Positions 1 through 64,000 of a DNA stretch of 64,000 nucleotides are shown here, piece after piece (position 1 is the stretch's first letter; each line of letters begins with the position of its first letter). The stretch comes from Planctomycetales bacterium 10988 (lineage in GTDB: Bacteria > Planctomycetota > Planctomycetia > Pirellulales > Pb10988). The notes below the pieces were generated by a model. It had not been told where the DNA came from and ran no database searches. It worked only from the letters and a program-made list of their open reading frames with translations. Made by a program: the position numbers and the translations under genes. The stretch is from NCBI GenBank assembly GCA_009664345.1, contig CP043547.1:744001-808000 (forward strand). Reading direction: 5' to 3'.

Positions 1-288
1 CTGAACTTGTTGATAACAAGTCTGAGGCACGGTCACCATTTGTCGTCGGTAGCAGGTTTGCGGTACATACTGACACGTTTGACAAGTAGGAGCCGCACGG
101 GGATTGCAGGCACCGTAGTTCGCATAGGTCGAGACAGGCGCACAATAATTCGCGGTTACTTCTTCTCCGTGGAAGAGATCGTTCAACCATCGGAAGAGAC
201 AGGCCTCGGAGACTCCAGGGCTCGCGAAAACCAGCCCGAACGTGCTTAACCACACGATTCCGGCCTGAAAGGATTTAGGGAAGATCAT
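1..288 (-). CDS. Cys-rich secreted protein, 5' part only
   Basis: The frame is open from the ATG at 288 on the minus strand to the window edge, 96 codons without a stop, so the 3' end is missing. The first residues (MIFPKSFQAGIVWLSTFGL) form a signal peptide, with a likely cleavage after SEA. The rest is Cys/Gln/Tyr-rich and carries repeats of the type QTCQYVPQTCY and VPQTCYQQ, like the Cys-rich repeat proteins often exported by planctomycetes. GAGGAA at 293-298 on the minus strand sits about 5 bases upstream of this ATG, which favours it over the ATG at 300. The function is unknown. A surface or cell-wall structural role is an inference from the repeats and the signal peptide. Confidence 0.7.
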   Translation of the reverse strand, partial: MIFPKSFQAGIVWLSTFGLVFASPGVSEACLFRWLNDLFHGEEVTANYCAPVSTYANYGACNPRAAPTCQTCQYVPQTCYRRQMVTVPQTCYQQVQ

Positions 289-812
289 GATGTTCCTCAT
301 TGAGAATGTCACTATGGTCAATGTATGGGAATAGGAAAAAGGTTCATTCCGTTTAAAAGGTTTAAATCTTACAAATCGAATGATTGGAAAGATTCAACCG
401 AATTGACAAAACCTTTACTCCTTTCTCGTATTTAAAAAATTCAATTTTCTTCAAGTGTCTTGCTAGGAAACAACTTGTAGAGTCGGTTGCTATTAGTTTA
501 TTTAGAACCCGACTGGCTCCGACCTTGTTTTTTAGCTTTTCTTAAGGAAAAACGAAGATTCGCGGAGGAAAATTAGCTGTCTTAGCGATTACGAGGTCGG
601 GCAAAATGACCAACCACCGAAATAGAAAGAACAACAACTTTTCTCCCAATAGGAGGAGCTTCTGTAATAAACGTAGATTATTTATTCACAACAAAAGCTA
701 AATCAGTTAGAAAACCTTTTTATTTCCATCCTTAAGATTTTCAATTAAGGCAATTATAAAGATTGTTTCCATCTTAACTTTTGTAACACACCCCATCGCT
801 CAGCATACCTCC

Positions 813-837
813 CCCCTGATCGTGTTGAGATCAGGGG
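813..837 (+). other. perfect hairpin upstream of leuC
   Basis: CCCCTGATC at 813-821 is the exact reverse complement of GATCAGGGG at 829-837, with a 7-base loop. No T-run follows, so it is not a standard terminator. It lies about 240 bases before leuC and upstream of the likely promoter, so it could be an operator or the remnant of another signal. Function unknown. Confidence 0.45.
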
Positions 838-963
838 AATTCTTGAAAAGGACGCGATGTGCTGTTGAGGGATCAAGTCAGCAGCGAAGGGAACCGGAAC
901 GGGTTGAGAAATGTCTGGTCGAGTAGTTGCAGGATGGTCCCTCAGAAAAATTCTTTTACCCCC

Positions 964-991
964 CTGACGAGTTTCGTTTTGCAAGTATAAT
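964..991 (+). promoter_or_regulatory. candidate sigma-70 promoter for leuC
   Basis: A perfect TATAAT at 986-991 follows CTGACG at 964-969 (4 of 6 matches to TTGACA) after a 16-base spacer. It would give a leader of about 80 bases before leuC. This is pattern matching only; no start-site data support it. Confidence 0.45.
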
Positions 992-1078
992 AGAAGTTCC
1001 TTTTTTTCGCTTTTTGTAAATTTGATCCGTTTACGTATCCAACAGATTTCCAACGACTTGGAAGAGAGAAGTAAGCAA

Positions 1079-2482
1079 ATGGCCCCTCGGACGATGTTTG
1101 AAAAGATTTGGGATGAACATGTCGTTTACTCCGAAGAGGGCAAACAGACGATTCTCTATATTGATCTGCACCTCGTTCATGAAGTCACCAGCCCGCAGGC
1201 GTTTGAAGGCTTGCGTTTAGCCGGTCGCAAGGTCCGCCGCCCGGAACGCACCTTGGCCACGGTCGATCATAATGTGCCGACCACCGATCGCGCCCTGCCG
1301 ATTGCCGACCCGATTTCCAAGAAACAACTCGATACCCTCCGCGAAAACTGCGAGGAATTCGGGGTGAAGCTGTACGACTTGCATCATCGCAAACAAGGGA
1401 TTGTGCATGTCATTGGTCCCGAACTTGGCCGCACCCAACCGGGAATGACGATCGTTTGCGGCGATAGCCACACTTCAACGCATGGTGCCTTCGGGGCACT
1501 GGCTTTTGGAATTGGGACCAGTGAAGTTGAACACGTCATGGCAACGCAAACCCTCTTGCAAAACAAGCCGAAAACCTTCGAAGCCCGCTTTGAGGGAAGC
1601 TTGCCAAACGGCGTGACTGCCAAGGATTTAGTCCTTTATTTCATCGGGCAAATCACCACGAGCGGGGGAACCGGGTATTGCATCGAATACACCGGGGAAG
1701 CCATCCGCAACATGACGATGGAAGAGCGAATGACCGTCTGTAATATGACGATCGAAGGCGGAGCCCGTGCCGGCATGATTGCCCCGGATCAAACAACCTT
1801 CGATTATTTGGAAGGTCGCGAGTTCGCTCCGCAAGACTTTGAAGCAGCCGTCGAACGCTGGAAGCAACTGCCTTCCGATCCAGGTGCGAAGTACGATCGC
1901 GTCGAAGTTTATCAAGCGAAAGATGTCATTCCGCAGGTTTCTTGGGGAACCAACCCCGGCCAAGTGATGCCGATTTCGGAAAAGATTGTGGACCCGGCTC
2001 AAATCGAAGACCCGGTCATTCGCAAAGCCGCCGAATCCGCCCTTTCTTATATGGACCTGAAACCCGGGACGCCGATTTGCGAAGTGCCGGTCGATCGTGT
2101 CTTCATCGGTTCTTGTACCAATGGCCGGATTGCCGACCTCCGAGAAGTGGCCAAAGTCGTCCAAGGTTATCACGTTAGCCCTTCGGTCAATGCCATGATT
2201 GTCCCCGGCAGCGGCCAAGTGAAACGCCAAGCCGAAGAAGAAGGTCTGGACAAAATCTTCCAACAAGCCGGCTTCGAATGGCGGGAAGCAGGATGCAGTA
2301 TGTGCCTGGGGATGAATCCCGATATTCTGACGCCTGGCCAACGCTGTGCTTCCACGAGCAACCGCAACTTTGAAGGTCGCCAAGGAAAAGGAGGCCGCAC
2401 CCATTTGGTCTCGCCTGCTATGGCCGCCGCCGCTGCGGTAACGGGCCGCTTTGTGGATGTTCGCGAGTGGGAATATAAATAA
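1079..2482 (+). CDS. leuC: 3-isopropylmalate dehydratase large subunit
   Basis: LeuC isomerises 2-isopropylmalate to 3-isopropylmalate in leucine synthesis, acting with LeuD in the cytoplasm. From the ATG at 1079 it is 467 residues, the usual family length. The aconitase-type 4Fe-4S ligands are visible: Cys346 in GSCTNGR, and Cys406 and Cys409 in CSMCLGMN. The family block [12 protein letters not shown] is intact. An in-frame TTG at 1022 would add 19 residues with no family character, so 1079 is preferred. leuD follows after 195 bases, a longer gap than the tight or overlapping leuCD arrangement common in bacteria. Confidence 0.97.
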
Positions 2483-2534
2483 ATAGGCGGGTGAAAATCG
2501 AACAAGAGGGATAGCCTCCGAAGTCATAACGAGG

Positions 2535-2565
2535 CGTGTTCGGTTTTCGGTGTTCCGTGTTCGGT
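2535..2565 (+). repeat. imperfect GTGTTCGG direct repeats in the leuC-leuD gap
   Basis: CGTGTTCGGT occurs at 2535-2544 and again at 2556-2565, a 21-base period, with a degenerate TCGGTGTTCC copy between them. The composition differs from the flanking sequence. It looks like a small tandem or dispersed repeat element rather than a regulatory site. Confidence 0.5.
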
Positions 2566-2677
2566 ACTTGGGGTGAAAATACCTCTCGCTACCGAATGCA
2601 ACTTGGCTGAGATGATTCAATGTGAGTGAATTTAGGTTTCTTTCTAGAGAAATAACCATTAATAGAGTGTAGGCATC

Positions 2678-3274
2678 ATGAGAGCGTTTCAAAAACATAC
2701 TGGGTTGGTTGTCGCGATGGATCGTAGTAATGTTGACACCGATCAGATTATTCCGAAGCAGTTTCTCAAGCGAATTGAACGGACCGGGTTCGGCCAGTTT
2801 CTGTTCTATGATTGGCGATTCCTCGATGATGGATCGACGCCGAATCCCGACTTTGAACTCAATCAGCCGGAAGCCAAAGGGGTCAGTATTCTCTTGGCGA
2901 AGGAAAACTTCGGCAGCGGTTCCAGCCGTGAGCATGCCCCTTGGGCCTTAGATGATTATGGTTTTCGTGTGCTGATCGCCCGTAGCTTCGCCGACATTTT
3001 CTTCAACAATTGCTTTAAGAACAGCATCCTCCCGCTGGTTTATGACGCCAAGACGATTGATGATCTCTTTGAACGGGCAGAAAAATATCCCGGCTATCAA
3101 CTGACTGCGGACTTGGTCAATAAAGTGCTGACTGATGAGCATGGCTTGGAACTTCCGATCGAAATCGAAGAATTCCGCCGTCATTGTTTGCTCAATGGCT
3201 TGGATGACATCGGCCTCACTTTGCAACGCGATGCTGAGATCAGTGCTTACGAAGCAGCCCACGGTATTTCATAG
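2678..3274 (+). CDS. leuD: 3-isopropylmalate dehydratase small subunit
   Basis: LeuD is the swivel-domain subunit that pairs with LeuC. The 198-residue length is typical. The N-terminus ([19 protein letters not shown]) and the substrate-binding loop [13 protein letters not shown] are characteristic. The ATG at 2678 agrees with the family N-terminus. It is separated from leuC by 195 bases containing the repeat at 2535-2565, but the shared strand and partnership suggest co-expression. Confidence 0.97.
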
Positions 3275-3386
3275 TCACCACATTAGCGACCAGTTATCCT
3301 ATGGCTTATAATGGAAGGATGCTCGCCTCTCGCGGGAACAAGAGGTGCATACTTCGTTTCCTATTTACCTAGAAAAGCCGATTCCT

Positions 3387-4730
3387 ATGACGACCGAAAC
3401 TCAGGCGGAACCGCAAACCTCAACGACAGCAACTCCTTTTCCCGGTGGAAAGCTCTGGGCCGTCCTCTTTCTGCTCTGGCTGGTGGGAATCGCCTGTAAT
3501 TCGGTCTTGGCTTGGCAATATTATCAACTGACACTTTCCGATACTCCGCTTGATTTGCCAGGTTGTGGAGCAACAGAAGCGTTGGATTGTAACTCGGTAA
3601 TTGGCAGCCCTTATGGACGTTTAGCTGGTTTTTCGCTGACAACCTTTGCTTTTGGCTATTATGCAATTCAATTCGTTTTGCTGATTTGGGCCAGAAGGGA
3701 AGGACGTTCGCGAGTTGGATTATTCCCTGTCCTTGGCTTACCGGCCTTTGCCTCAACCGCTGTCATTATGGGAGGCTGGGCCGCGGCCACGATGCATTTC
3801 CGTCTGGAAAGTTATTGCATTTGGTGCTTGGCGGTGCATGCTACGAACTTGCTCTTCTTCCTCTTCGCGGCTGCCTTTGCGAGGGCGGTCTATCAATACC
3901 AACGGGCCGAATCGGTCACAGCATCTCAAAAGGTCGTCGGACGCGGCCCCATCTTTGCAACGGTATTAGCCATCATTCTCATGGCGAGTTGGCAAACGTT
4001 TCTACTGGCCAACTACCACGGCGAACCGCAGATGGCCGATGAAGAACTCCCGCAGGATTTGATGCAAATTTTGGTTTTAGAAGCGGATGCCAAGGACACT
4101 TCGGAAGAGGAGGCATCGGAAACCGAGAATTCTTCTGAGGTGATTTGGACAAATCTCGGGAGTCGCGAAGCTTCGAATAAAATCGTCTTCTTTGCCTGTT
4201 ATACCTGCCCGCACTGCAAAGCGGTTTTCAATGTGCTGGAAGAAATTCTCAAGGAACACCCTGACGACCTCCGCGTTGATCTCCGTATGAATCCGCTTTG
4301 GTCGGATTGCAATCCTTATATTTCGCCGGAAGTTCAAGAAGAGCGGCACCAATATGCTTGCCAAGCCGCGCTCGTCGGCATCGCGATCGCAGAGGCGGCT
4401 CCGGAAAAATTCGAAGAATATTCCGAGTGGGCTTTTCGCCATCAAACGCATTTAACTCCTTATCTGCTGGAACAAAAGGGCAGGGAATTGCTGGGCGAGG
4501 CAACCTTTGACGAACTTTATCAATCGGACGAAATCAAAGATCGGCTTGCCAAAGATATGCAACTCTCCGGCAGGGTGAAGGTCGCCATCGTCCCGCAACT
4601 CTATCTGGGTAAACGTCGCCTCAGCGGAGCCATCACCAGAGTGAAATTGCTGGAAATTCTCGATGAAGAGTTCAATTGGGGAGAGAGTAAGCCGGAAGTT
4701 CCCGCAACTGCGGAGCAAGCCGCTTCGTAA
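3387..4730 (+). CDS. VKOR-family oxidoreductase fused to a DsbA-like thioredoxin domain
   Basis: This is a predicted membrane enzyme that makes protein disulfides and passes electrons to quinone. After a polar tail come about five membrane segments of the bacterial VKOR type. The VKOR cysteines are visible: a loop pair (CGATEALDC), the family block NSVIGSPYGRLAGFS, and the active-site CIWC. A C-terminal periplasmic thioredoxin fold follows, with CPHC in FACYTCPHCKAVF and a probable cis-Pro loop (IVPQLYLG). The fusion places the quinone-coupled oxidase and the disulfide donor in one chain. The ATG at 3387 is preferred over an in-frame GTG at 3345 because it gives a polar N-tail directly before the first helix. 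The gene is not obviously linked to its neighbours. Confidence 0.88.
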   Translation: MTTETQAEPQTSTTATPFPGGKLWAVLFLLWLVGIACNSVLAWQYYQLTLSDTPLDLPGCGATEALDCNSVIGSPYGRLAGFSLTTFAFGYYAIQFVLLIWARREGRSRVGLFPVLGLPAFASTAVIMGGWAAATMHFRLESYCIWCLAVHATNLLFFLFAAAFARAVYQYQRAESVTASQKVVGRGPIFATVLAIILMASWQTFLLANYHGEPQMADEELPQDLMQILVLEADAKDTSEEEASETENSSEVIWTNLGSREASNKIVFFACYTCPHCKAVFNVLEEILKEHPDDLRVDLRMNPLWSDCNPYISPEVQEERHQYACQAALVGIAIAEAAPEKFEEYSEWAFRHQTHLTPYLLEQKGRELLGEATFDELYQSDEIKDRLAKDMQLSGRVKVAIVPQLYLGKRRLSGAITRVKLLEILDEEFNWGESKPEVPATAEQAAS

Positions 4731-4872
4731 TTTCCGAAGTTCTCCAGAGGTCTTCTCGCTTTTTTGCCTTTGTTTCTTATAATTTTGGTCTAGACAGTAA
4801 TCTCTTGATCCCTCGAACAGGCAAGTAGTTAACACACATATCCTTCCCCACCGCTCACCGAGATAAATTACG

Positions 4873-6351
4873 ATGGATCAACGCATTGCGTATCAAGGTA
4901 TCACTTTTGACGATGTTCTCCTACAACCCGCTTATAGCGAGATTGTTCCCGCCGAAGTGGATGTCACCACACAACTTACGAAGAACATTCAACTCAAGAT
5001 CCCGATCCTCAGTTCTCCGATGGATACGGTCACCGAAAGTGAGATGGCCATCGCCTTAGCTCAAGAAGGCGGCCTTGGGATTATCCACAAAAATCTTTCC
5101 ATCGAGCGGCAAACGGAAGAAGTGGATAAAGTCAAGCGGTCCGCCAACGGGATTATCCGCGATCCGGTGACCTTGCCTCCGACGGCCACGGTGGCTCATG
5201 CCCGTGATTTGATGGATCAACATCACGTCTCCGGGATTCCGATCACCAAAGATCACGGAAAACTTGCTGGAATTTTGACCCGCCGCGATCTGAAGTTCCT
5301 GGAGTCGGAAGAACTGCCGGTTTCAGAAGTTATGACAAGTAATAAGCTCGTAACGGCTACAGGAGAAGTAACGCTTGAGCAAGCTGAGAAAATTTTAACG
5401 GCAAATAAAGTGGAGAAGCTCCTCCTCGTTGACGATAACTTTCTACTGACCGGACTGATTACGATCAAAGATATCGATAAGCTCCGTCGTTTTCCCCATG
5501 CCTGTCGCGATGGCCAAGGCCGTCTGCGGGTTGGGGCCGCGGTGGGAGTCCACGACTTCGAACGGGCCGAAAGCCTGATCAGTAAAGGAGTCGATATCCT
5601 GGTCGTTGACAGTGCCCATGGCCACTCCCGCAATGTGCTGGAAACGGTCTCGGGACTGAAAGAACGGTTAGCCATCGAGGTCATTGCCGGAAATGTGGCA
5701 ACGTACCAAGGGGCAGTCGATCTCGTCAAAGCTGGTGCAGATGCGATCAAAATCGGAATCGGACCCGGTTCCATTTGCACCACACGCATCATTTCTGGAG
5801 TCGGAGTTCCACAAGTCTCAGCGATCGTCGAAGCGGCCAAAGCCGTTGAAGGCACAGACGTTACGGTCATTGCCGACGGCGGGATTCGCTATTCGGGCGA
5901 TATTACCAAAGCCCTTGCTGCCGGTGCCCATGCGGTCATGATAGGAAGCCTCTTTGCAGGCTTGGAAGAAAGTCCCGGAGAGACAATTCTCTATCAAGGA
6001 CGGACTTTCAAAACCTATCGCGGAATGGGATCGCTCGGTGCCATGGTGAAAGGTTCAAGCGAACGCTACCGACAAGGTTCTGGGCCAAAACGCCGTGATA
6101 AACTCGTCCCTGAAGGGGTCGAAGGTCGCGTACCGTATCGCGGACATTTAAGCCCGTTTGTCTATCAACTTGTCGGCGGTTTGCGAGCGGGAATGGGTTA
6201 TTGTGGAACCCCGGACATTGCACATCTTCGCACGGACGCACAGTTCATTCAGGTGTCTCCGGCAACCGTTCGGGAGAACCATCCGCATGACATTATCATC
6301 ACCCAAGAAGCAACCAACTACTATCGGGACTCCGAGCAATCGCAAGATTAA
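4873..6351 (+). CDS. guaB: IMP dehydrogenase
   Basis: It oxidises IMP to XMP with NAD, the committed step to GMP. At 492 residues it is full length. The order is barrel N-terminus ([17 protein letters not shown]), two CBS domains at about 95-205, then the rest of the barrel. The catalytic loop [18 protein letters not shown] contains Cys302. The flap and IMP-binding region (GMGSLGAM) is intact. The next gene may begin inside its 3' end. Confidence 0.97.
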
Positions 6352-7354
6352 TCGGGGTTTACGGCTTCTCACTGATCATAAGTCAAAGATTAGAAACAAC
6401 TTCTGCTTTCAGCTGCTAACGCTTGGAAGCTTGATCCTGGCAGGGCATGCCAGCCTATTCGCGCAAGGACCGCGAGTTCCTCGGCAACCGGTTTTACGAT
6501 CGACCCGTCCGGCGGCAACTCCACGGCAGCACACTTCTACCCCGGCGAAACAAACCTCGAATCCAACAAGAACGGCCCATTATCTGGAGCCACCGATGCC
6601 GTCTGGAGAAGATGTCCACCTCGTTCAGTACACGGTTTTTCCAGAAACTTATGAAGGCACAATCATTTCTGAAGAGGTCGTTGAGGAAGAAATCGAAGTC
6701 GAATTGATCCCCGCTCCACGGCAGCCCATTGAGTCCACAGTCATCCCGACGCCTTCTCCTTCATCCACCAGCACCGAGACTTTCCCGGCCATTCCGCCGA
6801 TTCCTCCGACCTCGGTTCAATCGACAGTGCGATCTTATCCACAACCAAGAAATCCATATTTGGACGAGGATACGTATCAACCTGATCGCACTCCCCGACA
6901 AACCGTAAGTGACGATTGTCCTGACCCTGATAGTTTTAAGAAGGTAGTGGACATTCGTCCGGAAATTGAACCGCAAGATGGGCTATTTCCACCGGAATGC
7001 GGTCTCGGAGACACCCCCTTTGAACCGCGTTGCTATCCTGAACTTACCATGACGTGGAAAGCCTCGGGTCTTTGCCATAAACCTCTCTATTTTCAAGACA
7101 TACAGCTAGAACGCTACGGCAATACCCGTTCCCCAGTGTTGCAACCGTTTATCTCCGGCGCCAAGTTCTTCGGTACAATTCCAGCCCTTCCTTACATGGC
7201 CGGAATCGCTCCTCCGACAGAATGTATTTATGCCTTGGGATATTACCGTCCAGGGAATTGTGCGCCGCATTTACGATACAAAATACCGTTTCATTTACGC
7301 GGCAGTTTAGTGGAAGTCGGCGTTGTTACCGGGTTGATATTCCTGATTCCATAG
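6287..7354 (+). CDS. secreted Pro-rich protein of unknown function
   Basis: I do not recognise a family. A hydrophobic stretch ending in HASLFAQ looks like a signal peptide. After it comes a long Pro/Thr/Ser-rich, acidic linker (about residues 70-230), and then a Cys-containing C-terminal domain with [15 protein letters not shown] and a hydrophobic end. The best start is the ATG at 6287, which overlaps guaB by 65 bases and leaves an unusually long polar region before the signal segment. No ATG, GTG or TTG lies closer to the signal, so the true start is uncertain. The gene ends just before a strong terminator. The likely location is the periplasm or cell surface. Confidence 0.7.
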
Positions 7355-7771
7355 ACTTTCCAGAATCAATACGATTTCTTGGATACTTCCAAAATTTAGA
7401 CATTTGATATCGGATTGCGATGAGGCCCTCTTCTTTAGAGCCAATCGCAATCCGTTTTTCTTTGAACTCGATCAATCCTAACCCACCCAAGCTACCTACC
7501 TTGAATCAAATGCTGTCAAATTTCTCCTGAATCCTATAATCTGACAGTTTCCTCGTTTCTATTCGCAGTTGCCTTTCTCCCAAAGACTTGTATCCGTTGA
7601 CCATCAACTTGACAGCGATAGAATGAAGAGTCGTTCATCAAACGTAAATGAGAGAACCATATTTTTTTGTGCTCAAATTTGAATCATTTTTCAAATTAGC
7701 TCCGGCCCACCTGAACGGCATCTGGATCGCTTATCTTCCTTCTTCTGGACTCTACCTACCGATAACCACCC
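7355..7771. other. intergenic region after the secreted protein
   Basis: These 417 bases contain the terminator at 7411-7459 and, after it, an A+T-rich stretch that must hold the promoter of the following GT2 gene. No clear -35/-10 pair or coding frame was found. Confidence 0.5.
7411..7459 (+). terminator. rho-independent terminator
   Basis: An 11-base arm CGGATTGCGAT (7411-7421) pairs perfectly with ATCGCAATCCG (7444-7454) and is followed directly by five T at 7455-7459. It ends the transcript of the secreted protein at 6287-7354 and possibly of guaB. Confidence 0.85.
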
Positions 7772-8542
7772 ATGAGTATACGTTTTTTGACAGCATTGCC
7801 TGTATTTAATGAAGTGAATCATGTCGAAGCAGTCCTCGCTCAGGTTGCCCAATATGCCGGGGATTTGCTTGTTGTCGATGATGGCTCCAGTGATGGAACG
7901 CCCGAGCTGTTGGAACAAATCGATCTTCCCCAACTTTCCGTGGTCCATCATTCCGTCAACCAAGGATACGGGGCGGCGCTGAGAACGGCCTTCGATTATG
8001 CCATTGAACATGGTTACGATTGGGTGATTACTATTGATTGTGATGGCCAGCACGAACCGCAACGCATCCCGGAATTTATGAAAATGGCCGCGGAAAAGGA
8101 AGTCGATATCCTTTCCGGCAGCCGTTATCTCAAGCAATTCCCTGGCGATAGCGTCCCTCCGCCGGAACGTCGCCGCATTAACCAAATGATCACTTCCGAG
8201 CTAAATCGCCGGTTGGGTTTGAATCTGACAGATGCCTTTTGCGGCTTCAAAGCGTATCACGTTCCCTTACTGACAAAACTTACCTTTTCCGAAAACAATT
8301 ATGGAATGCCGCTGGAGGTTTGGGTGGAGGCCGTTCGTTTAGGTGCTATGATTGAAGAAGTCGCAGTGCCGTTGATTTATTTGGACGAAAAACGCTCTTT
8401 CGGCGGGGCCCTCGATGATGGTTCCACCCGATTGCAATATTATCATTTGGTTCTCGACCGTAGTTTAGCCAAAGTGCAAGGGGATTGCTTCTCCTTGGAT
8501 TTGGCCACCGGGATGACGATGGCACCTTGTGAGGATACCTGA
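7772..8542 (+). CDS. family 2 glycosyltransferase, dolichyl-phosphate-mannose synthase-like
   Basis: This is a GT-A fold transferase that probably moves a sugar from a nucleotide donor to a polyprenyl or similar acceptor. At 256 residues it is a bare catalytic domain with no membrane segment. Visible motifs are LPVFNEVNHVEAVL at the start, VVDDGSSDGT for the nucleotide, and the acidic metal site TIDCDGQHEP. No strong Shine-Dalgarno sequence precedes the ATG. The stop is 2 bases before the next start, so translation of the two is probably coupled. The acceptor is unknown. Confidence 0.85.
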   Translation: MSIRFLTALPVFNEVNHVEAVLAQVAQYAGDLLVVDDGSSDGTPELLEQIDLPQLSVVHHSVNQGYGAALRTAFDYAIEHGYDWVITIDCDGQHEPQRIPEFMKMAAEKEVDILSGSRYLKQFPGDSVPPPERRRINQMITSELNRRLGLNLTDAFCGFKAYHVPLLTKLTFSENNYGMPLEVWVEAVRLGAMIEEVAVPLIYLDEKRSFGGALDDGSTRLQYYHLVLDRSLAKVQGDCFSLDLATGMTMAPCEDT

Positions 8543-8544
8543 GC

Positions 8545-10173
8545 ATGACAATTGAGGCGGTTTGTACGAGTTTTTCCCTCCATTTGCGTGCCCCTCGAGA
8601 AGATCGTTCTTTGCTGATCGCCCCGGATTGCCCGGCGGAAGAGTTCTTTCAGAGAGAAGATTCTTTGAAAGCGACCCGGAATTTCGAGTGCCAAGGCCGC
8701 TCGCTCAAAGCCCTGGCTGCCACCGCACGAAAGCAACTTGTCGAAAAAGCCTTGGCTTATACTCAGGCCTATCGCGAAGTAAACGTCTCGCTCGATCCTG
8801 AGAAAATTCTCCTCTCTGGGCATCAGGCGGAAATCTTCCACCCCGGCGTTTGGGCGAAAAATTTTGTCCTCAGCTGTTGGGGGGAAAAGGTCGAAGCTTG
8901 TCCGATCCACCTGATTGTCGATAGTGATCTGCCCAAGGATTTGGTCATTCGCCAACCTTCCGGCACGCCACACCACCCTTCAAGCAAGCGTTTGCATCTC
9001 GATCAATTACAACCGCTGTGCCCGCTCGAAGAACGTACTGTTCAGGACCAAGCACTCTTCGACTCGTATGGCAAGCGGGCAGGGCAATATCTTTCGACCT
9101 TGATTCCGCATTCGCTACTTTCCCGTTATTGGCCCCGAGTGACGGAATTGGCCGAGCAGGGGATTCCGCTAGGTCGTGCCTTCGCGCAAGCCCGGCATGA
9201 ATTGGAAGGCGAATGGAGTCTCAACACCCTAGAATTGCCACTTTCGGAAACCTTCCAGATTCCGGCCTTTCACTGGTTCTGCGCCCATCTTTTGGCCCAT
9301 TTGCCGCGATTCTCGGTCATTTATAATGAAGCGGTCGAGGAATATCGCCAAGAACACCGTATCCGCAGCCGCAATCATCCGGTGCCTAAGTTGCTGAATG
9401 AGGGCAATCTCCTCGAAGCCCCGTTTTGGGTCTGGTCGAAAGAGGACCCTCGTCGGCGTGCCCTTTTCGTCGAAGATATCGGCAGCGGCCTGCGAATCAC
9501 CGATCGCCATCAAATCAACGAAAATTTGCCACTCGATAGCGAACGTGATGCTTCGGCGGCTGTGGAAGTGTTGGCTTCTTTAGCGGAGCGAGGCATTAAA
9601 ATCCGCACGAGGGCACTGACGTCTACCATGTGGATGCGGCTCTTTTTAAGCGATGTCTTTATTCATGGCATCGGTGGTTCGAAATATGATCAGCTCACCG
9701 ATACAATCATTCGCCGCTTCTTTGAAGTGATCCCTCCGCCGTTTGCCACGGTGACCGCGACGGTACGACTGCCGATTGAGCGGCACCGTTATCAGGCGGA
9801 AGATTTGCGAAAGGTCGAACGACTTCTTCGTGATTTTAAATGGAATCCAGAGCGGCATCTCTGTAGCGAAACGATCAGCGGTGACGAAACTTTGACCGCT
9901 CTTGTGAATGAAAAGAAAGAGCTAATCGCCAGGGAACCGAAACCCGGCGAAGGGAAAGACCGCCGCCAACGCCTGTTGCAAATCAACAAACAATTGCAAA
10001 CTTGGGTCGAAGATCAACGCTTAACCGCCCAAGAACGCATCAGCTTTCTCAAAGAAAAACTCGCGGATGAGGCAATTCTCAACTCTCGCGAATATCCCTT
10101 CTGCTTCTATCCTGAATCCTCGTTGCGATCTTTCTGTGATGCGATTCAAGACGGAACTGTGAAGCTTTCCTAA
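8545..10173 (+). CDS. BshC-like protein (remote), function unproven
   Basis: The protein has 542 residues and no signal peptide. I infer distant kinship to BshC, the putative cysteine-adding enzyme of bacillithiol synthesis, from three things: nearly the same length (about 540); LLSGHQAEIFHPGVWAKNF where BshC has a GGQQAGLLTGPLYT-type Rossmann loop; and a later TRAL...FIHGIGGSKYDQL...IPPPF block that parallels the BshC TRPL...FIAGPGE...PP region. A charged helical stretch near 440-500 would match the BshC coiled coil. It is coupled to the upstream GT2 gene (2-base gap). No bshA- or bshB-type gene is in the window, so a bacillithiol role is not shown. Confidence 0.6.
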   Translation: MTIEAVCTSFSLHLRAPREDRSLLIAPDCPAEEFFQREDSLKATRNFECQGRSLKALAATARKQLVEKALAYTQAYREVNVSLDPEKILLSGHQAEIFHPGVWAKNFVLSCWGEKVEACPIHLIVDSDLPKDLVIRQPSGTPHHPSSKRLHLDQLQPLCPLEERTVQDQALFDSYGKRAGQYLSTLIPHSLLSRYWPRVTELAEQGIPLGRAFAQARHELEGEWSLNTLELPLSETFQIPAFHWFCAHLLAHLPRFSVIYNEAVEEYRQEHRIRSRNHPVPKLLNEGNLLEAPFWVWSKEDPRRRALFVEDIGSGLRITDRHQINENLPLDSERDASAAVEVLASLAERGIKIRTRALTSTMWMRLFLSDVFIHGIGGSKYDQLTDTIIRRFFEVIPPPFATVTATVRLPIERHRYQAEDLRKVERLLRDFKWNPERHLCSETISGDETLTALVNEKKELIAREPKPGEGKDRRQRLLQINKQLQTWVEDQRLTAQERISFLKEKLADEAILNSREYPFCFYPESSLRSFCDAIQDGTVKLS

Positions 10174-10189
10174 ACCTAAAAATGACCCT

Positions 10190-10828
10190 TTACCGGCGTT
10201 GAACAGGCTCAAAAGTCTCAAGAAGTTCCTTCATCGATGGCCATTTTTCGGTGTTAATTGGCCCGTTAATTCTATCTGCATTGGGATTGAAAGGTTGATC
10301 ATCAGAGATTTGAGCAATCTCAGAGAAGATCATTTTGGCATCAATGGAGGCAAACTCTCCTGACGTGTGTAAGTCTGTTAGAAGAAATGCATGGGTTTGC
10401 GGAACTTGCCGATTCGACATCGAAAACATTCCTACCAACCTCCGGAATAGCTCAATATCTTTAGGAGCACTAACTACCCAAAGCTGTTCCTCAATGATTC
10501 GGTCAATTTTCCATCCTTCCTCTCGAGAGATCATACTTCTAATAAATTGTCGCTCCTTCTCACAGTCACAGTGGATATATTGCCCTGCGACTTCAAGCAT
10601 CAATGATCGAAGATTTGCTCGAACTCGACCAACTCTTGTTTGATCCATTCTGTTGAGCAATTCCAAATAATTCTGTACAGCATTTTCTTGGTTTTGAGCA
10701 ATCGCCGTGAAGAGAGCATCGAGTTCATCGTGAAAAAACTCATCATGCTCCTCAAAGTCTTCGTTCTCAAATTCACAGTATGAATGATCTATTTCGCGAA
10801 GCTTAACAGTCCAATCCATCTCATCCAT
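10190..10828 (-). CDS. acidic protein of unknown function
   Basis: It has 212 residues and no signal peptide or membrane segment. The N-terminus is very acidic (EFENEDFEEHDEFFHDEL), and the remainder looks mostly helical with a central CDCEKERQ. No family is recognised. It is A+T-richer than its neighbours. It faces the BshC-like gene (16-base gap between stops), and a terminator at 10835-10858 separates it from the ABC transporter upstream, so it is probably transcribed alone. Isolated genes of this kind are often recently acquired, but nothing here proves it. Confidence 0.6.
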   Translation of the reverse strand: MDEMDWTVKLREIDHSYCEFENEDFEEHDEFFHDELDALFTAIAQNQENAVQNYLELLNRMDQTRVGRVRANLRSLMLEVAGQYIHCDCEKERQFIRSMISREEGWKIDRIIEEQLWVVSAPKDIELFRRLVGMFSMSNRQVPQTHAFLLTDLHTSGEFASIDAKMIFSEIAQISDDQPFNPNADRINGPINTEKWPSMKELLETFEPVQRR

Positions 10829-10834
10829 TCATTT

Positions 10835-10858
10835 AAAAAGACACCATTATTTAGTGTC
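10835..10858 (-). terminator. terminator of the ABC exporter gene
   Basis: On the minus strand GACACTA (10858-10852) pairs with TGGTGTC (10846-10840), seven pairs including one G-T, around a 5-base loop. Five T follow at 10839-10835. It lies between the end of the ABC exporter gene and the start of the 10190-10828 gene. Confidence 0.65.
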
Positions 10859-10899
10859 AAAATCTAACAAATCGTTTTGTCTACTCAATACCTGAATCT

Positions 10900-12933
10900 T
10901 TAGGGCTTGGCCGACTCCGTTTCATAGGGATTGAAGTCAGCTTCGAGGTCACTGGTGATGGAACGGTTCTCTAACGATTCATCTTCGGGGTCGAGGCGGA
11001 GGCCCATTTGCAGATCGACGAATTTGCGATAAAGCTCGCTTCGCTTGCGGAGTTCTTGGTGCGTGCCGCGATCGGTAATGTGACCATCTTCCAAAACCAA
11101 AATCTGATCGGCATCAAGAATCGTACTGAGCCGGTGAGCAATCACAAACGACGTCCGCCCCACCATCAGTTCTTTGAGGCTCGCTTGAATCAGTTGTTCG
11201 CTTTCCGAATCAAGGTTGCTGGTCGCTTCATCCAGAATCAAAAGTTTCGGATCGGCCAAAATCGCTCTGGCAATCGCAATTCGCTGCCGTTGCCCACCGC
11301 TGAGTTTGACCCCTCGCTCGCCGATGATGGTTTCGTAGCCACCGGGTAGCTTGCGAATGAAGCCGTCCGCATTGGCCATTTCGGCAGCTCGGTAGATATC
11401 GCCTTCGCTCGCTTGCCGGGCACCATAGGCGATATTTTCCGCAATTGTCCCATCAAAAAGGAAGATATCCTGTTCAACAATTCCCAAGATGCGGCGGTAG
11501 CTTTCCACTTCGTAATCGCGAATGTCCTTGCCATCAAGCAACACCCGGCCGGCGGTCGGATCATAAAAACGAGCGACTAAGTTGCAAAGGGTGGTCTTGC
11601 CGGCACCGCTCGGTCCGACCAAGGCAATCGTTTGCCCCGGCGAAACATGCAGGTCGATCTCTTTAAGGACTTTTTCCTCGGCTTCGGGATAGTGGAAACT
11701 GACCGAATCGAATTGAACCTCTCCAGCGACGGCCTCCGGCTGCAGAGCGGTTGCGTGCTGCGGGGGGATCATCTCTTTCGTCTCTTCCATCAAATCCAAG
11801 ACGCGATCCAACCCAGCGAGACTGCTTTGAAACTGCGTGGCACTATTGGCCAAAACAGCAATCGGCTCCAAGAGCATGGCTAGGTAGAAGAGGAACATCA
11901 TCAAATCCCCGACCGTCAGCGATCCGTTGAGGACTTGCAAACCGCCATAAATCAACAAAGCCGCAGAAGCCGTCGGAATGAGGGCGTCCCAAATTAGTTC
12001 CACAAGCCGACTTCGCCACCAAGCGAGAATCTCTTGGCGAGCCATGAGGTGATTCCCTTTGGTGAAGCGTTTTGTCTCGGTCTTTTGCCGACCAAAGGCC
12101 CGGACGACTCGCATTCCCCCGAAGGCTTCCGTCGCTTGCCCGTCGATGGTTTGGCGGCGTTTGCGGATATCTTTATGGAGTGGACGAATGCGGCTAATCC
12201 ACGTTCGATGCGTGAAAAAGACCGCAGGTAGCAGAAAAATGCTGCCGATCAAAAGCTTCCAATCGACCCAAGCCAGAATCATCAACGAACCCGTCAGTTG
12301 AATGATGGCCCGCCAAGGATTGTAAAGCATACTGAAAATCAGGGTGGAGATCCCGCCGGCATCTTCTCGCAGAAGACTCGTCACTCCGCCGCTTTTGAGT
12401 TGATAAACTCGATGCAGCGGCAAACGGACAGCATGGGCGAAGACCTGTCGTCTGATGTCAACTTGCACCCGCTTCGTCGCTTGGGTGGCCGTCCATCTTC
12501 CCCAAACATGCAGGGCGGAACCGATGAAAGAAATCAACAAAACCCCGCCGGCAATGATCCAAAGTAGTTGCTGAGAGCTAAGTTGCTGCCAGTACTCGGA
12601 AAAATATTGGTCGGGAAGAGGAGCATCTCCGATGACATAATCGATCACCACTTTGGTCGCTGCCGGGGGCACCATGCGAAGGAACGTGGCAATCGTCAAG
12701 GTTCCCAGCGCGAACCCGATCGCGAAGTAATTTCCACGAATTAAAGCAATGAACGAAGTGAACAGTTGGAAAAAGGAACGATTTCGATGAAAGCGTTGGG
12801 CATCCGAAGGCGTTTCGCCAGGGGGAACCTCGACCGGATCGGGGGTCGTTTTCGATTCTTTCGCCTTGCGTCGCTCGACGTATTCATGAAAAAGTTGACG
12901 GCTCGAAGGCGAGAGGGAATTCCTAGAGGACAA
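10900..12933 (-). CDS. ABC exporter, fused permease and ATPase (MsbA-like)
   Basis: This is a half-transporter that should form a homodimer exporting a lipid or other hydrophobic substrate. After a polar N-tail of about 70 residues there are six membrane segments (about 70-370), then the nucleotide-binding domain. Visible motifs are Walker A GPSGAGKTT (440-448), signature LSGGQRQR (from about 544), Walker B KLLILDEATS (from about 563) and the switch His in IAHRLST (about 600). The 677-residue length exceeds the typical 580 because of tails at both ends. The substrate cannot be read from the sequence. Confidence 0.92.
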   Translation of the reverse strand: MSSRNSLSPSSRQLFHEYVERRKAKESKTTPDPVEVPPGETPSDAQRFHRNRSFFQLFTSFIALIRGNYFAIGFALGTLTIATFLRMVPPAATKVVIDYVIGDAPLPDQYFSEYWQQLSSQQLLWIIAGGVLLISFIGSALHVWGRWTATQATKRVQVDIRRQVFAHAVRLPLHRVYQLKSGGVTSLLREDAGGISTLIFSMLYNPWRAIIQLTGSLMILAWVDWKLLIGSIFLLPAVFFTHRTWISRIRPLHKDIRKRRQTIDGQATEAFGGMRVVRAFGRQKTETKRFTKGNHLMARQEILAWWRSRLVELIWDALIPTASAALLIYGGLQVLNGSLTVGDLMMFLFYLAMLLEPIAVLANSATQFQSSLAGLDRVLDLMEETKEMIPPQHATALQPEAVAGEVQFDSVSFHYPEAEEKVLKEIDLHVSPGQTIALVGPSGAGKTTLCNLVARFYDPTAGRVLLDGKDIRDYEVESYRRILGIVEQDIFLFDGTIAENIAYGARQASEGDIYRAAEMANADGFIRKLPGGYETIIGERGVKLSGGQRQRIAIARAILADPKLLILDEATSNLDSESEQLIQASLKELMVGRTSFVIAHRLSTILDADQILVLEDGHITDRGTHQELRKRSELYRKFVDLQMGLRLDPEDESLENRSITSDLEADFNPYETESAKP

Positions 12934-13096
12934 ATCAAAATCCTTAACGAACGAGAAATAGCATCAAATCCGCCTTCCGATCGAGATTCGAAGTGGCGGC
13001 TCGGCTTGAATCATAGAGTATTTGCAAACACCTTATTATACCTTCTAGGTGTACGCCAAGCCACTATTTTTTCTTAAGTTATTTATAGAGAGTAAC

Positions 13097-14482
13097 TTAC
13101 AGAACGAGCTGAGCGATGGACATATAGATGCAAATTCCCAAGATATCCATCACGCAGGCGACGAAAGGATTGCTCATCAAGGCCGGGTCCAGCCCAAGTC
13201 GGCGGAAGAAAAGAGGGAGAATCGCTCCAGTAAGCGTGCCGGCAATGACAACAGAAAAGACGGTGAAGGGGACAACAATTGAATCAAAGATCGCCAGCGG
13301 AGGAGCAAAACCAAGCTGAACCATTACCCAAACAACAATGAGCGCGGCCCCTGACAAAGCACCGCCAAGCAGCAGCCCCATCATGATTTCGCGAAAGATA
13401 ATCCGCTTCCAATCGTGAAGATGGACATCTTCGTTATTCAAGGCGGTAATCACCAAGGTGGCGGATTGATTGCCAGAATTCCCCCCGCTGGAAATGACCA
13501 AGGGAATAAACATTACCAGCCAAACATGTTGAGCCATGATCGGCTCATAGCCATTGAGGGCCGTCGCGGTCAGCAACGCGGCAAAAAACAAAATCGTCAG
13601 CCAAATCACCCGCTTCCAGGCGAGCGAAAGCAATTTCGTTTGAAGATACCCATTTTCCAAAGGTTGAATACCACCACTTAAGTGGGCATCTTCCACGGCT
13701 TCTTCCCGGACCACGTCGATGACATCATCGTGCGTTACAATCCCAATCAAGCGATTTCTTTGATCGACGACCGGCAGGGCCAACAAGTCGTGATCCGCAA
13801 ACACCCTGGCGACTTCTTCCTGGTCTTGATCGACCCGAACGGAAATGACATTGGGTTGCATCAGGTCGCGAATGCGTTTGTCTTTTTGATGGGTCACCAA
13901 GGCGGCAAAGGCAATCTCGCGGAAAGAGACCACTCCGCGGAGGTGATCGTCATCATCGACGACATAGAGATAGTAAACCGTTTCCAGGATCTCCGGATTT
14001 TCTCCCCAGGCACGGAAGCGATCTTGGACTTCGGCAATGGAAAGATTCTCACTCAACCGGGCGACCTCGGTCGTCATCACCCGGCCGGCGGTGTCTTCCT
14101 CATAACTTTGCAAACGAAGAATATCACGGCGTTCGACCGCCGGCATTAAGGGCAGAACTTCCTCGACCACTTCCGGATCGACTTCTGCCAAGAGGTCCAC
14201 CCGCTCATCCGGTGGCAAGTCCGCGACGAGCTTTGCCATCTCCTTGCGATCGAGATTCTCCAACATGTCGATCTGCTTTTCACGCGGAAAGTACGTGAAA
14301 ATATCAATGCAAGTCGCCACGTCGGTTGTCTTTAAAACTCGCCAGGACTCTTCGGCCTCCAGCCCTTCCATATATTCGGCAGTCCGCGCCGGATGGAGGG
14401 TCGAGCAAAATTCCGAGAGCTGTTGTTGATCGTCATTCGCTAACATCTCTCGCAATTCTGGCAGGTAGAGCGTATTGAGCAT
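13097..14482 (-). CDS. mgtE: MgtE-family magnesium transporter
   Basis: It forms a homodimeric Mg2+ channel gated by cytoplasmic Mg2+. The 461-residue order is the family order: an acidic helical N domain (about 1-130, with LVADLPPDERVDLLAEVDPE), two CBS domains (about 135-260), a connecting helix and five membrane helices (about 285-461). The pore region carries SSGGNSGNQSATLVITAL. The start is fixed by GGAGGTGG immediately upstream. A long structured leader precedes it (see 14562-14632). Confidence 0.93.
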   Translation of the reverse strand: MLNTLYLPELREMLANDDQQQLSEFCSTLHPARTAEYMEGLEAEESWRVLKTTDVATCIDIFTYFPREKQIDMLENLDRKEMAKLVADLPPDERVDLLAEVDPEVVEEVLPLMPAVERRDILRLQSYEEDTAGRVMTTEVARLSENLSIAEVQDRFRAWGENPEILETVYYLYVVDDDDHLRGVVSFREIAFAALVTHQKDKRIRDLMQPNVISVRVDQDQEEVARVFADHDLLALPVVDQRNRLIGIVTHDDVIDVVREEAVEDAHLSGGIQPLENGYLQTKLLSLAWKRVIWLTILFFAALLTATALNGYEPIMAQHVWLVMFIPLVISSGGNSGNQSATLVITALNNEDVHLHDWKRIIFREIMMGLLLGGALSGAALIVVWVMVQLGFAPPLAIFDSIVVPFTVFSVVIAGTLTGAILPLFFRRLGLDPALMSNPFVACVMDILGICIYMSIAQLVL

Positions 14483-14485
14483 GGA

Positions 14486-14493
14486 CCACCTCC
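14486..14493 (-). promoter_or_regulatory. strong ribosome binding site of mgtE
   Basis: GGAGGTGG on the minus strand, with its GGAGG core 6 bases before the ATG at 14482, fixes the mgtE start. Most genes in the window have weaker sites. Confidence 0.8.
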
Positions 14494-14561
14494 AAAGAGA
14501 TTACTGGAAAGCGTTAGCCTGACGATTCAGACAGGAAACTAAAGAGAACGGCAAACCGAAA

Positions 14562-14632
14562 AGCTAGGGATTCCGGGAAGCTTCGGCGATTCTGGTTCGT
14601 TGCCTTGAAGAAGCCCAAAACGAATCCCTGCT
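14562..14632 (-). promoter_or_regulatory. structured 5' leader of mgtE, possible RNA switch
   Basis: AGGGATTC (14566-14573) pairs with GAATCCCT (14622-14629). With one bulged T the stem extends by AGC/GCT to about 11 pairs. Inside the 48-base loop further pairing is possible (GGG with CCC, CTTC with GAAG), giving a multi-branch fold between the GNAT gene and mgtE. I could not match the M-box consensus from memory. An Mg2+-sensing role is inferred only from position. Confidence 0.4.
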
Positions 14633-14742
14633 TGCCTAGGTGCGTGAACTATGCAAGATGGCAATTTCCGAGCGTTTTGCCAAGGGGGAGATAAGAAAGC
14701 TTTTTGCAAAACCCCCTTAAAGAAAGGATGTTCTTCCAATTT

Positions 14743-15723
14743 TCACAGAGATACCACCGGAGGGGCCGATGGGGAGAAGGGCGCGACTCGATAGAGCAGG
14801 GCTTCTTGGCGAACCATCGAGAATCCAGTTCGCTGATAAAGCTGCATCGCCGGGGTATTTTCCATATCCACCCAAGCTTGGAGGGCTCGTTTGTGACGCT
14901 CGGCCAGGAAGCTTTTGGCAAAGGAAACGAATTGGCGGCCCAGCCCTTGTTGGCGATAAGCCGGGATGATGCCCATGTAGAGAATTTCAGCAATGCTGTG
15001 ATTCAACGGCGAATCCAATAGCAAACAGCCGATGCACTCCTCTTCGAGATAGGCCGCTCGCCAGTAACCAGGCCCTCGCTCGCCGATGCCTTCATAGATC
15101 GCCTGCCAATCTTCATCGGCAAGGACATGCGATACCTGAGGGCAGTCTTGCGATTGCTGTTGTGTCTCGATCAAAGTCTTCCAAAAAGCTTCACGCTGAT
15201 CAGGTTTGACAATCCGAAAATCGAGCGGTGTCGTCATTGAATGTTTCAGCGAAGCTGCTTCGTGCAAACCGTTTTGATTCGATTCGCAACTTGTTTCCAG
15301 GAGAATCCGCTCGGTCAGTTGCTCAAATCCTAACCGATGCAGCAATTCTTGATGACGCTTCTTCGCTGTAGGAGTGACCGATTGCAGTAGCTTGAGTTGT
15401 TGCTTTTCGGAGAAGGTCTCAATGGCTTGCCTTAGCTCGGCTATTTCCTCGGTGTTGGGCGTTCCCAGAAAGCTAGGCCCCCAAATCGTGGCGGTCTTCC
15501 CAGGACGCAGGGCAATCCAAAGAACCCCAAAGAGACGGTTTTCACGTAAAAGAATATAGAGACCTTCGAAGGAAAGCTCCTCGGATTCGTTCTCCGCTTC
15601 CGCCTCGGATGGCTGGAGTCCTGCTTCATTGGTAGAAAGGTTGTCCGTTGAAAACGACATGGCCTCTTGCCACAGCATTCGAAGTGCTTGGGGCCGTAAT
15701 TCAGGCGGACATTGTTGAAGCAT
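14743..15723 (-). CDS. two-domain GNAT acetyltransferase
   Basis: It has 326 residues, and the length and layout resemble tandem GNAT enzymes such as MshD. The C-terminal GNAT domain (about 170-320) is clear, with the acetyl-CoA loop IIPAYRQQGLGRQF and the following helix, then MENTPAMQLYQRTGFS. The N-terminal half has GNAT-like features (LYILLRENRLFGVLWIAL) but a degenerate acetyl-CoA loop. The substrate is unknown. It lies upstream of mgtE on the same strand, 260 bases away, so co-transcription is doubtful. Confidence 0.78.
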   Translation of the reverse strand: MLQQCPPELRPQALRMLWQEAMSFSTDNLSTNEAGLQPSEAEAENESEELSFEGLYILLRENRLFGVLWIALRPGKTATIWGPSFLGTPNTEEIAELRQAIETFSEKQQLKLLQSVTPTAKKRHQELLHRLGFEQLTERILLETSCESNQNGLHEAASLKHSMTTPLDFRIVKPDQREAFWKTLIETQQQSQDCPQVSHVLADEDWQAIYEGIGERGPGYWRAAYLEEECIGCLLLDSPLNHSIAEILYMGIIPAYRQQGLGRQFVSFAKSFLAERHKRALQAWVDMENTPAMQLYQRTGFSMVRQEALLYRVAPFSPSAPPVVSL

Positions 15724-16099
15724 GCGCGACCCTTCTTGGACCGATTCGCGAGAGAAGGGCCTTCATTTCTAGACTGAAAGTGAATTGCGAGACCCTTGTT
15801 AGAAAATAACAGATGCTTCAGGTAGCTCAAAATAGTTTTTGAAAGATTCTTGAAAAAACAGTTCGTACCCTGATCCAAAGTATGAGATTTATGCGAGCCG
15901 CAGCATCATAAAAGTCTTCAGAAGACGCAAAATTCCAGGGCTGATCCCAAAAGCTTCTTCGTTCCGACGGGGTTTCTTGATAAACTGGGATGAGTGAATC
16001 TGTTCACCGAAAAATGTTCTGTGGGCTGCCTGACGTTCTTGGCCGTTTTTCGCTGCCAAGCTTTCGAATTTAACTCTTAGGTAAATAGGATCTTTGCTC
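15724..16099. other. divergent intergenic region
   Basis: These 376 bases separate the minus-strand GNAT gene from the plus-strand PDZ gene and must contain both promoters. A minus-strand frame at 15889-16125 overlaps the PDZ gene start and lacks a ribosome site; I do not accept it. No clear regulatory motif was identified. Confidence 0.5.
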
Positions 16100-17242
16100 A
16101 TGTTCAAGTTCTTACCTTTGCCCACAATGCTCGTGTTATTGCTTTTCCTCCCGGAACTTTCTTATTCGCAATCGGCCCTGCAACGCCTGGAAGACATTTT
16201 GCGACAAGGCCGCGAATCGATGCCGGAGCAAACGCCTCCGAATGCTCCGCCGCCAACGCGATCGACCCCGCCGGGCCAAGCCCCTGGTTATCTGGGATTA
16301 ATTGCCGATGATCGTCAAGAAAATGGTCGCGGGGTGCGAATCTTGGAAGTCCTCCCTAACAGTCCCGCGCAAGCCAGTGGCTTGGAAGCTCAAGATTTAA
16401 TCATCGCCGTTGACAGCGATACCGTCCAATCAATGAGTGACTTAGGCCGACAGCTGCAAGGAAGCGTTGCCGGACAACGCTTGATGTTTCAAGTCGAACG
16501 CGATGGCCAACGCCGCTTAATCAGTGTCACCCTCGGGGAACGTCCCAACGAGGGGGATCGGGCCTATCCCCAGTTTGGTCAAATCCCCAATGCCTCCGAA
16601 GACCCCAACGCGGCGATGCCACAAGATGCACGTCGTGCTTTGATGGGCGTTCGGACGATTGCGGTCACGGAATCAGATCGCAGGGCGCTCCGATTACCTA
16701 CAAATCTCGGGGCAAAAGTCGCCAGCGTGCGCCCTTCTTCCCCAGCTTCGAATGCCGGGATCATTGAAAACGACGTGATCGTCGCCATTGAGAATGAAGT
16801 GATCAATACCCCGGATGAGCTTTCCTCCACGGTCGGCACCATGCAACCCGGCACGACGATCGAGGTCTCTCTCTTTCGCAATGGAGACTTCCGCCGAGTG
16901 AATGTCACCTTGGGCGAAGCCCTTCCGACTCCGGAAGAAGTGACTCCGAATTTTCCCAGCCCAACCTATTCCGACCCATCTGAGGAATCGTATCCGTCTC
17001 CTTCACGGATCGAACAACTAGAGCAAATGGTCTATGACTTGAGTCGCCGAGTGACTGAGTTGGAACGTGCCTTGGATGAACAAGACGGCACCCCCAGCTA
17101 CGGGCCGCTCTTCAATCCTCCGCTTCGCTCCCCCGAGACGGAAACGGAAACCCTGCCAACTCCCCAAGCGGTCCCTTCCGAAGAAGAAAGCGATTCGCCA
17201 ACAGATTCCGAAGAAGCAAGCTCGACAGGGAGTGATTCTTAA
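16100..17242 (+). CDS. secreted protein with two PDZ domains
   Basis: A signal peptide (FKFLPLPTMLVLLLFLPEL) is followed by a Pro-rich linker and PDZ domain 1 (about 62-147, with GYLGLIAD and PNSPAQASGLEAQDLIIAV). PDZ domain 2 spans about 180-272 (PSSPASNAGIIENDVIVAI). A short coiled coil (RIEQLEQMVYDLSRRVTELE) and an acidic Ser/Glu-rich tail follow. It resembles the PDZ half of HtrA/DegP but has no protease domain, so it probably works as a periplasmic adaptor or binding protein. The ATG at 16100 is chosen over the TTG at 16094. A terminator follows at 17280. Confidence 0.85.
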   Translation: MFKFLPLPTMLVLLLFLPELSYSQSALQRLEDILRQGRESMPEQTPPNAPPPTRSTPPGQAPGYLGLIADDRQENGRGVRILEVLPNSPAQASGLEAQDLIIAVDSDTVQSMSDLGRQLQGSVAGQRLMFQVERDGQRRLISVTLGERPNEGDRAYPQFGQIPNASEDPNAAMPQDARRALMGVRTIAVTESDRRALRLPTNLGAKVASVRPSSPASNAGIIENDVIVAIENEVINTPDELSSTVGTMQPGTTIEVSLFRNGDFRRVNVTLGEALPTPEEVTPNFPSPTYSDPSEESYPSPSRIEQLEQMVYDLSRRVTELERALDEQDGTPSYGPLFNPPLRSPETETETLPTPQAVPSEEESDSPTDSEEASSTGSDS

Positions 17243-17279
17243 GCATCGATCTTTAGCAGACCTTCATTGTTTCAAAGAT

Positions 17280-17327
17280 GGTGAGGATTCAATCCCCTAG
17301 CTATGCTCGAATCCTCACCTATTTTAT
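17280..17327 (+). terminator. rho-independent terminator
   Basis: GGTGAGGATTC (17280-17290) pairs perfectly with GAATCCTCACC (17309-17319) over 11 bases and is followed by TATTTTATT. It ends the PDZ-protein transcript 23 bases before the next start. Confidence 0.8.
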
Positions 17328-17349
17328 TCTCTAACACTTCAGAAAATTC

Positions 17350-18948
17350 ATGACTACGGAACCTGCCACCAATCCCACCAAACAGACCTCGATGCCATCA
17401 CTCAAGCGACGCCCTCCCTACTTCCTTCTCGCCGTACTTTTACTCACATCCGGCGGATGGCTCGCTGCTTTTTTGTTCGACTTCCCAGCGATCGAAAATG
17501 TCGCCATCGCGATTTTCGTCGGGCTGAATTTCGTCTGTCTTCCCTTCTGGCTGGATCGGTTGACGAACTGGCCAGCTCTGGTGCGGTGGTCGCCGATCTT
17601 CGTTGCGATTCTTGCTGGCATTGCTTTCTTTGCCTTGATCGAAATCCGTGGCGTTGACGGGAATCTTGTCCCGACCGAATTTGGCTGGCGTTTCGGGGCT
17701 CCGGATGCGGATTATCAACTGGCTTCCGTAGAGAACGAACAATTAGCCCTCAGCTCGGAAGAATTCACCATCAATCCAGAAGAAGACTTCTATCAGTTCC
17801 TCGGACCGAATCGACGCGGCGAGATGGATGCGATTTCACTCGATCCGAATTGGGAGGAAACGCCTCCAAAGCCTATTTGGAAACAACCCATCGGAGCAGG
17901 ATGGAGTGCCTTTGTCATTGCAGATGGCTATGCCTTTACCCAAGAACAACGGGGCGAAAAAGAGGCTGTGACTTGCTACAAGGCCGATACAGGGGAGTTA
18001 GTTTGGTCACATGCCGAAGAAATTCGCTACGATTCAGTCGTCGCTGGCGATGGACCGCGGGCAACTCCGACCCTCTATCAAGATCACATCCTGGCGATTG
18101 GCTCAACCGGAGTCTTTGTTTGCCTCGATGCCAAATCCGGTGAGCTACAGTGGAAGCATGACTTCACAGAAGAATACGGGGCGGAAAACCCGCAATGGGG
18201 CTATAGTGCCTCGCCGCTCGGCTATAAGAATACCGCCATTGCCGTCGCTGGCGGGGACGATGGCAAGTCGATCATTGCCTACGATCTGGAATCCGGCGAA
18301 GAAGTCTGGGGAACCGGGGGAGAATCGGCCAGCTACAGTTCCCCGACGCTCGTCAATCTGCTCGATACCGAACAACTCATCGTACTGACGGAATCCCATT
18401 GTTATTCCTTGAATCCCGAAGATGGCAGCCACTATTGGGACTTTGATTGGAAAGGGAGCAATGCCGGTTCTTGCACCGTTAGCCAACCCGTCGCGGTCGA
18501 TCATGAGCATGTACTGCTTTCCAAAGGATATGGCATTGGAGCGGAGCTAATCAAAATCTCCCAAGATGAAGAAGGAGACTGGTCGGCGGAGTCGGTCTGG
18601 AAAAATCGTAATCTCAAGACCAAATTCACCAATGTCGTGCAACAAGGCGATTACGTCTACGGGTTAGACGAGGGGATTTTCTCCTGCGTTGAATGGAAAA
18701 CTGGCCGGAAGATGTGGAAGAAAGGCCGGTTCGGGCATGGCCAAATCTTACGTGTGGGCGATTGGATCTTGATCCTGAGCGAACAGGGCGAATTGGTATT
18801 GGTTTCCGTGAACCCTGACAAGTTCGAACAAGTAGCTACCTTCCCCGCTTTAGAGGGAAAAACGTGGAACAATCTTGCTCTCGAAGGCGTAATGCTCTAT
18901 GTTCGCAACTTCCAGGAAGCCGCCTGCTACGAGCTTCCTACAAAATAA
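17350..18948 (+). CDS. membrane-anchored PQQ-like beta-propeller protein
   Basis: The N-terminus carries about three hydrophobic helices (residues 18-105), and a periplasmic beta-propeller of the PQQ/BamB-like type follows (about 145-530). Repeats of the type TCYKADTGELVWSH, CLDAKSGELQWKHDF, AYDLESGEEVWG and LNPEDGSHYWDFDW are visible. The opening FYQFLGPNRRGEMD matches the start of planctomycete proteins annotated as PQQ-binding-like repeat proteins. Nothing here shows that PQQ is bound. A scaffold or binding role at the membrane is the safest reading. Confidence 0.85.
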   Translation: MTTEPATNPTKQTSMPSLKRRPPYFLLAVLLLTSGGWLAAFLFDFPAIENVAIAIFVGLNFVCLPFWLDRLTNWPALVRWSPIFVAILAGIAFFALIEIRGVDGNLVPTEFGWRFGAPDADYQLASVENEQLALSSEEFTINPEEDFYQFLGPNRRGEMDAISLDPNWEETPPKPIWKQPIGAGWSAFVIADGYAFTQEQRGEKEAVTCYKADTGELVWSHAEEIRYDSVVAGDGPRATPTLYQDHILAIGSTGVFVCLDAKSGELQWKHDFTEEYGAENPQWGYSASPLGYKNTAIAVAGGDDGKSIIAYDLESGEEVWGTGGESASYSSPTLVNLLDTEQLIVLTESHCYSLNPEDGSHYWDFDWKGSNAGSCTVSQPVAVDHEHVLLSKGYGIGAELIKISQDEEGDWSAESVWKNRNLKTKFTNVVQQGDYVYGLDEGIFSCVEWKTGRKMWKKGRFGHGQILRVGDWILILSEQGELVLVSVNPDKFEQVATFPALEGKTWNNLALEGVMLYVRNFQEAACYELPTK

Positions 18949-19061
18949 GCTTTGAATCACACCTAGGCAACGGAACCTATCGACTCGAATGGAACCTGTT
19001 TTTTCATTTGAGGAAGCTTGCCTTTTGGCCTGTGTTTCCTCTTCCACTACGTTACGTCTTC

Positions 19062-19067
19062 GAGGAG
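19062..19067 (+). promoter_or_regulatory. ribosome binding site selecting a GTG start
   Basis: GAGGAG lies 7 bases before the GTG at 19075 and supports that codon as the start of the ATP-grasp gene rather than the upstream TTG at 19018. Confidence 0.7.
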
Positions 19068-19074
19068 TAGCCGC

Positions 19075-20394
19075 GTGAGCCTGGATGTTCAAACCCCAGA
19101 CAAAACGGTATCTGTCCCCAAGCGTCGTCTGAAAATCCTCTTTACCGAGGCTTCAAGTCTATCAGCACGCCAAACGCTCTATGCTTTAGGAAAGCAGCAT
19201 GATATTGACCTGATGGATTCAACCCATCTTGCTCAATGCCGCTTTTCTTCCTTGCGAAGACGTTTCTTCTATTGCCCTAATTATGCCAAAGACCCGCAGC
19301 GATTTCTGCGTTTTCTTGGTCAGCGGCTGCGCGTGGAACAGTACGATGTCCTTGTCCCTACGCATGAGCAAGTTTATTTGCTTTCGAAAGTCCGCGAACC
19401 GTTGCAACAACTGGTTCATGTAGCGTTGCCGGAATTCAATGCGATTCAGTGTTTGCAAAGTAAGGCGAATTTCTCCCGGCTTTTGACCAAGCTGGAGATG
19501 CCCCAACCAACGGTTCGCATCTGTCAAACGAAGGAAGAAATCCTTCAAGAAACACAATTCCCCTGCTATTTAAAGCGAGCCCATTCAACCGCCGGCAATG
19601 GTGTGGAACGGATTGAAAATCACGAAGAACTCAAGAAAACCGTCAATCGTCTCGTTAAAGAAAGGCTGATTGACGGAAAGGCCGAATACCTCGTTCAACA
19701 AGTCGCCGTCGGGGTGCAAGGCTCTGCCCAAGCGGTCTTTCAACATGGAAAGCTCGTCGGGGCACATCTTTTCCTTTCGCGAGCCACCGGCGTCGGTGGA
19801 TCGGCAGCCGCTCGCATTTCCGCTTGGCAACCGATTATCGGGGAACATCTCCGCAAGTTGGGCAAACACCTCAACTGGCACGGGGCCTTCTTCCTCGACC
19901 TTTTTTACGATTCCGAAAGCGGACAGCCTTCGTACATCGAAGCCAATCCCCGCATCGGTGAAACCGTCAATGCCACTCTCAGCGGAAACAATTTGGCGGA
20001 GCTATTGGTACAAGTCTCGATGGGGAAAGAACTTCCGGAATTCAATCCGCCCTCGGGTCAGATCATCCAAATCAAAACGCACAGTGGTTACATGATGCTC
20101 TTGCATGATGCCCTCTGTGGAGTTACCCGGCGGAAGATGGTTTCGGAAGTCTGGAATCGAAGCTGGAGTCGCGGTTGGTACCAGAATAGTGAAGATGACC
20201 TAACTCGTTTATGGGACGATATTTACAGCGTTCTCCCTATGCTCTATTTGCATTCGTGGGTGTTGATGTATCCTCCGTTTGCGAAACAATTTGTCGAAAG
20301 CACCGTGGAAAACTATTCGCTTTCCGAAAAGGCACTTCGACAAATTGCTTCGATTTCGCCATCCAAACTCTATCGTTCCTTAGCCGGAAGTTAA
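19075..20394 (+). CDS. ATP-grasp domain protein
   Basis: It has 439 residues from a GTG start. An N-terminal Rossmann-like pre-ATP domain (RLKILFTEASSLSARQTLYAL, VLVPTHEQVYLL) leads into an ATP-grasp fold. Visible features are the lysine strand PCYLKRAHSTAGNGVERI, the small glycine loop in ATGVGGSAAA, and the metal-binding end GQPSYIEANPRIGETVNATL. The enzyme should ligate a carboxylate to an amine or thiol using ATP; the substrate is unknown. Its last 15 bases overlap the convergent sulfatase gene. Confidence 0.82.
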   Translation: MSLDVQTPDKTVSVPKRRLKILFTEASSLSARQTLYALGKQHDIDLMDSTHLAQCRFSSLRRRFFYCPNYAKDPQRFLRFLGQRLRVEQYDVLVPTHEQVYLLSKVREPLQQLVHVALPEFNAIQCLQSKANFSRLLTKLEMPQPTVRICQTKEEILQETQFPCYLKRAHSTAGNGVERIENHEELKKTVNRLVKERLIDGKAEYLVQQVAVGVQGSAQAVFQHGKLVGAHLFLSRATGVGGSAAARISAWQPIIGEHLRKLGKHLNWHGAFFLDLFYDSESGQPSYIEANPRIGETVNATLSGNNLAELLVQVSMGKELPEFNPPSGQIIQIKTHSGYMMLLHDALCGVTRRKMVSEVWNRSWSRGWYQNSEDDLTRLWDDIYSVLPMLYLHSWVLMYPPFAKQFVESTVENYSLSEKALRQIASISPSKLYRSLAGS

Positions 20395-21795
20395 CGGTTT
20401 CGGATTGTCCACCATCGCGGCGGGGCGTTTTTCACTTCCTTGCCGTTCAAGATCGCCCAACCGCTCGCGGTAGCGATCCGCCAGCTTGTGGAGTTGTTCC
20501 ACGATTTCAGGATGATCTTCGGCAACATCGGTCGATTCGATGCGATCTCGTTTGAGATTGTAAAGTTCTCCCTGTTTCAGGAACAACTTCCAAGGCCCAC
20601 GGCGAACGGCTTGCAAATCCCGCACCTTATAATAAAGGTAAAAACGGTGAGGCTGCTTGGCTTCTTTGTCTCCAGCGAGTTGCGGCCAAATGTCCGTCCC
20701 ATCGATTTTCACATCTTGCGGCGATTCTTCCCCCGCCAATTTGGCAAACGTCGGCAAGATATCAATCGTGCCACAAAGTTGATCGCACGTCGTCCCGGCA
20801 GGAACTTGCCCCGGCCAACGGGCGATCATCGGCACTCGCATCCCACCTTCGAATGTGCTTCCTTTGTGTCCTCGGAGAGGATCATTCGATCCCCCGTGCC
20901 GATTGGCAGCTCCATTATCGGAAGAGAAAACGATCAAAGTTTTCTCCGTAAGATCAAGCTTCTCCAAGAGTTTCATCAACTCCCCAGTAGACCAATCGAG
21001 TTCTTCAATCGCATCGCCATAGTCTCCATTGGCGGATTTTCCGGCGAATTGCTCACTCGCATACAGCGGCCAATGCGGAAAAGTATGCGGAAGATAAAGC
21101 AAGAAAGGTTCGTCTTGGTGTTCGCGAATGAACTTGCTGGCAACCTCCGTATAGCGTTTGGTCAGTTGCGCCTGATCGGGTTCTTCTTCGATGACTTTCT
21201 TATTTTGCACCAAAGGAAGTGGCGGATATTTCAAATCGGGTCGAGCGGTTTGCCCCATATCATTCGAGAAGGGAATCCCGAAATATTCATCGAATCCATG
21301 CTCTGTCGGCAGGAATGGCAGTTGATCGCCCATGTGCCATTTTCCCACGCAAGCCGTGGTATAGCCTGCTTTTTTCAAAATGTCCGCCACGGTCGTTTCT
21401 TGCGGATTGAGACCTTTGGCATCGCCGGGAAAGAAGACATGGCGGCCTTCTTGGTTTTCGTGCATGTCCACCCGTTGCGGATAACACCCGGTCATCAAAC
21501 TCGAGCGCGATGGGGTGCAAACGCCGCTGGTGACATGAAAATCGGTGAATTTCATCCCTTCCTCAGCGAGGCGGTCGATGTTGGGAGTGCGGTGTTTCTT
21601 GCTGCCAAAACATCCTAAATCGCCATACCCCAGGTCATCACAATAGATCATGATGAAGTTGGGCTTCTCGATCTCAGGCCGTTCGGCCGCTCGATTGCTT
21701 TCCGGAACCGCAGCAAGTCCTAATAATAAGAGACTAGAGGCCAGCACTCGCAAGTGACCGGCATGCGGAGATCGCCTAAAAATTCGTTGCATCAT
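20380..21795 (-). CDS. secreted sulfatase, formylglycine type
   Basis: It hydrolyses sulfate esters, most likely on sulfated polysaccharides, in the periplasm or outside the cell. It has 471 residues with a signal peptide (about 1-37). The N-terminal metal site is IMIYCDDLGYGDLG. The canonical maturation motif CTPSR at Cys93 in GVCTPSRSSLMTG is where formylglycine would be made. Lys/His residues in GKWHMGD and the second metal site SSDNGAANRHGG are present. Arrangement and length fit the S1 arylsulfatase family. It is transcribed away from ileS. Its 3' end overlaps the convergent ATP-grasp gene by 15 bases. Confidence 0.92.
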   Translation of the reverse strand: MMQRIFRRSPHAGHLRVLASSLLLLGLAAVPESNRAAERPEIEKPNFIMIYCDDLGYGDLGCFGSKKHRTPNIDRLAEEGMKFTDFHVTSGVCTPSRSSLMTGCYPQRVDMHENQEGRHVFFPGDAKGLNPQETTVADILKKAGYTTACVGKWHMGDQLPFLPTEHGFDEYFGIPFSNDMGQTARPDLKYPPLPLVQNKKVIEEEPDQAQLTKRYTEVASKFIREHQDEPFLLYLPHTFPHWPLYASEQFAGKSANGDYGDAIEELDWSTGELMKLLEKLDLTEKTLIVFSSDNGAANRHGGSNDPLRGHKGSTFEGGMRVPMIARWPGQVPAGTTCDQLCGTIDILPTFAKLAGEESPQDVKIDGTDIWPQLAGDKEAKQPHRFYLYYKVRDLQAVRRGPWKLFLKQGELYNLKRDRIESTDVAEDHPEIVEQLHKLADRYRERLGDLERQGSEKRPAAMVDNPKPLTSG

Positions 21796-22104
21796 GGTTA
21801 CCCTCGTTGGTGGGGTGGGGGACAGATCGACAAATGTTGATCTATCGTAACTCCCTCAAATGGCCACTTCAACAGGCAGAGTAGTCGCCGAGGCTAGCTT
21901 CCGAACGCCCGAACCTTCCTTAAAAAAACTCCCTCTAGTCTAAAGCAAGGGAAGGGGGGAATTGAAAAAAATGCCTTTTCGTGTTCTACTTGCAGTTCTG
22001 GGTCCGCGGTCGTCGTTTCCTTGACAACTGAACGTCACGTATTTGGGAATCGTGTATCCCGCCACCATCTGTCATTCCTTTGGTAAGCTGTCGCTGGGTG
22101 AGTC
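21796..22104. other. divergent intergenic region before ileS
   Basis: These 309 bases separate the sulfatase (minus) from ileS (plus). The stretch holds a run of A near 21965 but no hairpin resembling a T-box leader and no coding frame. It presumably contains two back-to-back promoters. Confidence 0.45.
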
Positions 22105-25100
22105 ATGTTTCGCACTTTTGAAGGGTCTGTCCAATTTCCCCAACTCGAAGAAGAGGTTTTAGCCTTTTGGCGAGATCATGAAATCTTCGAGAAATCGATT
22201 GATCAACGCAAAGACGCCCCAGCTTTTGTCTTCTATGAAGGCCCTCCGACAGCCAATGGCTTGCCGCATCCGGGGCATTGCCTGACGCGTTCCATCAAGG
22301 ACCTTTTCCCGCGATATCGCACCATGCGGGGTCAGCGTTGCGAGCGAAAAGCCGGTTGGGACACCCACGGGCTTCCGGTGGAAGTCGAGGTCTGCAAAGA
22401 ACTTGGCATCCATTCGAAGGAGGAAATTGAAGAGTTCGGCATGGAGCCGTTCATCCAAAAATGCCAGCAATCGGTTTGGCGTTATATGCAGGATTGGGAG
22501 AAGCTCACCGAACGGCTTGGCTTTTGGGTACACCTGAAAGATGCTTATGTCACGTACCATCAAAGCTATGTGGAGAGCGTTTGGTGGTCGCTGAAAAATC
22601 TCTTCGAACGCGGTTTGCTCTACCAAGGTCACAAGATTGTTTGGTGGTGGGCACAAGGTGGAACGGCCCTTTCCGCAGGGGAAGTCGGCGAAGGTTATCG
22701 CGAAGTCGCGGACCCGAGTGTCTATGTCAAATTTCCGCTCATCGATGCGGAAGATACCTTGAAGGATGCCGAACTTCTTGTCTGGACAACCACTCCTTGG
22801 ACCTTGCCCAGTAATCAGTTCGCCGCTGTTTCCGCGGACTTGGAATATAGTCTCGTCAAAGATTCCGAAACCGGGGAAAAATTGGTCCTTGCTTCCGCTT
22901 TGGTCGAAACCGTTGGCGAAAAGGTCAAGCACGAACTGAAAGTTCTTGAAACTTTTCCTGGTCAAGAACTGCTCGGCCTCCGCTATCGTCCGCCATTTGA
23001 CTATTATTATAAGTCTTTGGGTGACACCCTCGGCAAGTTGAAAGAGGGCGGGGAAGATTATCTGGCCTGGCGGGTGGTCCCTTGCGACTTTGTGAATACC
23101 GACAGCGGCACCGGCGTCGTCCACCAAGCTCCGGCCTTCGGTGAAGATGACTATCAAGTTCTGACACAAGAACAGGCCAAGTTCGAATTCGGCGAAGGCC
23201 CCGACTTGATCTGTGCCGTGGGACCGAACGGAAAATTCACTTCAGAAGCCCCCGATTACGAAGGCCGCTGGGTCAAAGAAGCTGACAAAGACATCTCTCG
23301 ACAATTGCGGCAAGAGGGAAAACTTTATCACCTCGATCAATACTTACACAAATATCCTTTCTGCTGGCGAGCCGAAGAAGACCCCTTGATCCAGTATCCC
23401 CGGCAAAGTTGGTTCGTGCGAACGACTCAATTCAAAGATGAAATGCTGGCCAACAACCAGGGGATCAAATGGTTGCCGAGCCACATTCAAAGCGGGCGTT
23501 TTGGCAACTTTTTAGAAACCAACGTCGATTGGGCCTTGTCACGGGAACGCTTCTGGGGGACGCCGCTGCCGATCTGGGTTTGTGAAAAGACCGGCAAGAT
23601 GGAAGCGATCGACTGTTATCAAGAGTTGCTCGCCAAGCCCGGCGTCTCTGGCACCGAGGTTTGGGAAGCCGCCAAAGAACAAAACCCCGACTTGCCGGAA
23701 GACTTGAAAGTTCACCGTCCTTATATCGACGCGATCGAATACGATTCACCCTTCGACAAAGGAAGCCGCATGCGGCGTGTGCCGGAGGTGATCGACTGTT
23801 GGTATGATTCCGGCTCGATGCCGTTCGCTCAATGGGGTTATCCGCACAAGGGGAAAGAACAGTTCAACGACCAATACCCCGCCGACTTTATCAGCGAGGC
23901 GATCGACCAAACCCGCGGTTGGTTCTATACCCAGCTTGCCCTCAGCACCTTGCTTTTCGGACCGGGTGCGAATGCAGAAAAAGACCCCAACCGTCCTGTG
24001 ACGCCTTATCCGCATCCGTTTAAGAATTGCATCGTGCTTGGGCTGATGCTCGGCGAAGACGGCAAGAAAATGTCCAAGTCAAAGAAGAACTACCGCGAAC
24101 CGAAGGAGATCTTCGACCGCTACGGAGCCGATGCCCTCCGCTGGTATTTCTTCGCCAATCAACCGCCTTGGACGGAAATCCGCTACAACGAACAGTCGAT
24201 CAAAGAGAGTGTTCCCGAGTTTTTACTCCGGCTTTGGAACTGTTATAGTTTCTTTGCGATCTACGCCAATATCGACGAGTTCTCCCCGGATACCGAACGA
24301 CTCACCACCGTGGGTGACCTCAATGCAGCCGCCATGGCGAAAGCCGAACACTATTCCCCACTCGAAAAACGAAGTGAACTCGATCGCTGGATTCTTTCCG
24401 AACTCGAACAGACCACGCAAACGGTCGTCGAGCGGATGGACGCCTTTGATAATTTCGCCGCTTGTAAATCGCTGACGACTTTCGTCGATGCCCTCAGCAA
24501 TTGGTACGTTCGCCGTAGCCGCAGCCGTTTTTGGGCAAGTGAGAAGAACGCCGACAAGTGGGATGCCTACTGGACGCTTTACGAATGTCTCGTGCAACTT
24601 GCCAAGTTGATCGCTCCCTTTACGCCGTTCTTGGCCGAAACCTTGTGGCGATATTTGGTGGTGGTTCCGTTTGGCGATCGAGCCAAAGAGAGCGTGCATC
24701 TTTGCAATTTCCCTGAGCCGAATCTTGATCGCGTCGATGAATCACTTTCGCGGCAAATGGAAATGATTCGCGAAATGGTTTCGCTTGGTCGCAGCGCCCG
24801 CCAGTCTGCCAAGCTCAAAGTTCGCCAGCCGCTTTCGAAAGTCGAAGTAATTCTCGCCGACACCACGCATCAAGCTTGGCTCGAAGAACATGCTGAATTA
24901 GTGGCGGAAGAACTCAATGTAAAGAACGTCGAGTTCACCCAAGATGCCGACCAATATATTGAATATAAAATCTTGCCCGATCTGAAGCGGCTTGGTCCAA
25001 AGCTTGGCAAGGCGATTCCGGAATTGCGAAAGTATCTGCAACAGGCCGATCCACGAAAGCTCTTGGCAACGATGCAGAAAGAGAAGGAAGTCACCATCGA

Positions 25101-25497
25101 GCTTCCTTCCAAGGAAGTGACGCTGGGTGAAGAGGATTTGCTTATCCGTTTGGAAGCGAAACCCGGTTGGTCCGCTGCTCAAGGAGATGAAGCGGTGGTC
25201 GTTCTTTCGACGGAAATCACCCCGCAACTGATTGCCGAAGGGCTTGCCCGCGAGGTCATTCACGCCATTCAAAATCAACGCAAGGAGATGGGTTGCGAAT
25301 ATACCGATCGCATCGAAGTCGGTCTTGTCGGCGATGATGAAGAACTAGCGATGGCCCTCGAACAATTCGGCGATTATATCCAAGGGGAGACCTTAGCTAC
25401 CTGTTTGCAGTCCGAACCGTTGTCGAAAGTCGATCCTTCGTCGATTAAAGTCGCTGGGCAAGATTACGAATTGTATCTGCGAAAGGTTTCTCAGTAG
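22105..25497 (+). CDS. ileS: isoleucyl-tRNA synthetase, type 2 (eukaryote-like)
   Basis: It charges tRNA-Ile. It has 1130 residues, longer than the 940 or so typical of ordinary bacterial IleRS. The class I HIGH motif reads HPGH (55-58) in [15 protein letters not shown] is intact near 655-659 ([11 protein letters not shown]). Editing-domain motifs such as [13 protein letters not shown] and [15 protein letters not shown] are present. The type-2 marker [13 protein letters not shown] is present, and the C-terminus lacks the zinc-binding Cys clusters of type-1 enzymes. Type-2 IleRS is generally mupirocin-insensitive, which is an inference for this protein. Confidence 0.95.
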
Positions 25498-25584
25498 CTT
25501 TCAAAAAGCACTTTTGGGAATCTTCGTGCCTGGCCACCACTTGTAAAAACTACTTTTTTCTTTTTTCGGAATTGAGCCCCCTGA

Positions 25585-26223
25585 ATGTCAGATGCCTCCA
25601 CCGAACCGATGCGGATCGCCGTGCTTATTAGCGGGGGAGGGACAACGCTCCGGAATCTCATTGCCGAAAAACGACGCGGGCCTTTCCCGGTAGAAATCGC
25701 CCTGGTTGTCGCGAGTTCTTCGCAAGCAGGGGGTTTGCACTACGCCCGCGAAGATGGTGTTCCTTGTGAGGTCATGCAGTGGCAAGCCGAGACGGATCGC
25801 GAAGTCTACAGTCAGAAACTTTTCGATCTTTGCCGCAAAGAGAAGATTGAACTGATCGTGATGGGCGGGTTTCTCAAACGGCTCCGCATACCTGCGGACT
25901 ACATGGATCGCGTTATCAACATTCACCCTTCGCTCATTCCTTCGTTTTGTGGCAAAGGCTTTTATGGGTTGAAGGTGCATCGCGCCGCCATTCAATATGG
26001 TGTCAAAGTCAGCGGTTGCACGGTGCATTTCGTCGATGACCAATACGATCACGGGCCGATCATCGCTCAACGAGTGGTACCCGTCCAGCCGAAGGACACC
26101 CCGGAAAAACTGGCCGCCCGCATCTTTCAGGAAGAGTGTAAACTCTATCCCGAGGTGATTCAGGCCTTCGCGGAGAAACGCATTACGCTGGAAGGCCGCA
26201 CGGTGCATGTCCGCCCAAGTTGA
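25585..26223 (+). CDS. purN: phosphoribosylglycinamide formyltransferase
   Basis: It transfers a formyl group from 10-formyl-THF to GAR in purine synthesis. The 212-residue length is normal. The N-terminus IAVLISGGGTTLRNLI is characteristic. The catalytic triad is visible as Asn112 and His114 in INIHPSLIPSF and Asp155 in DDQYDHGPII. An internal ATG at 25609 is also possible because the family proper starts there. It lies 87 bases after ileS and upstream of thrS on the same strand. Confidence 0.95.
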   Translation: MSDASTEPMRIAVLISGGGTTLRNLIAEKRRGPFPVEIALVVASSSQAGGLHYAREDGVPCEVMQWQAETDREVYSQKLFDLCRKEKIELIVMGGFLKRLRIPADYMDRVINIHPSLIPSFCGKGFYGLKVHRAAIQYGVKVSGCTVHFVDDQYDHGPIIAQRVVPVQPKDTPEKLAARIFQEECKLYPEVIQAFAEKRITLEGRTVHVRPS

Positions 26224-26351
26224 ACTTGGCCACCCCTGAAGTTGTCACACAAAGATAGTTTTCTAACCGTTTTTCGTTGTTTCGTTCGTCAATCCGTAAC
26301 CTTTAACCAGCGGAAGCCTCGATCCTTCGTGCCGATCGGGGGGAGCAAGCT

Positions 26352-26356
26352 GGAGG
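26352..26356 (+). promoter_or_regulatory. ribosome binding site fixing the thrS start
   Basis: GGAGG lies 7 bases before the ATG at 26364. It matters because it supports a start that leaves ThrRS without the usual N-terminal TGS domain. Confidence 0.8.
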
Positions 26357-26363
26357 TAAATTC

Positions 26364-28214
26364 ATGCCGGAAATTCAAGAAGTTCCGTACGTCGAAAGTG
26401 ATTTGTATAAGATCCGCCACTCCGCCGCCCACGTCATGGCTCAGGCAGTGTTGGAAAAATTCCCCGAAGCCAAAATCACGATCGGACCGCCGATTGAAGA
26501 TGGTTTCTATTATGATTTCGATCTCCCTCGCCCCCTCACGCCGGAGGACCTGGAGGCGATCGAAAAACGAATGAAGGAGATCATCAAAGGCCAACACACC
26601 TTTGAACGCCGCGTCGTCACGCCGGAAGAGGCCCGCGAGATGTTCGCCGATCAACCTTATAAAATCGAACTGATCGACGACATCCTTCAAAAGGGAATGG
26701 ATGAAAATGGGAATCCGCTTCCGAAGGGACAAGAGCCGGTCTTGACGGTTTATACGCAAGATACCTTTACCGATCTCTGCCGCGGCCCGCATGTCGAACA
26801 TACTCGCAAGATTGATCCCAAGGGTTTCAAGATCATGCGGTCGTCGGGAGCCTACTGGCGGGGCGATGCTCAGGGAACGCAACTTCAGCGGATTTATGGA
26901 ACGGCTTGGAAGAGCGGCAAAGAACTCAAGCAGTACCTCCATCGCATTGAAGAAGCCAAGAAACGCGATCATCGTACGCTTGGAAAAGCCCTCGATCTGT
27001 TTTCGATTTCCGACGAGATCGGCCCTGGATTGATTCTTTGGCATCCCAAAGGAGCCCGCGTTCGTGCCTTGGCGGAAAGTTTCAGTCAAAAGGCCCATGA
27101 GCTGAATGGTTACGATTGGGTCTATACTCCTCATATTGGTCGTGCTCATCTTTGGGAAACCTCCGGCCACTTGGAAAACTACACCGAATCGATGTTCAGC
27201 AGTATCGACGTAGAAGGGGACAAGTATTATCTCAAGCCGATGAACTGCCCGTTTCATGCCCACATTTATGCCAGCCGGTTGCGATCGTACCGCGACTTGC
27301 CGGTTCGCTTGGCGGAATATGGCACGGTCTATCGGTATGAACTCAGCGGCGTGCTCCATGGTTTAACCCGTGTCCGTGGCTTTACGCAGGACGATGCTCA
27401 CCTCTTCTGTACCCCGGAACAAGTGGAAGATGAGATCATCCGCGTGATGCGGTTCTCTATCTATATGCTGAAGTCCTTCGGCCTCACCGATTACAAGGCG
27501 TATGTCTCCACCCGGCCGCCGCACAAGGCGATCGGTTCCGATGAAGATTGGGAGCGGTCAACGAATGCTTTGAAAAAAGCCGTCGATTTGCTCGACATCG
27601 ATTATGGAATTGATGAAGGAGGCGGGGCGTTTTATGGTCCGAAGATTGACATTAAGATTCGCGACGCCCTCAATCGAGAATGGCAGTTGAGCACCATTCA
27701 ATTCGACTTCAATTTGCCGGAACGCTTTAAGCTGGAATATATCGGCTCGGACAACCAACCGCATCGTCCGTTGATGGTGCATCGTGCTTTGTTTGGAAGT
27801 TGCGAACGGTTCCTCGGTCTGTTGATCGAACATTATGCCGGGTCGTTTCCACTCTGGTTGGCTCCGGTGCAAGCCGTGCTGATTCCGATTGCCGAACGCC
27901 ATTTGGAATATTGCGAAAACGTTCAGCGTGAACTCAAAGCCGCCGGACTCCGTGTGGAAGTCGATGACTCCCGCGAGCGAATGGGGGCCAAGATCCGTAA
28001 CGCCCAGCTTGGCAAAATTCCTTATGCCCTGATTGTCGGGGATCAAGAAATCGAGGCCGGTGCCGTCGCCGTGCGAAGTCGCGAAGATGGCGATCAAGGC
28101 AGCATGCCAGTGGCTGTCTTTGTCAGTTCGCTCGAAGAAGAACTCCGCAAAGGCATCCCCGTCGCCCTCGACGAATCGACCAAAGCCCCCGAAGTGGAAG
28201 AAACGACTTCGTAA
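26364..28214 (+). CDS. thrS: threonyl-tRNA synthetase lacking the TGS domain
   Basis: It charges tRNA-Thr. The protein (616 residues) begins almost directly at the editing domain, whose motif IRHSAAHVMAQAV lies at about residues 17-29; family members usually have a 60-residue TGS domain before it. The second editing motif is CRGPHVEHT. The class II core is intact: zinc ligands in MNCPFHAHIY, TQDDAHLFC and LMVHRALFGS, motif 2 in RYELSGVLHGLTRVRGFTQD, then the anticodon-binding domain. An acidic tail of about 20 residues ends the chain. The strong GGAGG makes a missed upstream start unlikely. Confidence 0.95.
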   Translation: MPEIQEVPYVESDLYKIRHSAAHVMAQAVLEKFPEAKITIGPPIEDGFYYDFDLPRPLTPEDLEAIEKRMKEIIKGQHTFERRVVTPEEAREMFADQPYKIELIDDILQKGMDENGNPLPKGQEPVLTVYTQDTFTDLCRGPHVEHTRKIDPKGFKIMRSSGAYWRGDAQGTQLQRIYGTAWKSGKELKQYLHRIEEAKKRDHRTLGKALDLFSISDEIGPGLILWHPKGARVRALAESFSQKAHELNGYDWVYTPHIGRAHLWETSGHLENYTESMFSSIDVEGDKYYLKPMNCPFHAHIYASRLRSYRDLPVRLAEYGTVYRYELSGVLHGLTRVRGFTQDDAHLFCTPEQVEDEIIRVMRFSIYMLKSFGLTDYKAYVSTRPPHKAIGSDEDWERSTNALKKAVDLLDIDYGIDEGGGAFYGPKIDIKIRDALNREWQLSTIQFDFNLPERFKLEYIGSDNQPHRPLMVHRALFGSCERFLGLLIEHYAGSFPLWLAPVQAVLIPIAERHLEYCENVQRELKAAGLRVEVDDSRERMGAKIRNAQLGKIPYALIVGDQEIEAGAVAVRSREDGDQGSMPVAVFVSSLEEELRKGIPVALDESTKAPEVEETTS

Positions 28215-28287
28215 AGTATTAGATTATAGTGAAGAAGCTACTTGGTTATTCTAATCCGCAAACACTTGTTAAGCTAGGATATTCAGT

Positions 28288-29175
28288 ATGGGGCGGACAT
28301 ATAATGAAACAGGCAGTGGTGGTTTAGAGAGTTCAGGTAACTCCTCTGGAAGTCAGGATTTCTCTCATACAGGCCGTGAGGAGGTGTTTCCTGTCAAAGA
28401 GGAACTGGATTTAGTAGAATGGTCACAGAAAACAACCTACCGTGCACTAAATAATCATCGAATGGCAAAAGAATTTGAAAAGTTGCTCGATCCTTCTAAG
28501 ATCAAGCTTCTTAAGGAAACTAAATTAATACTATTTCGAGGTCAGGGAATTATTCCACCCGAAACGGATTATCTACCCTCCATAGAAAGGATGGGTCCTC
28601 TTCGACCAGCTAAATCTGATGGCCGCTATCATAGAAAGGGAGAAGAAGCCCTTTATCTTTCAACTTGTAAAAATGGCGTTTGGTGTGAATTATATCGTTC
28701 TTGTATCGGCAAACAATTATATATAATGGAATTTAAGATTCCATCGAGGGACCTTCGAATAGCCGACTTCAGCGATAAAGATTTACCTAGTTTGATAAAT
28801 AGTATATTTTCAAGAGCTGAAGAATGTAATGTCGAAAATCGAGGTCCTGACAACTACAATTTTAGTCAAATAGTTGGAAAACTTGTATCAGAAAAGTTTG
28901 ATGGTATGAAGGTACCTGGCACGCGGGGAACTAAAGATTGTCGATATAAGAATATAGTTATATTCAAGTTGAATAATTGGGAGGAATGGGTCGACAGTTC
29001 TGTGAAACCTGAGCTTTCCTTTAGTTCTCAGTTAGATAAAATTTTTAATAGTGTAAAAGTTTCTTCCTATAAGAAATGGGAAGAAGATAATTGCAAACAT
29101 GGTAAAGATCTAGATCATTGGTATACGTCAATAAAAGAGTTGAAAGATAAGAACTGCCTCCCAGATAAAATATAG
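28288..29175 (+). CDS. RES-domain protein, possible toxin
   Basis: It has 295 residues and is clearly A+T-richer than the flanking genes. The middle fits the RES fold (ART-like enzymes, the toxins of Xre-RES systems that degrade NAD+): LILFRGQG with Arg84, then GRYHRKGEEALYLST (from 112) and VWCELYR with Glu134. A Ser/Gly-rich N-terminal tail and a Lys-rich C-terminal extension are unusual. The normal partner, an Xre-type antitoxin gene directly upstream, is absent; upstream is thrS and downstream is a terminator. It may be an orphan toxin, a housekeeping RES protein or a horizontally gained cargo gene. Function is not proven. Confidence 0.65.
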   Translation: MGRTYNETGSGGLESSGNSSGSQDFSHTGREEVFPVKEELDLVEWSQKTTYRALNNHRMAKEFEKLLDPSKIKLLKETKLILFRGQGIIPPETDYLPSIERMGPLRPAKSDGRYHRKGEEALYLSTCKNGVWCELYRSCIGKQLYIMEFKIPSRDLRIADFSDKDLPSLINSIFSRAEECNVENRGPDNYNFSQIVGKLVSEKFDGMKVPGTRGTKDCRYKNIVIFKLNNWEEWVDSSVKPELSFSSQLDKIFNSVKVSSYKKWEEDNCKHGKDLDHWYTSIKELKDKNCLPDKI

Positions 29176-29203
29176 CATTAAAGTCAATTTAATTTTCTAT
29201 TAA

Positions 29204-29250
29204 AAACACCAGGAGCGCTGACACTTCAACGCTCGCTGGTGTTTTTTATT
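29204..29250. terminator. bidirectional rho-independent terminator
   Basis: AAACACCAG-GAGCG pairs with CGCTCG-CTGGTGTTT with a single bulge (about 14 pairs). A T-run follows on the plus strand and an A-run precedes it, so it can stop both the RES gene and the convergent sulfatase gene. Confidence 0.85.
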
Positions 29251-29270
29251 TGTCGAATAAAAGCCTTAAA

Positions 29271-30737
29271 CTATTGTCGCTTTTTCTTGTTTACTTGTTC
29301 TCGCTTTTCTCTGGGATAAAGCGTTGAGACACGGTCTTCGATCGGTCCAAGGGGGCCGCCGTATTTCTTGACTAATTTATCGCAACGCTTACGGTATTTT
29401 TCCAGCAGTTCCGCATACTCTGGGGACTCCGCCAAGTTGACCAGCTCATCCGGGTCAGAATTCAAATCGTGGAAGAATTCATAAACCGGCTCTTGGTCAA
29501 AATAGCGGGCATATTTATAACGCTTGCCCCGAACGCCTTCCCAGGTAATTTTTGGGGCAAGGGTCACATGTTCACAGAAGAAGTCGTTTCGCCACTTCTC
29601 CGAGGAACCCTCCAAAAGTGGTTTTAGGCTTTTGCCTTGATAACTTTTGGGAATCTTCAGCCCGGCCCAATCCAGGAACGTCGGCGTTAGATCAAAGTTT
29701 ACCGCGAGTTCGGACAGAACCCGACCGCGATCTTCTTTTGGTTGGCGGGGATCATAAATGATGAGCGGCACCCGCAACGATTCGTCGTAGTGCAACCACT
29801 TGCCGGCGAAACCACGGTTCCCCATAAAGTAACCGTTGTCGCCGATGTAAACGATAATGGTATTGTCAGCGAGACCCTGTTCTTCCAGCTTCTTCACCAC
29901 CCGACCGACGACGTTATCAATCCCGGTCAATAAGCGGAAATACGCCCGAAGATTCGTTTCGTATTTCTCCGGTGTATCCCATCGCCAGAAGTAACGCTCG
30001 CGATTGATCGAGGTCTTCAAGAAGTCAGGGTGATTTTCGAAGATCGCCGGGTCATTCAATTTCGGCTCTGGCATGGCGACGTCTTCATACATACCATCGG
30101 TTGCCTTCGTCCAAGGATAATGCCCACTGCCGGGTTCCTTGTCGCGATCCTCGGCATGAGCCGCATTAAACCACAGGGTTAAGCAGAAGGGTTTGTCGGA
30201 TGGTTGCTTGTCGAGAAAAGCCTCCGCGCGATCCCCAATCAGCTCCGTTTCGTGCCGCATGGTGCCGTCCGCTTGTTCTTTAAGATACGGATTGCGGTGA
30301 ATGGCTTCGAACTCGTCAAAATGGTCTTCGGGTTTGAAATCCTCGGGGAACTTCGTATGCCACTTGCCATAGAATCCGGTACGATATCCGGCTTTGTGCA
30401 AACGATCCGGGTAGAGGACTTTACTCACTTCCGGCTTCGCGGAATCCGGCCGGTCCGTTCTACCAAAAGAACGAGCCGTTAGCCCCGTGAGCAAGGTCAT
30501 GCGACTGACCCAACAGATCGAATGACTGACGAACGCATTCTCAAATCGTACGCCATTTTCGGCCAAACGATCGAGTTGCGGCGTCTTCACAATCGGATGC
30601 CCGGCACAACCAAGCGTATCATTTCGCTGATCGTCGGACATGAAAAAGAGAATATTCGGAGGAGAATCCGCCGCCTGGAGCGATGGGGCACCCAACCAGC
30701 CAAGGAGGACAACTGCCAACAAGAGACTACGAACCAT
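29271..30737 (-). CDS. secreted sulfatase-family protein with a CWVSR site
   Basis: It has 488 residues with a signal peptide ending near LQAADS. The metal site (NILFFMSDDQRNDTLG), the GKWH motif and the second metal block VYIGDNGYFMGNRGFAGK match S1 sulfatases. The maturation motif reads CWVSR at Cys75-Arg79, with Val where Pro (or Ala) is normal, so conversion to formylglycine is uncertain. The DNA clearly encodes it, and the surrounding SRMTLLTG is normal. It may be a variant subfamily or a non-sulfatase member such as a phosphohydrolase. The C-terminus is Lys-rich. Confidence 0.88.
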   Translation of the reverse strand: MVRSLLLAVVLLGWLGAPSLQAADSPPNILFFMSDDQRNDTLGCAGHPIVKTPQLDRLAENGVRFENAFVSHSICWVSRMTLLTGLTARSFGRTDRPDSAKPEVSKVLYPDRLHKAGYRTGFYGKWHTKFPEDFKPEDHFDEFEAIHRNPYLKEQADGTMRHETELIGDRAEAFLDKQPSDKPFCLTLWFNAAHAEDRDKEPGSGHYPWTKATDGMYEDVAMPEPKLNDPAIFENHPDFLKTSINRERYFWRWDTPEKYETNLRAYFRLLTGIDNVVGRVVKKLEEQGLADNTIIVYIGDNGYFMGNRGFAGKWLHYDESLRVPLIIYDPRQPKEDRGRVLSELAVNFDLTPTFLDWAGLKIPKSYQGKSLKPLLEGSSEKWRNDFFCEHVTLAPKITWEGVRGKRYKYARYFDQEPVYEFFHDLNSDPDELVNLAESPEYAELLEKYRKRCDKLVKKYGGPLGPIEDRVSTLYPREKREQVNKKKRQ

Positions 30738-31149
30738 AGCAAACCTTTACACATTCTTGTTTAGAAAAGTGGCCTTCCAACACAAAAAGCCCTTTTTGAA
30801 AGATTAAACTTAAGAAGCTCCAAGAGGCCTTAAATCAACCTGATCCTAGAGGTCTACAATATTGAATTTACCTCAAATCAGGGCACTTCGCCCGAGCTGC
30901 TAAGGAAGTTCAAACGCTTCCCAGTGTAAACCAGGCGTAAGCGAGAATCCAGATAACCGGATAACATGACTTAAAAAGTGAACGGAAAACGACTTCGAAC
31001 CGCTGCGACCCTTGACGAAAGCGAATTATTAAGGCTTGATAAAGCAAGAAATAAACGAACCAGGATGCAAAATCCGGGAAATGAGCGGTTTTGCCTCCTA
31101 ACGTTGCCCACTTTGACGTTGGAAGACGTTGTCTACTCGGGAGAGATTG
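30738..31149. other. divergent intergenic region between sulfatase and PPK2
   Basis: These 412 bases have genes leaving on both sides. A short perfect palindrome, CAAAAAG-CC-CTTTTTG, lies at 30783-30798 just upstream of the sulfatase start. No credible coding frame or clear promoter was found. Confidence 0.45.
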
Positions 31150-32658
31150 ATGCTGGAAACCCTCGATTTGCAGGTAAAGTTGGCCAAATCCGCCTACAAA
31201 GCCCGCAAAAAGCAACTTCAAATAGAGTTGGCTCGCCTGCAACGGGAGGCGTTTAATGCTCGCTTAGGCATCATTGTGCTGATCGAAGGGTGGGAGCTAT
31301 CCGGAAAAGCCTTGACGATTCAGTTCCTTAATGAATTCCTTGATCCGCGGGGTTTTCAAGTCCATGCTATGTATCCCCCGACGCAGGAAGAACGGCTGCA
31401 TCCCTTTGTACGCCGGTATATGTTGCGAATGCCGGCGTATGGGAGTACGGCGTTTTTTCAACGCTCCTGGTATCATTTGGTGCTCGATGCTCAGGTCCGA
31501 GGCGATGGCACGTTCGATCCGCATACGGTCTATCAAGAAATTCGCCAATACGAGCGAATGCTGACCGACGATGGGTATCTGATCTTCAAATTTTGGCTAC
31601 ATATTGACAAAAAAGAACAACGCAAACGCCGGGATGATTTCGACCGAATGAGCTTTCGCCGGCTGATCGGACCCGACGATCCGGAGCAGCATCGTTATTA
31701 TGACGAATATGCCCAGGCCGCCGAAGAAATGTTCACCGCGACGAGTACGGCGGATTCCCCATGGCATTTAATTCCGGCCAATGATCGACGCTATGCCAGA
31801 GTTGCCGTGGCGAATCGATTGGTGCAACGAATCCAGATGGAACTTCATAAACGTGCTCAAAATGCGATTGCCCAAGAGCCGCTCCGACCCCGGCCGTTGC
31901 CTCCTTTGGAAAGACCCTCGGTGATGGACAAGGTTGATCTTTCCGTCACGATGGAGAAGAAGGAATATAAAAAACGCCTAAAAAAAGCGAAGAAGAAAGT
32001 CCTCGATGCTCAATTCCAAACGTATCAGCATCAACGCGGCGTGATTTTTGTCTTCGAAGGTTGGGACGCAGGGGGCAAGGGCGGTGCCATTCGCCGTCTG
32101 ACGAGTCACCTCGATCCGCGTTATTTCCGGGTGCATCCGACCGCCGCTCCGCGAGGGGAAGAGGTTGATCATCATTATCTGTGGCGGTTTTGGAAAGAGA
32201 TTTGTCCGCGAGGTCAATGGGCGATTTTTGACCGATCGTGGTATGGCCGTGTCTTGGTGGAACGCGTGGAGCAGTTCGCCCGACAGGATGAATGGGAACG
32301 GGCCTACCGCGAGATCAACGAGTTCGAACGTTCGTTGTATGAAAGCGGCTATTTAATCTTTAAATATTGGATTCACATTAGCCCCGAGGAACAACTCAAA
32401 CGCTTCGAGGAACGCGAACGTGTCGAATACAAACGACATAAAATCACCGAAGAGGATTGGCGTAACCGCAAGAAATGGCTGCGATATGAAGAAGCGGCCG
32501 ATGATATGTTCCGCCGAACCAGCACGACCATCGCCCCTTGGCACATCATTCCCGGCAATGACAAGCCCTACGCTCGCGTGAAGATCTTGGAAAATTTTAT
32601 CCAAGGCGTCAACGAAGGACTGCAACGCCCGTTCATTACTCACAAACGGGCGTTTTAG
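31150..32658 (+). CDS. tandem-domain polyphosphate kinase 2 (class II)
   Basis: It has 502 residues built of two PPK2 domains. The C-terminal domain has a canonical P-loop, FEGWDAGGKGGAIRRL, followed by DRSWYGRVLVERV and ARQDEWERAYREINEFE. The N-terminal domain keeps the fold but has a degenerate P-loop, EGWELSGKALTIQFL. This matches class II enzymes (polyphosphate:AMP phosphotransferases), in which the second domain is catalytic and makes ADP from AMP and polyphosphate. The ATG at 31150, preceded by GGGAGAG, is chosen over a TTG at 31129. Confidence 0.9.
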   Translation: MLETLDLQVKLAKSAYKARKKQLQIELARLQREAFNARLGIIVLIEGWELSGKALTIQFLNEFLDPRGFQVHAMYPPTQEERLHPFVRRYMLRMPAYGSTAFFQRSWYHLVLDAQVRGDGTFDPHTVYQEIRQYERMLTDDGYLIFKFWLHIDKKEQRKRRDDFDRMSFRRLIGPDDPEQHRYYDEYAQAAEEMFTATSTADSPWHLIPANDRRYARVAVANRLVQRIQMELHKRAQNAIAQEPLRPRPLPPLERPSVMDKVDLSVTMEKKEYKKRLKKAKKKVLDAQFQTYQHQRGVIFVFEGWDAGGKGGAIRRLTSHLDPRYFRVHPTAAPRGEEVDHHYLWRFWKEICPRGQWAIFDRSWYGRVLVERVEQFARQDEWERAYREINEFERSLYESGYLIFKYWIHISPEEQLKRFEERERVEYKRHKITEEDWRNRKKWLRYEEAADDMFRRTSTTIAPWHIIPGNDKPYARVKILENFIQGVNEGLQRPFITHKRAF

Positions 32659-32684
32659 TCCAAATCGATGCCGCTGTTCTCTTT

Positions 32685-34805
32685 TTAGAGAAACTGATTG
32701 GTCACTTCATCCGGAGCGGGCTGATAGTTGAGCGGTTCCATGGAACAACTCGCTCGGCCTTGGCTGAGACTCCGCATGGCCCCGGAGTAGCCAAACATTT
32801 TATCAAGCGGAACTTCCGCTTCGATGATCGTCATCGGGCCTTTGATGGTCGTCGCCATGATCTGAGCACGCCGTTGTTGCAAGTCGCCCACGATGTCACC
32901 CATGTGATCCTCCGGCACGGTCACCGTGAGTTTCATAATCGGTTCCAGGAGCGAAACCCCTGCTTCACGGAGGGCCTTGATAAAGGCATCACTGGCAGCA
33001 ATTCGCAACGCCGTATCGTTCAAATCTTCTTCAGGATATTCAATGCCAACGAGAGTGACTTTCACTTTCATCAGCGGAAATCCGAGCAAACCGCCTCCTT
33101 GCGATTGATCGGTCAACGATTCAATCACCGGATTCACAGCTTCCTCTGGCAGCGAATCGGGAACATCGCTCTCGATCACAACCGGATCGTGCGGGTCTTC
33201 GTACGGTTCCACCTCGACTTTGACTTTGCCAAACATCGTTTGACCAGCCACTTGGCGTTCGCAAATCCCCTCGGCTTCCGCGGCTCGTTTGATCGTTTCA
33301 CGATAACTCACGCGGGGACGATGCACTTTCACATTGAGATTAAAATCTCGCAAAAGGCGGTTTTTGATAATCTCTAGATGCAGTTCGCCCATCCCACTGA
33401 TGAGGGTTTGGCCCGTGTCTTCATTCGTGACCGCTCGGAAGGTCGGGTCTTGCCGCTTCAGCAAATCGAGCGTTGACGCCAGTTTTTTCCGTTCGGAAGA
33501 AGAGTCCGGCTCGATCGCCATCGAGATCACCGTTTCCGGGAACGTGATCGATTCCAATAGGATTGGATGTTGCGGATCGCAGAGCGTATCGCCCGTAACG
33601 GAGTTTTTCAGCCCGATGATGCCGACGATATCCCCAGCGCTAATCTCTTGAATTTGAGAACGCCGATCCGCTTGAACCAGCCAAAGCTGACTGACGTTCT
33701 CCTTTTCATTATTGCGAGGATTGACCACGCGGCTGTTGGCCTTGAGCTTCCCGGAGTAAACCCGCACGAAACTCAATTCGCTATGTTTATCGACGACTAC
33801 CTTGAAAACTAGCCCGCAGAAAGGTTCGTCCGGATCGGCCTTTCGGGTGATAACCTCTTCTTTCGTTTCTTCTTCAACCTGCTTTTTTCGACGGCGTTTG
33901 CTGGCCGACTGATTGGCAACTTGGATGCCTTCAACCGGCGGGACATCGAGCGGACTCGGCAAGAAAGCCGCTACGCCATCGAGCAAAGGTTGAATGCCGA
34001 TAAAATCCAAAGCCGAGCCACAAAAGACCGGCGAAAGCTGATGAAGAAGCGTCGCTTCCCTGAGAGTTTTTCGAATCAACTCCGGAGGAATCGGCTGTTC
34101 TTCCAACATCAACTCGGTGATCTCATCGCTAAAATCGACGAGGCCTTCGAGCAGCATTTGCCGACGTTCTTCGGCTTCCAACTTGATTTCGTCGGGAATC
34201 TCAGTCGATCGAACGGTCTTCCCTTCATCTTCTTTTTCAAAAAGCAAGAGCTTCATGTCAATCAGGTCGATGATGCCACGAAAGGCATTCGGTACGTGCG
34301 GAGGTCCGGCACCGAAGGGAATTTGCACAGCAATCGGATTGGCATGAAGCCGATCACGGATTTCATTGAAGACATTTTCAAAGTCCGCCCCTTCACGATC
34401 CATCTTGTTGATGAAGCAAATGCGGGGGATGCGATAATGGTCCGCCTGTCGCCAAACGGTTTCGCTTTGGGCTTCAACCCCTTCTCGGGAGCTGAAGACG
34501 ACGACCGCCCCATCGAGGACACGCAACGACCGTTCGACTTCCGCGGTAAAATCGACGTGGCCCGGCGTATCGATCAAGTTGATCGTTTTATCCGCCCACT
34601 TAAAAGTAACCGTTGCCCCGTAAATGGTAATGCCGCGTTGTTGTTCTTCTGGATTAAAATCGGTGGTGGTCGTACCTTTATCGACCTCGCCCATCCTGTG
34701 GGTCGTGCCCGTGTAATATAGCATTCGCTCCGTGACGGTCGTTTTCCCGGCATCGATATGGGCAATAATGCCGAGGTTACGGAGGTCTTCAAGCTTTCGA
34801 TTCAT
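32685..34805 (-). CDS. fusA: elongation factor G, probably the spd/mitochondrial EF-G2 type
   Basis: It is a translational GTPase of 706 residues with domains I-V. G1 is AHIDAGKTT, switch II is IDTPGHVDFTAEVER, and NKMD binds guanine. The segments VTFKWADKTINLIDTPGHVDF, VWRQADHYRIPRICFINKMD and PVFCGSALDFIGIQPLLD resemble what I recall of mitochondrial EF-G2 and its spd bacterial relatives, which act in ribosome recycling rather than translocation. A Lys/Arg/Glu-rich insert (about 295-325, SASKRRRKKQVEEETKEE) lies before domain II. No tuf, rpsL or rpsG neighbour is present, unlike the str operon. A second EF-G for translocation should exist elsewhere. Confidence 0.85.
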   Translation of the reverse strand: MNRKLEDLRNLGIIAHIDAGKTTVTERMLYYTGTTHRMGEVDKGTTTTDFNPEEQQRGITIYGATVTFKWADKTINLIDTPGHVDFTAEVERSLRVLDGAVVVFSSREGVEAQSETVWRQADHYRIPRICFINKMDREGADFENVFNEIRDRLHANPIAVQIPFGAGPPHVPNAFRGIIDLIDMKLLLFEKEDEGKTVRSTEIPDEIKLEAEERRQMLLEGLVDFSDEITELMLEEQPIPPELIRKTLREATLLHQLSPVFCGSALDFIGIQPLLDGVAAFLPSPLDVPPVEGIQVANQSASKRRRKKQVEEETKEEVITRKADPDEPFCGLVFKVVVDKHSELSFVRVYSGKLKANSRVVNPRNNEKENVSQLWLVQADRRSQIQEISAGDIVGIIGLKNSVTGDTLCDPQHPILLESITFPETVISMAIEPDSSSERKKLASTLDLLKRQDPTFRAVTNEDTGQTLISGMGELHLEIIKNRLLRDFNLNVKVHRPRVSYRETIKRAAEAEGICERQVAGQTMFGKVKVEVEPYEDPHDPVVIESDVPDSLPEEAVNPVIESLTDQSQGGGLLGFPLMKVKVTLVGIEYPEEDLNDTALRIAASDAFIKALREAGVSLLEPIMKLTVTVPEDHMGDIVGDLQQRRAQIMATTIKGPMTIIEAEVPLDKMFGYSGAMRSLSQGRASCSMEPLNYQPAPDEVTNQFL

Positions 34806-35079
34806 GGTCGGAGACCTATCCCTAGCAAGTAATGTATGTCGTGGTACTCCGCGGTGCGAAGTGGTGAAGTCTTTTGATTATCGCTGAATGTTTTGAAAGT
34901 ATCTCGACTTTATCTTTAGAACTTTAGCGATAAGTTGCAGCCAGCCAATCAATGATCGTCGCACAAGGCTAACTCATCTTTTTTTATCCGATTTGCTGTT
35001 CTTGGTCCACGGCTACCTCCGAGGATGTTTCACTTGAGGGAAGGGTACAGGGAGTAGAGAACCATTCGAACAAGAAGGT

Positions 35080-35928
35080 TCAGTCCTTTGGTTCATCATC
35101 CAAAGAAACGGAAGGCGGTGGTTGATAGAGTTTCTGAAAGTCGATGCCGCCGCGGTTCTCTTCTTCCAAAAATCGCAACCGTGATTCCAATTGCTCAACA
35201 CGACGCATCAAGAGCGGCACTTGATCGGCATCGTCCGCGACTTTTTTGCGGCGGGGAACAGTCGGATATTGAATATGCCGCTCCAAGGCCGCGAAGAGAA
35301 AGATCGGGTCTCGCTTCCGATTGGCAAAAGCAATGCGGCCTTCCTTTTCTCCGAACAACACCGGAACCGGGTCGGGATCGTGGCCATAGCGTTCCAGGTT
35401 GGTTTGATAATGCTCACTCCGCAGATAAATCAATTCCGCAAAGTCGATAAAGCCCACTTCTTTTTTAAGATGATCCAGCCAAGCACGCCAATCTTCATCG
35501 AAAATCGGATCGCCAGCCATCGCGGTTAGCCCCTTGCGATACGGTAATCGATTCCTGGCAATTGCCTCGAACTGATAAAAGAAGACCCCTTGCGGAGTGG
35601 CGTTCTCTCCACGATACTTTGCTTCTTTGGCTAAGACGGAAAGAGCTAGAGAAAATTCAATCGGGGGCAAATCCATCTCGGAACATTCGATGATAAATGT
35701 TTGAAATGGAGCAAAATAGTGCGAAAGCCGGGTCATCGCCGGGGCCATTCGCCCATGAAATTTCAATTCGCCGATTAAAAAGTCCAGGGCAATCAAGAGC
35801 TTGGAGGAGGAAAGCAACTCCTGCTTTAAATCCGTCATTAACTCTTGCACAGGCAGGTTCAGCGAAAGACGATCCGCCAAGGTCTGAAAGGTATAGGCCT
35901 GCTCAATATATTCTTCCTGCGGAAGCAT
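35080..35928 (-). CDS. conserved-looking protein with C-terminal coiled coil, function unknown
   Basis: It has 282 residues with no signal or membrane segment. The front two thirds are helical with no motif I can assign (LDFLIGELKFHGRMAP; SLALSVLAKEAKYRGE; FDEDWRAWLDHLKKEVGF). A coiled coil follows at about 238-258 (LLMRRVEQLESRLRFLEEE), then a Pro-rich acidic tail. It lies upstream of the EF-G gene on the same strand, 274 bases away. It could be a planctomycete-specific protein; I do not assign a role. Confidence 0.65.
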   Translation of the reverse strand: MLPQEEYIEQAYTFQTLADRLSLNLPVQELMTDLKQELLSSSKLLIALDFLIGELKFHGRMAPAMTRLSHYFAPFQTFIIECSEMDLPPIEFSLALSVLAKEAKYRGENATPQGVFFYQFEAIARNRLPYRKGLTAMAGDPIFDEDWRAWLDHLKKEVGFIDFAELIYLRSEHYQTNLERYGHDPDPVPVLFGEKEGRIAFANRKRDPIFLFAALERHIQYPTVPRRKKVADDADQVPLLMRRVEQLESRLRFLEEENRGGIDFQKLYQPPPSVSLDDEPKD

Positions 35929-36242
35929 TTTTAACAGACTCGATTCTCACACGATTTTCGGGAAGATCACAACAACGACTATCTGCAACCATGAAGTTAC
36001 GAAAAGAAGCCAGTCAATAATGATGATGATCTTGGGACAAGAGACAGCAAAGTCGGGCGGGACTATTCTCATTCGTCGGGTAGAAAATCAAACGGACCTT
36101 CTAGAGAAAGTAATCTCTAAAAGGTCCGAGGTAGCCCAAGTATACAAAAGAATGAGTTTGACGTTCTTTGATTTTTCTGAGAAAATCCGCGATTCCTTAG
36201 CAGGGAAAATCTCAGGGATGAGGCCCGTCACTGGAAGTCGGC
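35929..36242. other. intergenic region with a long hairpin
   Basis: These 314 bases lie between two minus-strand genes. The main content is the 14-base-arm hairpin at 36094-36127. A plus-strand frame at 36020-36280 runs through the hairpin and is not accepted as a gene. Confidence 0.5.
36094..36127 (-). terminator. hairpin, probable terminator of the 90-residue gene
   Basis: GGACCTTCTAGAGA (36094-36107) pairs with TCTCTAAAAGGTCC (36114-36127) at 13 of 14 positions around a 6-base loop. Read on the minus strand it is followed by GTTTGATTTTC, a weak T-rich tail, about 115 bases after the stop of the 36243-36515 gene. Confidence 0.45.
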
Positions 36243-36515
36243 CTAGGACGAACAAACAGGAGTTTCGTTCGGTTCAGTAAAGGATTGAGCGTATTGATAG
36301 CGAGCGATTTGCTGCCATTGACGCTTGCGGGCTTCGAACTGTCGGATGTCTTGGGGAGGTTCTTGGAAGCAGAAATCTTCCGCTTCACGCTCGAATTGAG
36401 CTCGTAAGGCCGGAACCCGTTCGGCATGCATTTTCGCTTGGCTTCTTACACTGTCTTGAAAACGCTCGTATAAATTGTGCAAATCTGACGTTAACATGGT
36501 TCCAAATTCCTTCAT
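36243..36515 (-). CDS. small protein of unknown function
   Basis: It has 90 residues, mostly helical and charged (DLHNLYERFQDSVRSQAKMH; FEREAEDFCFQEPPQDIRQF). There is no signal or membrane segment and no family is recognised. The ATG at 36515 has AGGG about 5 bases upstream; a second ATG at 36497 gives the cleaner N-terminus MLTSDLHNLY. The even amino-acid composition and the hairpin downstream favour a real gene. It stands alone between long intergenic stretches. Confidence 0.5.
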   Translation of the reverse strand: MKEFGTMLTSDLHNLYERFQDSVRSQAKMHAERVPALRAQFEREAEDFCFQEPPQDIRQFEARKRQWQQIARYQYAQSFTEPNETPVCSS

Positions 36516-36982
36516 TCATGCCCTGACAAGACTGACTACTTTAGAGACCGCATGAATATCTCTAAGTAGTACCGATAAAACCGCGATCACTCCTCCTCTA
36601 GTTTTCGGTAAATGTTCCTAGCTCCGAAATTCCCAGAAGAACGAATGTTCTAACCTTCAGGTGACTTCCAACGGCCTGAGTAAGAAGGTAAATCCTATCG
36701 CAGCGATAGGAGGGAAACGTATTCGGATAATAACTTGCTTGGTGATCGACTCGCGAAGAATAGAACGCTTCGCGACCCCATTCTATCTATTTTTGTGCCA
36801 ATGAAAAGTATTTTATTGACTTTTTTAGAAAAAATTCTAGATCGTGTCAATCCACGTTATCTTGGCAACTTATGGGATTATAGACATAGACAACTTGGGG
36901 GGGAAGAAAAATTCCGCTTTAAGAAATAATTCCTTTTACGCAAACTCGGACGGCAGGACATAAGTTTCTCTAATAACTTGAG
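36516..36982. other. intergenic region with two perfect inverted repeats
   Basis: These 467 bases lie between the start of the 90-residue gene and the end of the permease gene. CCTATCGC-A-GCGATAGG occupies 36694-36710. TCGCGAAG (36751-36758) pairs with CTTCGCGA (36768-36775). A plus-strand frame at 36735-36929 has no ribosome site and runs through the second repeat, so I do not call it. The repeats could be operator sites or part of a small RNA. Confidence 0.45.
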
Positions 36983-38713
36983 TTAGGTAGTAGATACTGT
37001 AGGCGCTTCACACGAAGATTGTTCGATCTCATCCTTTAATTTTTCTTGTTTTTTTGTCTCTTTTCGTACCTCTTCAGAGACAAGATGCTCGGCGAACCAT
37101 TGATGAATTTCCGCATCAAATTTTCGCAAAGCCGTCCAAATCAAGAAGATGGCTCCACAGAGATAGACGAGAGAAACTCCAACAACAAGGAGGATCGTCC
37201 CCGTGGAAGAAAGCCCCAGGATTGCTTGTTGACGATCCTCGGGAAGTGCCAAGAGATAGAGGCCACCTAAAGGGGTAAATGCCCCTAACAAACCCCATTT
37301 CAGCCAAAAAATCCCGATCGTGACCATCGGGATGCCCACCGTCATGCTTAGGCCCCAGTTGGCCGTTTCGCGATCCCCCCGCAGACGGGCAAAGTTACGA
37401 AAGGCAATCGAAAAAAAGCATACCACATAAATCGTTCCGCACAGGAAAAGGAGCAAAAAAGTCCCCCAGGTGATCTCTGCTGCATAGGCACTGGCTGCCC
37501 AAACCACCGTCGCAGCCGCGAAATACCACTTCCCGCGCGTCCAGGAAGCGACCACACTCCCCCAGAAAAAATCTCTGGCAGTCAGGTCCGTTACGAGTAA
37601 AAGCTCCAGTCGGCCAACTCGCTGTTGTTGGTTGCTGTCCCATAGCCCATTGAGAAAACCAATGGGAACCAATCCAAATTGCAATGCCGCCGGTCCGAGC
37701 ACCGCCGCTCCGCCCATCATGGTGAAGAACATCATTAAATGTTCCCCCAACCAAGGTGGCCATTGCTCTTTAAAGATAAGATAAGAGCTATACAGTCCGA
37801 TCGTCGTCCAGCCCATGTAAAGGTTCACATTTCCCCGAAAGCGACTCACTCGGCGGGCTGTCCACCAGGCCAAAGGATTTTCTTTGATGGGTTTGAGGAA
37901 TTCCTTGCGGCGATACTGTTGGCCATAATTTTCTTCCCAGTAATGCCGACGTAATCGCCAACCCAGCCAACCATAGGTAAGCAGGCAAAACCCACCTAAT
38001 AGCCCGATGACTCCGCAAAGCCTCCCTGGTAATAACGCCGGGTCCCCAAACCCTAGCGATCCGAGGAGCTGAAATGGATTCATATAATCGAGCAAGTTGG
38101 AAGGATGATACCAAGTGCTATCAGTTGATCGGGACCAGCTCAATAGATAGCCAAAAATCCCCCGAACGAAATATTGGGTAAATAGCCCGAAGACCACCAT
38201 ATAAATAAGGATCATGACTAAGATCCCTTTTTCAGCGAGTCTCCGAAACCAAACAGGCGAATAAGCAATCGCAGTTAATGCCAAGCCTGCCGTCCAGCCA
38301 CAGAGTAAAGGAACGACCAGCAAGGCAAACGCCTCCAGCCCTCCCATCCAACCGGCTCCCCACATCGCACAAACAAGCGGCGAAGAAACAAGCATCAAAA
38401 AGCTGGTCCGCATCATCCCGCTGAGGACTTCCGCCGTGACCAGCTCCCAATCATTCCGGGGAATAATGAGAAAGAACTCAGCCGCTCGCGTTTTGGGAAA
38501 TTGCGTGACTCGCCATCCGGTCAATGACCCGCCGATAATGATCGCCAAGAGAAATTGGGTCCATCCAAAATAATTGATGATCTGCGAAGGATGATCCGGC
38601 CGGAGTACGATCCAGACCAGCATCAAGCCCCCGATCGCAAAGATGGCCCCCGCTCGTAATCGAATGGATTGAGGGCCGTATTTCATTTGTGACTTCAGTT
38701 GTGCCCAGTGCAT
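36983..38713 (-). CDS. polytopic membrane protein, ABC-2 permease-like
   Basis: It has 576 residues with about 12 hydrophobic segments. The layout is two similar halves, each with loops such as FPKTRAAEFFLIIPRNDWELVTAEVLSG and QQRVGRLELLLVTDLTARDFFWGSVV. These loops resemble the ABC-2 permease theme in which a coupling element precedes a membrane bundle. No ATPase gene is adjacent. The C-terminal tail is Lys/Glu-rich and cytoplasmic. Substrate and partner are unknown. It is on the same strand as the dehydrogenase upstream, 113 bases away. Confidence 0.65.
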   Translation of the reverse strand: MHWAQLKSQMKYGPQSIRLRAGAIFAIGGLMLVWIVLRPDHPSQIINYFGWTQFLLAIIIGGSLTGWRVTQFPKTRAAEFFLIIPRNDWELVTAEVLSGMMRTSFLMLVSSPLVCAMWGAGWMGGLEAFALLVVPLLCGWTAGLALTAIAYSPVWFRRLAEKGILVMILIYMVVFGLFTQYFVRGIFGYLLSWSRSTDSTWYHPSNLLDYMNPFQLLGSLGFGDPALLPGRLCGVIGLLGGFCLLTYGWLGWRLRRHYWEENYGQQYRRKEFLKPIKENPLAWWTARRVSRFRGNVNLYMGWTTIGLYSSYLIFKEQWPPWLGEHLMMFFTMMGGAAVLGPAALQFGLVPIGFLNGLWDSNQQQRVGRLELLLVTDLTARDFFWGSVVASWTRGKWYFAAATVVWAASAYAAEITWGTFLLLFLCGTIYVVCFFSIAFRNFARLRGDRETANWGLSMTVGIPMVTIGIFWLKWGLLGAFTPLGGLYLLALPEDRQQAILGLSSTGTILLVVGVSLVYLCGAIFLIWTALRKFDAEIHQWFAEHLVSEEVRKETKKQEKLKDEIEQSSCEAPTVSTT

Positions 38714-38826
38714 CTTGGCCTATTTGCGAAAGAAAAGTGCGCACGAGAACGCAAGAAGGGAAAAGGTCTCTCCATTTTACCGCAAAGTGAGAAGATGGCG
38801 AATGGCCGACAGAAACGGTTTGCAAT

Positions 38827-39837
38827 CTAGCTAGACGGCTCAGAAACCGTGGTGGCACTCTTTTCTTGAGGAATCGGAAAGCCCAAGGTCTTCTCAACCA
38901 GATTTTTGAGCGGTTCGCCGCGTTGCCATCGTTTCAAATTCTCACAGAAAAAGTCGGTCATATCATCGATTCGCCGGGCACTCTGTCCACCGACATGCGG
39001 GGTGATGATCACATTCGGCATTTCCCACAACTCGCTGTTTTCCGCAAGCGGCTCAACTTCCGTGACATCCATCACGGCCCCGGCGATTTTCTTCGCTTTT
39101 AAAGCTTTCACCAAATCCCGTTCCACCACCAGCGGACCCCGGGCGACATTCACAAACAAGGCAGAAGGCTTCATCAAGGCAAAATGTTCCGCTCGAATCA
39201 TTCCTCGCGATTGCTGATTGAGCGGAGCCGAAAGGATGAGGATATCGACCTCCGGCAACATCTCGGGCAAGCGATCGACGTGCCAGAGTTTCTCAACATG
39301 ATCCGGCTTGTTTACTGGGAAAAGGTCCACCGCCATGATCTTCGTTTTATAGACAGAGAGAACTTCGGCAATCCGGCGACCAACTCCGCCTAGCCCCACA
39401 ATTCCAATGGTTAAATGATGAATGTCTTTCGTCGGGCGGCGAATGAATTCCTTTTTCTTTTGTGCCTCGAAAAAGACAGGAAGCGACCGCAACCAGGAAA
39501 AAATCAAGGCCACCGTGTGTTCACTCACTTGATCAGCCAACACTCCAGAAGCACTCGTAACAGGGATATCCGAAGCAATCACCTCTGGCACTAAACAATG
39601 ATCACAGCCCGCCGCCGAGGATTGAATCCACTGCAAACGCCCTTGCTCGACAACCTCTTTCCAAGGCACCGGGACTTTGGCATGCCCACAGTAGATATCC
39701 GCAGCTAATAATTCCTCGGCAATATGTTCTTGGCCGGCATTGACGACCTTCGCCTCAGGAGCCGCCGCGGCAATCTGTTGAAGGTGAGATTCTTGGACAG
39801 GATAACAAAGCACTATTCGGGGGGAAAACACCTTCAA
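38827..39837 (-). CDS. D-2-hydroxyacid dehydrogenase
   Basis: It is an NAD(P)-dependent oxidoreductase of 336 residues that interconverts a 2-oxoacid and a D-2-hydroxyacid. The Rossmann motif is GIVGLGGVGRRIAEVL. The catalytic residues are visible: Arg in NVARGPLVV, Glu in VTEVEPLAE and His in TPHVGGQSA. The N-terminal catalytic lobe is typical (IQSSAAGCDHCLVPEV). It resembles the phosphoglycerate-dehydrogenase/glyoxylate-reductase group, but the substrate cannot be set from the sequence. Confidence 0.88.
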   Translation of the reverse strand: MKVFSPRIVLCYPVQESHLQQIAAAAPEAKVVNAGQEHIAEELLAADIYCGHAKVPVPWKEVVEQGRLQWIQSSAAGCDHCLVPEVIASDIPVTSASGVLADQVSEHTVALIFSWLRSLPVFFEAQKKKEFIRRPTKDIHHLTIGIVGLGGVGRRIAEVLSVYKTKIMAVDLFPVNKPDHVEKLWHVDRLPEMLPEVDILILSAPLNQQSRGMIRAEHFALMKPSALFVNVARGPLVVERDLVKALKAKKIAGAVMDVTEVEPLAENSELWEMPNVIITPHVGGQSARRIDDMTDFFCENLKRWQRGEPLKNLVEKTLGFPIPQEKSATTVSEPSS

Positions 39838-40114
39838 CCACCTATCACGAACAAGGAGGAAAAGCCAATCGCAACTGGGAAAAGCATCGGGGAGACAATA
39901 GAGATCTAGAGGGTCGAACGAGCAAATAGGTTCAAGGAGATACGACTTTACTCAGTTTCGAGGACTACAATCTCTAGTTGATGCACATCTTCAGGGGGAA
40001 TGTGCGAGAGCCTTACACTTGATTACAGAGAACCGAAGTTTCACCAAGACCCTAACTTGCATTGTGAAAAAATGTGCGTGGCTGACAAGGGGCCAAGGTC
40101 AGAAAATGAATGCG

Positions 40115-43100
40115 TTAATCTGTTTCAGGTGCTACTGCCTCTTGTTGATAGGCTTCTTCCAAACCATTTTCCTTTTTGGACTTCGAAGGATCGCTGGCTG
40201 TAGCGGGCATCGGAGACTTCACCGCTTCCGGTTCAGGAATCGATTCTTTCTTCGGCTCTTCAGATTGCACCGGTGTCACTTTCTCTTGCGTTCCATCTTC
40301 TGAAGTTTCTTTTTGCTTGACGGGTTGAGTCGTCTTTTGAGAAGTCGTATCGGATGCCTCCGCAGGATTTTGCTCCGATTCCGATTGTCCCGGAGGAGTA
40401 GCCAATTCCTCACGATACGGTTTCTGCTCTTGATAAAGCGTCAGATGTTTGTTGAGTTCTTCCAAAACTTCAGGGTATGCTCGGTCGACCGCTTCTTGCT
40501 GCCATTTGACGGCCTTTTCAAAATCACCCAATTCCGCCCAAGCGGCAGCATAAGTATCTAAGAGGAGGGGTGCTTCAAAGCCGGTCATCTGACAAACTTG
40601 TTCCGCCAAGCCTTTCGCCTGTTCTCCATTGCGAAGTTCCTCAAACGGAGCCGTGGCCCGAATCCATGCCAATCCATTGTAGGTCAACATCATTGGATTA
40701 AAGAGATAAGCTTGATCCTCCTTAGAAGCTTCTTGAAGGGTCTTTACTCCTGTCTCTAAACAATCGATAGCTGCCTTGAGATGGTCTTGTGTATAAATTC
40801 CTTCACTCCGAGCGAGCAGAGCGATGAGATAAGCTTCTGTTAACAATACACTGTCATATTTTTCGTATTGTTGTTTTACTTCCTCTAAAAAGGCTTGATA
40901 ACTCTCATCAACATCCCGTTGTTCATTTTCATGGAAGCGTATCCCAAAAAGACAAGCCTTGGCCGAGTATATTAAATTTAAAATATCTGGACTTTGAATC
41001 TCCTCTGCGGTATCCCAAAGATCAACTATTTTTTGAGCATTGGTTTGCGTTCCTTCAAGATTTCCCAACTCTTCTTCAAGATACATTAAACTCTGCAAGG
41101 AATATCCAAGGTCGAGACGAATCTCGTCATTGCCTTCCATTAAATAGGCTTCTTCGCGTAAGGCGATCGCTTGTAAATAAGAATCCTTTGAAGCCTTCGC
41201 ATCGCCTAAAGCATAATAGAATATTCCAGCGTTGTGATACAGTTGACCACAAGAGGTGATCGTGCTTAGCTCACGCTGCTCTTCCAAGTTTTGCAAATAA
41301 TAATGAAGGGCTTTTTGACAGTCTTCGATGGCTTGTTGGTACTGTCCTAATTGATAATAAACTAGTTGCCGACTGTCATACGCATCTGCCAATTCTGCTT
41401 TTTGCTCCGAAGAAAGCTTTCTACCTTCCACAGGCATACGAAATTCAATGGCTTGAGTATAATCCGCAAGTGCCTCCGAATAATTCCCTTGATCGAAGTA
41501 AAGCACCGCTCGATTATAATGCGAGAAGGCCAACCCTTGACGAAATTCTCCTTCCGATTCATCATAGAGATTTTGTCGTGATTGAATGGCGGAGGTATAA
41601 GCCTCAATTGCTTTTTGACTTTCATCAATGTATTCATAACCTAATGCTAAATTATGATAAGCTTGCCCCTGATCCGACAAGACTTCTTTGTTGGGAAGTT
41701 CCTGCTTATCAAGGACTCTCTTTCTAACACGAACGGATTCTTGAGAAAAAGGAATGGAATATTCATCCCAATCTTTTTCCATACATTCATAGCCAAGGTT
41801 TTGTAGAGTATCGGACATTTGAATCAATAAAGGTTCTGGCGATTTTTTCCGTATTGTTTCTTCACAAAACTGAATGATTTCACGTTGTAGAATCTTGGCG
41901 GATTGTCGATCATTCAAAGCGATATAACAAAGAACCTGAGGCCGATAATTGATGATAATGCCCGCTTTCCAGTGGGTTTCCTCAGCATCTTGAACATGAT
42001 CGCGATAGGCTTCGATCGCCCGTTGAAAATAATCAATTGCATCTTCATAGGATTCCATATGATAGGCAATCCAACCACAATTCCCTAATGTATGGGCGTA
42101 GTTTGACTGGGCAAGGGGATAATCCGGTTCTAAGGCCAAGAGCCGTCTTCTCGCTCTTAAACTTTCTTCATAATCTGCCAGTGACTCTTTATATTTCTTT
42201 TCTTCTTGATAAACAAAACCACGGTTATGATAGGAAATTGCCAAGAGTTCCAAATGCTCACTTGTCGGCTGGCGATCGACTAAGATTTCTCGATATTCAA
42301 TCGCTTTCGAATACCCTTCGCGAGCTTGTTTTAAATAACCAAGTTCGGCTTGATCATAAGCCCATTGATGATACGAAAATGCAATATCTTTTCTTAAATC
42401 AAAATCACGAATTTCGGGATCATCTTTGACAAGTCGTTCTCGTAATGCGATAGCTTGTTCATAATAAGTTGTAGCCCTGACAATCTCTTCACGTTGATCA
42501 TAAATTAATGCAAGATTGTGATAGGCTTGAGCCAAACCGGAACGGGCGGGGTTTCGGCCATCATGTTCAATGGCGTGACTATAAAGTTCGGCTGCTCGAA
42601 GATGATCCTGAATGGCATCATCAAGCTGACCAATTTGTTTAAAAGTAAAGCCCCGATTATGTAAATCCATCGCGAGTGGAGCTTCAATCAATAGATCAGG
42701 ATGTGTATTTAAAATTTGTTCGCGTGTTTCAATCGCTTTCGTGAGCAATTCTACCGATTTATCTCTCATTTCCAAGGTGTCATAAATACGGTGATACTTG
42801 TCATATTGTCCCGCTAGCTCACTACTATAAAGATAATCCCCTGGCTCTTTCCGCACTAAGTCTTGATAGATTTGAATACTGCGGTCAAAGTAAGGTTTTG
42901 CTTTTTCTAAATTGTTAGGCATAAAATATTGATAGCCCAAATTCCAAGCAACAATCGCTCGCAATCGCGTTGTTGCCAATTCTTCTTCCCCTTCAATTTG
43001 ATCCAATAACTGTTGAGCATATTCAAAATGCTCCAAACGTTTTTCTGCCTCTTCAAAGGGTAAACAAGCTGCTAAATTATTTTCTATGGAAGCAAGCAGA

Positions 43101-45244
43101 ACCAAGTATTTTTCTTCCTCGGGAAAAGTATTTACTAAACGCGTTTGTAAACGCTCCGCAAGTTGATAATATTTTAAAGCCTCTTCATCATGACCTGTTT
43201 CAATTTTGACATCGCCAAGGCGTAAATAACCCCTTGCCCGCTCAAACTCCAACTCGGGATCGGCAGGGGCTTCTTCTGTCAGTTCTTCATAAAATTCCCT
43301 GGCGCGGTCAAGCAGTTTTTCTTGAAAAGCAGACCATTCCTGTTGCGAGTTTTCACTGACAAAAGGGCGATTGGCCGCCTGCCTGCGATTTTCGGTAATC
43401 GCGACCACAAAATCGGCCACGACTTCATTGGACATGCTATAAAATCGTTTCGCCCGTTCGCTGGTTTGCTCGGCGATTCCCTGAGCCCGATCGGCCTCTT
43501 GCTTGGCGGCATTCACAAAAAAGACGGCAATGCACGAACTAACGGCAATCAAAACCAAGGCAGCAACGCCTGCAAAGGTCCAAGCACGATGCCGACGACT
43601 CCACCGGGCGAGTCGTTCCACGGTATTTTCGTTGCGAGCTTCTACCGATTCGTCCGCCATCCAACGTTCGATATCTTCCGCGAGGGCCTTCGGTGTTTGA
43701 TAGCGATCACCCGGTTCCAAACTCATCGCTTGAAGACAGACCGCTTCGAGCGATCTGGGGATATTGGGCCGGACTTGTCGAGGTTTGGGAAACTCACCGC
43801 GGATGACCTTGAGCAACATTTCATCGACATCTTTCCCCGTGATCGGGGGAATTCCGGTCAAGATTTGATAGAGGGTTGCCCCTAAACTGTAAACATCACT
43901 CGCTGGGGTGAGAGATTCCACTTGCCCCGCGGCTTGCTCGGGACTCATATAGGCCGGCGTTCCCACCGTGGAGCCTTGTTGGGTTGTAACCGGACTCGCT
44001 TGTGCTCGCGGTTGCAAGGTCTCCTCATCTTGATTTTGATGCCGATCACCGCGGCCGACGGGTTTGGCCAGCCCCCAATCGACGACCAGGGTTTCGCCAT
44101 ATTTTCCCAACATAATATTGGACGGCTTCATATCACGATGCAAAATCCCCCGGCTATGGGCATATTCCATCGCATTGCAAGCATCAATAAACGTCCGCAA
44201 CAAACGCCGCTGATCCAAAATGCGATCGCGTTCCGTATCGAAAGGCCCGCCTTCGAAATGTTCCTCAATCGCTTTGCTTAGGCTGATTCCACGAATGAAA
44301 CGCATCGCATAATACGGATTTTGTTCCGCATCAAAGCCCAATCCATAAACCGGCACGATGCCCGGGTGTTCCAAAGCCCCGGTGATTTGGGCCTCTCGCA
44401 AGAAACGCGACCGGCTCTCAGCATGCTTAGCATGATCTGGACGGATTTGCTTCAAGGCAACCTGTCTGGGAACTTCCTCATCTTGAGCTAGAAAAACCTC
44501 TCCGAGACCACCTTTGTCGTGAAGCTTGATGATATGAAAACGGCCTTGTTTCTCTCCAGTGGTTCCGTTTTCGGATGGCTCCGTTCCTTCCGCCGGCAAG
44601 ATATATTGAAAGAGACTATCCAGCGAATCTTTGAGGGCAGGATGCCGCAACTTCTGCAAATGATGATGAAGAGAAGGCGAGGTTTTAATGCTCAGCGGGC
44701 CAATGCTGCTTGGGTCTTTGTGCGTCACAAGATGTTTCTGGACAAGAGCTTGCAATAAGTCATGGGCTTCTTGATCCAAATCGCCTCGTTCGATTAGCAG
44801 TTGCCCCAAATCATCGGCTGGTTTGACAAGCCAATCATTGAGAACCGTGATCAGTTCCTCTTCGGAAAGGAAATTCGTCTGGACCGCAAAGATGCCAAAG
44901 AGTAAATCCTGCTCGATATTCTCCTTTACAAATTCCTCAGTCGAGATCGTCATCTGATGGGTAAGCGTACCCTCGTACGCAGCCTGAAAAACCTTATCGA
45001 TCACATCTTGGAATTCAGGAAACCTCGTCGAATACTCGGTCTTCAGAGATGGCGATGCTTGCCCATTTTGAGCGAGCAGCTCGATTTGTAAGGCCTCTAA
45101 AAAGAAGAACGGCCTCCCCGGTTCAGGCAACTCTGGTAGAAAATCCTCGATGCGAGGGGATTGACCACTCTGGATAGCTTCCTGAAAACGCTCAACTTCT
45201 TGTCGAATTCGCTCGGCAACCGAAGCAGAAATCGGCTGTCCCAT
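40115..45244 (-). CDS. giant transmembrane Ser/Thr protein kinase with TPR array
   Basis: The protein has 1709 residues. An N-terminal helical region (1-230, with DFLPELPEPGRPFFFLEALQ) precedes a Hanks-type kinase domain at about 235-530. It has a glycine loop KGGLGEV, Lys265 in VALK, HRDMKPSN (369-376), DWG in place of DFG (389-391), and GTPAYMSPEQAAG. One membrane helix lies at about 555-577. Then comes a long TPR array (about 620-1560) with repeats such as AYHNLALIYDQREEIVRATTYYEQAI, ending in a Glu/Pro/Ser-rich tail (1620-1709). Topology would put the TPRs outside the cytoplasm as a sensor or scaffold. The 3' half is A+T-richer. The start at 45244 gives a normal N-terminus. Confidence 0.93.
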   Translation of the reverse strand: MGQPISASVAERIRQEVERFQEAIQSGQSPRIEDFLPELPEPGRPFFFLEALQIELLAQNGQASPSLKTEYSTRFPEFQDVIDKVFQAAYEGTLTHQMTISTEEFVKENIEQDLLFGIFAVQTNFLSEEELITVLNDWLVKPADDLGQLLIERGDLDQEAHDLLQALVQKHLVTHKDPSSIGPLSIKTSPSLHHHLQKLRHPALKDSLDSLFQYILPAEGTEPSENGTTGEKQGRFHIIKLHDKGGLGEVFLAQDEEVPRQVALKQIRPDHAKHAESRSRFLREAQITGALEHPGIVPVYGLGFDAEQNPYYAMRFIRGISLSKAIEEHFEGGPFDTERDRILDQRRLLRTFIDACNAMEYAHSRGILHRDMKPSNIMLGKYGETLVVDWGLAKPVGRGDRHQNQDEETLQPRAQASPVTTQQGSTVGTPAYMSPEQAAGQVESLTPASDVYSLGATLYQILTGIPPITGKDVDEMLLKVIRGEFPKPRQVRPNIPRSLEAVCLQAMSLEPGDRYQTPKALAEDIERWMADESVEARNENTVERLARWSRRHRAWTFAGVAALVLIAVSSCIAVFFVNAAKQEADRAQGIAEQTSERAKRFYSMSNEVVADFVVAITENRRQAANRPFVSENSQQEWSAFQEKLLDRAREFYEELTEEAPADPELEFERARGYLRLGDVKIETGHDEEALKYYQLAERLQTRLVNTFPEEEKYLVLLASIENNLAACLPFEEAEKRLEHFEYAQQLLDQIEGEEELATTRLRAIVAWNLGYQYFMPNNLEKAKPYFDRSIQIYQDLVRKEPGDYLYSSELAGQYDKYHRIYDTLEMRDKSVELLTKAIETREQILNTHPDLLIEAPLAMDLHNRGFTFKQIGQLDDAIQDHLRAAELYSHAIEHDGRNPARSGLAQAYHNLALIYDQREEIVRATTYYEQAIALRERLVKDDPEIRDFDLRKDIAFSYHQWAYDQAELGYLKQAREGYSKAIEYREILVDRQPTSEHLELLAISYHNRGFVYQEEKKYKESLADYEESLRARRRLLALEPDYPLAQSNYAHTLGNCGWIAYHMESYEDAIDYFQRAIEAYRDHVQDAEETHWKAGIIINYRPQVLCYIALNDRQSAKILQREIIQFCEETIRKKSPEPLLIQMSDTLQNLGYECMEKDWDEYSIPFSQESVRVRKRVLDKQELPNKEVLSDQGQAYHNLALGYEYIDESQKAIEAYTSAIQSRQNLYDESEGEFRQGLAFSHYNRAVLYFDQGNYSEALADYTQAIEFRMPVEGRKLSSEQKAELADAYDSRQLVYYQLGQYQQAIEDCQKALHYYLQNLEEQRELSTITSCGQLYHNAGIFYYALGDAKASKDSYLQAIALREEAYLMEGNDEIRLDLGYSLQSLMYLEEELGNLEGTQTNAQKIVDLWDTAEEIQSPDILNLIYSAKACLFGIRFHENEQRDVDESYQAFLEEVKQQYEKYDSVLLTEAYLIALLARSEGIYTQDHLKAAIDCLETGVKTLQEASKEDQAYLFNPMMLTYNGLAWIRATAPFEELRNGEQAKGLAEQVCQMTGFEAPLLLDTYAAAWAELGDFEKAVKWQQEAVDRAYPEVLEELNKHLTLYQEQKPYREELATPPGQSESEQNPAEASDTTSQKTTQPVKQKETSEDGTQEKVTPVQSEEPKKESIPEPEAVKSPMPATASDPSKSKKENGLEEAYQQEAVAPETD

Positions 45245-45598
45245 GCTTTTTCTCCCTGAAGGAACCTAGCCCATCGCCAGATGCCGAATGAGATTACCAT
45301 CATTAAGATTGCGAGTACGCGCAACCCACGTGATTATTTCGAGTTATCTTGATTCGGAAATTGAAAAATCCGCTGAACTGAGCTAGCCCAGGCGACTCCA
45401 TCACCGAGATACAAAGACCGTTTCACGATCCGAAAACTCAAAATTGCTCTTATTTTAGTATGATTAGAATTTCGGTCTGCGCCAACGTGAAGAGAGAAGT
45501 GCGGGATCGTTGTTACCAAAACGGTTCAGGCGGGATTCCAGATCATTCCAATAAAAAAACCCGCGGATTCCAAATGGAACCAACGGGTTTTAGTAAAG
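45245..45598. other. intergenic region between kinase and tRNA-Asp
   Basis: These 354 bases contain the tRNA terminator at 45551-45594 and the promoter region of the kinase gene. Frames read here (45334-45519 and the left part of 45460-45681) lack protein character. Confidence 0.5.
45551..45594 (-). terminator. terminator of tRNA-Asp
   Basis: On the minus strand AAAACCCG...GGTTCC pairs with GGAATCC..CGGGTTTT, followed by a run of seven T. It lies 5 bases after the tRNA 3' end. Confidence 0.8.
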
Positions 45599-45672
45599 CG
45601 AGGACGACGGGACTCGAACCCGCAACCACTGGATCGACAGTCCAGTACTCTAACCGATTGAGCTACGTCCCC
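45599..45672 (-). tRNA. tRNA-Asp (anticodon GTC)
   Basis: It is a 74-base cloverleaf. The acceptor GGGGACG pairs with CGTCCTC (one G-T pair) with discriminator G. The D arm contains TAGCTCAATCGGTTAGA. The anticodon stem is CTGGA/TCCAG with loop CTGTCGA and anticodon GTC. The T arm is GCGGG-TTCGAGT-CCCGT. CCA is not encoded, so it must be added after transcription. A promoter lies upstream and a terminator directly downstream, so it forms its own unit. Confidence 0.97.
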
Positions 45673-45729
45673 ATTAAATGAATCTTTGAAGAATGTTTTT
45701 CAAAGATCGAATTAGTTTGGAGATTCCCT

Positions 45730-45757
45730 ATTATAGTGATGAGCAAAGGATGCTCAA
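45730..45757 (-). promoter_or_regulatory. candidate promoter of tRNA-Asp
   Basis: On the minus strand TTGAGC (45757-45752) and TATAAT (45735-45730) are 16 bases apart. The expected start near 45723 leaves a leader of about 50 bases that holds the perfect hairpin TCTTTGAA/TTCAAAGA at 45683-45706, just before the mature tRNA. Confidence 0.5.
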
Positions 45758-45830
45758 GGGCCTCGATACTTCTTTTTTTCAAAAGTAGGGCAATAGAAGA
45801 GTAAGTCTTTTTTTCATCGATACTTACAAC

Positions 45831-46124
45831 TTATCGCCACTCGATAACTTCCTCAGGCTGAGCCACTTCCGGCACCGGAACAGGGGCTGGGATGTACTCC
45901 GGCATTCCTTCGATTGGACCTTCATGAATGATCTCAACCGGTCGGGCATGTCCATTGGGAGCAAAGATCGAACCAACCCGCGTACAAGGAGGATCAGGCG
46001 TGCCGCATCGCCCCAAAATCACCGGACCGTGATGATCAAAAGTTCCACAGCAGATGCCTCCTTGGCAACCCAACAGAGGCAGCATTCCAACTGCACCAAC
46101 AATCAAGCAGAGAACAGAACGCAT
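45831..46124 (-). CDS. small lipoprotein
   Basis: It has 97 residues from the ATG at 46124. The signal sequence MRSVLCLIVGAVGMLPLLGC ends in a lipobox (PLLGC), so the mature chain begins at a lipidated Cys, followed by QGGICCG. The rest is rich in Gly, Pro and Glu with two further Cys and an acidic end (VAQPEEVIEWR). It is probably anchored to a membrane facing the periplasm. Function unknown. An ATG at 46175 would place 17 residues before the signal and is not favoured. It lies downstream of the glycan operon on the same strand. Confidence 0.65.
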   Translation of the reverse strand: MRSVLCLIVGAVGMLPLLGCQGGICCGTFDHHGPVILGRCGTPDPPCTRVGSIFAPNGHARPVEIIHEGPIEGMPEYIPAPVPVPEVAQPEEVIEWR

Positions 46125-46333
46125 GATCCATGCCCTTACAGAATAGAGAGCGATTTTCAGAAAAGGTTCGGGCAAAGATTATTTGCCTGAAAAAAGCCTG
46201 GAATCAGATTCGCATCCTTGTGCAGAACGCACGGCGATTGAGATGCGGAGAAAAGGCGTTGCTATTAATTTCGGCAGGGAAGACGCATGACTTGAGACTT
46301 TGACGATTTAATAAACTTTAACAGTCAAGTAGT

Positions 46334-47266
46334 TTATTTAGTGAAGGATCGTTTCAAGGTGAAGAAGGGGAATTTGGGAGAAAAGAGTTTCTCTGAAAAA
46401 CTTAGTAGAAAGGGTAATCCCAAAAGTCCAGGGATAAGGTACCGTGAGGTTGCCAAAAGTCCTACAATTAACATGGATGAGGCAGGGGCAAGGTCTTGAT
46501 AAAGCCAAATAAAGACCGCATCACGTGTTCCCCACCCCCAATAGGTTAACGGCAGCAGCCCGGCAAAAATCGCCCAAGGAATCAGCGCAAAGTTTACTTC
46601 CCAAGGTTGAGAAATTCCAATGCTTAGGATCATCCAATGAATTTGGTAGAGATGAAAAAACCACAAACTATTTGTCAAAGAAATAACTGACAGCCAACGA
46701 ACCATATTCACTTTTCTTTGAGAGAATTTCTTTTTATTTCTCTGTAGAAGTAGATATAGATAGAAACCAAAAGACCCAAATAAAAGAAGAATTGTCAATC
46801 CAAGTGTCAGTGGTGCAAGATAAAAACTCGCCAAAGCAAGCCAACCTGCCAACGCACAGACATCCATTCCCTTTTCTAATACCGCCAGAGAAATTCCTTT
46901 CTTCGGAACTTCGACCAAAGCCCCTTTCGAGAAATCTCCCAACTTCCCCGGTAAAAAAAGGTTCGCCGCCGAGGCGATCATAATATGATTCAAAGCCGTT
47001 AGAAAACTCAAGTTATCATTTGGCTTTAAAAGAAGTTGCCAACGTACAGCCGATATAAATATTTGCGGGATGAAGAGAAGAAATGCTATCACTAAAGAAA
47101 GGAAATTTACCTCTTGCAAGGCTTTAATAACTTCTTCAACCCGAGCAAAATAGAATAGAAAGCTTAAGAGTACAAGCGACCCAAAAACCAAAAGCCATTT
47201 TTTCCAATGACTTAAAATGTTTCCATCTTCGGAAGCTTCATCAAGGGTAGGGGATGTAGTTGACAT
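46334..47266 (-). CDS. integral membrane protein, LPG-synthase/flippase-like domain
   Basis: It has 310 residues with about eight membrane helices. The pattern fits the family named after the membrane part of lysylphosphatidylglycerol synthase (PF03706 type): SAVRWQLLLKPND after helix 2, the NLFLPGKLGDFSKGALVEV loop, and TYWGWGTRDAVFIWLY near the end. Such proteins often accompany polyprenyl-phosphate glycosyltransferases and are thought to move lipid-linked sugars. Here a GT2 gene lies two genes upstream in the same tight run (38-base gap to the toroid gene), which supports that reading. The stop codon is inside a small stem (46310-46338). Confidence 0.78.
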   Translation of the reverse strand: MSTTSPTLDEASEDGNILSHWKKWLLVFGSLVLLSFLFYFARVEEVIKALQEVNFLSLVIAFLLFIPQIFISAVRWQLLLKPNDNLSFLTALNHIMIASAANLFLPGKLGDFSKGALVEVPKKGISLAVLEKGMDVCALAGWLALASFYLAPLTLGLTILLLFGSFGFYLYLLLQRNKKKFSQRKVNMVRWLSVISLTNSLWFFHLYQIHWMILSIGISQPWEVNFALIPWAIFAGLLPLTYWGWGTRDAVFIWLYQDLAPASSMLIVGLLATSRYLIPGLLGLPFLLSFSEKLFSPKFPFFTLKRSFTK

Positions 47267-47304
47267 AGCAACACTTTGTATTGATTTTTTCTTAGATCAG
47301 AAGA

Positions 47305-49131
47305 TTAACTTTCAAGTTTCTTTATCGTTTGCTTGACCAACTTCGTTCCATGAAGTATGCGTTCGATGATTACTTCGCGATGTCGATTCAAATGTTGACA
47401 AGCTTCAGGAAGTTCTTGCCAAGGTTGTAAAATTGAAGCTTGATAAATATTTGTAGCCGCGACGTAACTTGTTTGCAAATCGGAAGCAAACGCCATCCTC
47501 TTCATTTCTAATTTTGGATCATCGAGTCGCAGATGATCAATAATCTTCAGTTCATCAGGCTCCGATCGGTCTCTTTTTTTCCAATAAAAATGACGCTTGA
47601 AAAACAGAGAAGATTTCTTTCGACCCGTGATCAATCTTTTTTGCAGAAGGTTTCGAACAAAGTCTCGAAAAAACCTGCCTATCGATAGCATCACGATTCT
47701 TAGAAGAATTGACTTCGAAGGTGTCACCGTTTCAAATTTACATTCATGAGCGAACCCACTGACTTCAATTTTTCCGTTCTTTTCGTTCTCATCTACATAA
47801 AATAACCGTGAAAGGGAATGTTTCTGTGTAGTGAGAAACTTGCCTCGATTGGTTTCAAAAAGAAGTCCACAATCAGTAAACACTTGATTCTCTGCCAAGG
47901 TCACTTTTACTATTCCCCCACGTGCTGCCGAGACAACAGTGGAAGCAAGCAAATGACCATCGTTCGAAGTTTTCTTCACCCAAATTTGAGCCGTATTAAA
48001 TACTTTGGTTTCTTTATCTTTTTCATTGCGGACGGCTCGCTCAGGTGTCCATCGCAAGAAACTTTCTAAAAAACTTCCAAGCCGATGAATATAAAGACGA
48101 TCATCACAAAAAAGGGGCGATCGCTGACGTTGAAGGCTTTTTAAACATCCTTCCGCCAGGTCCGCCGCCCACGGATTTTGTTTACAAAGAATTTCAAAAG
48201 GTAAGGGGTAAAAATGGAAGGTTCCTCGGCTTCCATATTCTCCTCCATAGCTTCCATCGGGGTGCAGAAACCACCAAGCAAATTGAATCCCTTTTTGAAT
48301 CGCACGATCTAAAGGATGAGACCGAGGTGAATAGGTTTCGCTTTTGTGGATCGTGTCAGTTTTTTCCAAGGCCCGAAATTGAAGTAAACATTCTAAAGTT
48401 ACCGTTTGATAGCCAGGGTCAGCCCCGCCATATTCTTCAAACCAACCTTCTTCATTTTGCCAAGCGAGGACTTGTTCCATACGTTGCCAAGCGAGTTTAC
48501 GATACTCTTCGGACTTTATTATTTGCGAATAACGTAATAATGCTAACGCGGCTAAGGCATGATGATTGGTTAAATTTCCACTCTCTTGATGTTCAGCTAT
48601 CCACCGTGCTCGTTTAGCAAACCAATTTAATAATTTCTCATCCCGCAGATCTAAAAGTTGATAGGCCGCCGTCGCTGCCTGAAAAGAGAAGACCGCTGCT
48701 CCTAATGCTCTTTCATAAGGATAATAATCGTCGCATGATCCATCAGCATGACAACTCTTTGCGGCAAAGTGCATTCCGGCAATAGCTAACTCTCGAAGCT
48801 TTTCTTCGCCCTGCCAGCGATTGTTAGGATAGCGGTGTTTATAAATAAGTGCTAAAGGCCAAACCGCTTCTTGATACATTTCCGACGGAAAATCACTGGT
48901 ACGAAAGTGCCAATACTCACGGTCAAAGCAGCCATACGTTTCACGAAAAGGGTTGCGATCCACAGCGGTCAACAAACGCGGAACTTCCTTTATCGCATGA
49001 TCGCTATAAAGTTTTCTTAAGGAAGGGTCTCTAGCAACCGTAGAAAACTCTGAAGATGTACTGGGAGAATCATCAATATTTCCATCGATCCAAAAATTTT
49101 TCACTTCGGAACTAACCATGTTTCTCTCCAA
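47305..49131 (-). CDS. alpha/alpha-toroid protein, possible glycan-active enzyme
   Basis: It has 608 residues with no signal peptide. The first 370 residues show repeated helix pairs of the toroid type found in terpene cyclases, heparinases and several glycoside hydrolases (GNLTNHHALAALALLRYSQI; GGADPGYQTVTLECLLQF; PDGSYGGEYGSRGTFHFYP). The second half is beta-rich in the manner of heparinase-like C-terminal domains (LASTVVSAARGGIVKVTL). I do not recognise an exact family and cannot place catalytic residues with certainty; the His/Tyr pairs in NHH and HFYP are candidates. It sits 46 bases after the GT2 gene in the same operon, so action on the product glycan is inferred. Confidence 0.6.
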   Translation of the reverse strand: MERNMVSSEVKNFWIDGNIDDSPSTSSEFSTVARDPSLRKLYSDHAIKEVPRLLTAVDRNPFRETYGCFDREYWHFRTSDFPSEMYQEAVWPLALIYKHRYPNNRWQGEEKLRELAIAGMHFAAKSCHADGSCDDYYPYERALGAAVFSFQAATAAYQLLDLRDEKLLNWFAKRARWIAEHQESGNLTNHHALAALALLRYSQIIKSEEYRKLAWQRMEQVLAWQNEEGWFEEYGGADPGYQTVTLECLLQFRALEKTDTIHKSETYSPRSHPLDRAIQKGIQFAWWFLHPDGSYGGEYGSRGTFHFYPLPFEILCKQNPWAADLAEGCLKSLQRQRSPLFCDDRLYIHRLGSFLESFLRWTPERAVRNEKDKETKVFNTAQIWVKKTSNDGHLLASTVVSAARGGIVKVTLAENQVFTDCGLLFETNRGKFLTTQKHSLSRLFYVDENEKNGKIEVSGFAHECKFETVTPSKSILLRIVMLSIGRFFRDFVRNLLQKRLITGRKKSSLFFKRHFYWKKRDRSEPDELKIIDHLRLDDPKLEMKRMAFASDLQTSYVAATNIYQASILQPWQELPEACQHLNRHREVIIERILHGTKLVKQTIKKLES

Positions 49132-49177
49132 ATACCGGGAGTTTGACAGTTTTGATTAGGTCTAAACCTGCGTTACT

Positions 49178-50110
49178 TTATCTTCGATGGTGAGCGACAA
49201 CGACTTCGGCTAACAATCCGACAATGCACGTCATAAATCCGGCGGTAAACATCACCAAGTCAGACTCTTGCATGGAACCGGTCAAAGAAAAACTAAAAGC
49301 GCTTTTGATAACACTGGCGAAGATCATCAACCCAGAGAGCGGTAAAAAAATCTTCAACGGCCGAAAATACATCACAATTCGTAACACGGTTCCTAAATAA
49401 GCGAACGTGTCATGAATGGGATGAAATTTACTTTTCCCGATCCGCGGCCTGTAAGAAGTAGGAACATATTTGACAGGATGGCCGTTCGTTAAAAAAGCCA
49501 ATGTCATGGTAGTAACACAACTAAAACCATCCGGAATCACCCAAATCCAAGGAAGCATCGTCTCTCGTTTAAAGGCTTTCAATCCTGTATTTAAATCAGG
49601 AATTTTTTTTCCTGTTAAATAACAAGCGAGTTGACGAATGAACCACTTTGCTGGAACTCTTAAATAGGGGAGTGTTCCTTGTTCGCTGGTCCGGGCACCG
49701 TTGACTTGATCGTATTGAGGAAAATAACTCAACAAAGTTTTAATATGTTCGGCGGGGTACGTTCCGTCGGCATCGAGCATGACGATGATTTCGCCTTGAG
49801 CCGACTTAATCCCGGTCTTGCGGGCTGCCCCGGCTCCGCCATTTTCAGGTCGTTCAAGGATGCGTATTGAAGTTTGCCAACATTCCGCCGCAAACTTTCG
49901 CGCGAGCTGAACCGTAGCATCGGTAGAAGCATCGTCAACAATTAATATTTCCCACGTCCGTTCTTCATCCGCCAATGTATTCACGATTTCCTCAAGAACC
50001 GATACAATGGCTAACTCTTCATTGAAGGTCGGAAGTAAAACAGTAAAGGCGACTTGCTGTTCAATCGTCGATGTGGAACTGGCTAAAGCTTCGGTTTGCC
50101 AACCTTCCAT
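49178..50110 (-). CDS. family 2 glycosyltransferase with C-terminal membrane helices
   Basis: It has 310 residues: a GT-A catalytic domain (about 20-240), then two membrane helices (about 250-305). Motifs are LLPTFNEELAIVSVLEEI, LIVDDASTDATVQLA, the metal site MLDADGTYPAEHI and the later DLNTGLKAFKRE block. The layout matches polyprenyl-phosphate sugar transferases (DPM/ArnC-like) that load a lipid carrier at the inner face of the membrane. It is first in the minus-strand operon with the toroid and flippase-like genes. Donor and acceptor are unknown. Confidence 0.88.
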   Translation of the reverse strand: MEGWQTEALASSTSTIEQQVAFTVLLPTFNEELAIVSVLEEIVNTLADEERTWEILIVDDASTDATVQLARKFAAECWQTSIRILERPENGGAGAARKTGIKSAQGEIIVMLDADGTYPAEHIKTLLSYFPQYDQVNGARTSEQGTLPYLRVPAKWFIRQLACYLTGKKIPDLNTGLKAFKRETMLPWIWVIPDGFSCVTTMTLAFLTNGHPVKYVPTSYRPRIGKSKFHPIHDTFAYLGTVLRIVMYFRPLKIFLPLSGLMIFASVIKSAFSFSLTGSMQESDLVMFTAGFMTCIVGLLAEVVVAHHRR

Positions 50111-50321
50111 GGCGGCTCCTCCCTCAAACTAATCTTGGTAGAGCAGTTGCTCCAAGGTGATTCAGCGAGGCACCTTAACTAAACTCCGTCTTTTGACCAA
50201 GATCAATTTTCATGACCTGTTAAGTGAGGAAATATATAGGACTTGGTCAAAAAGTAGATTGTTTATTTTCTAATAAAGGTTGTTTAAGGATCGTTCCTTA
50301 TCTTGAGTAAAGATAAATAAA

Positions 50322-50942
50322 ATGGATAAAGTATTATTAACAGCGTTTGAACCTTTTGGAGCGTATTCAGAGAATTCGAGTCTGCTCTGTCTAGAAAGAG
50401 TCAGTGCGGAGCTTGAAAGCCGTCTTCCCAATCTTCGAGTAGAGACTCGGGTTTATCCTGTTGATTTTCTAGCTGCCAGAGAAGTTTTACAAGCGGACCT
50501 TTACGAAGACATGTATCGATTTTGTTTACATCTTGGGCAATCTTCCCAATCCCCCAAAATTCAACTGGAGTTGATTGCCCTCAATAAACAGGGCGATCCT
50601 TTAATCTCTCCAGAGGAATATCCTTCGCTTGTCCGGTCCGGTCCGCTGGCCTATGAAAGTCGTCTCCCTGCCAAAAAGTGGATCAATAAACTACGCGAGA
50701 GAGGAATCCCAGCGACCGTCAGTTTCTTTGCGGGGCTTTATCTTTGTAATGGACTTTATTACTGGAATTTACATTTTCAAGCGAAGAATCAAACGAAGAC
50801 GCCTGTCCTTTTTCTTCACTTACCTTTACTTGAAAGTCAGTTGTCCCCAGAGAAACAGCCGAAGCGTATTTTAACGCTTGAGGAACTTAAAGAAGCTGTC
50901 CTTGTCATTTTAGAAAATATTGACGACTTGAAAGAACTTTAA
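50322..50942 (+). CDS. pcp: pyroglutamyl-peptidase I family protein
   Basis: It should remove N-terminal pyroglutamate from peptides in the cytoplasm. It has 206 residues, the usual length. Family signs are VLLTAFEPFGAYSENSS at the start and the C15 catalytic set: Glu83 in IQLELIALN, Cys142 in SFFAGLYLCNGLYYW and His166 in VLFLHLPLLESQ. The Glu region is divergent from the common GxxxxTPExVA block. The gene is A+T-rich and stands alone, divergent from the glycan operon. Confidence 0.85.
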   Translation: MDKVLLTAFEPFGAYSENSSLLCLERVSAELESRLPNLRVETRVYPVDFLAAREVLQADLYEDMYRFCLHLGQSSQSPKIQLELIALNKQGDPLISPEEYPSLVRSGPLAYESRLPAKKWINKLRERGIPATVSFFAGLYLCNGLYYWNLHFQAKNQTKTPVLFLHLPLLESQLSPEKQPKRILTLEELKEAVLVILENIDDLKEL

Positions 50943-51059
50943 CTATTGTAAGGGCAAAAGTTTATTCTGTTAAAGTTTAAACTGCGATTATTGATTGACT
51001 CTGCTTCAAGGTGAGCTAGGATTTTAAAGCCTGCTTTCTCGAATGGATAGGGAATTTCA

Positions 51060-52916
51060 ATGATGGATCGCAAACAATCTTATTTAGTACAACCTTTCTT
51101 TTTATCCCTCCTAGTATTCACACTATTAGGAGTATCTGCATTTGCTCAGTCGAGCTATCAACCTCCTCATCTTTTGCCGACTCAAGGTTTGCAAGCAGAG
51201 CCGCTGCAATCGGATCGACATTTAATGCGGGAGTTGACCAAGCCGCATGTCCAATCGGCACGGCAGCAATTTCCTGTCCCTTGGGAAACGCTTGGCCATT
51301 CACGAGAAGGTCGCCCCATTCAATATGCAACCTTTGGCGAAGGCCAATATAAGGTATTGGTGCTCGGGCCATTTCAAGGAGATGAGATTGCCGCGTTGGA
51401 ATTTGTGGACCAGTTGGCGATTTATCTCGACCGCTCCCGCAATCAGTTGGGTGATCGTTCGATTCGCGTTATTCGTCTGCCGAATCCGGATGGTTTCGTT
51501 CAAGGTGTTCGCGGAAATGTGCATGGGGTGGAAATTAATCGAAACTTCCCCGCTCGCAACTGGCAGCAAATCTCCGGAGGTACGCACTGGATTTCGGGGA
51601 CTCGCCCTGCCAGTGAGCCGGAAACTCAATTGCTAATGCAAGAAATTGAGCGGTGGAAGCCCGGTCGGATTATCCTGCTGAATGCGGATTCGAACCGGCC
51701 TGAAATCGGTTGGGCCGGGGCTAGTCATCTCTTGGCACAAACGTTGGCGATGAAGGCTGAGATTCCGATGGCTCGCAAAGGGGAGCATTGGATTTCTGGT
51801 TCGCTTGCTGCTTACTACGGGGCGGAACGGCAAATTCCGCTGCTTTCGTTGACGTTTCCTAGTGGAAACTTTCAATCGTTTCAAACGGAACGAGGCAGGG
51901 TGACGACGCCGCAACATACGCAAACGGCGGAACGATGGCAGAAGTTTGGCCCGATTGCTTTGTCGGCATTGGAGTTGTCTCCGCAAACGCTGCCTGATTC
52001 TCGGCGACCTGAACCGGCCACAAATGGGGGTTTATCGAAGGCTCCTCAAGTGACCTACTATCGGCCACAGGCTCCTAGTTCGTCGCAAATGAATCAATAT
52101 CGGCAGAACTTAATTCCGCAACCTGTCCCTGGTCAGCGAAGTACGCCGGAAGGTCAAACGCCTTCGATGCTCGCGGGCACGCCTGCTCCGAACGCGGAGA
52201 ATCCGAATACTCAGATACCGGCTCAATCGCCAGCAATGCCGGATCGTTTGCCAGCCTTAGGACCAAATTATCGACAACCCGAACCGAATTTAACGGCGGA
52301 AAAACCTTCGGAGCCTCAAGGCCCGCGGGCTCCGACGCATTCGGTTTCGACTCCGATTCCCTCTCGGGAACCCGCGACTCCGACGACGAACCGACGATGG
52401 GAGAATAATTTCGTTCAGCCAAAAGAGGTGGTGAATCCGTTTGATGGGGTTGCACAAACTCCCCCGCCGACGAAACCTTCCGCCCGGTTGCCGATGCAAA
52501 AATCGGAAGCCCCGCCTGCGGCAAGTCGTGGCGATGCTCGGCCTTTCTGGGAATTTAACCAAGGTTCCGAAGAAACGCCCACTGCTTCGCAACCCCCTGT
52601 AGAACGACGACCTTCGCCTAATCCAGAAGTGAACCAAACGCCTCCGACGATCGAGATTGTCCCGGTGGCACCCTTGGTTCCACTCAATGCTTCCAAAGCA
52701 AACTCCCCGATGGCTAGCTCTGAATCAGGCCAAAACGCTCAATTTGTTTCTTCGGAAAAGGAAATCCCCGATCCTATGGAGGGTCCTCGCTTGCTGCGGC
52801 TTCCGCCTATCGATCGAGTTCAACCTCGGGCGAAAATCGAGAAACTCCCTGAGGAAGAGATGCCCGCCCACTTGCCAAAGCCGATTCCTTATTATTATCA
52901 AAAGACGGATCAATAA
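51060..52916 (+). CDS. secreted M14 carboxypeptidase-like protein, predicted inactive
   Basis: It has 618 residues. A signal peptide (about 1-29) leads to an M14/MpaA-like domain (about 65-315), then a long Pro/Ser/Thr-rich disordered tail (315-618). The substrate-binding block GNVHGVEINRNFPARNW is well kept. The catalytic positions are changed: the first zinc ligand His is Gln106 in GPFQGDE (Glu109 remains), the third ligand His is Asn208 in RIILLNADS, and the general-base Glu position is Thr265 in PLLSLTFPSG. It should therefore bind but not cleave, perhaps peptidoglycan peptides. Its distribution and partners are unknown. Confidence 0.82.
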   Translation: MMDRKQSYLVQPFFLSLLVFTLLGVSAFAQSSYQPPHLLPTQGLQAEPLQSDRHLMRELTKPHVQSARQQFPVPWETLGHSREGRPIQYATFGEGQYKVLVLGPFQGDEIAALEFVDQLAIYLDRSRNQLGDRSIRVIRLPNPDGFVQGVRGNVHGVEINRNFPARNWQQISGGTHWISGTRPASEPETQLLMQEIERWKPGRIILLNADSNRPEIGWAGASHLLAQTLAMKAEIPMARKGEHWISGSLAAYYGAERQIPLLSLTFPSGNFQSFQTERGRVTTPQHTQTAERWQKFGPIALSALELSPQTLPDSRRPEPATNGGLSKAPQVTYYRPQAPSSSQMNQYRQNLIPQPVPGQRSTPEGQTPSMLAGTPAPNAENPNTQIPAQSPAMPDRLPALGPNYRQPEPNLTAEKPSEPQGPRAPTHSVSTPIPSREPATPTTNRRWENNFVQPKEVVNPFDGVAQTPPPTKPSARLPMQKSEAPPAASRGDARPFWEFNQGSEETPTASQPPVERRPSPNPEVNQTPPTIEIVPVAPLVPLNASKANSPMASSESGQNAQFVSSEKEIPDPMEGPRLLRLPPIDRVQPRAKIEKLPEEEMPAHLPKPIPYYYQKTDQ

Positions 52917-53436
52917 CCGTCCGAACTTTGATGGACCTTCGAAATTCGAATCGCTCCTCGTAATAGATAAAGAGAAGAGTTTGAGAATTGAAGGGAATGA
53001 TCCCAAATTTCTACTTGAGGTTTCGGGGGCTTTGTTGATAATGAAGGACAGGGCACAATGCTGGCAACCTACCTTTTGTCAGCGCGGAAGTGATTTAATT
53101 GTTACTCTATCTTTCACAAAACCCGGAATTCAAACTCTGAATTCGATGTAGATATCTACTGAAATTCATTGCAATTCTGAGGTTTGTTGTAAGATAAAAT
53201 AATTGACCTAACTTCCCAATTCCGTAACTATTAAGGAAGAAAACTTCGGTTTTTCATCGAGATATTGATTGCCAAGGATTTCCTTGTCACTTAAGTTGGA
53301 ATTTTCAATCGGTCATCACTTGGTAGGAGTTGCATGCTTGCAATCTCCTTGTCGAGAAGTCATGGCTCACGGACGAAGCATGAGAGATAGATTGAAATCG
53401 TTTAAGGAATTTGATCCTTTCACTTGAGAGAACCCG
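52917..53436. other. intergenic region before the ECF sigma gene
   Basis: These 520 bases are A+T-rich. A plus-strand frame (52657-53151) runs from inside the M14-like gene into this region and is rejected as out of frame with it and of poor composition. No clear promoter was identified for the sigma factor gene, though it must lie here. Confidence 0.45.
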
Positions 53437-54069
53437 GTGGCTAAAGACCAATTAAACCCGTTTTCCGGCGGAATGAGTCCCAGCGGCATCGAGTCCATCT
53501 CTACAAGTCTTCTTGAACGTCTCAAGGCCCATGATCAAGAAGGCTGGCAGCGGATGAGTAAACTTTACTGTCCGCTTGTCTTCAGTTGGTGCCTCCGGCA
53601 TCGGCTGCAACCGGATGATGCCTCGGATGTCGTACAAGAAGTGTTTCGAACCGTTGCGATCAAGATCGATTCTTTTCGACGTGATCGGCAAGGGGATACC
53701 TTCCGTGGCTGGCTTTGGACAATCACTCGTCACAAACTCGGGGATTACTTCCGCAAGGAAAAACGCCGTGACCAAGCATCCGGCGGTTCCGATGCTCAGG
53801 CCCTCTTTATGCAAATCCCCGAGGAATATGCCAACGATGATTCTTCCTATATGGAAGATGGAGAAGCGGGAAGTCTCTATCATCGGGCCTTGAGCTTGAT
53901 TCGCCAGGATTTCACTGAAAAAAGCTGGCATGCCTTCTATCAAGTCGTCGTCGAAGACCGTCCGGTAGACGAAGTGGCCGCCGCGCTGGATATGTCGAGC
54001 AATGCCGTTTATATTGCCAAAAGTAGAATTCTGGCTCGGCTTCGACAGGAGCTAGGCGACCAAGATTAA
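53437..54069 (+). CDS. ECF-type RNA polymerase sigma factor
   Basis: It has 210 residues from a GTG start (an ATG at 53473 is also possible). Region 2 is visible: AHDQEGWQRMSKLYCPLVF, then DDASDVVQEVFRTVAIKI and FRGWLWTITRHKLGDYFRKE. Region 4 is a helix-turn-helix: RPVDEVAAALDMSSNAVYIAKSRILARLRQEL. No zinc-type anti-sigma gene follows; instead a Ser/Thr kinase gene starts 33 bases later. That pairing is known for planctomycete ECF groups and suggests control by phosphorylation. Confidence 0.92.
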   Translation: MAKDQLNPFSGGMSPSGIESISTSLLERLKAHDQEGWQRMSKLYCPLVFSWCLRHRLQPDDASDVVQEVFRTVAIKIDSFRRDRQGDTFRGWLWTITRHKLGDYFRKEKRRDQASGGSDAQALFMQIPEEYANDDSSYMEDGEAGSLYHRALSLIRQDFTEKSWHAFYQVVVEDRPVDEVAAALDMSSNAVYIAKSRILARLRQELGDQD

Positions 54070-54102
54070 TTCGCTCTCCCGGTCGTTTTCTTTATCAACT
54101 GA

Positions 54103-55680
54103 ATGCAGCTTACGTTTGGCATTCCCCCAAAGAAAGTCTCATCAAAGGTTCCAGCCCGCATGCATGCCGCAGATTCAAATTCCGGAAGTGATCGAGCCTT
54201 CCCGACGGATGATGACCTGCGGAAGTTTCTCAGCGGAACTCTTGACAGCTCCCGCCTAGAGGAAGTCGTTCGATATGTGGAAGACCACCCTGATTCGGTG
54301 GAGCGGCTCAAAAGTTTGGATAGCGACCGAGATCGCATTGAAAGCGAATTAAAAAAATCTCCACCGCCGGATGCCTTTGACTCCGACTATTGCGATAAAC
54401 TCATTCAAGAAGTCGATGCCATCGGAGATCGCTTGATCGTGACACCGGGTGAATCTTCCGAGATTCGCTCTTCTTCGTTGGCCGCTTTGCAAATGCCTTC
54501 CAAGCCGGATGGCTATGTCGAGCCAGCCAAAGGGGACGATACCAAACATGACAAACCGGCATCCCCCACCATTGTCGCCACCGGGGACACGCAATATGGT
54601 CTCCTTGCGGACTCCCCTCCTGACCGCCCACTTTCGACCAAAGAAGTCTCCGTTCTCAAAGCCCAAAGCCTGATCGGTTCGACTATCGGGGGTTATGAAA
54701 TCAAGGCTCTGATCGGTACCGGAGGAATGGGACATGTTTTCAAAGGGGTCCATCTCCGCATGGAACGCATGGTCGCCGTGAAGGTTCTGCCCAATCACGC
54801 CTTGGGTTCTCGTAGTGCCATTTCTCGTTTTCAGCAGGAAGTTCGCGCTGCCGCTAAGTTGCATCACCCCCACATCGTGCATGCTTACGATGCCGGGGAA
54901 GAAGACGAAACCCTTTATCTGGTCATGGAATACGTCGAAGGCCAGAACCTCGAAAACTATGTTAGAGAACATGGCCCGCTTACCTTGGATGAGGCCGTTG
55001 ATTTCGTTTCACAGGCAGCGAGCGGTTTTCAACATGCCCATAATCAAGGCATTTTGCATCGAGATATCAAACCGGCTAATCTGATTATCAATCACGAGAA
55101 ACAGATCAAAATTCTCGATATGGGTTTGGCTCGCATCAGCAGCAGCCTTGCCTCAGGCCGCGATCCCCGCGAAACCACCTCTGTTCAGCGGCTGACGCAG
55201 GCTGGCACTTTGTTGGGAACGCTCGATTATATGGCCCCCGAGCAAGCGATTGATGTCAAAAATATCAATCAATGTGCCGATATTTACAGCCTTGGTTGTA
55301 CTCTTTTCTTCCTCTTAGTGGGCCGTCCGCCCTTCCACTGGGAAACGATTGTGGATGCCGTGAGCAATGTCCATTCCCGGATTCCTCCATCTCTCAAAGC
55401 GGAACGCCCGGACGTCCCCAAATCACTCGACCGCATCTATGCCAAGATGTTGGCGAATAAGCCGCAAGATCGCTTTCCTTCCATGGATGTCTTGCTGGCA
55501 GAACTCGAAATCGTTCAGGATCAAATTCATCGAAGAACGAAACGCCGTAAAACTATGTCGGGCAAAGCCTTAAATCTTGTCGAAGGACTTTCCTTCTGGG
55601 TCTGGGGAGGAATCTTCAGTCTACTCGGTGCAATTCTCATCGGAGGCCTTATCTACTATCTCGTTTATGGAAATAGTTGA
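54103..55680 (+). CDS. membrane Ser/Thr protein kinase paired with the ECF sigma factor
   Basis: It has 525 residues. The N-terminal 180 residues are polar (FPTDDDLRKFLSGTLDSSRL resembles the short N-terminal module seen in planctomycete kinases). The Hanks-type kinase domain spans about 198-470: glycine loop IGTGGMGHVF, Lys227 in VAVK, HRDIKPANL (319-327), DMG in place of DFG (339-341), GTLDYMAPEQ. One membrane helix follows (498-521) with a very short outer tail, so the kinase faces the cytoplasm. Position 33 bases after the sigma gene indicates an operon. A second possible start is the ATG at 54160. Confidence 0.93.
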   Translation: MQLTFGIPPKKVSSKVPARMHAADSNSGSDRAFPTDDDLRKFLSGTLDSSRLEEVVRYVEDHPDSVERLKSLDSDRDRIESELKKSPPPDAFDSDYCDKLIQEVDAIGDRLIVTPGESSEIRSSSLAALQMPSKPDGYVEPAKGDDTKHDKPASPTIVATGDTQYGLLADSPPDRPLSTKEVSVLKAQSLIGSTIGGYEIKALIGTGGMGHVFKGVHLRMERMVAVKVLPNHALGSRSAISRFQQEVRAAAKLHHPHIVHAYDAGEEDETLYLVMEYVEGQNLENYVREHGPLTLDEAVDFVSQAASGFQHAHNQGILHRDIKPANLIINHEKQIKILDMGLARISSSLASGRDPRETTSVQRLTQAGTLLGTLDYMAPEQAIDVKNINQCADIYSLGCTLFFLLVGRPPFHWETIVDAVSNVHSRIPPSLKAERPDVPKSLDRIYAKMLANKPQDRFPSMDVLLAELEIVQDQIHRRTKRRKTMSGKALNLVEGLSFWVWGGIFSLLGAILIGGLIYYLVYGNS

Positions 55681-55856
55681 AGTCCCTCACCTCCTTGTCT
55701 AAACTAGTAGGGATTGGCCAAAACTGCTGGATGGTAGGGTACGCTTGGAACGGCAAAATTCCAACGAGTTTTGTCCAACCTCAAGAGTATTCCTGAATTT
55801 TCGGGCATCCCACAAGCCTGAGGATGCCCCACATTTCCCCAGCAGGTAGCAAAATC

Positions 55857-56951
55857 ATGACGATCGCCCTCGCGTTTCGCCCCTCCGTTCTCCTTTCAGT
55901 TCTTTCTTTATCGCTGCTCGCGGCGATTTTTCCGGGCAATATTTCTGCCCAAGAAGCCGATCAAGCTGTGCGGGTTCGGGTCGATCGAGAAGAATTTATC
56001 GGCAAACTCGTTGCCACCGAAGAGGAATCGCAAACCTCCGCCGTCCTCTTACCCACTGGGGAAATGGTCCTCGAACCAAAACGCAACCTTTTGCCTACCG
56101 AGGAAACTTTCGAACCTTATTCCTTCGACGAAATCGAGGAACGGCTGACGACAACGGATTTCCCCGGCTTTCAGACTGCCCGCACGCGAAGATATCTGTA
56201 CGTTTACAACTGTAGTTCAGAGTTTCGCGTCCTCACTAGCCGCATCTTGGAAACGATGTACCCGGCCTTGTTTGCCTATTTCAAACGGGAAAAGTTCGAG
56301 GTCCAAGACCCAGAATTTCCGCTGGTGGTCGTCATTTTCAAAACCCCGGAAGAAATGCGTCGTTATCGAAATCTTCCCGACGGCGTGGTGGCCTTCTACG
56401 AAACGCTTTCCAATCGGGTGATTCTGAGTGAAGAATCTCGACTAGGCGACCTTTCTCGCCAATTGGGAATGTTGCAAGCTTTCTCCACGATCGCTCATGA
56501 AGGGGTGCATCAAATCCTTCATAACATTAATGTCCAAGCCAGGTTATCGCGGTGGCCGGCTTGGTTGAGTGAAGGCCTTGCCGAATATTTTTCCCCAACC
56601 GAGGTGGGCCGCCGCATGCGTTGGAAAGGGGTAGGGCGTCGCAACGATCTGCGGATGCTAGAACTTTCCCGCTTGCCGCCCCCTGACCGTTCACGACAGC
56701 CTTTCGTGGAACAAACGGTTCTTGCCCCGGCGTTGACTTCCACCGGCTATGCCACCGCTTGGGCTTTGACCAATTACTTGGCGGAGCGCAGAAAACGCTT
56801 TTTCATCGAATACGTTCGCGAAGTCTCCCAGATGAAAACCTTCGACATCGTCGAACCTCGAGAAGACCTGCAACTCTTTAAAAAACACCTCGGCGAAGAC
56901 CTCTATGAAATCGAAATGGGGGTCTATCAACACATCCATAGCTTGCGGTAG
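55857..56951 (+). CDS. secreted DUF1570-type zinc peptidase
   Basis: It has 364 residues from the ATG at 55857, which gives a normal signal peptide ending near ISAQ. The peptidase core has the gluzincin motif HEGVH (214-218) in TIAHEGVHQILHN, and the third zinc ligand is the Glu of WLSEGLAEYF about 25 residues on. This matches DUF1570 proteins, which are frequent in planctomycetes. The substrate is unknown. An ATG at 55824 would add 11 residues before the signal. It follows the kinase gene by about 175 bases and may be a separate unit. Confidence 0.85.
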   Translation: MTIALAFRPSVLLSVLSLSLLAAIFPGNISAQEADQAVRVRVDREEFIGKLVATEEESQTSAVLLPTGEMVLEPKRNLLPTEETFEPYSFDEIEERLTTTDFPGFQTARTRRYLYVYNCSSEFRVLTSRILETMYPALFAYFKREKFEVQDPEFPLVVVIFKTPEEMRRYRNLPDGVVAFYETLSNRVILSEESRLGDLSRQLGMLQAFSTIAHEGVHQILHNINVQARLSRWPAWLSEGLAEYFSPTEVGRRMRWKGVGRRNDLRMLELSRLPPPDRSRQPFVEQTVLAPALTSTGYATAWALTNYLAERRKRFFIEYVREVSQMKTFDIVEPREDLQLFKKHLGEDLYEIEMGVYQHIHSLR

Positions 56952-56975
56952 CTGGTTTTCTTGGAGAGGTAAATC

Positions 56976-57494
56976 ATGCCTACTCACAGCCCCCACAGAG
57001 ATCCCGCAGGGAATCTTTCACGATGCATTGCTGTATTGGGAAGTCTTGGTTTTATCACGTTCGTGAATTTAACCTTGGGAGTAATGTACGTTTTTGGCAC
57101 CGATTCACGGACCTGTTTCCGCGAGCCACAAATTTCAGAAAAAAGTGTTTACACCGAAATTGCTTCGCAGGGGCTAGTACAACATACGGATGAGGTTTCT
57201 CAAGCGATAGAAACCATCCTTGTGGATCGTTCTCGAAGTCCAAGGTCCATTCGTTGGTATGAGGAAGCATCACGGCATCAAGTCGGCCCAAACGCCTGGC
57301 TTATTAAAGGCTCGGTCACCGGTGAATCGAAAGTCACCTTAATCACCGGCTTTAAACTATCACTTCTATTGAGGCAAAGGGAAGCTCATTGGGAAGTCTT
57401 GTATTTAGAGCTCGATGAAAAAATTTATGTAAACAATTTACATCAAACCTTCCAGTCCCTAGCACAGGACGAACGAGGTAAGGACGATGAATAA
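56976..57494 (+). CDS. membrane-anchored small protein, paralog A
   Basis: It has 172 residues with one membrane helix (about 18-40, IAVLGSLGFITFVNLTLGVM) and an outer domain. The C-terminal block WLIKGSVTGESKVTLITG...EVLYLELDEKIYVNN is repeated in the next gene. GAGAGG stands before the ATG. No family is recognised. Its stop overlaps the start of paralog B by 8 bases (ATGAATAA), so translation is coupled. Confidence 0.65.
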   Translation: MPTHSPHRDPAGNLSRCIAVLGSLGFITFVNLTLGVMYVFGTDSRTCFREPQISEKSVYTEIASQGLVQHTDEVSQAIETILVDRSRSPRSIRWYEEASRHQVGPNAWLIKGSVTGESKVTLITGFKLSLLLRQREAHWEVLYLELDEKIYVNNLHQTFQSLAQDERGKDDE

Positions 57495-57987
57495 TTTTGA
57501 CTCTAGAAGCTTAAAAATAAAAGGGATCATTGCTGGCTTCGTGTCAGATGTGTTTGAAGTCCTCCGCATACTGATCTGTTTCTTTGCTTTCTGTTATCTC
57601 GCTGTTTATAGTCTCTCAATTGTTCTCTACTTCTGGCAACCTACAAGTTGGTTGCTTGAGCCAACGCCTAACGAACCTATTCTCTATTCACTTTCAAAAG
57701 ATAGTTCAATAAGCAGTCAACTTCAAATGGCCGATCCATTCGTCCTTGATATACTTCGAGATCGGACTCATCCGACAGCATCTATTTACGAGCTTACAAT
57801 TGAACACGGCGCCATCATTCAACCTGACACATGGTATTTTCGTGGGAAGGTATCCTTCCGAAGAAAATTTATTTTAAAACATGGCCAGAAATTCTCTCTC
57901 ATCATCACTCAAGTGTCAAATCAAATTGAAATACAATACTTAGAGATCGAAAAAAAGATTTACGTTAATCATGTAGATAAAATCTAA
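57487..57987 (+). CDS. membrane-anchored small protein, paralog B
   Basis: It has 166 residues with one membrane helix (about 20-50, VFEVLRILICFFAFCYLAVY). The outer part shares WYFRGKVSFRRKF...IQYLEIEKKIYVNHV with paralog A, so the pair arose by duplication. It is A+T-rich. Its stop is 10 bases before the TA target of the IS630 element, so the element did not break this gene but sits just after it. Function unknown. Confidence 0.62.
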   Translation: MNNFDSRSLKIKGIIAGFVSDVFEVLRILICFFAFCYLAVYSLSIVLYFWQPTSWLLEPTPNEPILYSLSKDSSISSQLQMADPFVLDILRDRTHPTASIYELTIEHGAIIQPDTWYFRGKVSFRRKFILKHGQKFSLIITQVSNQIEIQYLEIEKKIYVNHVDKI

Positions 57988-57999
57988 CCAAGATTTCTA

Positions 58000-58025
58000 A
58001 ATAACTCCTCCCCGTTCGCGGAGTG
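58000..58025 (+). repeat. IS630 left inverted repeat
   Basis: It starts AATAACTCCTCCCCG just after TA at 57998-57999. It matches the right end in reverse complement except at two positions. Confidence 0.9.
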
Positions 58026-58029
58026 AAGT

Positions 58030-59056
58030 CTATCCAACTCTGGCAAAGGTATTTTTCATGTCTTGATAATAGTTGTTGTTTACACCTAACCACTCCAGGG
58101 CTTGGCGGAGAAGCTCCTCGAGGGTTTCGCAGCGGTGGTTACGGGTGATGGTCTCGTGCAGGTGCCACCAGACTCGCTCGATCGGGTTGGTTTCCGGGGC
58201 GTACTTCGGCAGAAAGTGAAGGCGAATACGGCCGAGCCGCTCCTCAAGCGCCTGCCGGACTTTGCGGCAGTTGTGAAACTTCGCGTTGTCGCAGAGCACA
58301 TGAATGACGCGATACCTCCGCAGCCGTTGCCGAAGTTCGGGCAGATGCAAAAGGAACAAGTCGGCGTTGCGACGTCGCTGTGGCGAACTGACGAACAGCC
58401 GACCCGGCGAGGTAAACTTTCTCGTTGTTGCCCGGCGTGGCCACGGCGGCTTGCCGACCTCGCAGGGTCCACATCGGGCCGAGCTTGGGATTCAGATTCA
58501 CGTCGACTTCGTCCTGAAATACGGCGACCTCGCTGGGAGGAAGTTGATCGAGCAAGTGGCGAATTTCCCGGATTTTTTGGCTATAAACGGGATCGGTCGG
58601 CCCGACCACCGGCCGAGGACGCCGCCAGACATCACCCTCTCGATGCAGGCCTCGGCGGATCGTTTCAGCACTCCGACGGACTCCCGTTTCCCAGGCCAGC
58701 AGCTCGGCCAACAGCCCACAAGACCAGCGGGAGCGAAAGAAGCCAAAGTCGCTGGGCGTTGTTTCCCTTACCCACTTGAGCACCTGCTGCCACCAGTCAG
58801 GCGACGTCGAGGCAGCGGGCAAAGTGTCCGAGCGTTGCAACACTGCGGAGATTCCGCCATGGTGAAACCGTCGCCGAGTCCGATCGATCAGATCGTTACT
58901 ACAAAAAAGCGCTTTTCGAATCTGTTGCCACGTCCAACCCTCGGCCAAGAGGAGCAGGACATGGGCTCGCCGAGCAATCCGGGGGTCCGTCCCGGAACGA
59001 TAAACGTTCAACAGTTGCTTGCGTTGCTCGTCGGAGAGCGGGATAATCGTGTTCAT
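58030..59056 (-). pseudogene. IS630-family transposase, frameshifted
   Basis: The protein is split in two frames. The first part (59056 to the shift; start MNTIIPLSDEQRKQLL behind AGAGG) carries the helix-turn-helix (AEGWTWQQIRKALFCS) and the first catalytic Asp in FQDEVDVNLNPKLG. The second part, down to 58030, carries the second Asp in HVLCDNAKFHN and the Glu in APETNPIERVWWHLH. The join needs removal of one base near 58394-58401: LAGSAVRQF becomes LAGSLFVSSPQRRRNADLFL. All DDE residues survive. A programmed shift is possible, but no slippery heptamer is visible, so a simple frameshift mutation is likelier. Without the shift the first frame ends at 58244. Confidence 0.85.
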
Positions 59057-59132
59057 GGCCTGACCTCTTGGTTTGTGTTGTTTGTATCTCATAAACAAAC
59101 GGTAGAGGCAGGCCCTACCTTTTCACCCCTTC

Positions 59133-59158
59133 CACTCCGCCACCGGGGAGGAGTTATT
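59133..59158 (-). repeat. IS630 right inverted repeat
   Basis: It ends GGGGAGGAGTTATT before TA at 59159-59160. It is the partner of the left repeat at 58000-58025. Confidence 0.9.
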
Positions 59159-59280
59159 TAGGACAAAGTCTAGAACATTGTAGTGATGAATGGAATGATT
59201 TACCCAGAATCAATTCTGACACAAATGAAGGATATGTCCGATTCCATTGGACGCACGAAGACAATATTGTAGGGCAGCCA

Positions 59281-60999
59281 ATGTATATGGGAGTCTGTGA
59301 CCGAGGTTCACGAGGTGGCGGGCTCCTCAATCAAATCCGAAGTCTTATTGATCGCATTGAGGAGCTGAATCCTAACCCTCTTCCTATCGTGGTTCGAAGT
59401 TTGGATTATCCTAAAACGGGAAAAACTTGCGACTTACTGGCGAAGGAAATCATTTCCAAACGAAAGGGGAGAAGGACGACCATTGAGAATTCTGATTGGC
59501 GCAGAATGACGGCACTTGAAAAATTTCGCGAAGAACATGCTAACAACCAATTCTTCGATCAATGGTTACTGAGTTACCGTCCGCTGACAAGCCTACCTTC
59601 GATCCGAGCCATCTTAGACCTTGATAACCCACCGCAGCTACCCTCGGATCAATCCTCGGAGCTTCCTAGAACCGATCCGAGCGACTCTTCCGATGTCCCT
59701 GCCAAAGAGAGCTCTGGTCCTTCCCCTTTGACGGAAGACAAAAAACCGACTGGCGACATTGATATTGGACTAAGTCGATTAAGCACTCAGACTAAAGTCC
59801 TGGTGAATTCGCAGAAGCTGAAAAGACATGCTGCATTTCTCGGAGGAACAGGTAGCGGAAAAACAACCGCGGCAATGAATGTAATTGAACAATTGTTGCT
59901 TGATGGAATCCCTGCAATTCTTCTGGATCGCAAAGGAGACCTTAGCTGCTATGCTCACCCTAAGACTTGGTCCGATTCTTTGAATGGTCCAGACTTTCAA
60001 CTTCGGGAACAGCGACGTGGTCAATTGCAACAGAAAATAGATATCGCCATCTATACACCAGGTAATCCCGAGGGAAGGCCGCTCGCCTTACCAATCCTGC
60101 CTACTGGAACTTCGCTCCTGGCTGAGCATGAACAGGAGAAACTTTGCCGATGTGCAGCGAGTTCCCTCGTCGGCATGATGGGTTACTCTAACAAAGGCGC
60201 ATCTTCGAAAGTTGCGATTCTATTCCATGCTTTAAAATTGCTTTGTAAACAATCTTCAACGGCAACCACCTTGAGTAAGCTTATTGAATCGATCGATTCA
60301 GAAAACAGTGAATTGGTCTCTGCGATTGGAAAGTTGGATGTCAGAAATTTTGAAAAGATTGTTGAAGGGTTGGAGTCTATTCGCACTTTAAAAAGTCATC
60401 TCTTTCTTGAAGGTGGGGAATCACTGGATGCAGAGAGATTGTTCGGGATCAATAACTTTGCTAGTCCCCAAAAAACAAAACTAACGATTATCAATCTTAA
60501 ATTTCTAGACGACCTGGAAGACACTCAATTTTGGGTGAGTATGTTGCTTATGGAACTTGAAAGATGGACCAAGCAATCTCCCTCTGAACAACTCCAAGGT
60601 GTCATCCTCCTGGATGAAGCAGATATTTATCTTCCTGCCATGGGGAAACCAGCAACAAAGCAACCACTGGAAAGTCTTTTAAAGAGAGCCCGCTCGGCTG
60701 GTTTAGGAATACTACTTGCCACCCAATCGCCGGGTGACTTTGATTATAAATGCCGTGACAATATTGGAACGTGGATGTTAGGACGCATTCAATCTGACAC
60801 TGCGATCAAGAAGATGAAACCACTTTTGGAAGATTGTAAATCCGATGTTTCAAAGAAGCTGGCTTCTCAAGAATTAGGTCAATTTTTCCTGGCCTCGGAA
60901 GGCGATGTGAATGCCGTTCAATCCCGCTGCTCAGCGATTCTAACGACCCAATTGTCAGGAACTGAATTACTCGAAGCTGTCGAGTGTCAAAAAGAGTAA
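59281..60999 (+). CDS. HerA/FtsK-like P-loop ATPase, possibly 5'-truncated by the IS
   Basis: It has 572 residues from the first ATG. Walker A is GGTGSGKTT (188-196), preceded by KLKRHAAFL, with LLDRKGDL after it. Walker B is GVILLDEADIYLP (440-452), followed by RARSAGLGILLATQSPGDFD, the pattern of HerA/VirB4-like DNA translocases. A Ser/Pro/Asp-rich linker (120-160) divides it from an N-terminal region with no assignable fold. The frame stays open upstream without an ATG, GTG or TTG as far as the IS border at 59161, so the first 40 residues of open frame (up to HWTHEDNIVGQP) may be the remnant of a longer gene. No nuclease or SIR2 partner is adjacent. Confidence 0.75.
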   Translation: MYMGVCDRGSRGGGLLNQIRSLIDRIEELNPNPLPIVVRSLDYPKTGKTCDLLAKEIISKRKGRRTTIENSDWRRMTALEKFREEHANNQFFDQWLLSYRPLTSLPSIRAILDLDNPPQLPSDQSSELPRTDPSDSSDVPAKESSGPSPLTEDKKPTGDIDIGLSRLSTQTKVLVNSQKLKRHAAFLGGTGSGKTTAAMNVIEQLLLDGIPAILLDRKGDLSCYAHPKTWSDSLNGPDFQLREQRRGQLQQKIDIAIYTPGNPEGRPLALPILPTGTSLLAEHEQEKLCRCAASSLVGMMGYSNKGASSKVAILFHALKLLCKQSSTATTLSKLIESIDSENSELVSAIGKLDVRNFEKIVEGLESIRTLKSHLFLEGGESLDAERLFGINNFASPQKTKLTIINLKFLDDLEDTQFWVSMLLMELERWTKQSPSEQLQGVILLDEADIYLPAMGKPATKQPLESLLKRARSAGLGILLATQSPGDFDYKCRDNIGTWMLGRIQSDTAIKKMKPLLEDCKSDVSKKLASQELGQFFLASEGDVNAVQSRCSAILTTQLSGTELLEAVECQKE

Positions 61000-61311
61000 A
61001 CAAAAGGCTGTTTACAATCCTTTTATTAATCTACTCATCTATTTAATCTTTTTATTGCTAATTCAATCCCGTTTCAGCTTATTGTTGATTGGTTCTTTAT
61101 TTTTTTCGTAGCAGAAGTGCCAGTGGTAAAGACTCTTCAGAAACACATAAACACCTGGTATAGATGACTCCCTATTGACTTTTGACCATAAACTCTCAGA
61201 AGAGCCTTTGAAAAATGCAAAGGATAGTTGCTGAGGGGAACACGAATGCATTACAATTCGGAAGTTCTCGAATTCTGTATTTAAAGCTTCCCCACTAATG
61301 AAAGAACTTTC
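61000..61311. other. intergenic region after the ATPase
   Basis: These 312 A+T-rich bases have no convincing gene; the minus frame at 61063-61251 has poor composition and no ribosome site. They hold the promoter of the NIPSNAP gene, but no clear motif was picked out. Confidence 0.5.
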
Positions 61312-62082
61312 ATGCTGACACTCCCTTCGATCTTAACTCCGGTTGCTGCCTTGGCTTTCCTTGTGTTAATGATTGGCTTTACTCCGGCCTCGGCGGAGGT
61401 CTACGAGCTGCGTACTTACACAACGAACGAGGGAAAACTTGATGATCTCAATCAACGCTTCCGAAATCACACCGTGGAACTTTTCAATAAACATGGGATG
61501 GAATCGGTAGGATATTGGGTGCCGACGGAGGCCCCGAAGTCTGAAAATACCTTGATTTATGTTTTGAAACATCAAAGCCGTGAAGCAGCAAAGGCCTCTT
61601 GGAAGGCGTTTGGTTCCGATCCGGCATGGAAGAAAGTTGCGAAGGAGTCTCAACAGGATGGCAAAATTCTTGCCAAGAAACCCGAATCGGTCTTTATGGA
61701 ACTGACGGATTATTCTCCGAGCTTTGCGACTGATAATGCGGAAAGTGATGCCGTCTTCGAGCTGCGAATTTATCGTTGTCATGAAGGCAAGCTGCCGAAT
61801 CTCGATGCACGATTTCGCGATCATACCATTGGGCTTTTTCAACGCTATGGAATGCAATCGGTCGCTTATTGGCACCCTGCCGAGGAACCTGCTTCCGAAG
61901 ATACTTTGATTTATATCATCAAGCATGCTAGCCCGGAGGCCGCGAAGGAGTCATGGCAGTCCTTTCGAGAGGATGAAGAGTGGCAGACTGTGGTTGTGGA
62001 ATCGCAACGGGATGGCAAATTCTTGCGAGAACGCCCTGAGTCCATCTACATGAAAGCAACCGACTATTCCGAAATTCAGTAA
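61312..62082 (+). CDS. secreted protein with two NIPSNAP domains
   Basis: It has 256 residues. A signal peptide (1-28, ending TPASA) precedes two copies of the NIPSNAP domain (about 29-135 and 145-250). The copies align well: EVYELRTYTTNEGKLDDLNQRF with VFELRIYRCHEGKLPNLDAR, and NTLIYVLKHQSREAAKASW with DTLIYIIKHASPEAAKESW. NIPSNAP domains are small ferredoxin-like folds of uncertain function that are common in planctomycetes. Here they act outside the cytoplasm. Confidence 0.9.
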   Translation: MLTLPSILTPVAALAFLVLMIGFTPASAEVYELRTYTTNEGKLDDLNQRFRNHTVELFNKHGMESVGYWVPTEAPKSENTLIYVLKHQSREAAKASWKAFGSDPAWKKVAKESQQDGKILAKKPESVFMELTDYSPSFATDNAESDAVFELRIYRCHEGKLPNLDARFRDHTIGLFQRYGMQSVAYWHPAEEPASEDTLIYIIKHASPEAAKESWQSFREDEEWQTVVVESQRDGKFLRERPESIYMKATDYSEIQ

Positions 62083-62122
62083 CCGCAGTCCGCTCATTCT
62101 CCGAAAAGCGCAAATCGTGTTA

Positions 62123-63043
62123 CTATTCACTTGCTAAGAAACCCATCTTTTCTAGCCAAATTGCTGCTCTTTCCGGCCAATGGGTCACGGGTTCCTCAGT
62201 CGGTCGGAGTCCATATCCATGTTTTCCCGTCGGGTAGACGTGCAACTCAATCGGTACGTCTACCCCTTTTAATGCGGAAGCAACCAACAAAGAATTGTTC
62301 ACCGAAATGCGATCATCGAAGGCATGCACGAAAAACATCGGGGGGACATCTTTCGTCACCTTCACTTCTTCTGCAAGCTTCGTCGGCTCGCTGCGTTCGA
62401 CTAAATAAGCCGGATAGATGAGCATGGTGAAGCTGGGGCGAATGGGATTCTGATCCACGGCGTCGATCGCTTGGTATTGTCGATCTTCGAGAAACAACGA
62501 AGTGAGACCGGCGGTTTGGCCCCCTGCGGAGAATCCACAAATGCCGATTCGATCCGGGTCAAGATTCCAATCTTTTGCCTTGGAGCGAACCAAGGACATC
62601 GCCCGTTGAGCATCTTGGACGGCAGCGGTCCAACGCTTCTCAGGGTCTCTGGCAGGAACACGATACTTCAACACAATCCCCGTCACTCCCAGTGAATTGA
62701 GCCATTCCGCAACTTCAATTCCTTCCAAGTCATAGGCCAAGATTCGATGGCCTCCGCCAGGGCAGATGACAACAGCGGCACCATTGGCTTTTGCTTCCTC
62801 TGGCTGATAAACCGCGATTTGCGGCGTGGAAACATTCGTCAATCGAGTGACTCGCTTGCCTGCTACCATGCGTCCCTCTTCCCCGGACGAATCATGCTCG
62901 GGAGCGAGGTTTCCGGTTTCTCCCGGTGGCAGCTCAGGCCAAAGATCAAGAACGATCGGCTCTTTCGCCTGAAGGTTGACTTGCAAAAGAAACAGAATTA
63001 TTCCCGCGAGTGCAAAATATTTTGTGGATGGGTGAGTCAACAT
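62123..63043 (-). CDS. secreted alpha/beta hydrolase, carbohydrate-esterase-like
   Basis: It has 306 residues with a signal peptide (about 1-26, ending LQAKE). The hydrolase fold shows the oxyanion region VICPGGGHRILAYDLEG, the nucleophile Ser in GICGFSAGGQTA, a probable Asp in HAFDDRISVNN and the His in GKHGYGLRP. The pattern resembles the BD-FAE/acetyl-xylan-esterase-like lipases common in planctomycete polysaccharide degradation. It is convergent with the NIPSNAP gene. The exact substrate is unknown. Confidence 0.85.
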   Translation of the reverse strand: MLTHPSTKYFALAGIILFLLQVNLQAKEPIVLDLWPELPPGETGNLAPEHDSSGEEGRMVAGKRVTRLTNVSTPQIAVYQPEEAKANGAAVVICPGGGHRILAYDLEGIEVAEWLNSLGVTGIVLKYRVPARDPEKRWTAAVQDAQRAMSLVRSKAKDWNLDPDRIGICGFSAGGQTAGLTSLFLEDRQYQAIDAVDQNPIRPSFTMLIYPAYLVERSEPTKLAEEVKVTKDVPPMFFVHAFDDRISVNNSLLVASALKGVDVPIELHVYPTGKHGYGLRPTEEPVTHWPERAAIWLEKMGFLASE

Positions 63044-63297
63044 GATGTGTTTTTCCAGTCTCTTCTTACTTCATTGGATGGGTGAACGTTCAATCTTCTG
63101 AGGTCGTGTCTCAAGCGTTCAACGCTTTTAAAGGAAGCTCATTTTGGTCAGTTCTCCTCCCAGATGCAAGAAATGGGAGAAGAAGGTCCGATTATATTGA
63201 ATTATTGAGAAATTGCTTGCTATTGAGTTTGAATGCTTTAAGATCGTCATATGCAATTCCATTTATGAGTTCGATCGCCAATTATTGAGCTTTCAAA

Positions 63298-64000
63298 ATG
63301 CCCCCCATTTTTCATCCTCGAGCCTTCGTTTTTCTTCTCTTTCTCTTTGCCGGTCCATTCGCTTGCGACTCCGCACGCAGTGAAGAAGCGGCGATGAATG
63401 CCCAGGAGCTAGAGTTTTTTGAGAAGAAAGTCCGGCCGCTTTTGGCTCAGCATTGTTATTCCTGCCACAGCACCAAAGCGGAGACCCTGCAAGCCGGCCT
63501 TTATATGGATAGCCGTCAAGGTTTGCTCCGGGGGGGAGATTCTGGACCGGCATTCATTCCAGGGGATTCGGCTGGCTCGCTGTTGATGGAAGCGGTCCGC
63601 TATGAATCGTATGCCATGCCACCTGAAGGGATGTTGGCTGCCAACGAGATCGAGATCCTTCAGCAGTGGATCGATAATGGGGCAAAGTGGCCAGAGGAAG
63701 CTTCCCCGGTGATTGGGCTACCCGAAAAAGCGTTTGATTTAGAGAAGCGAAAGGCGGAGCATTGGGCTTGGCAACCGATCGAGTCTCCTGAACCTCCTGC
63801 TGTGCTTGATGCTTCTTGGCCGAGGCAGACCCTCGATTATTTCATTTTAAAGCAGTTAGAAAATGAACGGCTAAATCCAACAGAAGAGGTGGATCGGGCT
63901 GCCCTTTTGCGAAGGCTCTATTTTGACTTGATCGGACTTCCTCCCACGGCAGATCAGGTGCAAGCGTTCTTATCCAAGGGAAATGAACCCGCTGCCTTGG
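63298..64000 (+). CDS. PSCyt1/DUF1549 planctomycete cytochrome protein, 5' part
   Basis: It is open from the ATG at 63298 to the window edge, 234 codons, so the 3' end is missing. A signal peptide (FHPRAFVFLLFLFAGPFA) is followed by the PSCyt1 domain with the haem-type motif CYSCH in QHCYSCHSTKAETLQAGLYM, and the usual YAMPPEGMLAANEIEILQQW segment. The beginning of DUF1549 (WPRQTLDYFILKQLENERL; RRLYFDLIGLPPTADQV) is then visible. In this family DUF1553 normally follows, and a DUF1501 gene is often next. It is an exported protein, probably linked to polysaccharide use. Confidence 0.93.
   Translation, partial: MPPIFHPRAFVFLLFLFAGPFACDSARSEEAAMNAQELEFFEKKVRPLLAQHCYSCHSTKAETLQAGLYMDSRQGLLRGGDSGPAFIPGDSAGSLLMEAVRYESYAMPPEGMLAANEIEILQQWIDNGAKWPEEASPVIGLPEKAFDLEKRKAEHWAWQPIESPEPPAVLDASWPRQTLDYFILKQLENERLNPTEEVDRAALLRRLYFDLIGLPPTADQVQAFLSKGNEPAAL

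Follow-up and report, generated by a model that had tools for sequence, protein, structure and literature searches.

A predicted M14 pseudopeptidase with an MpaA-like fold in a planctomycete genome, and its catalytically degenerate relatives in two orders

The M14 pseudopeptidases named in the sections of a 2024 review on which we draw are those of animals, namely AEBP1/ACLP, CPXM1, CPXM2 and domain III of CPD, together with the fungal Ecm14, and no bacterial one appears in those sections (PMC11266112). The animal proteins combine an M14 domain changed at some of positions 72, 127, 145, 196 and 270 with extracellular binding roles, which likens them to the protein described here; unlike it, they are eukaryotic and have discoidin or other domains attached (same sections of PMC11266112). 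Ecm14 is likewise a conserved M14 pseudopeptidase, tied to the cell wall and carrying Lys at position 270, that of the general base, but it is of the A/B type with a prodomain (PMC7706225, in the part used here) and keeps the zinc ligands H69, E72 and H196 (PMC11266112, as above). The roles studied in animal and fungal members are matrix binding and effects on the cell wall. Our own literature search, by titles and the openings of abstracts outside subscription papers and MEROPS, found no bacterial M14 pseudopeptidase family, and MEROPS may list single bacterial non-peptidase homologues. In the PDB, the top sequence match of our protein is the murein tripeptide amidase MpaA (5hxd, E 3e-12; also solved as 4axv), with which it shares a similar domain size and the NPDG and NRNFP motifs. 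Unlike MpaA, it is without both zinc His residues and the general-base Glu, scores 62.8 bits against the NCBIfam MpaA equivalog (PRK10602), under the cut-off of 157, and has both an N-terminus that resembles a signal peptide and a tail of some 300 residues rich in Pro.

The stretch of DNA analysed, hereafter the window, comprises 64,000 nucleotides from a genome of the Pirellulales (G000) that is the sole member of its family among the genomes searched. The gene runs from an ATG at 51060 to 52916 on the forward strand and encodes 618 amino acids, to which all residue numbers below refer. Residues 1-29 (51060-51146) form a probable Sec signal peptide, a hydrophobic core followed by AFA and then Q; the initial annotation's description of the protein as secreted holds as far as this N-terminus, which was read by eye without a predictor. 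The M14 domain as aligned, modelled and compared by Foldseek and VIA-align (alignments A3 and A4) covers residues 62-308 (51243-51983), and PF00246 (Peptidase_M14) matches the protein at 36.7 bits, over its curated cut-off of 21.6 (E 4.8e-9). There follows the long Pro-rich tail that had been noticed at the outset (residues 309-618, 51984-52913), in which 62 of the 307 residues from 312 to 618 are Pro (20%). An Rfam scan of window positions 50000-53500 returned no family at the gathering score.

An AlphaFold model of residues 62-308 reached pLDDT 74 and pTM 0.77, with model residues 99-123 under 50, and supersedes an earlier one from a 6-row alignment (pLDDT 69). Foldseek placed MpaA first with this model (4axv, E 4.0e-12) and second (5hxd), and VIA-align scored the two MpaA structures at Z 18.7 (rmsd 3.8, 212 aligned) and 18.4; its top row was mosquito procarboxypeptidase B1 (Z 18.9), MpaA being tied within 1 Z unit with many M14 peptidases. 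As modelled, then, the domain is a carboxypeptidase fold, and the M14 assignment of the initial annotation stands on the Pfam score together with MpaA as best match in both the PDB sequence search and Foldseek.

It is in the active site that the protein departs from its intact relatives. Aligned with intact planctomycete proteins of the MpaA-like type, Gln106 (51375-51377) replaces the first zinc His (QGDE opposite HGNE), Asn208 (51681-51683) the second (LLNADS opposite SIHQP), and Thr265 (51852-51854) the general-base Glu, residue 270 in bovine CPA1 (LTFP opposite LELP). The zinc-ligand set of His-x-x-Glu plus a further His is thus absent, as is the general-base Glu of active M14 metallopeptidases, and Glu109 (51384-51386) is the only ligand retained. 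Also retained are Asn160-Arg161 (51537-51542), taken as the pair that binds the substrate carboxylate, Asn144/Arg145 in the numbering of bovine CPA1 (PMC7706225, in part). The numbering of Q106, E109, N160, R161, N208 and T265 was verified directly and that of the initial annotation proved exact; its three substitutions are confirmed by the alignment, and its wording that most of the active site is removed is fair, since E109 and N160/R161 remain. Q106, N208 and T265 are model residues 45, 147 and 204 (61 subtracted), each within a predicted strand with block mean pLDDT of 80-88, and N160/R161 (model residues 99-100) lie inside the weak stretch. By sequence, we found no other His or Glu taking over the zinc site: the six Pirellulales domains described below have no invariant His or Cys. 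Nor can the substitutions be put down to chance, given that all six lack both zinc His residues and the general-base Glu. Judging from these alignments, the window copy has almost certainly lost zinc catalysis.

How widely are such copies distributed? The window protein as query matched 34 of 196 Pirellulales genomes at E up to 1e-3, and alignment A3 matched 60 of 396; the weaker matches are other M14 proteins. We call a copy dead, or degenerate, when at least one of the four catalytic residues is lost, and six of these Pirellulales copies, across five families, are both dead and long-tailed (6/396 genomes). At positions 106, 109, 208 and 265 they read QENT in the window protein, EEER in L006 (genome G022), GEAR in L007 (G004), ARAM in L008 (G009), ADSS in L009 (G001) and SEGA in L023 (G028). 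A broader profile run over 137 Pirellulales genomes added no further dead copies. Counted by family, both genomes of f5 have one and one of the seven of f2, and since the distribution is so patchy, the dead copy is dispensable in Pirellulales. All 16 aligned copies of family f6, which are MpaA-like and shorter, are intact. A contig search with back-translated patterns gave no close relatives with the window protein alone as query, and five loci with alignment A3: three intact Phycisphaerales proteins, and L092 and L093 on contigs of G022 and G009. PF00246 brought up apparently two other M14 ORFs in the window genome, adjacent, of about 600 aa and mutually close, which the window protein does not match at E 1e-3 (G000:C1:2408013-2410872, reverse strand; L001, L002, L004).

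The larger share of the family lies elsewhere. A search of the class matched 95 of 397 genomes at E 1e-15, a count that may miss a few copies since each genome had only a few candidates scored in the large searches (seven in this one), and 82 of the 95 belong to family f22, of another order, in which 80 of 85 loci were retrieved and examined. Together with the 16 f6 copies, the three from Phycisphaerales and the six dead Pirellulales copies, these 80 make an alignment of 105 planctomycete domains, of which 69 are degenerate (63 from f22, six from Pirellulales) and 36 intact (17, 16 and three from f22, f6 and Phycisphaerales). His-Glu-His-Glu is retained in all 36, the nearest intact relatives found, and all 17 loci checked outside the class are intact as well (a phylum search matched 55 genomes outside the class, and the loci come from 17 of these). 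The finding is therefore broader than the initial annotation supposed: a family over two planctomycete orders and not the quirk of one genome.

A tree built without the four catalytic columns has a single branch that parts degenerate from intact copies, with support 99/97 and in 200 of 200 bootstrap trees, and none of 500 label shuffles gave a split as low as that observed. As a guard against grouping by shared loss we dropped 28 columns that are near-invariant in intact copies and hold the same letter in fewer than 90% of degenerate ones; the split persisted (SH-aLRT 86, by a quick method without bootstrap), and the grouping of the six Pirellulales copies had support of 97, compared with 84/85 in the first tree. 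The window copy sits on an end branch of 1.48, and the placement of such long-branch rows is less sure. The tree is unrooted; if its root falls among the intact copies, as is likely, there was a single loss, and we consider it very probable that the dead copies are one family with one loss, the intact planctomycete proteins lying across one branch from it. With the catalytic residues lost in its orthologs too, the window protein is on sequence grounds an M14 pseudopeptidase, in the sense of kind and not of clade.

What was lost and what was kept differ sharply. Six residues, G93, G107, N142, P143, N153 and E188, are kept in 69/69 degenerate domains, Asn160 in 58 and Arg161 in 50, whereas the intact letter survives at position 208 in none, at 265 in one, at 106 in 11 and at 109 in 19 (Asp in 45). 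The shell of the domain thus looks constrained and the catalytic set free. The initial annotation had asked whether orthologs keep the changes: the losses are common to the six Pirellulales members, and His208 is missing from every degenerate row. Degenerate copies range from mild loss to complete replacement of the catalytic residues. Nine f22 copies keep His106 and Glu109; in them position 208 is Lys or Thr and position 265 is Leu, Ala or Val, and since they differ at catalytic positions only at these two, they could still bind a metal. W75 and R139, considered as marks of the dead family, were dropped, as all three intact Phycisphaerales copies carry both.

In f22, a genomic association sets dead copies apart. 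A conserved gene of about 228 aa lies directly upstream on the same strand in all 63 dead f22 loci (for example at L149:7536-8216, conserved in the 62 further loci), with no more than 335 bases (median 47) between its end and the M14 frame, against none of the 17 intact f22 copies within the flanks examined, although at intact locus L119 the contig ends about 580 bases upstream and the gene could be missed there. Its product is highly conserved and unannotated, and is present in 140 of 146 Pirellulales genomes; in the window genome the gene lies far from the window (G000:C1:2390409-2391098). Four copies matched nothing in Pfam even at E 10, and the PDB gave nothing better than E 0.14. Downstream of the dead copy, on the opposite strand, G001 and 6/63 f22 loci have a PH-like gene whose match falls short of the Pfam cut-off; by recurring in both, it links the two orders.

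The window copy has a different neighbour. Upstream, after a gap of 117 bases, lies a Peptidase_C15 gene like pyroglutamyl peptidase I (50322-50942, forward strand; PF01470 E 1.1e-26, PDB 6ltq E 3e-29). Alignment with the solved pyroglutamyl peptidase matches its Cys-Asn and His motifs, which we take to be catalytic. The C15 gene is adjacent in only two of the six Pirellulales genomes with a dead copy (G000 and G001); a C15 match lies on a different contig in G009, and a search of G004, G022 and G028 gave no match, so that we rejected it as an obligate partner. In G001, blastp gave the C15 gene but missed the M14 gene, which profile and phmmer searches recovered.

The most likely reading, to which we give a probability of about 0.6, is that the window protein belongs to an old planctomycete pseudopeptidase family, once an MpaA-like enzyme and now a binding protein of the envelope that holds no zinc. 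Computation shows the fold retained and the zinc and acid-base residues lost. On this reading the ancestor would have been a secreted MpaA-like zinc amidase or carboxypeptidase; its descendant in the window would hold no catalytic zinc and be unable to cut, and would act as a binding module outside the cytoplasm, presenting the old pocket or a nearby surface to a partner, be it a peptide, a muropeptide or a protein, with the Pro-rich tail as a spacer that ends in a short docking peptide. We regard a binding role outside the cytoplasm as probable, and the ligand may be peptidoglycan or a peptide. The pocket of the window copy could still hold a peptide carboxylate, since Glu109, Arg151, Asn160 and Arg161 survive in it; one ligand across the Pirellulales copies is doubtful, given that four of the six no longer have Arg161 (M, C, H and H instead) and three no longer Arg151. 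Their pockets differ mutually, half or more having lost two of the three residues that once bound the carboxylate, and this, together with the rarity of dead copies in Pirellulales, speaks against the binding reading. As to how a pocket might outlive its metal, it is tempting, and distinctly tentative, to suppose that after one ancient loss a cation of the protein's own took the place of the zinc, a salt bridge standing in for the metal and keeping the peptide-binding pocket. Exactly one Lys or Arg stands among the four old catalytic positions in 57/69 degenerate members; 40 members are basic at 208 and 16 at 265, none at both, and an acid is found at 106 or 109 in 64/69. The single Lys/Arg is missing from the window protein (Q, E, N, T) and from ten other members, and one further member has two. 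This charge swap was set aside as evidence, since no more than 4-5 changes on the tree produce the pattern and it falls short of significance when tree-aware pairs are used.

Could the protein have kept hydrolase activity, through a metal site arranged differently or through catalytic residues gained anew? A residue has indeed been gained on the f22 branch: Glu250 stands in 59/63 f22 copies in place of a Gly invariant in the intact set. Glu109, moreover, survives in the window copy. However, none of the six Pirellulales members has Glu250 (they carry A, A, A, P, V and L), their domains have no His or Cys common to all, and the four old catalytic positions vary widely, which makes continued hydrolysis quite improbable. 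Pseudoenzymes sometimes regulate their active cousins, according to the consulted sections of PMC11266112, and the initial annotation had suggested a decoy or regulator, whose target would here be an active MpaA paralogue of the same genome. An intact MpaA-type copy was found together with the dead one in only 3/63 f22 genomes (threshold E 1e-15, seven candidates scored per genome, 80/85 loci examined) and 0/6 Pirellulales genomes. This weakens the suggestion, and we hold it to be improbable.

A further view is that the domain is a mere structural spacer or piece of a surface adhesin, with function residing in the tail and its C-terminal peptide. All six Pirellulales dead copies have 117-306 aa after the domain, against at most 14 in the 36 intact ones, and 42/63 f22 dead copies end in a [Y/F]xxLP motif that no intact copy has (0/36). 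Against this, the tails of the Pirellulales members align poorly while the six shell residues are invariant throughout, and we think it unlikely that the domain is inert. Very improbable, lastly, is a decaying gene without function: end branches are long, that of the window copy included, and the gene is rare in Pirellulales, but the frames are open at all 69 loci, the shell is conserved, and gene order is strict in 63/63 f22 copies. The open frames, the 228-aa gene at every dead f22 copy and no intact one, and the recurring PH-like gene are rather signs of function, in keeping with the binding protein that we favour.

The termini vary in their detail. The C-terminal LPKPIPYYYQKTDQ of the window protein (52872-52913, forward strand) resembles LPQPIPLYPETGY and LPQPIPFYPETGS of L006 and L007, the three having an LP[QK]PIP peptide in common. 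In f22 the tail is not uniform, 21/63 dead copies being without the C-terminal motif, and its strict form ends 0/3309 other ORFs in the scanned loci. A crude scan of the 63 f22 dead copies, which is not a signal prediction, found a lipobox in 17, another hydrophobic stretch in 40 and neither in six. L006, L007 and L008 end in YPETGY, YPETGS and YPSTGYPE, which to us recall the sortase-type LPxTG signal, but without the membrane segment that would follow it.

The planctomycete envelope is still debated, and a dead family that spans two orders, locked in f22 to a conserved uncharacterised gene, offers a tractable case of a cell-wall enzyme turned binding protein, seeming to derive from a murein-peptide amidase. 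Two other genes of the window may be recorded here. At 59281-60999, models of HerA/CedD-type ATPases match far under their cut-offs. An ORF at 47305-49131, whose 608-aa product has no Pfam match at E 0.1, is flanked by the genes of a GT2 glycosyltransferase and of a membrane protein of the LPG_synthase_TM type.
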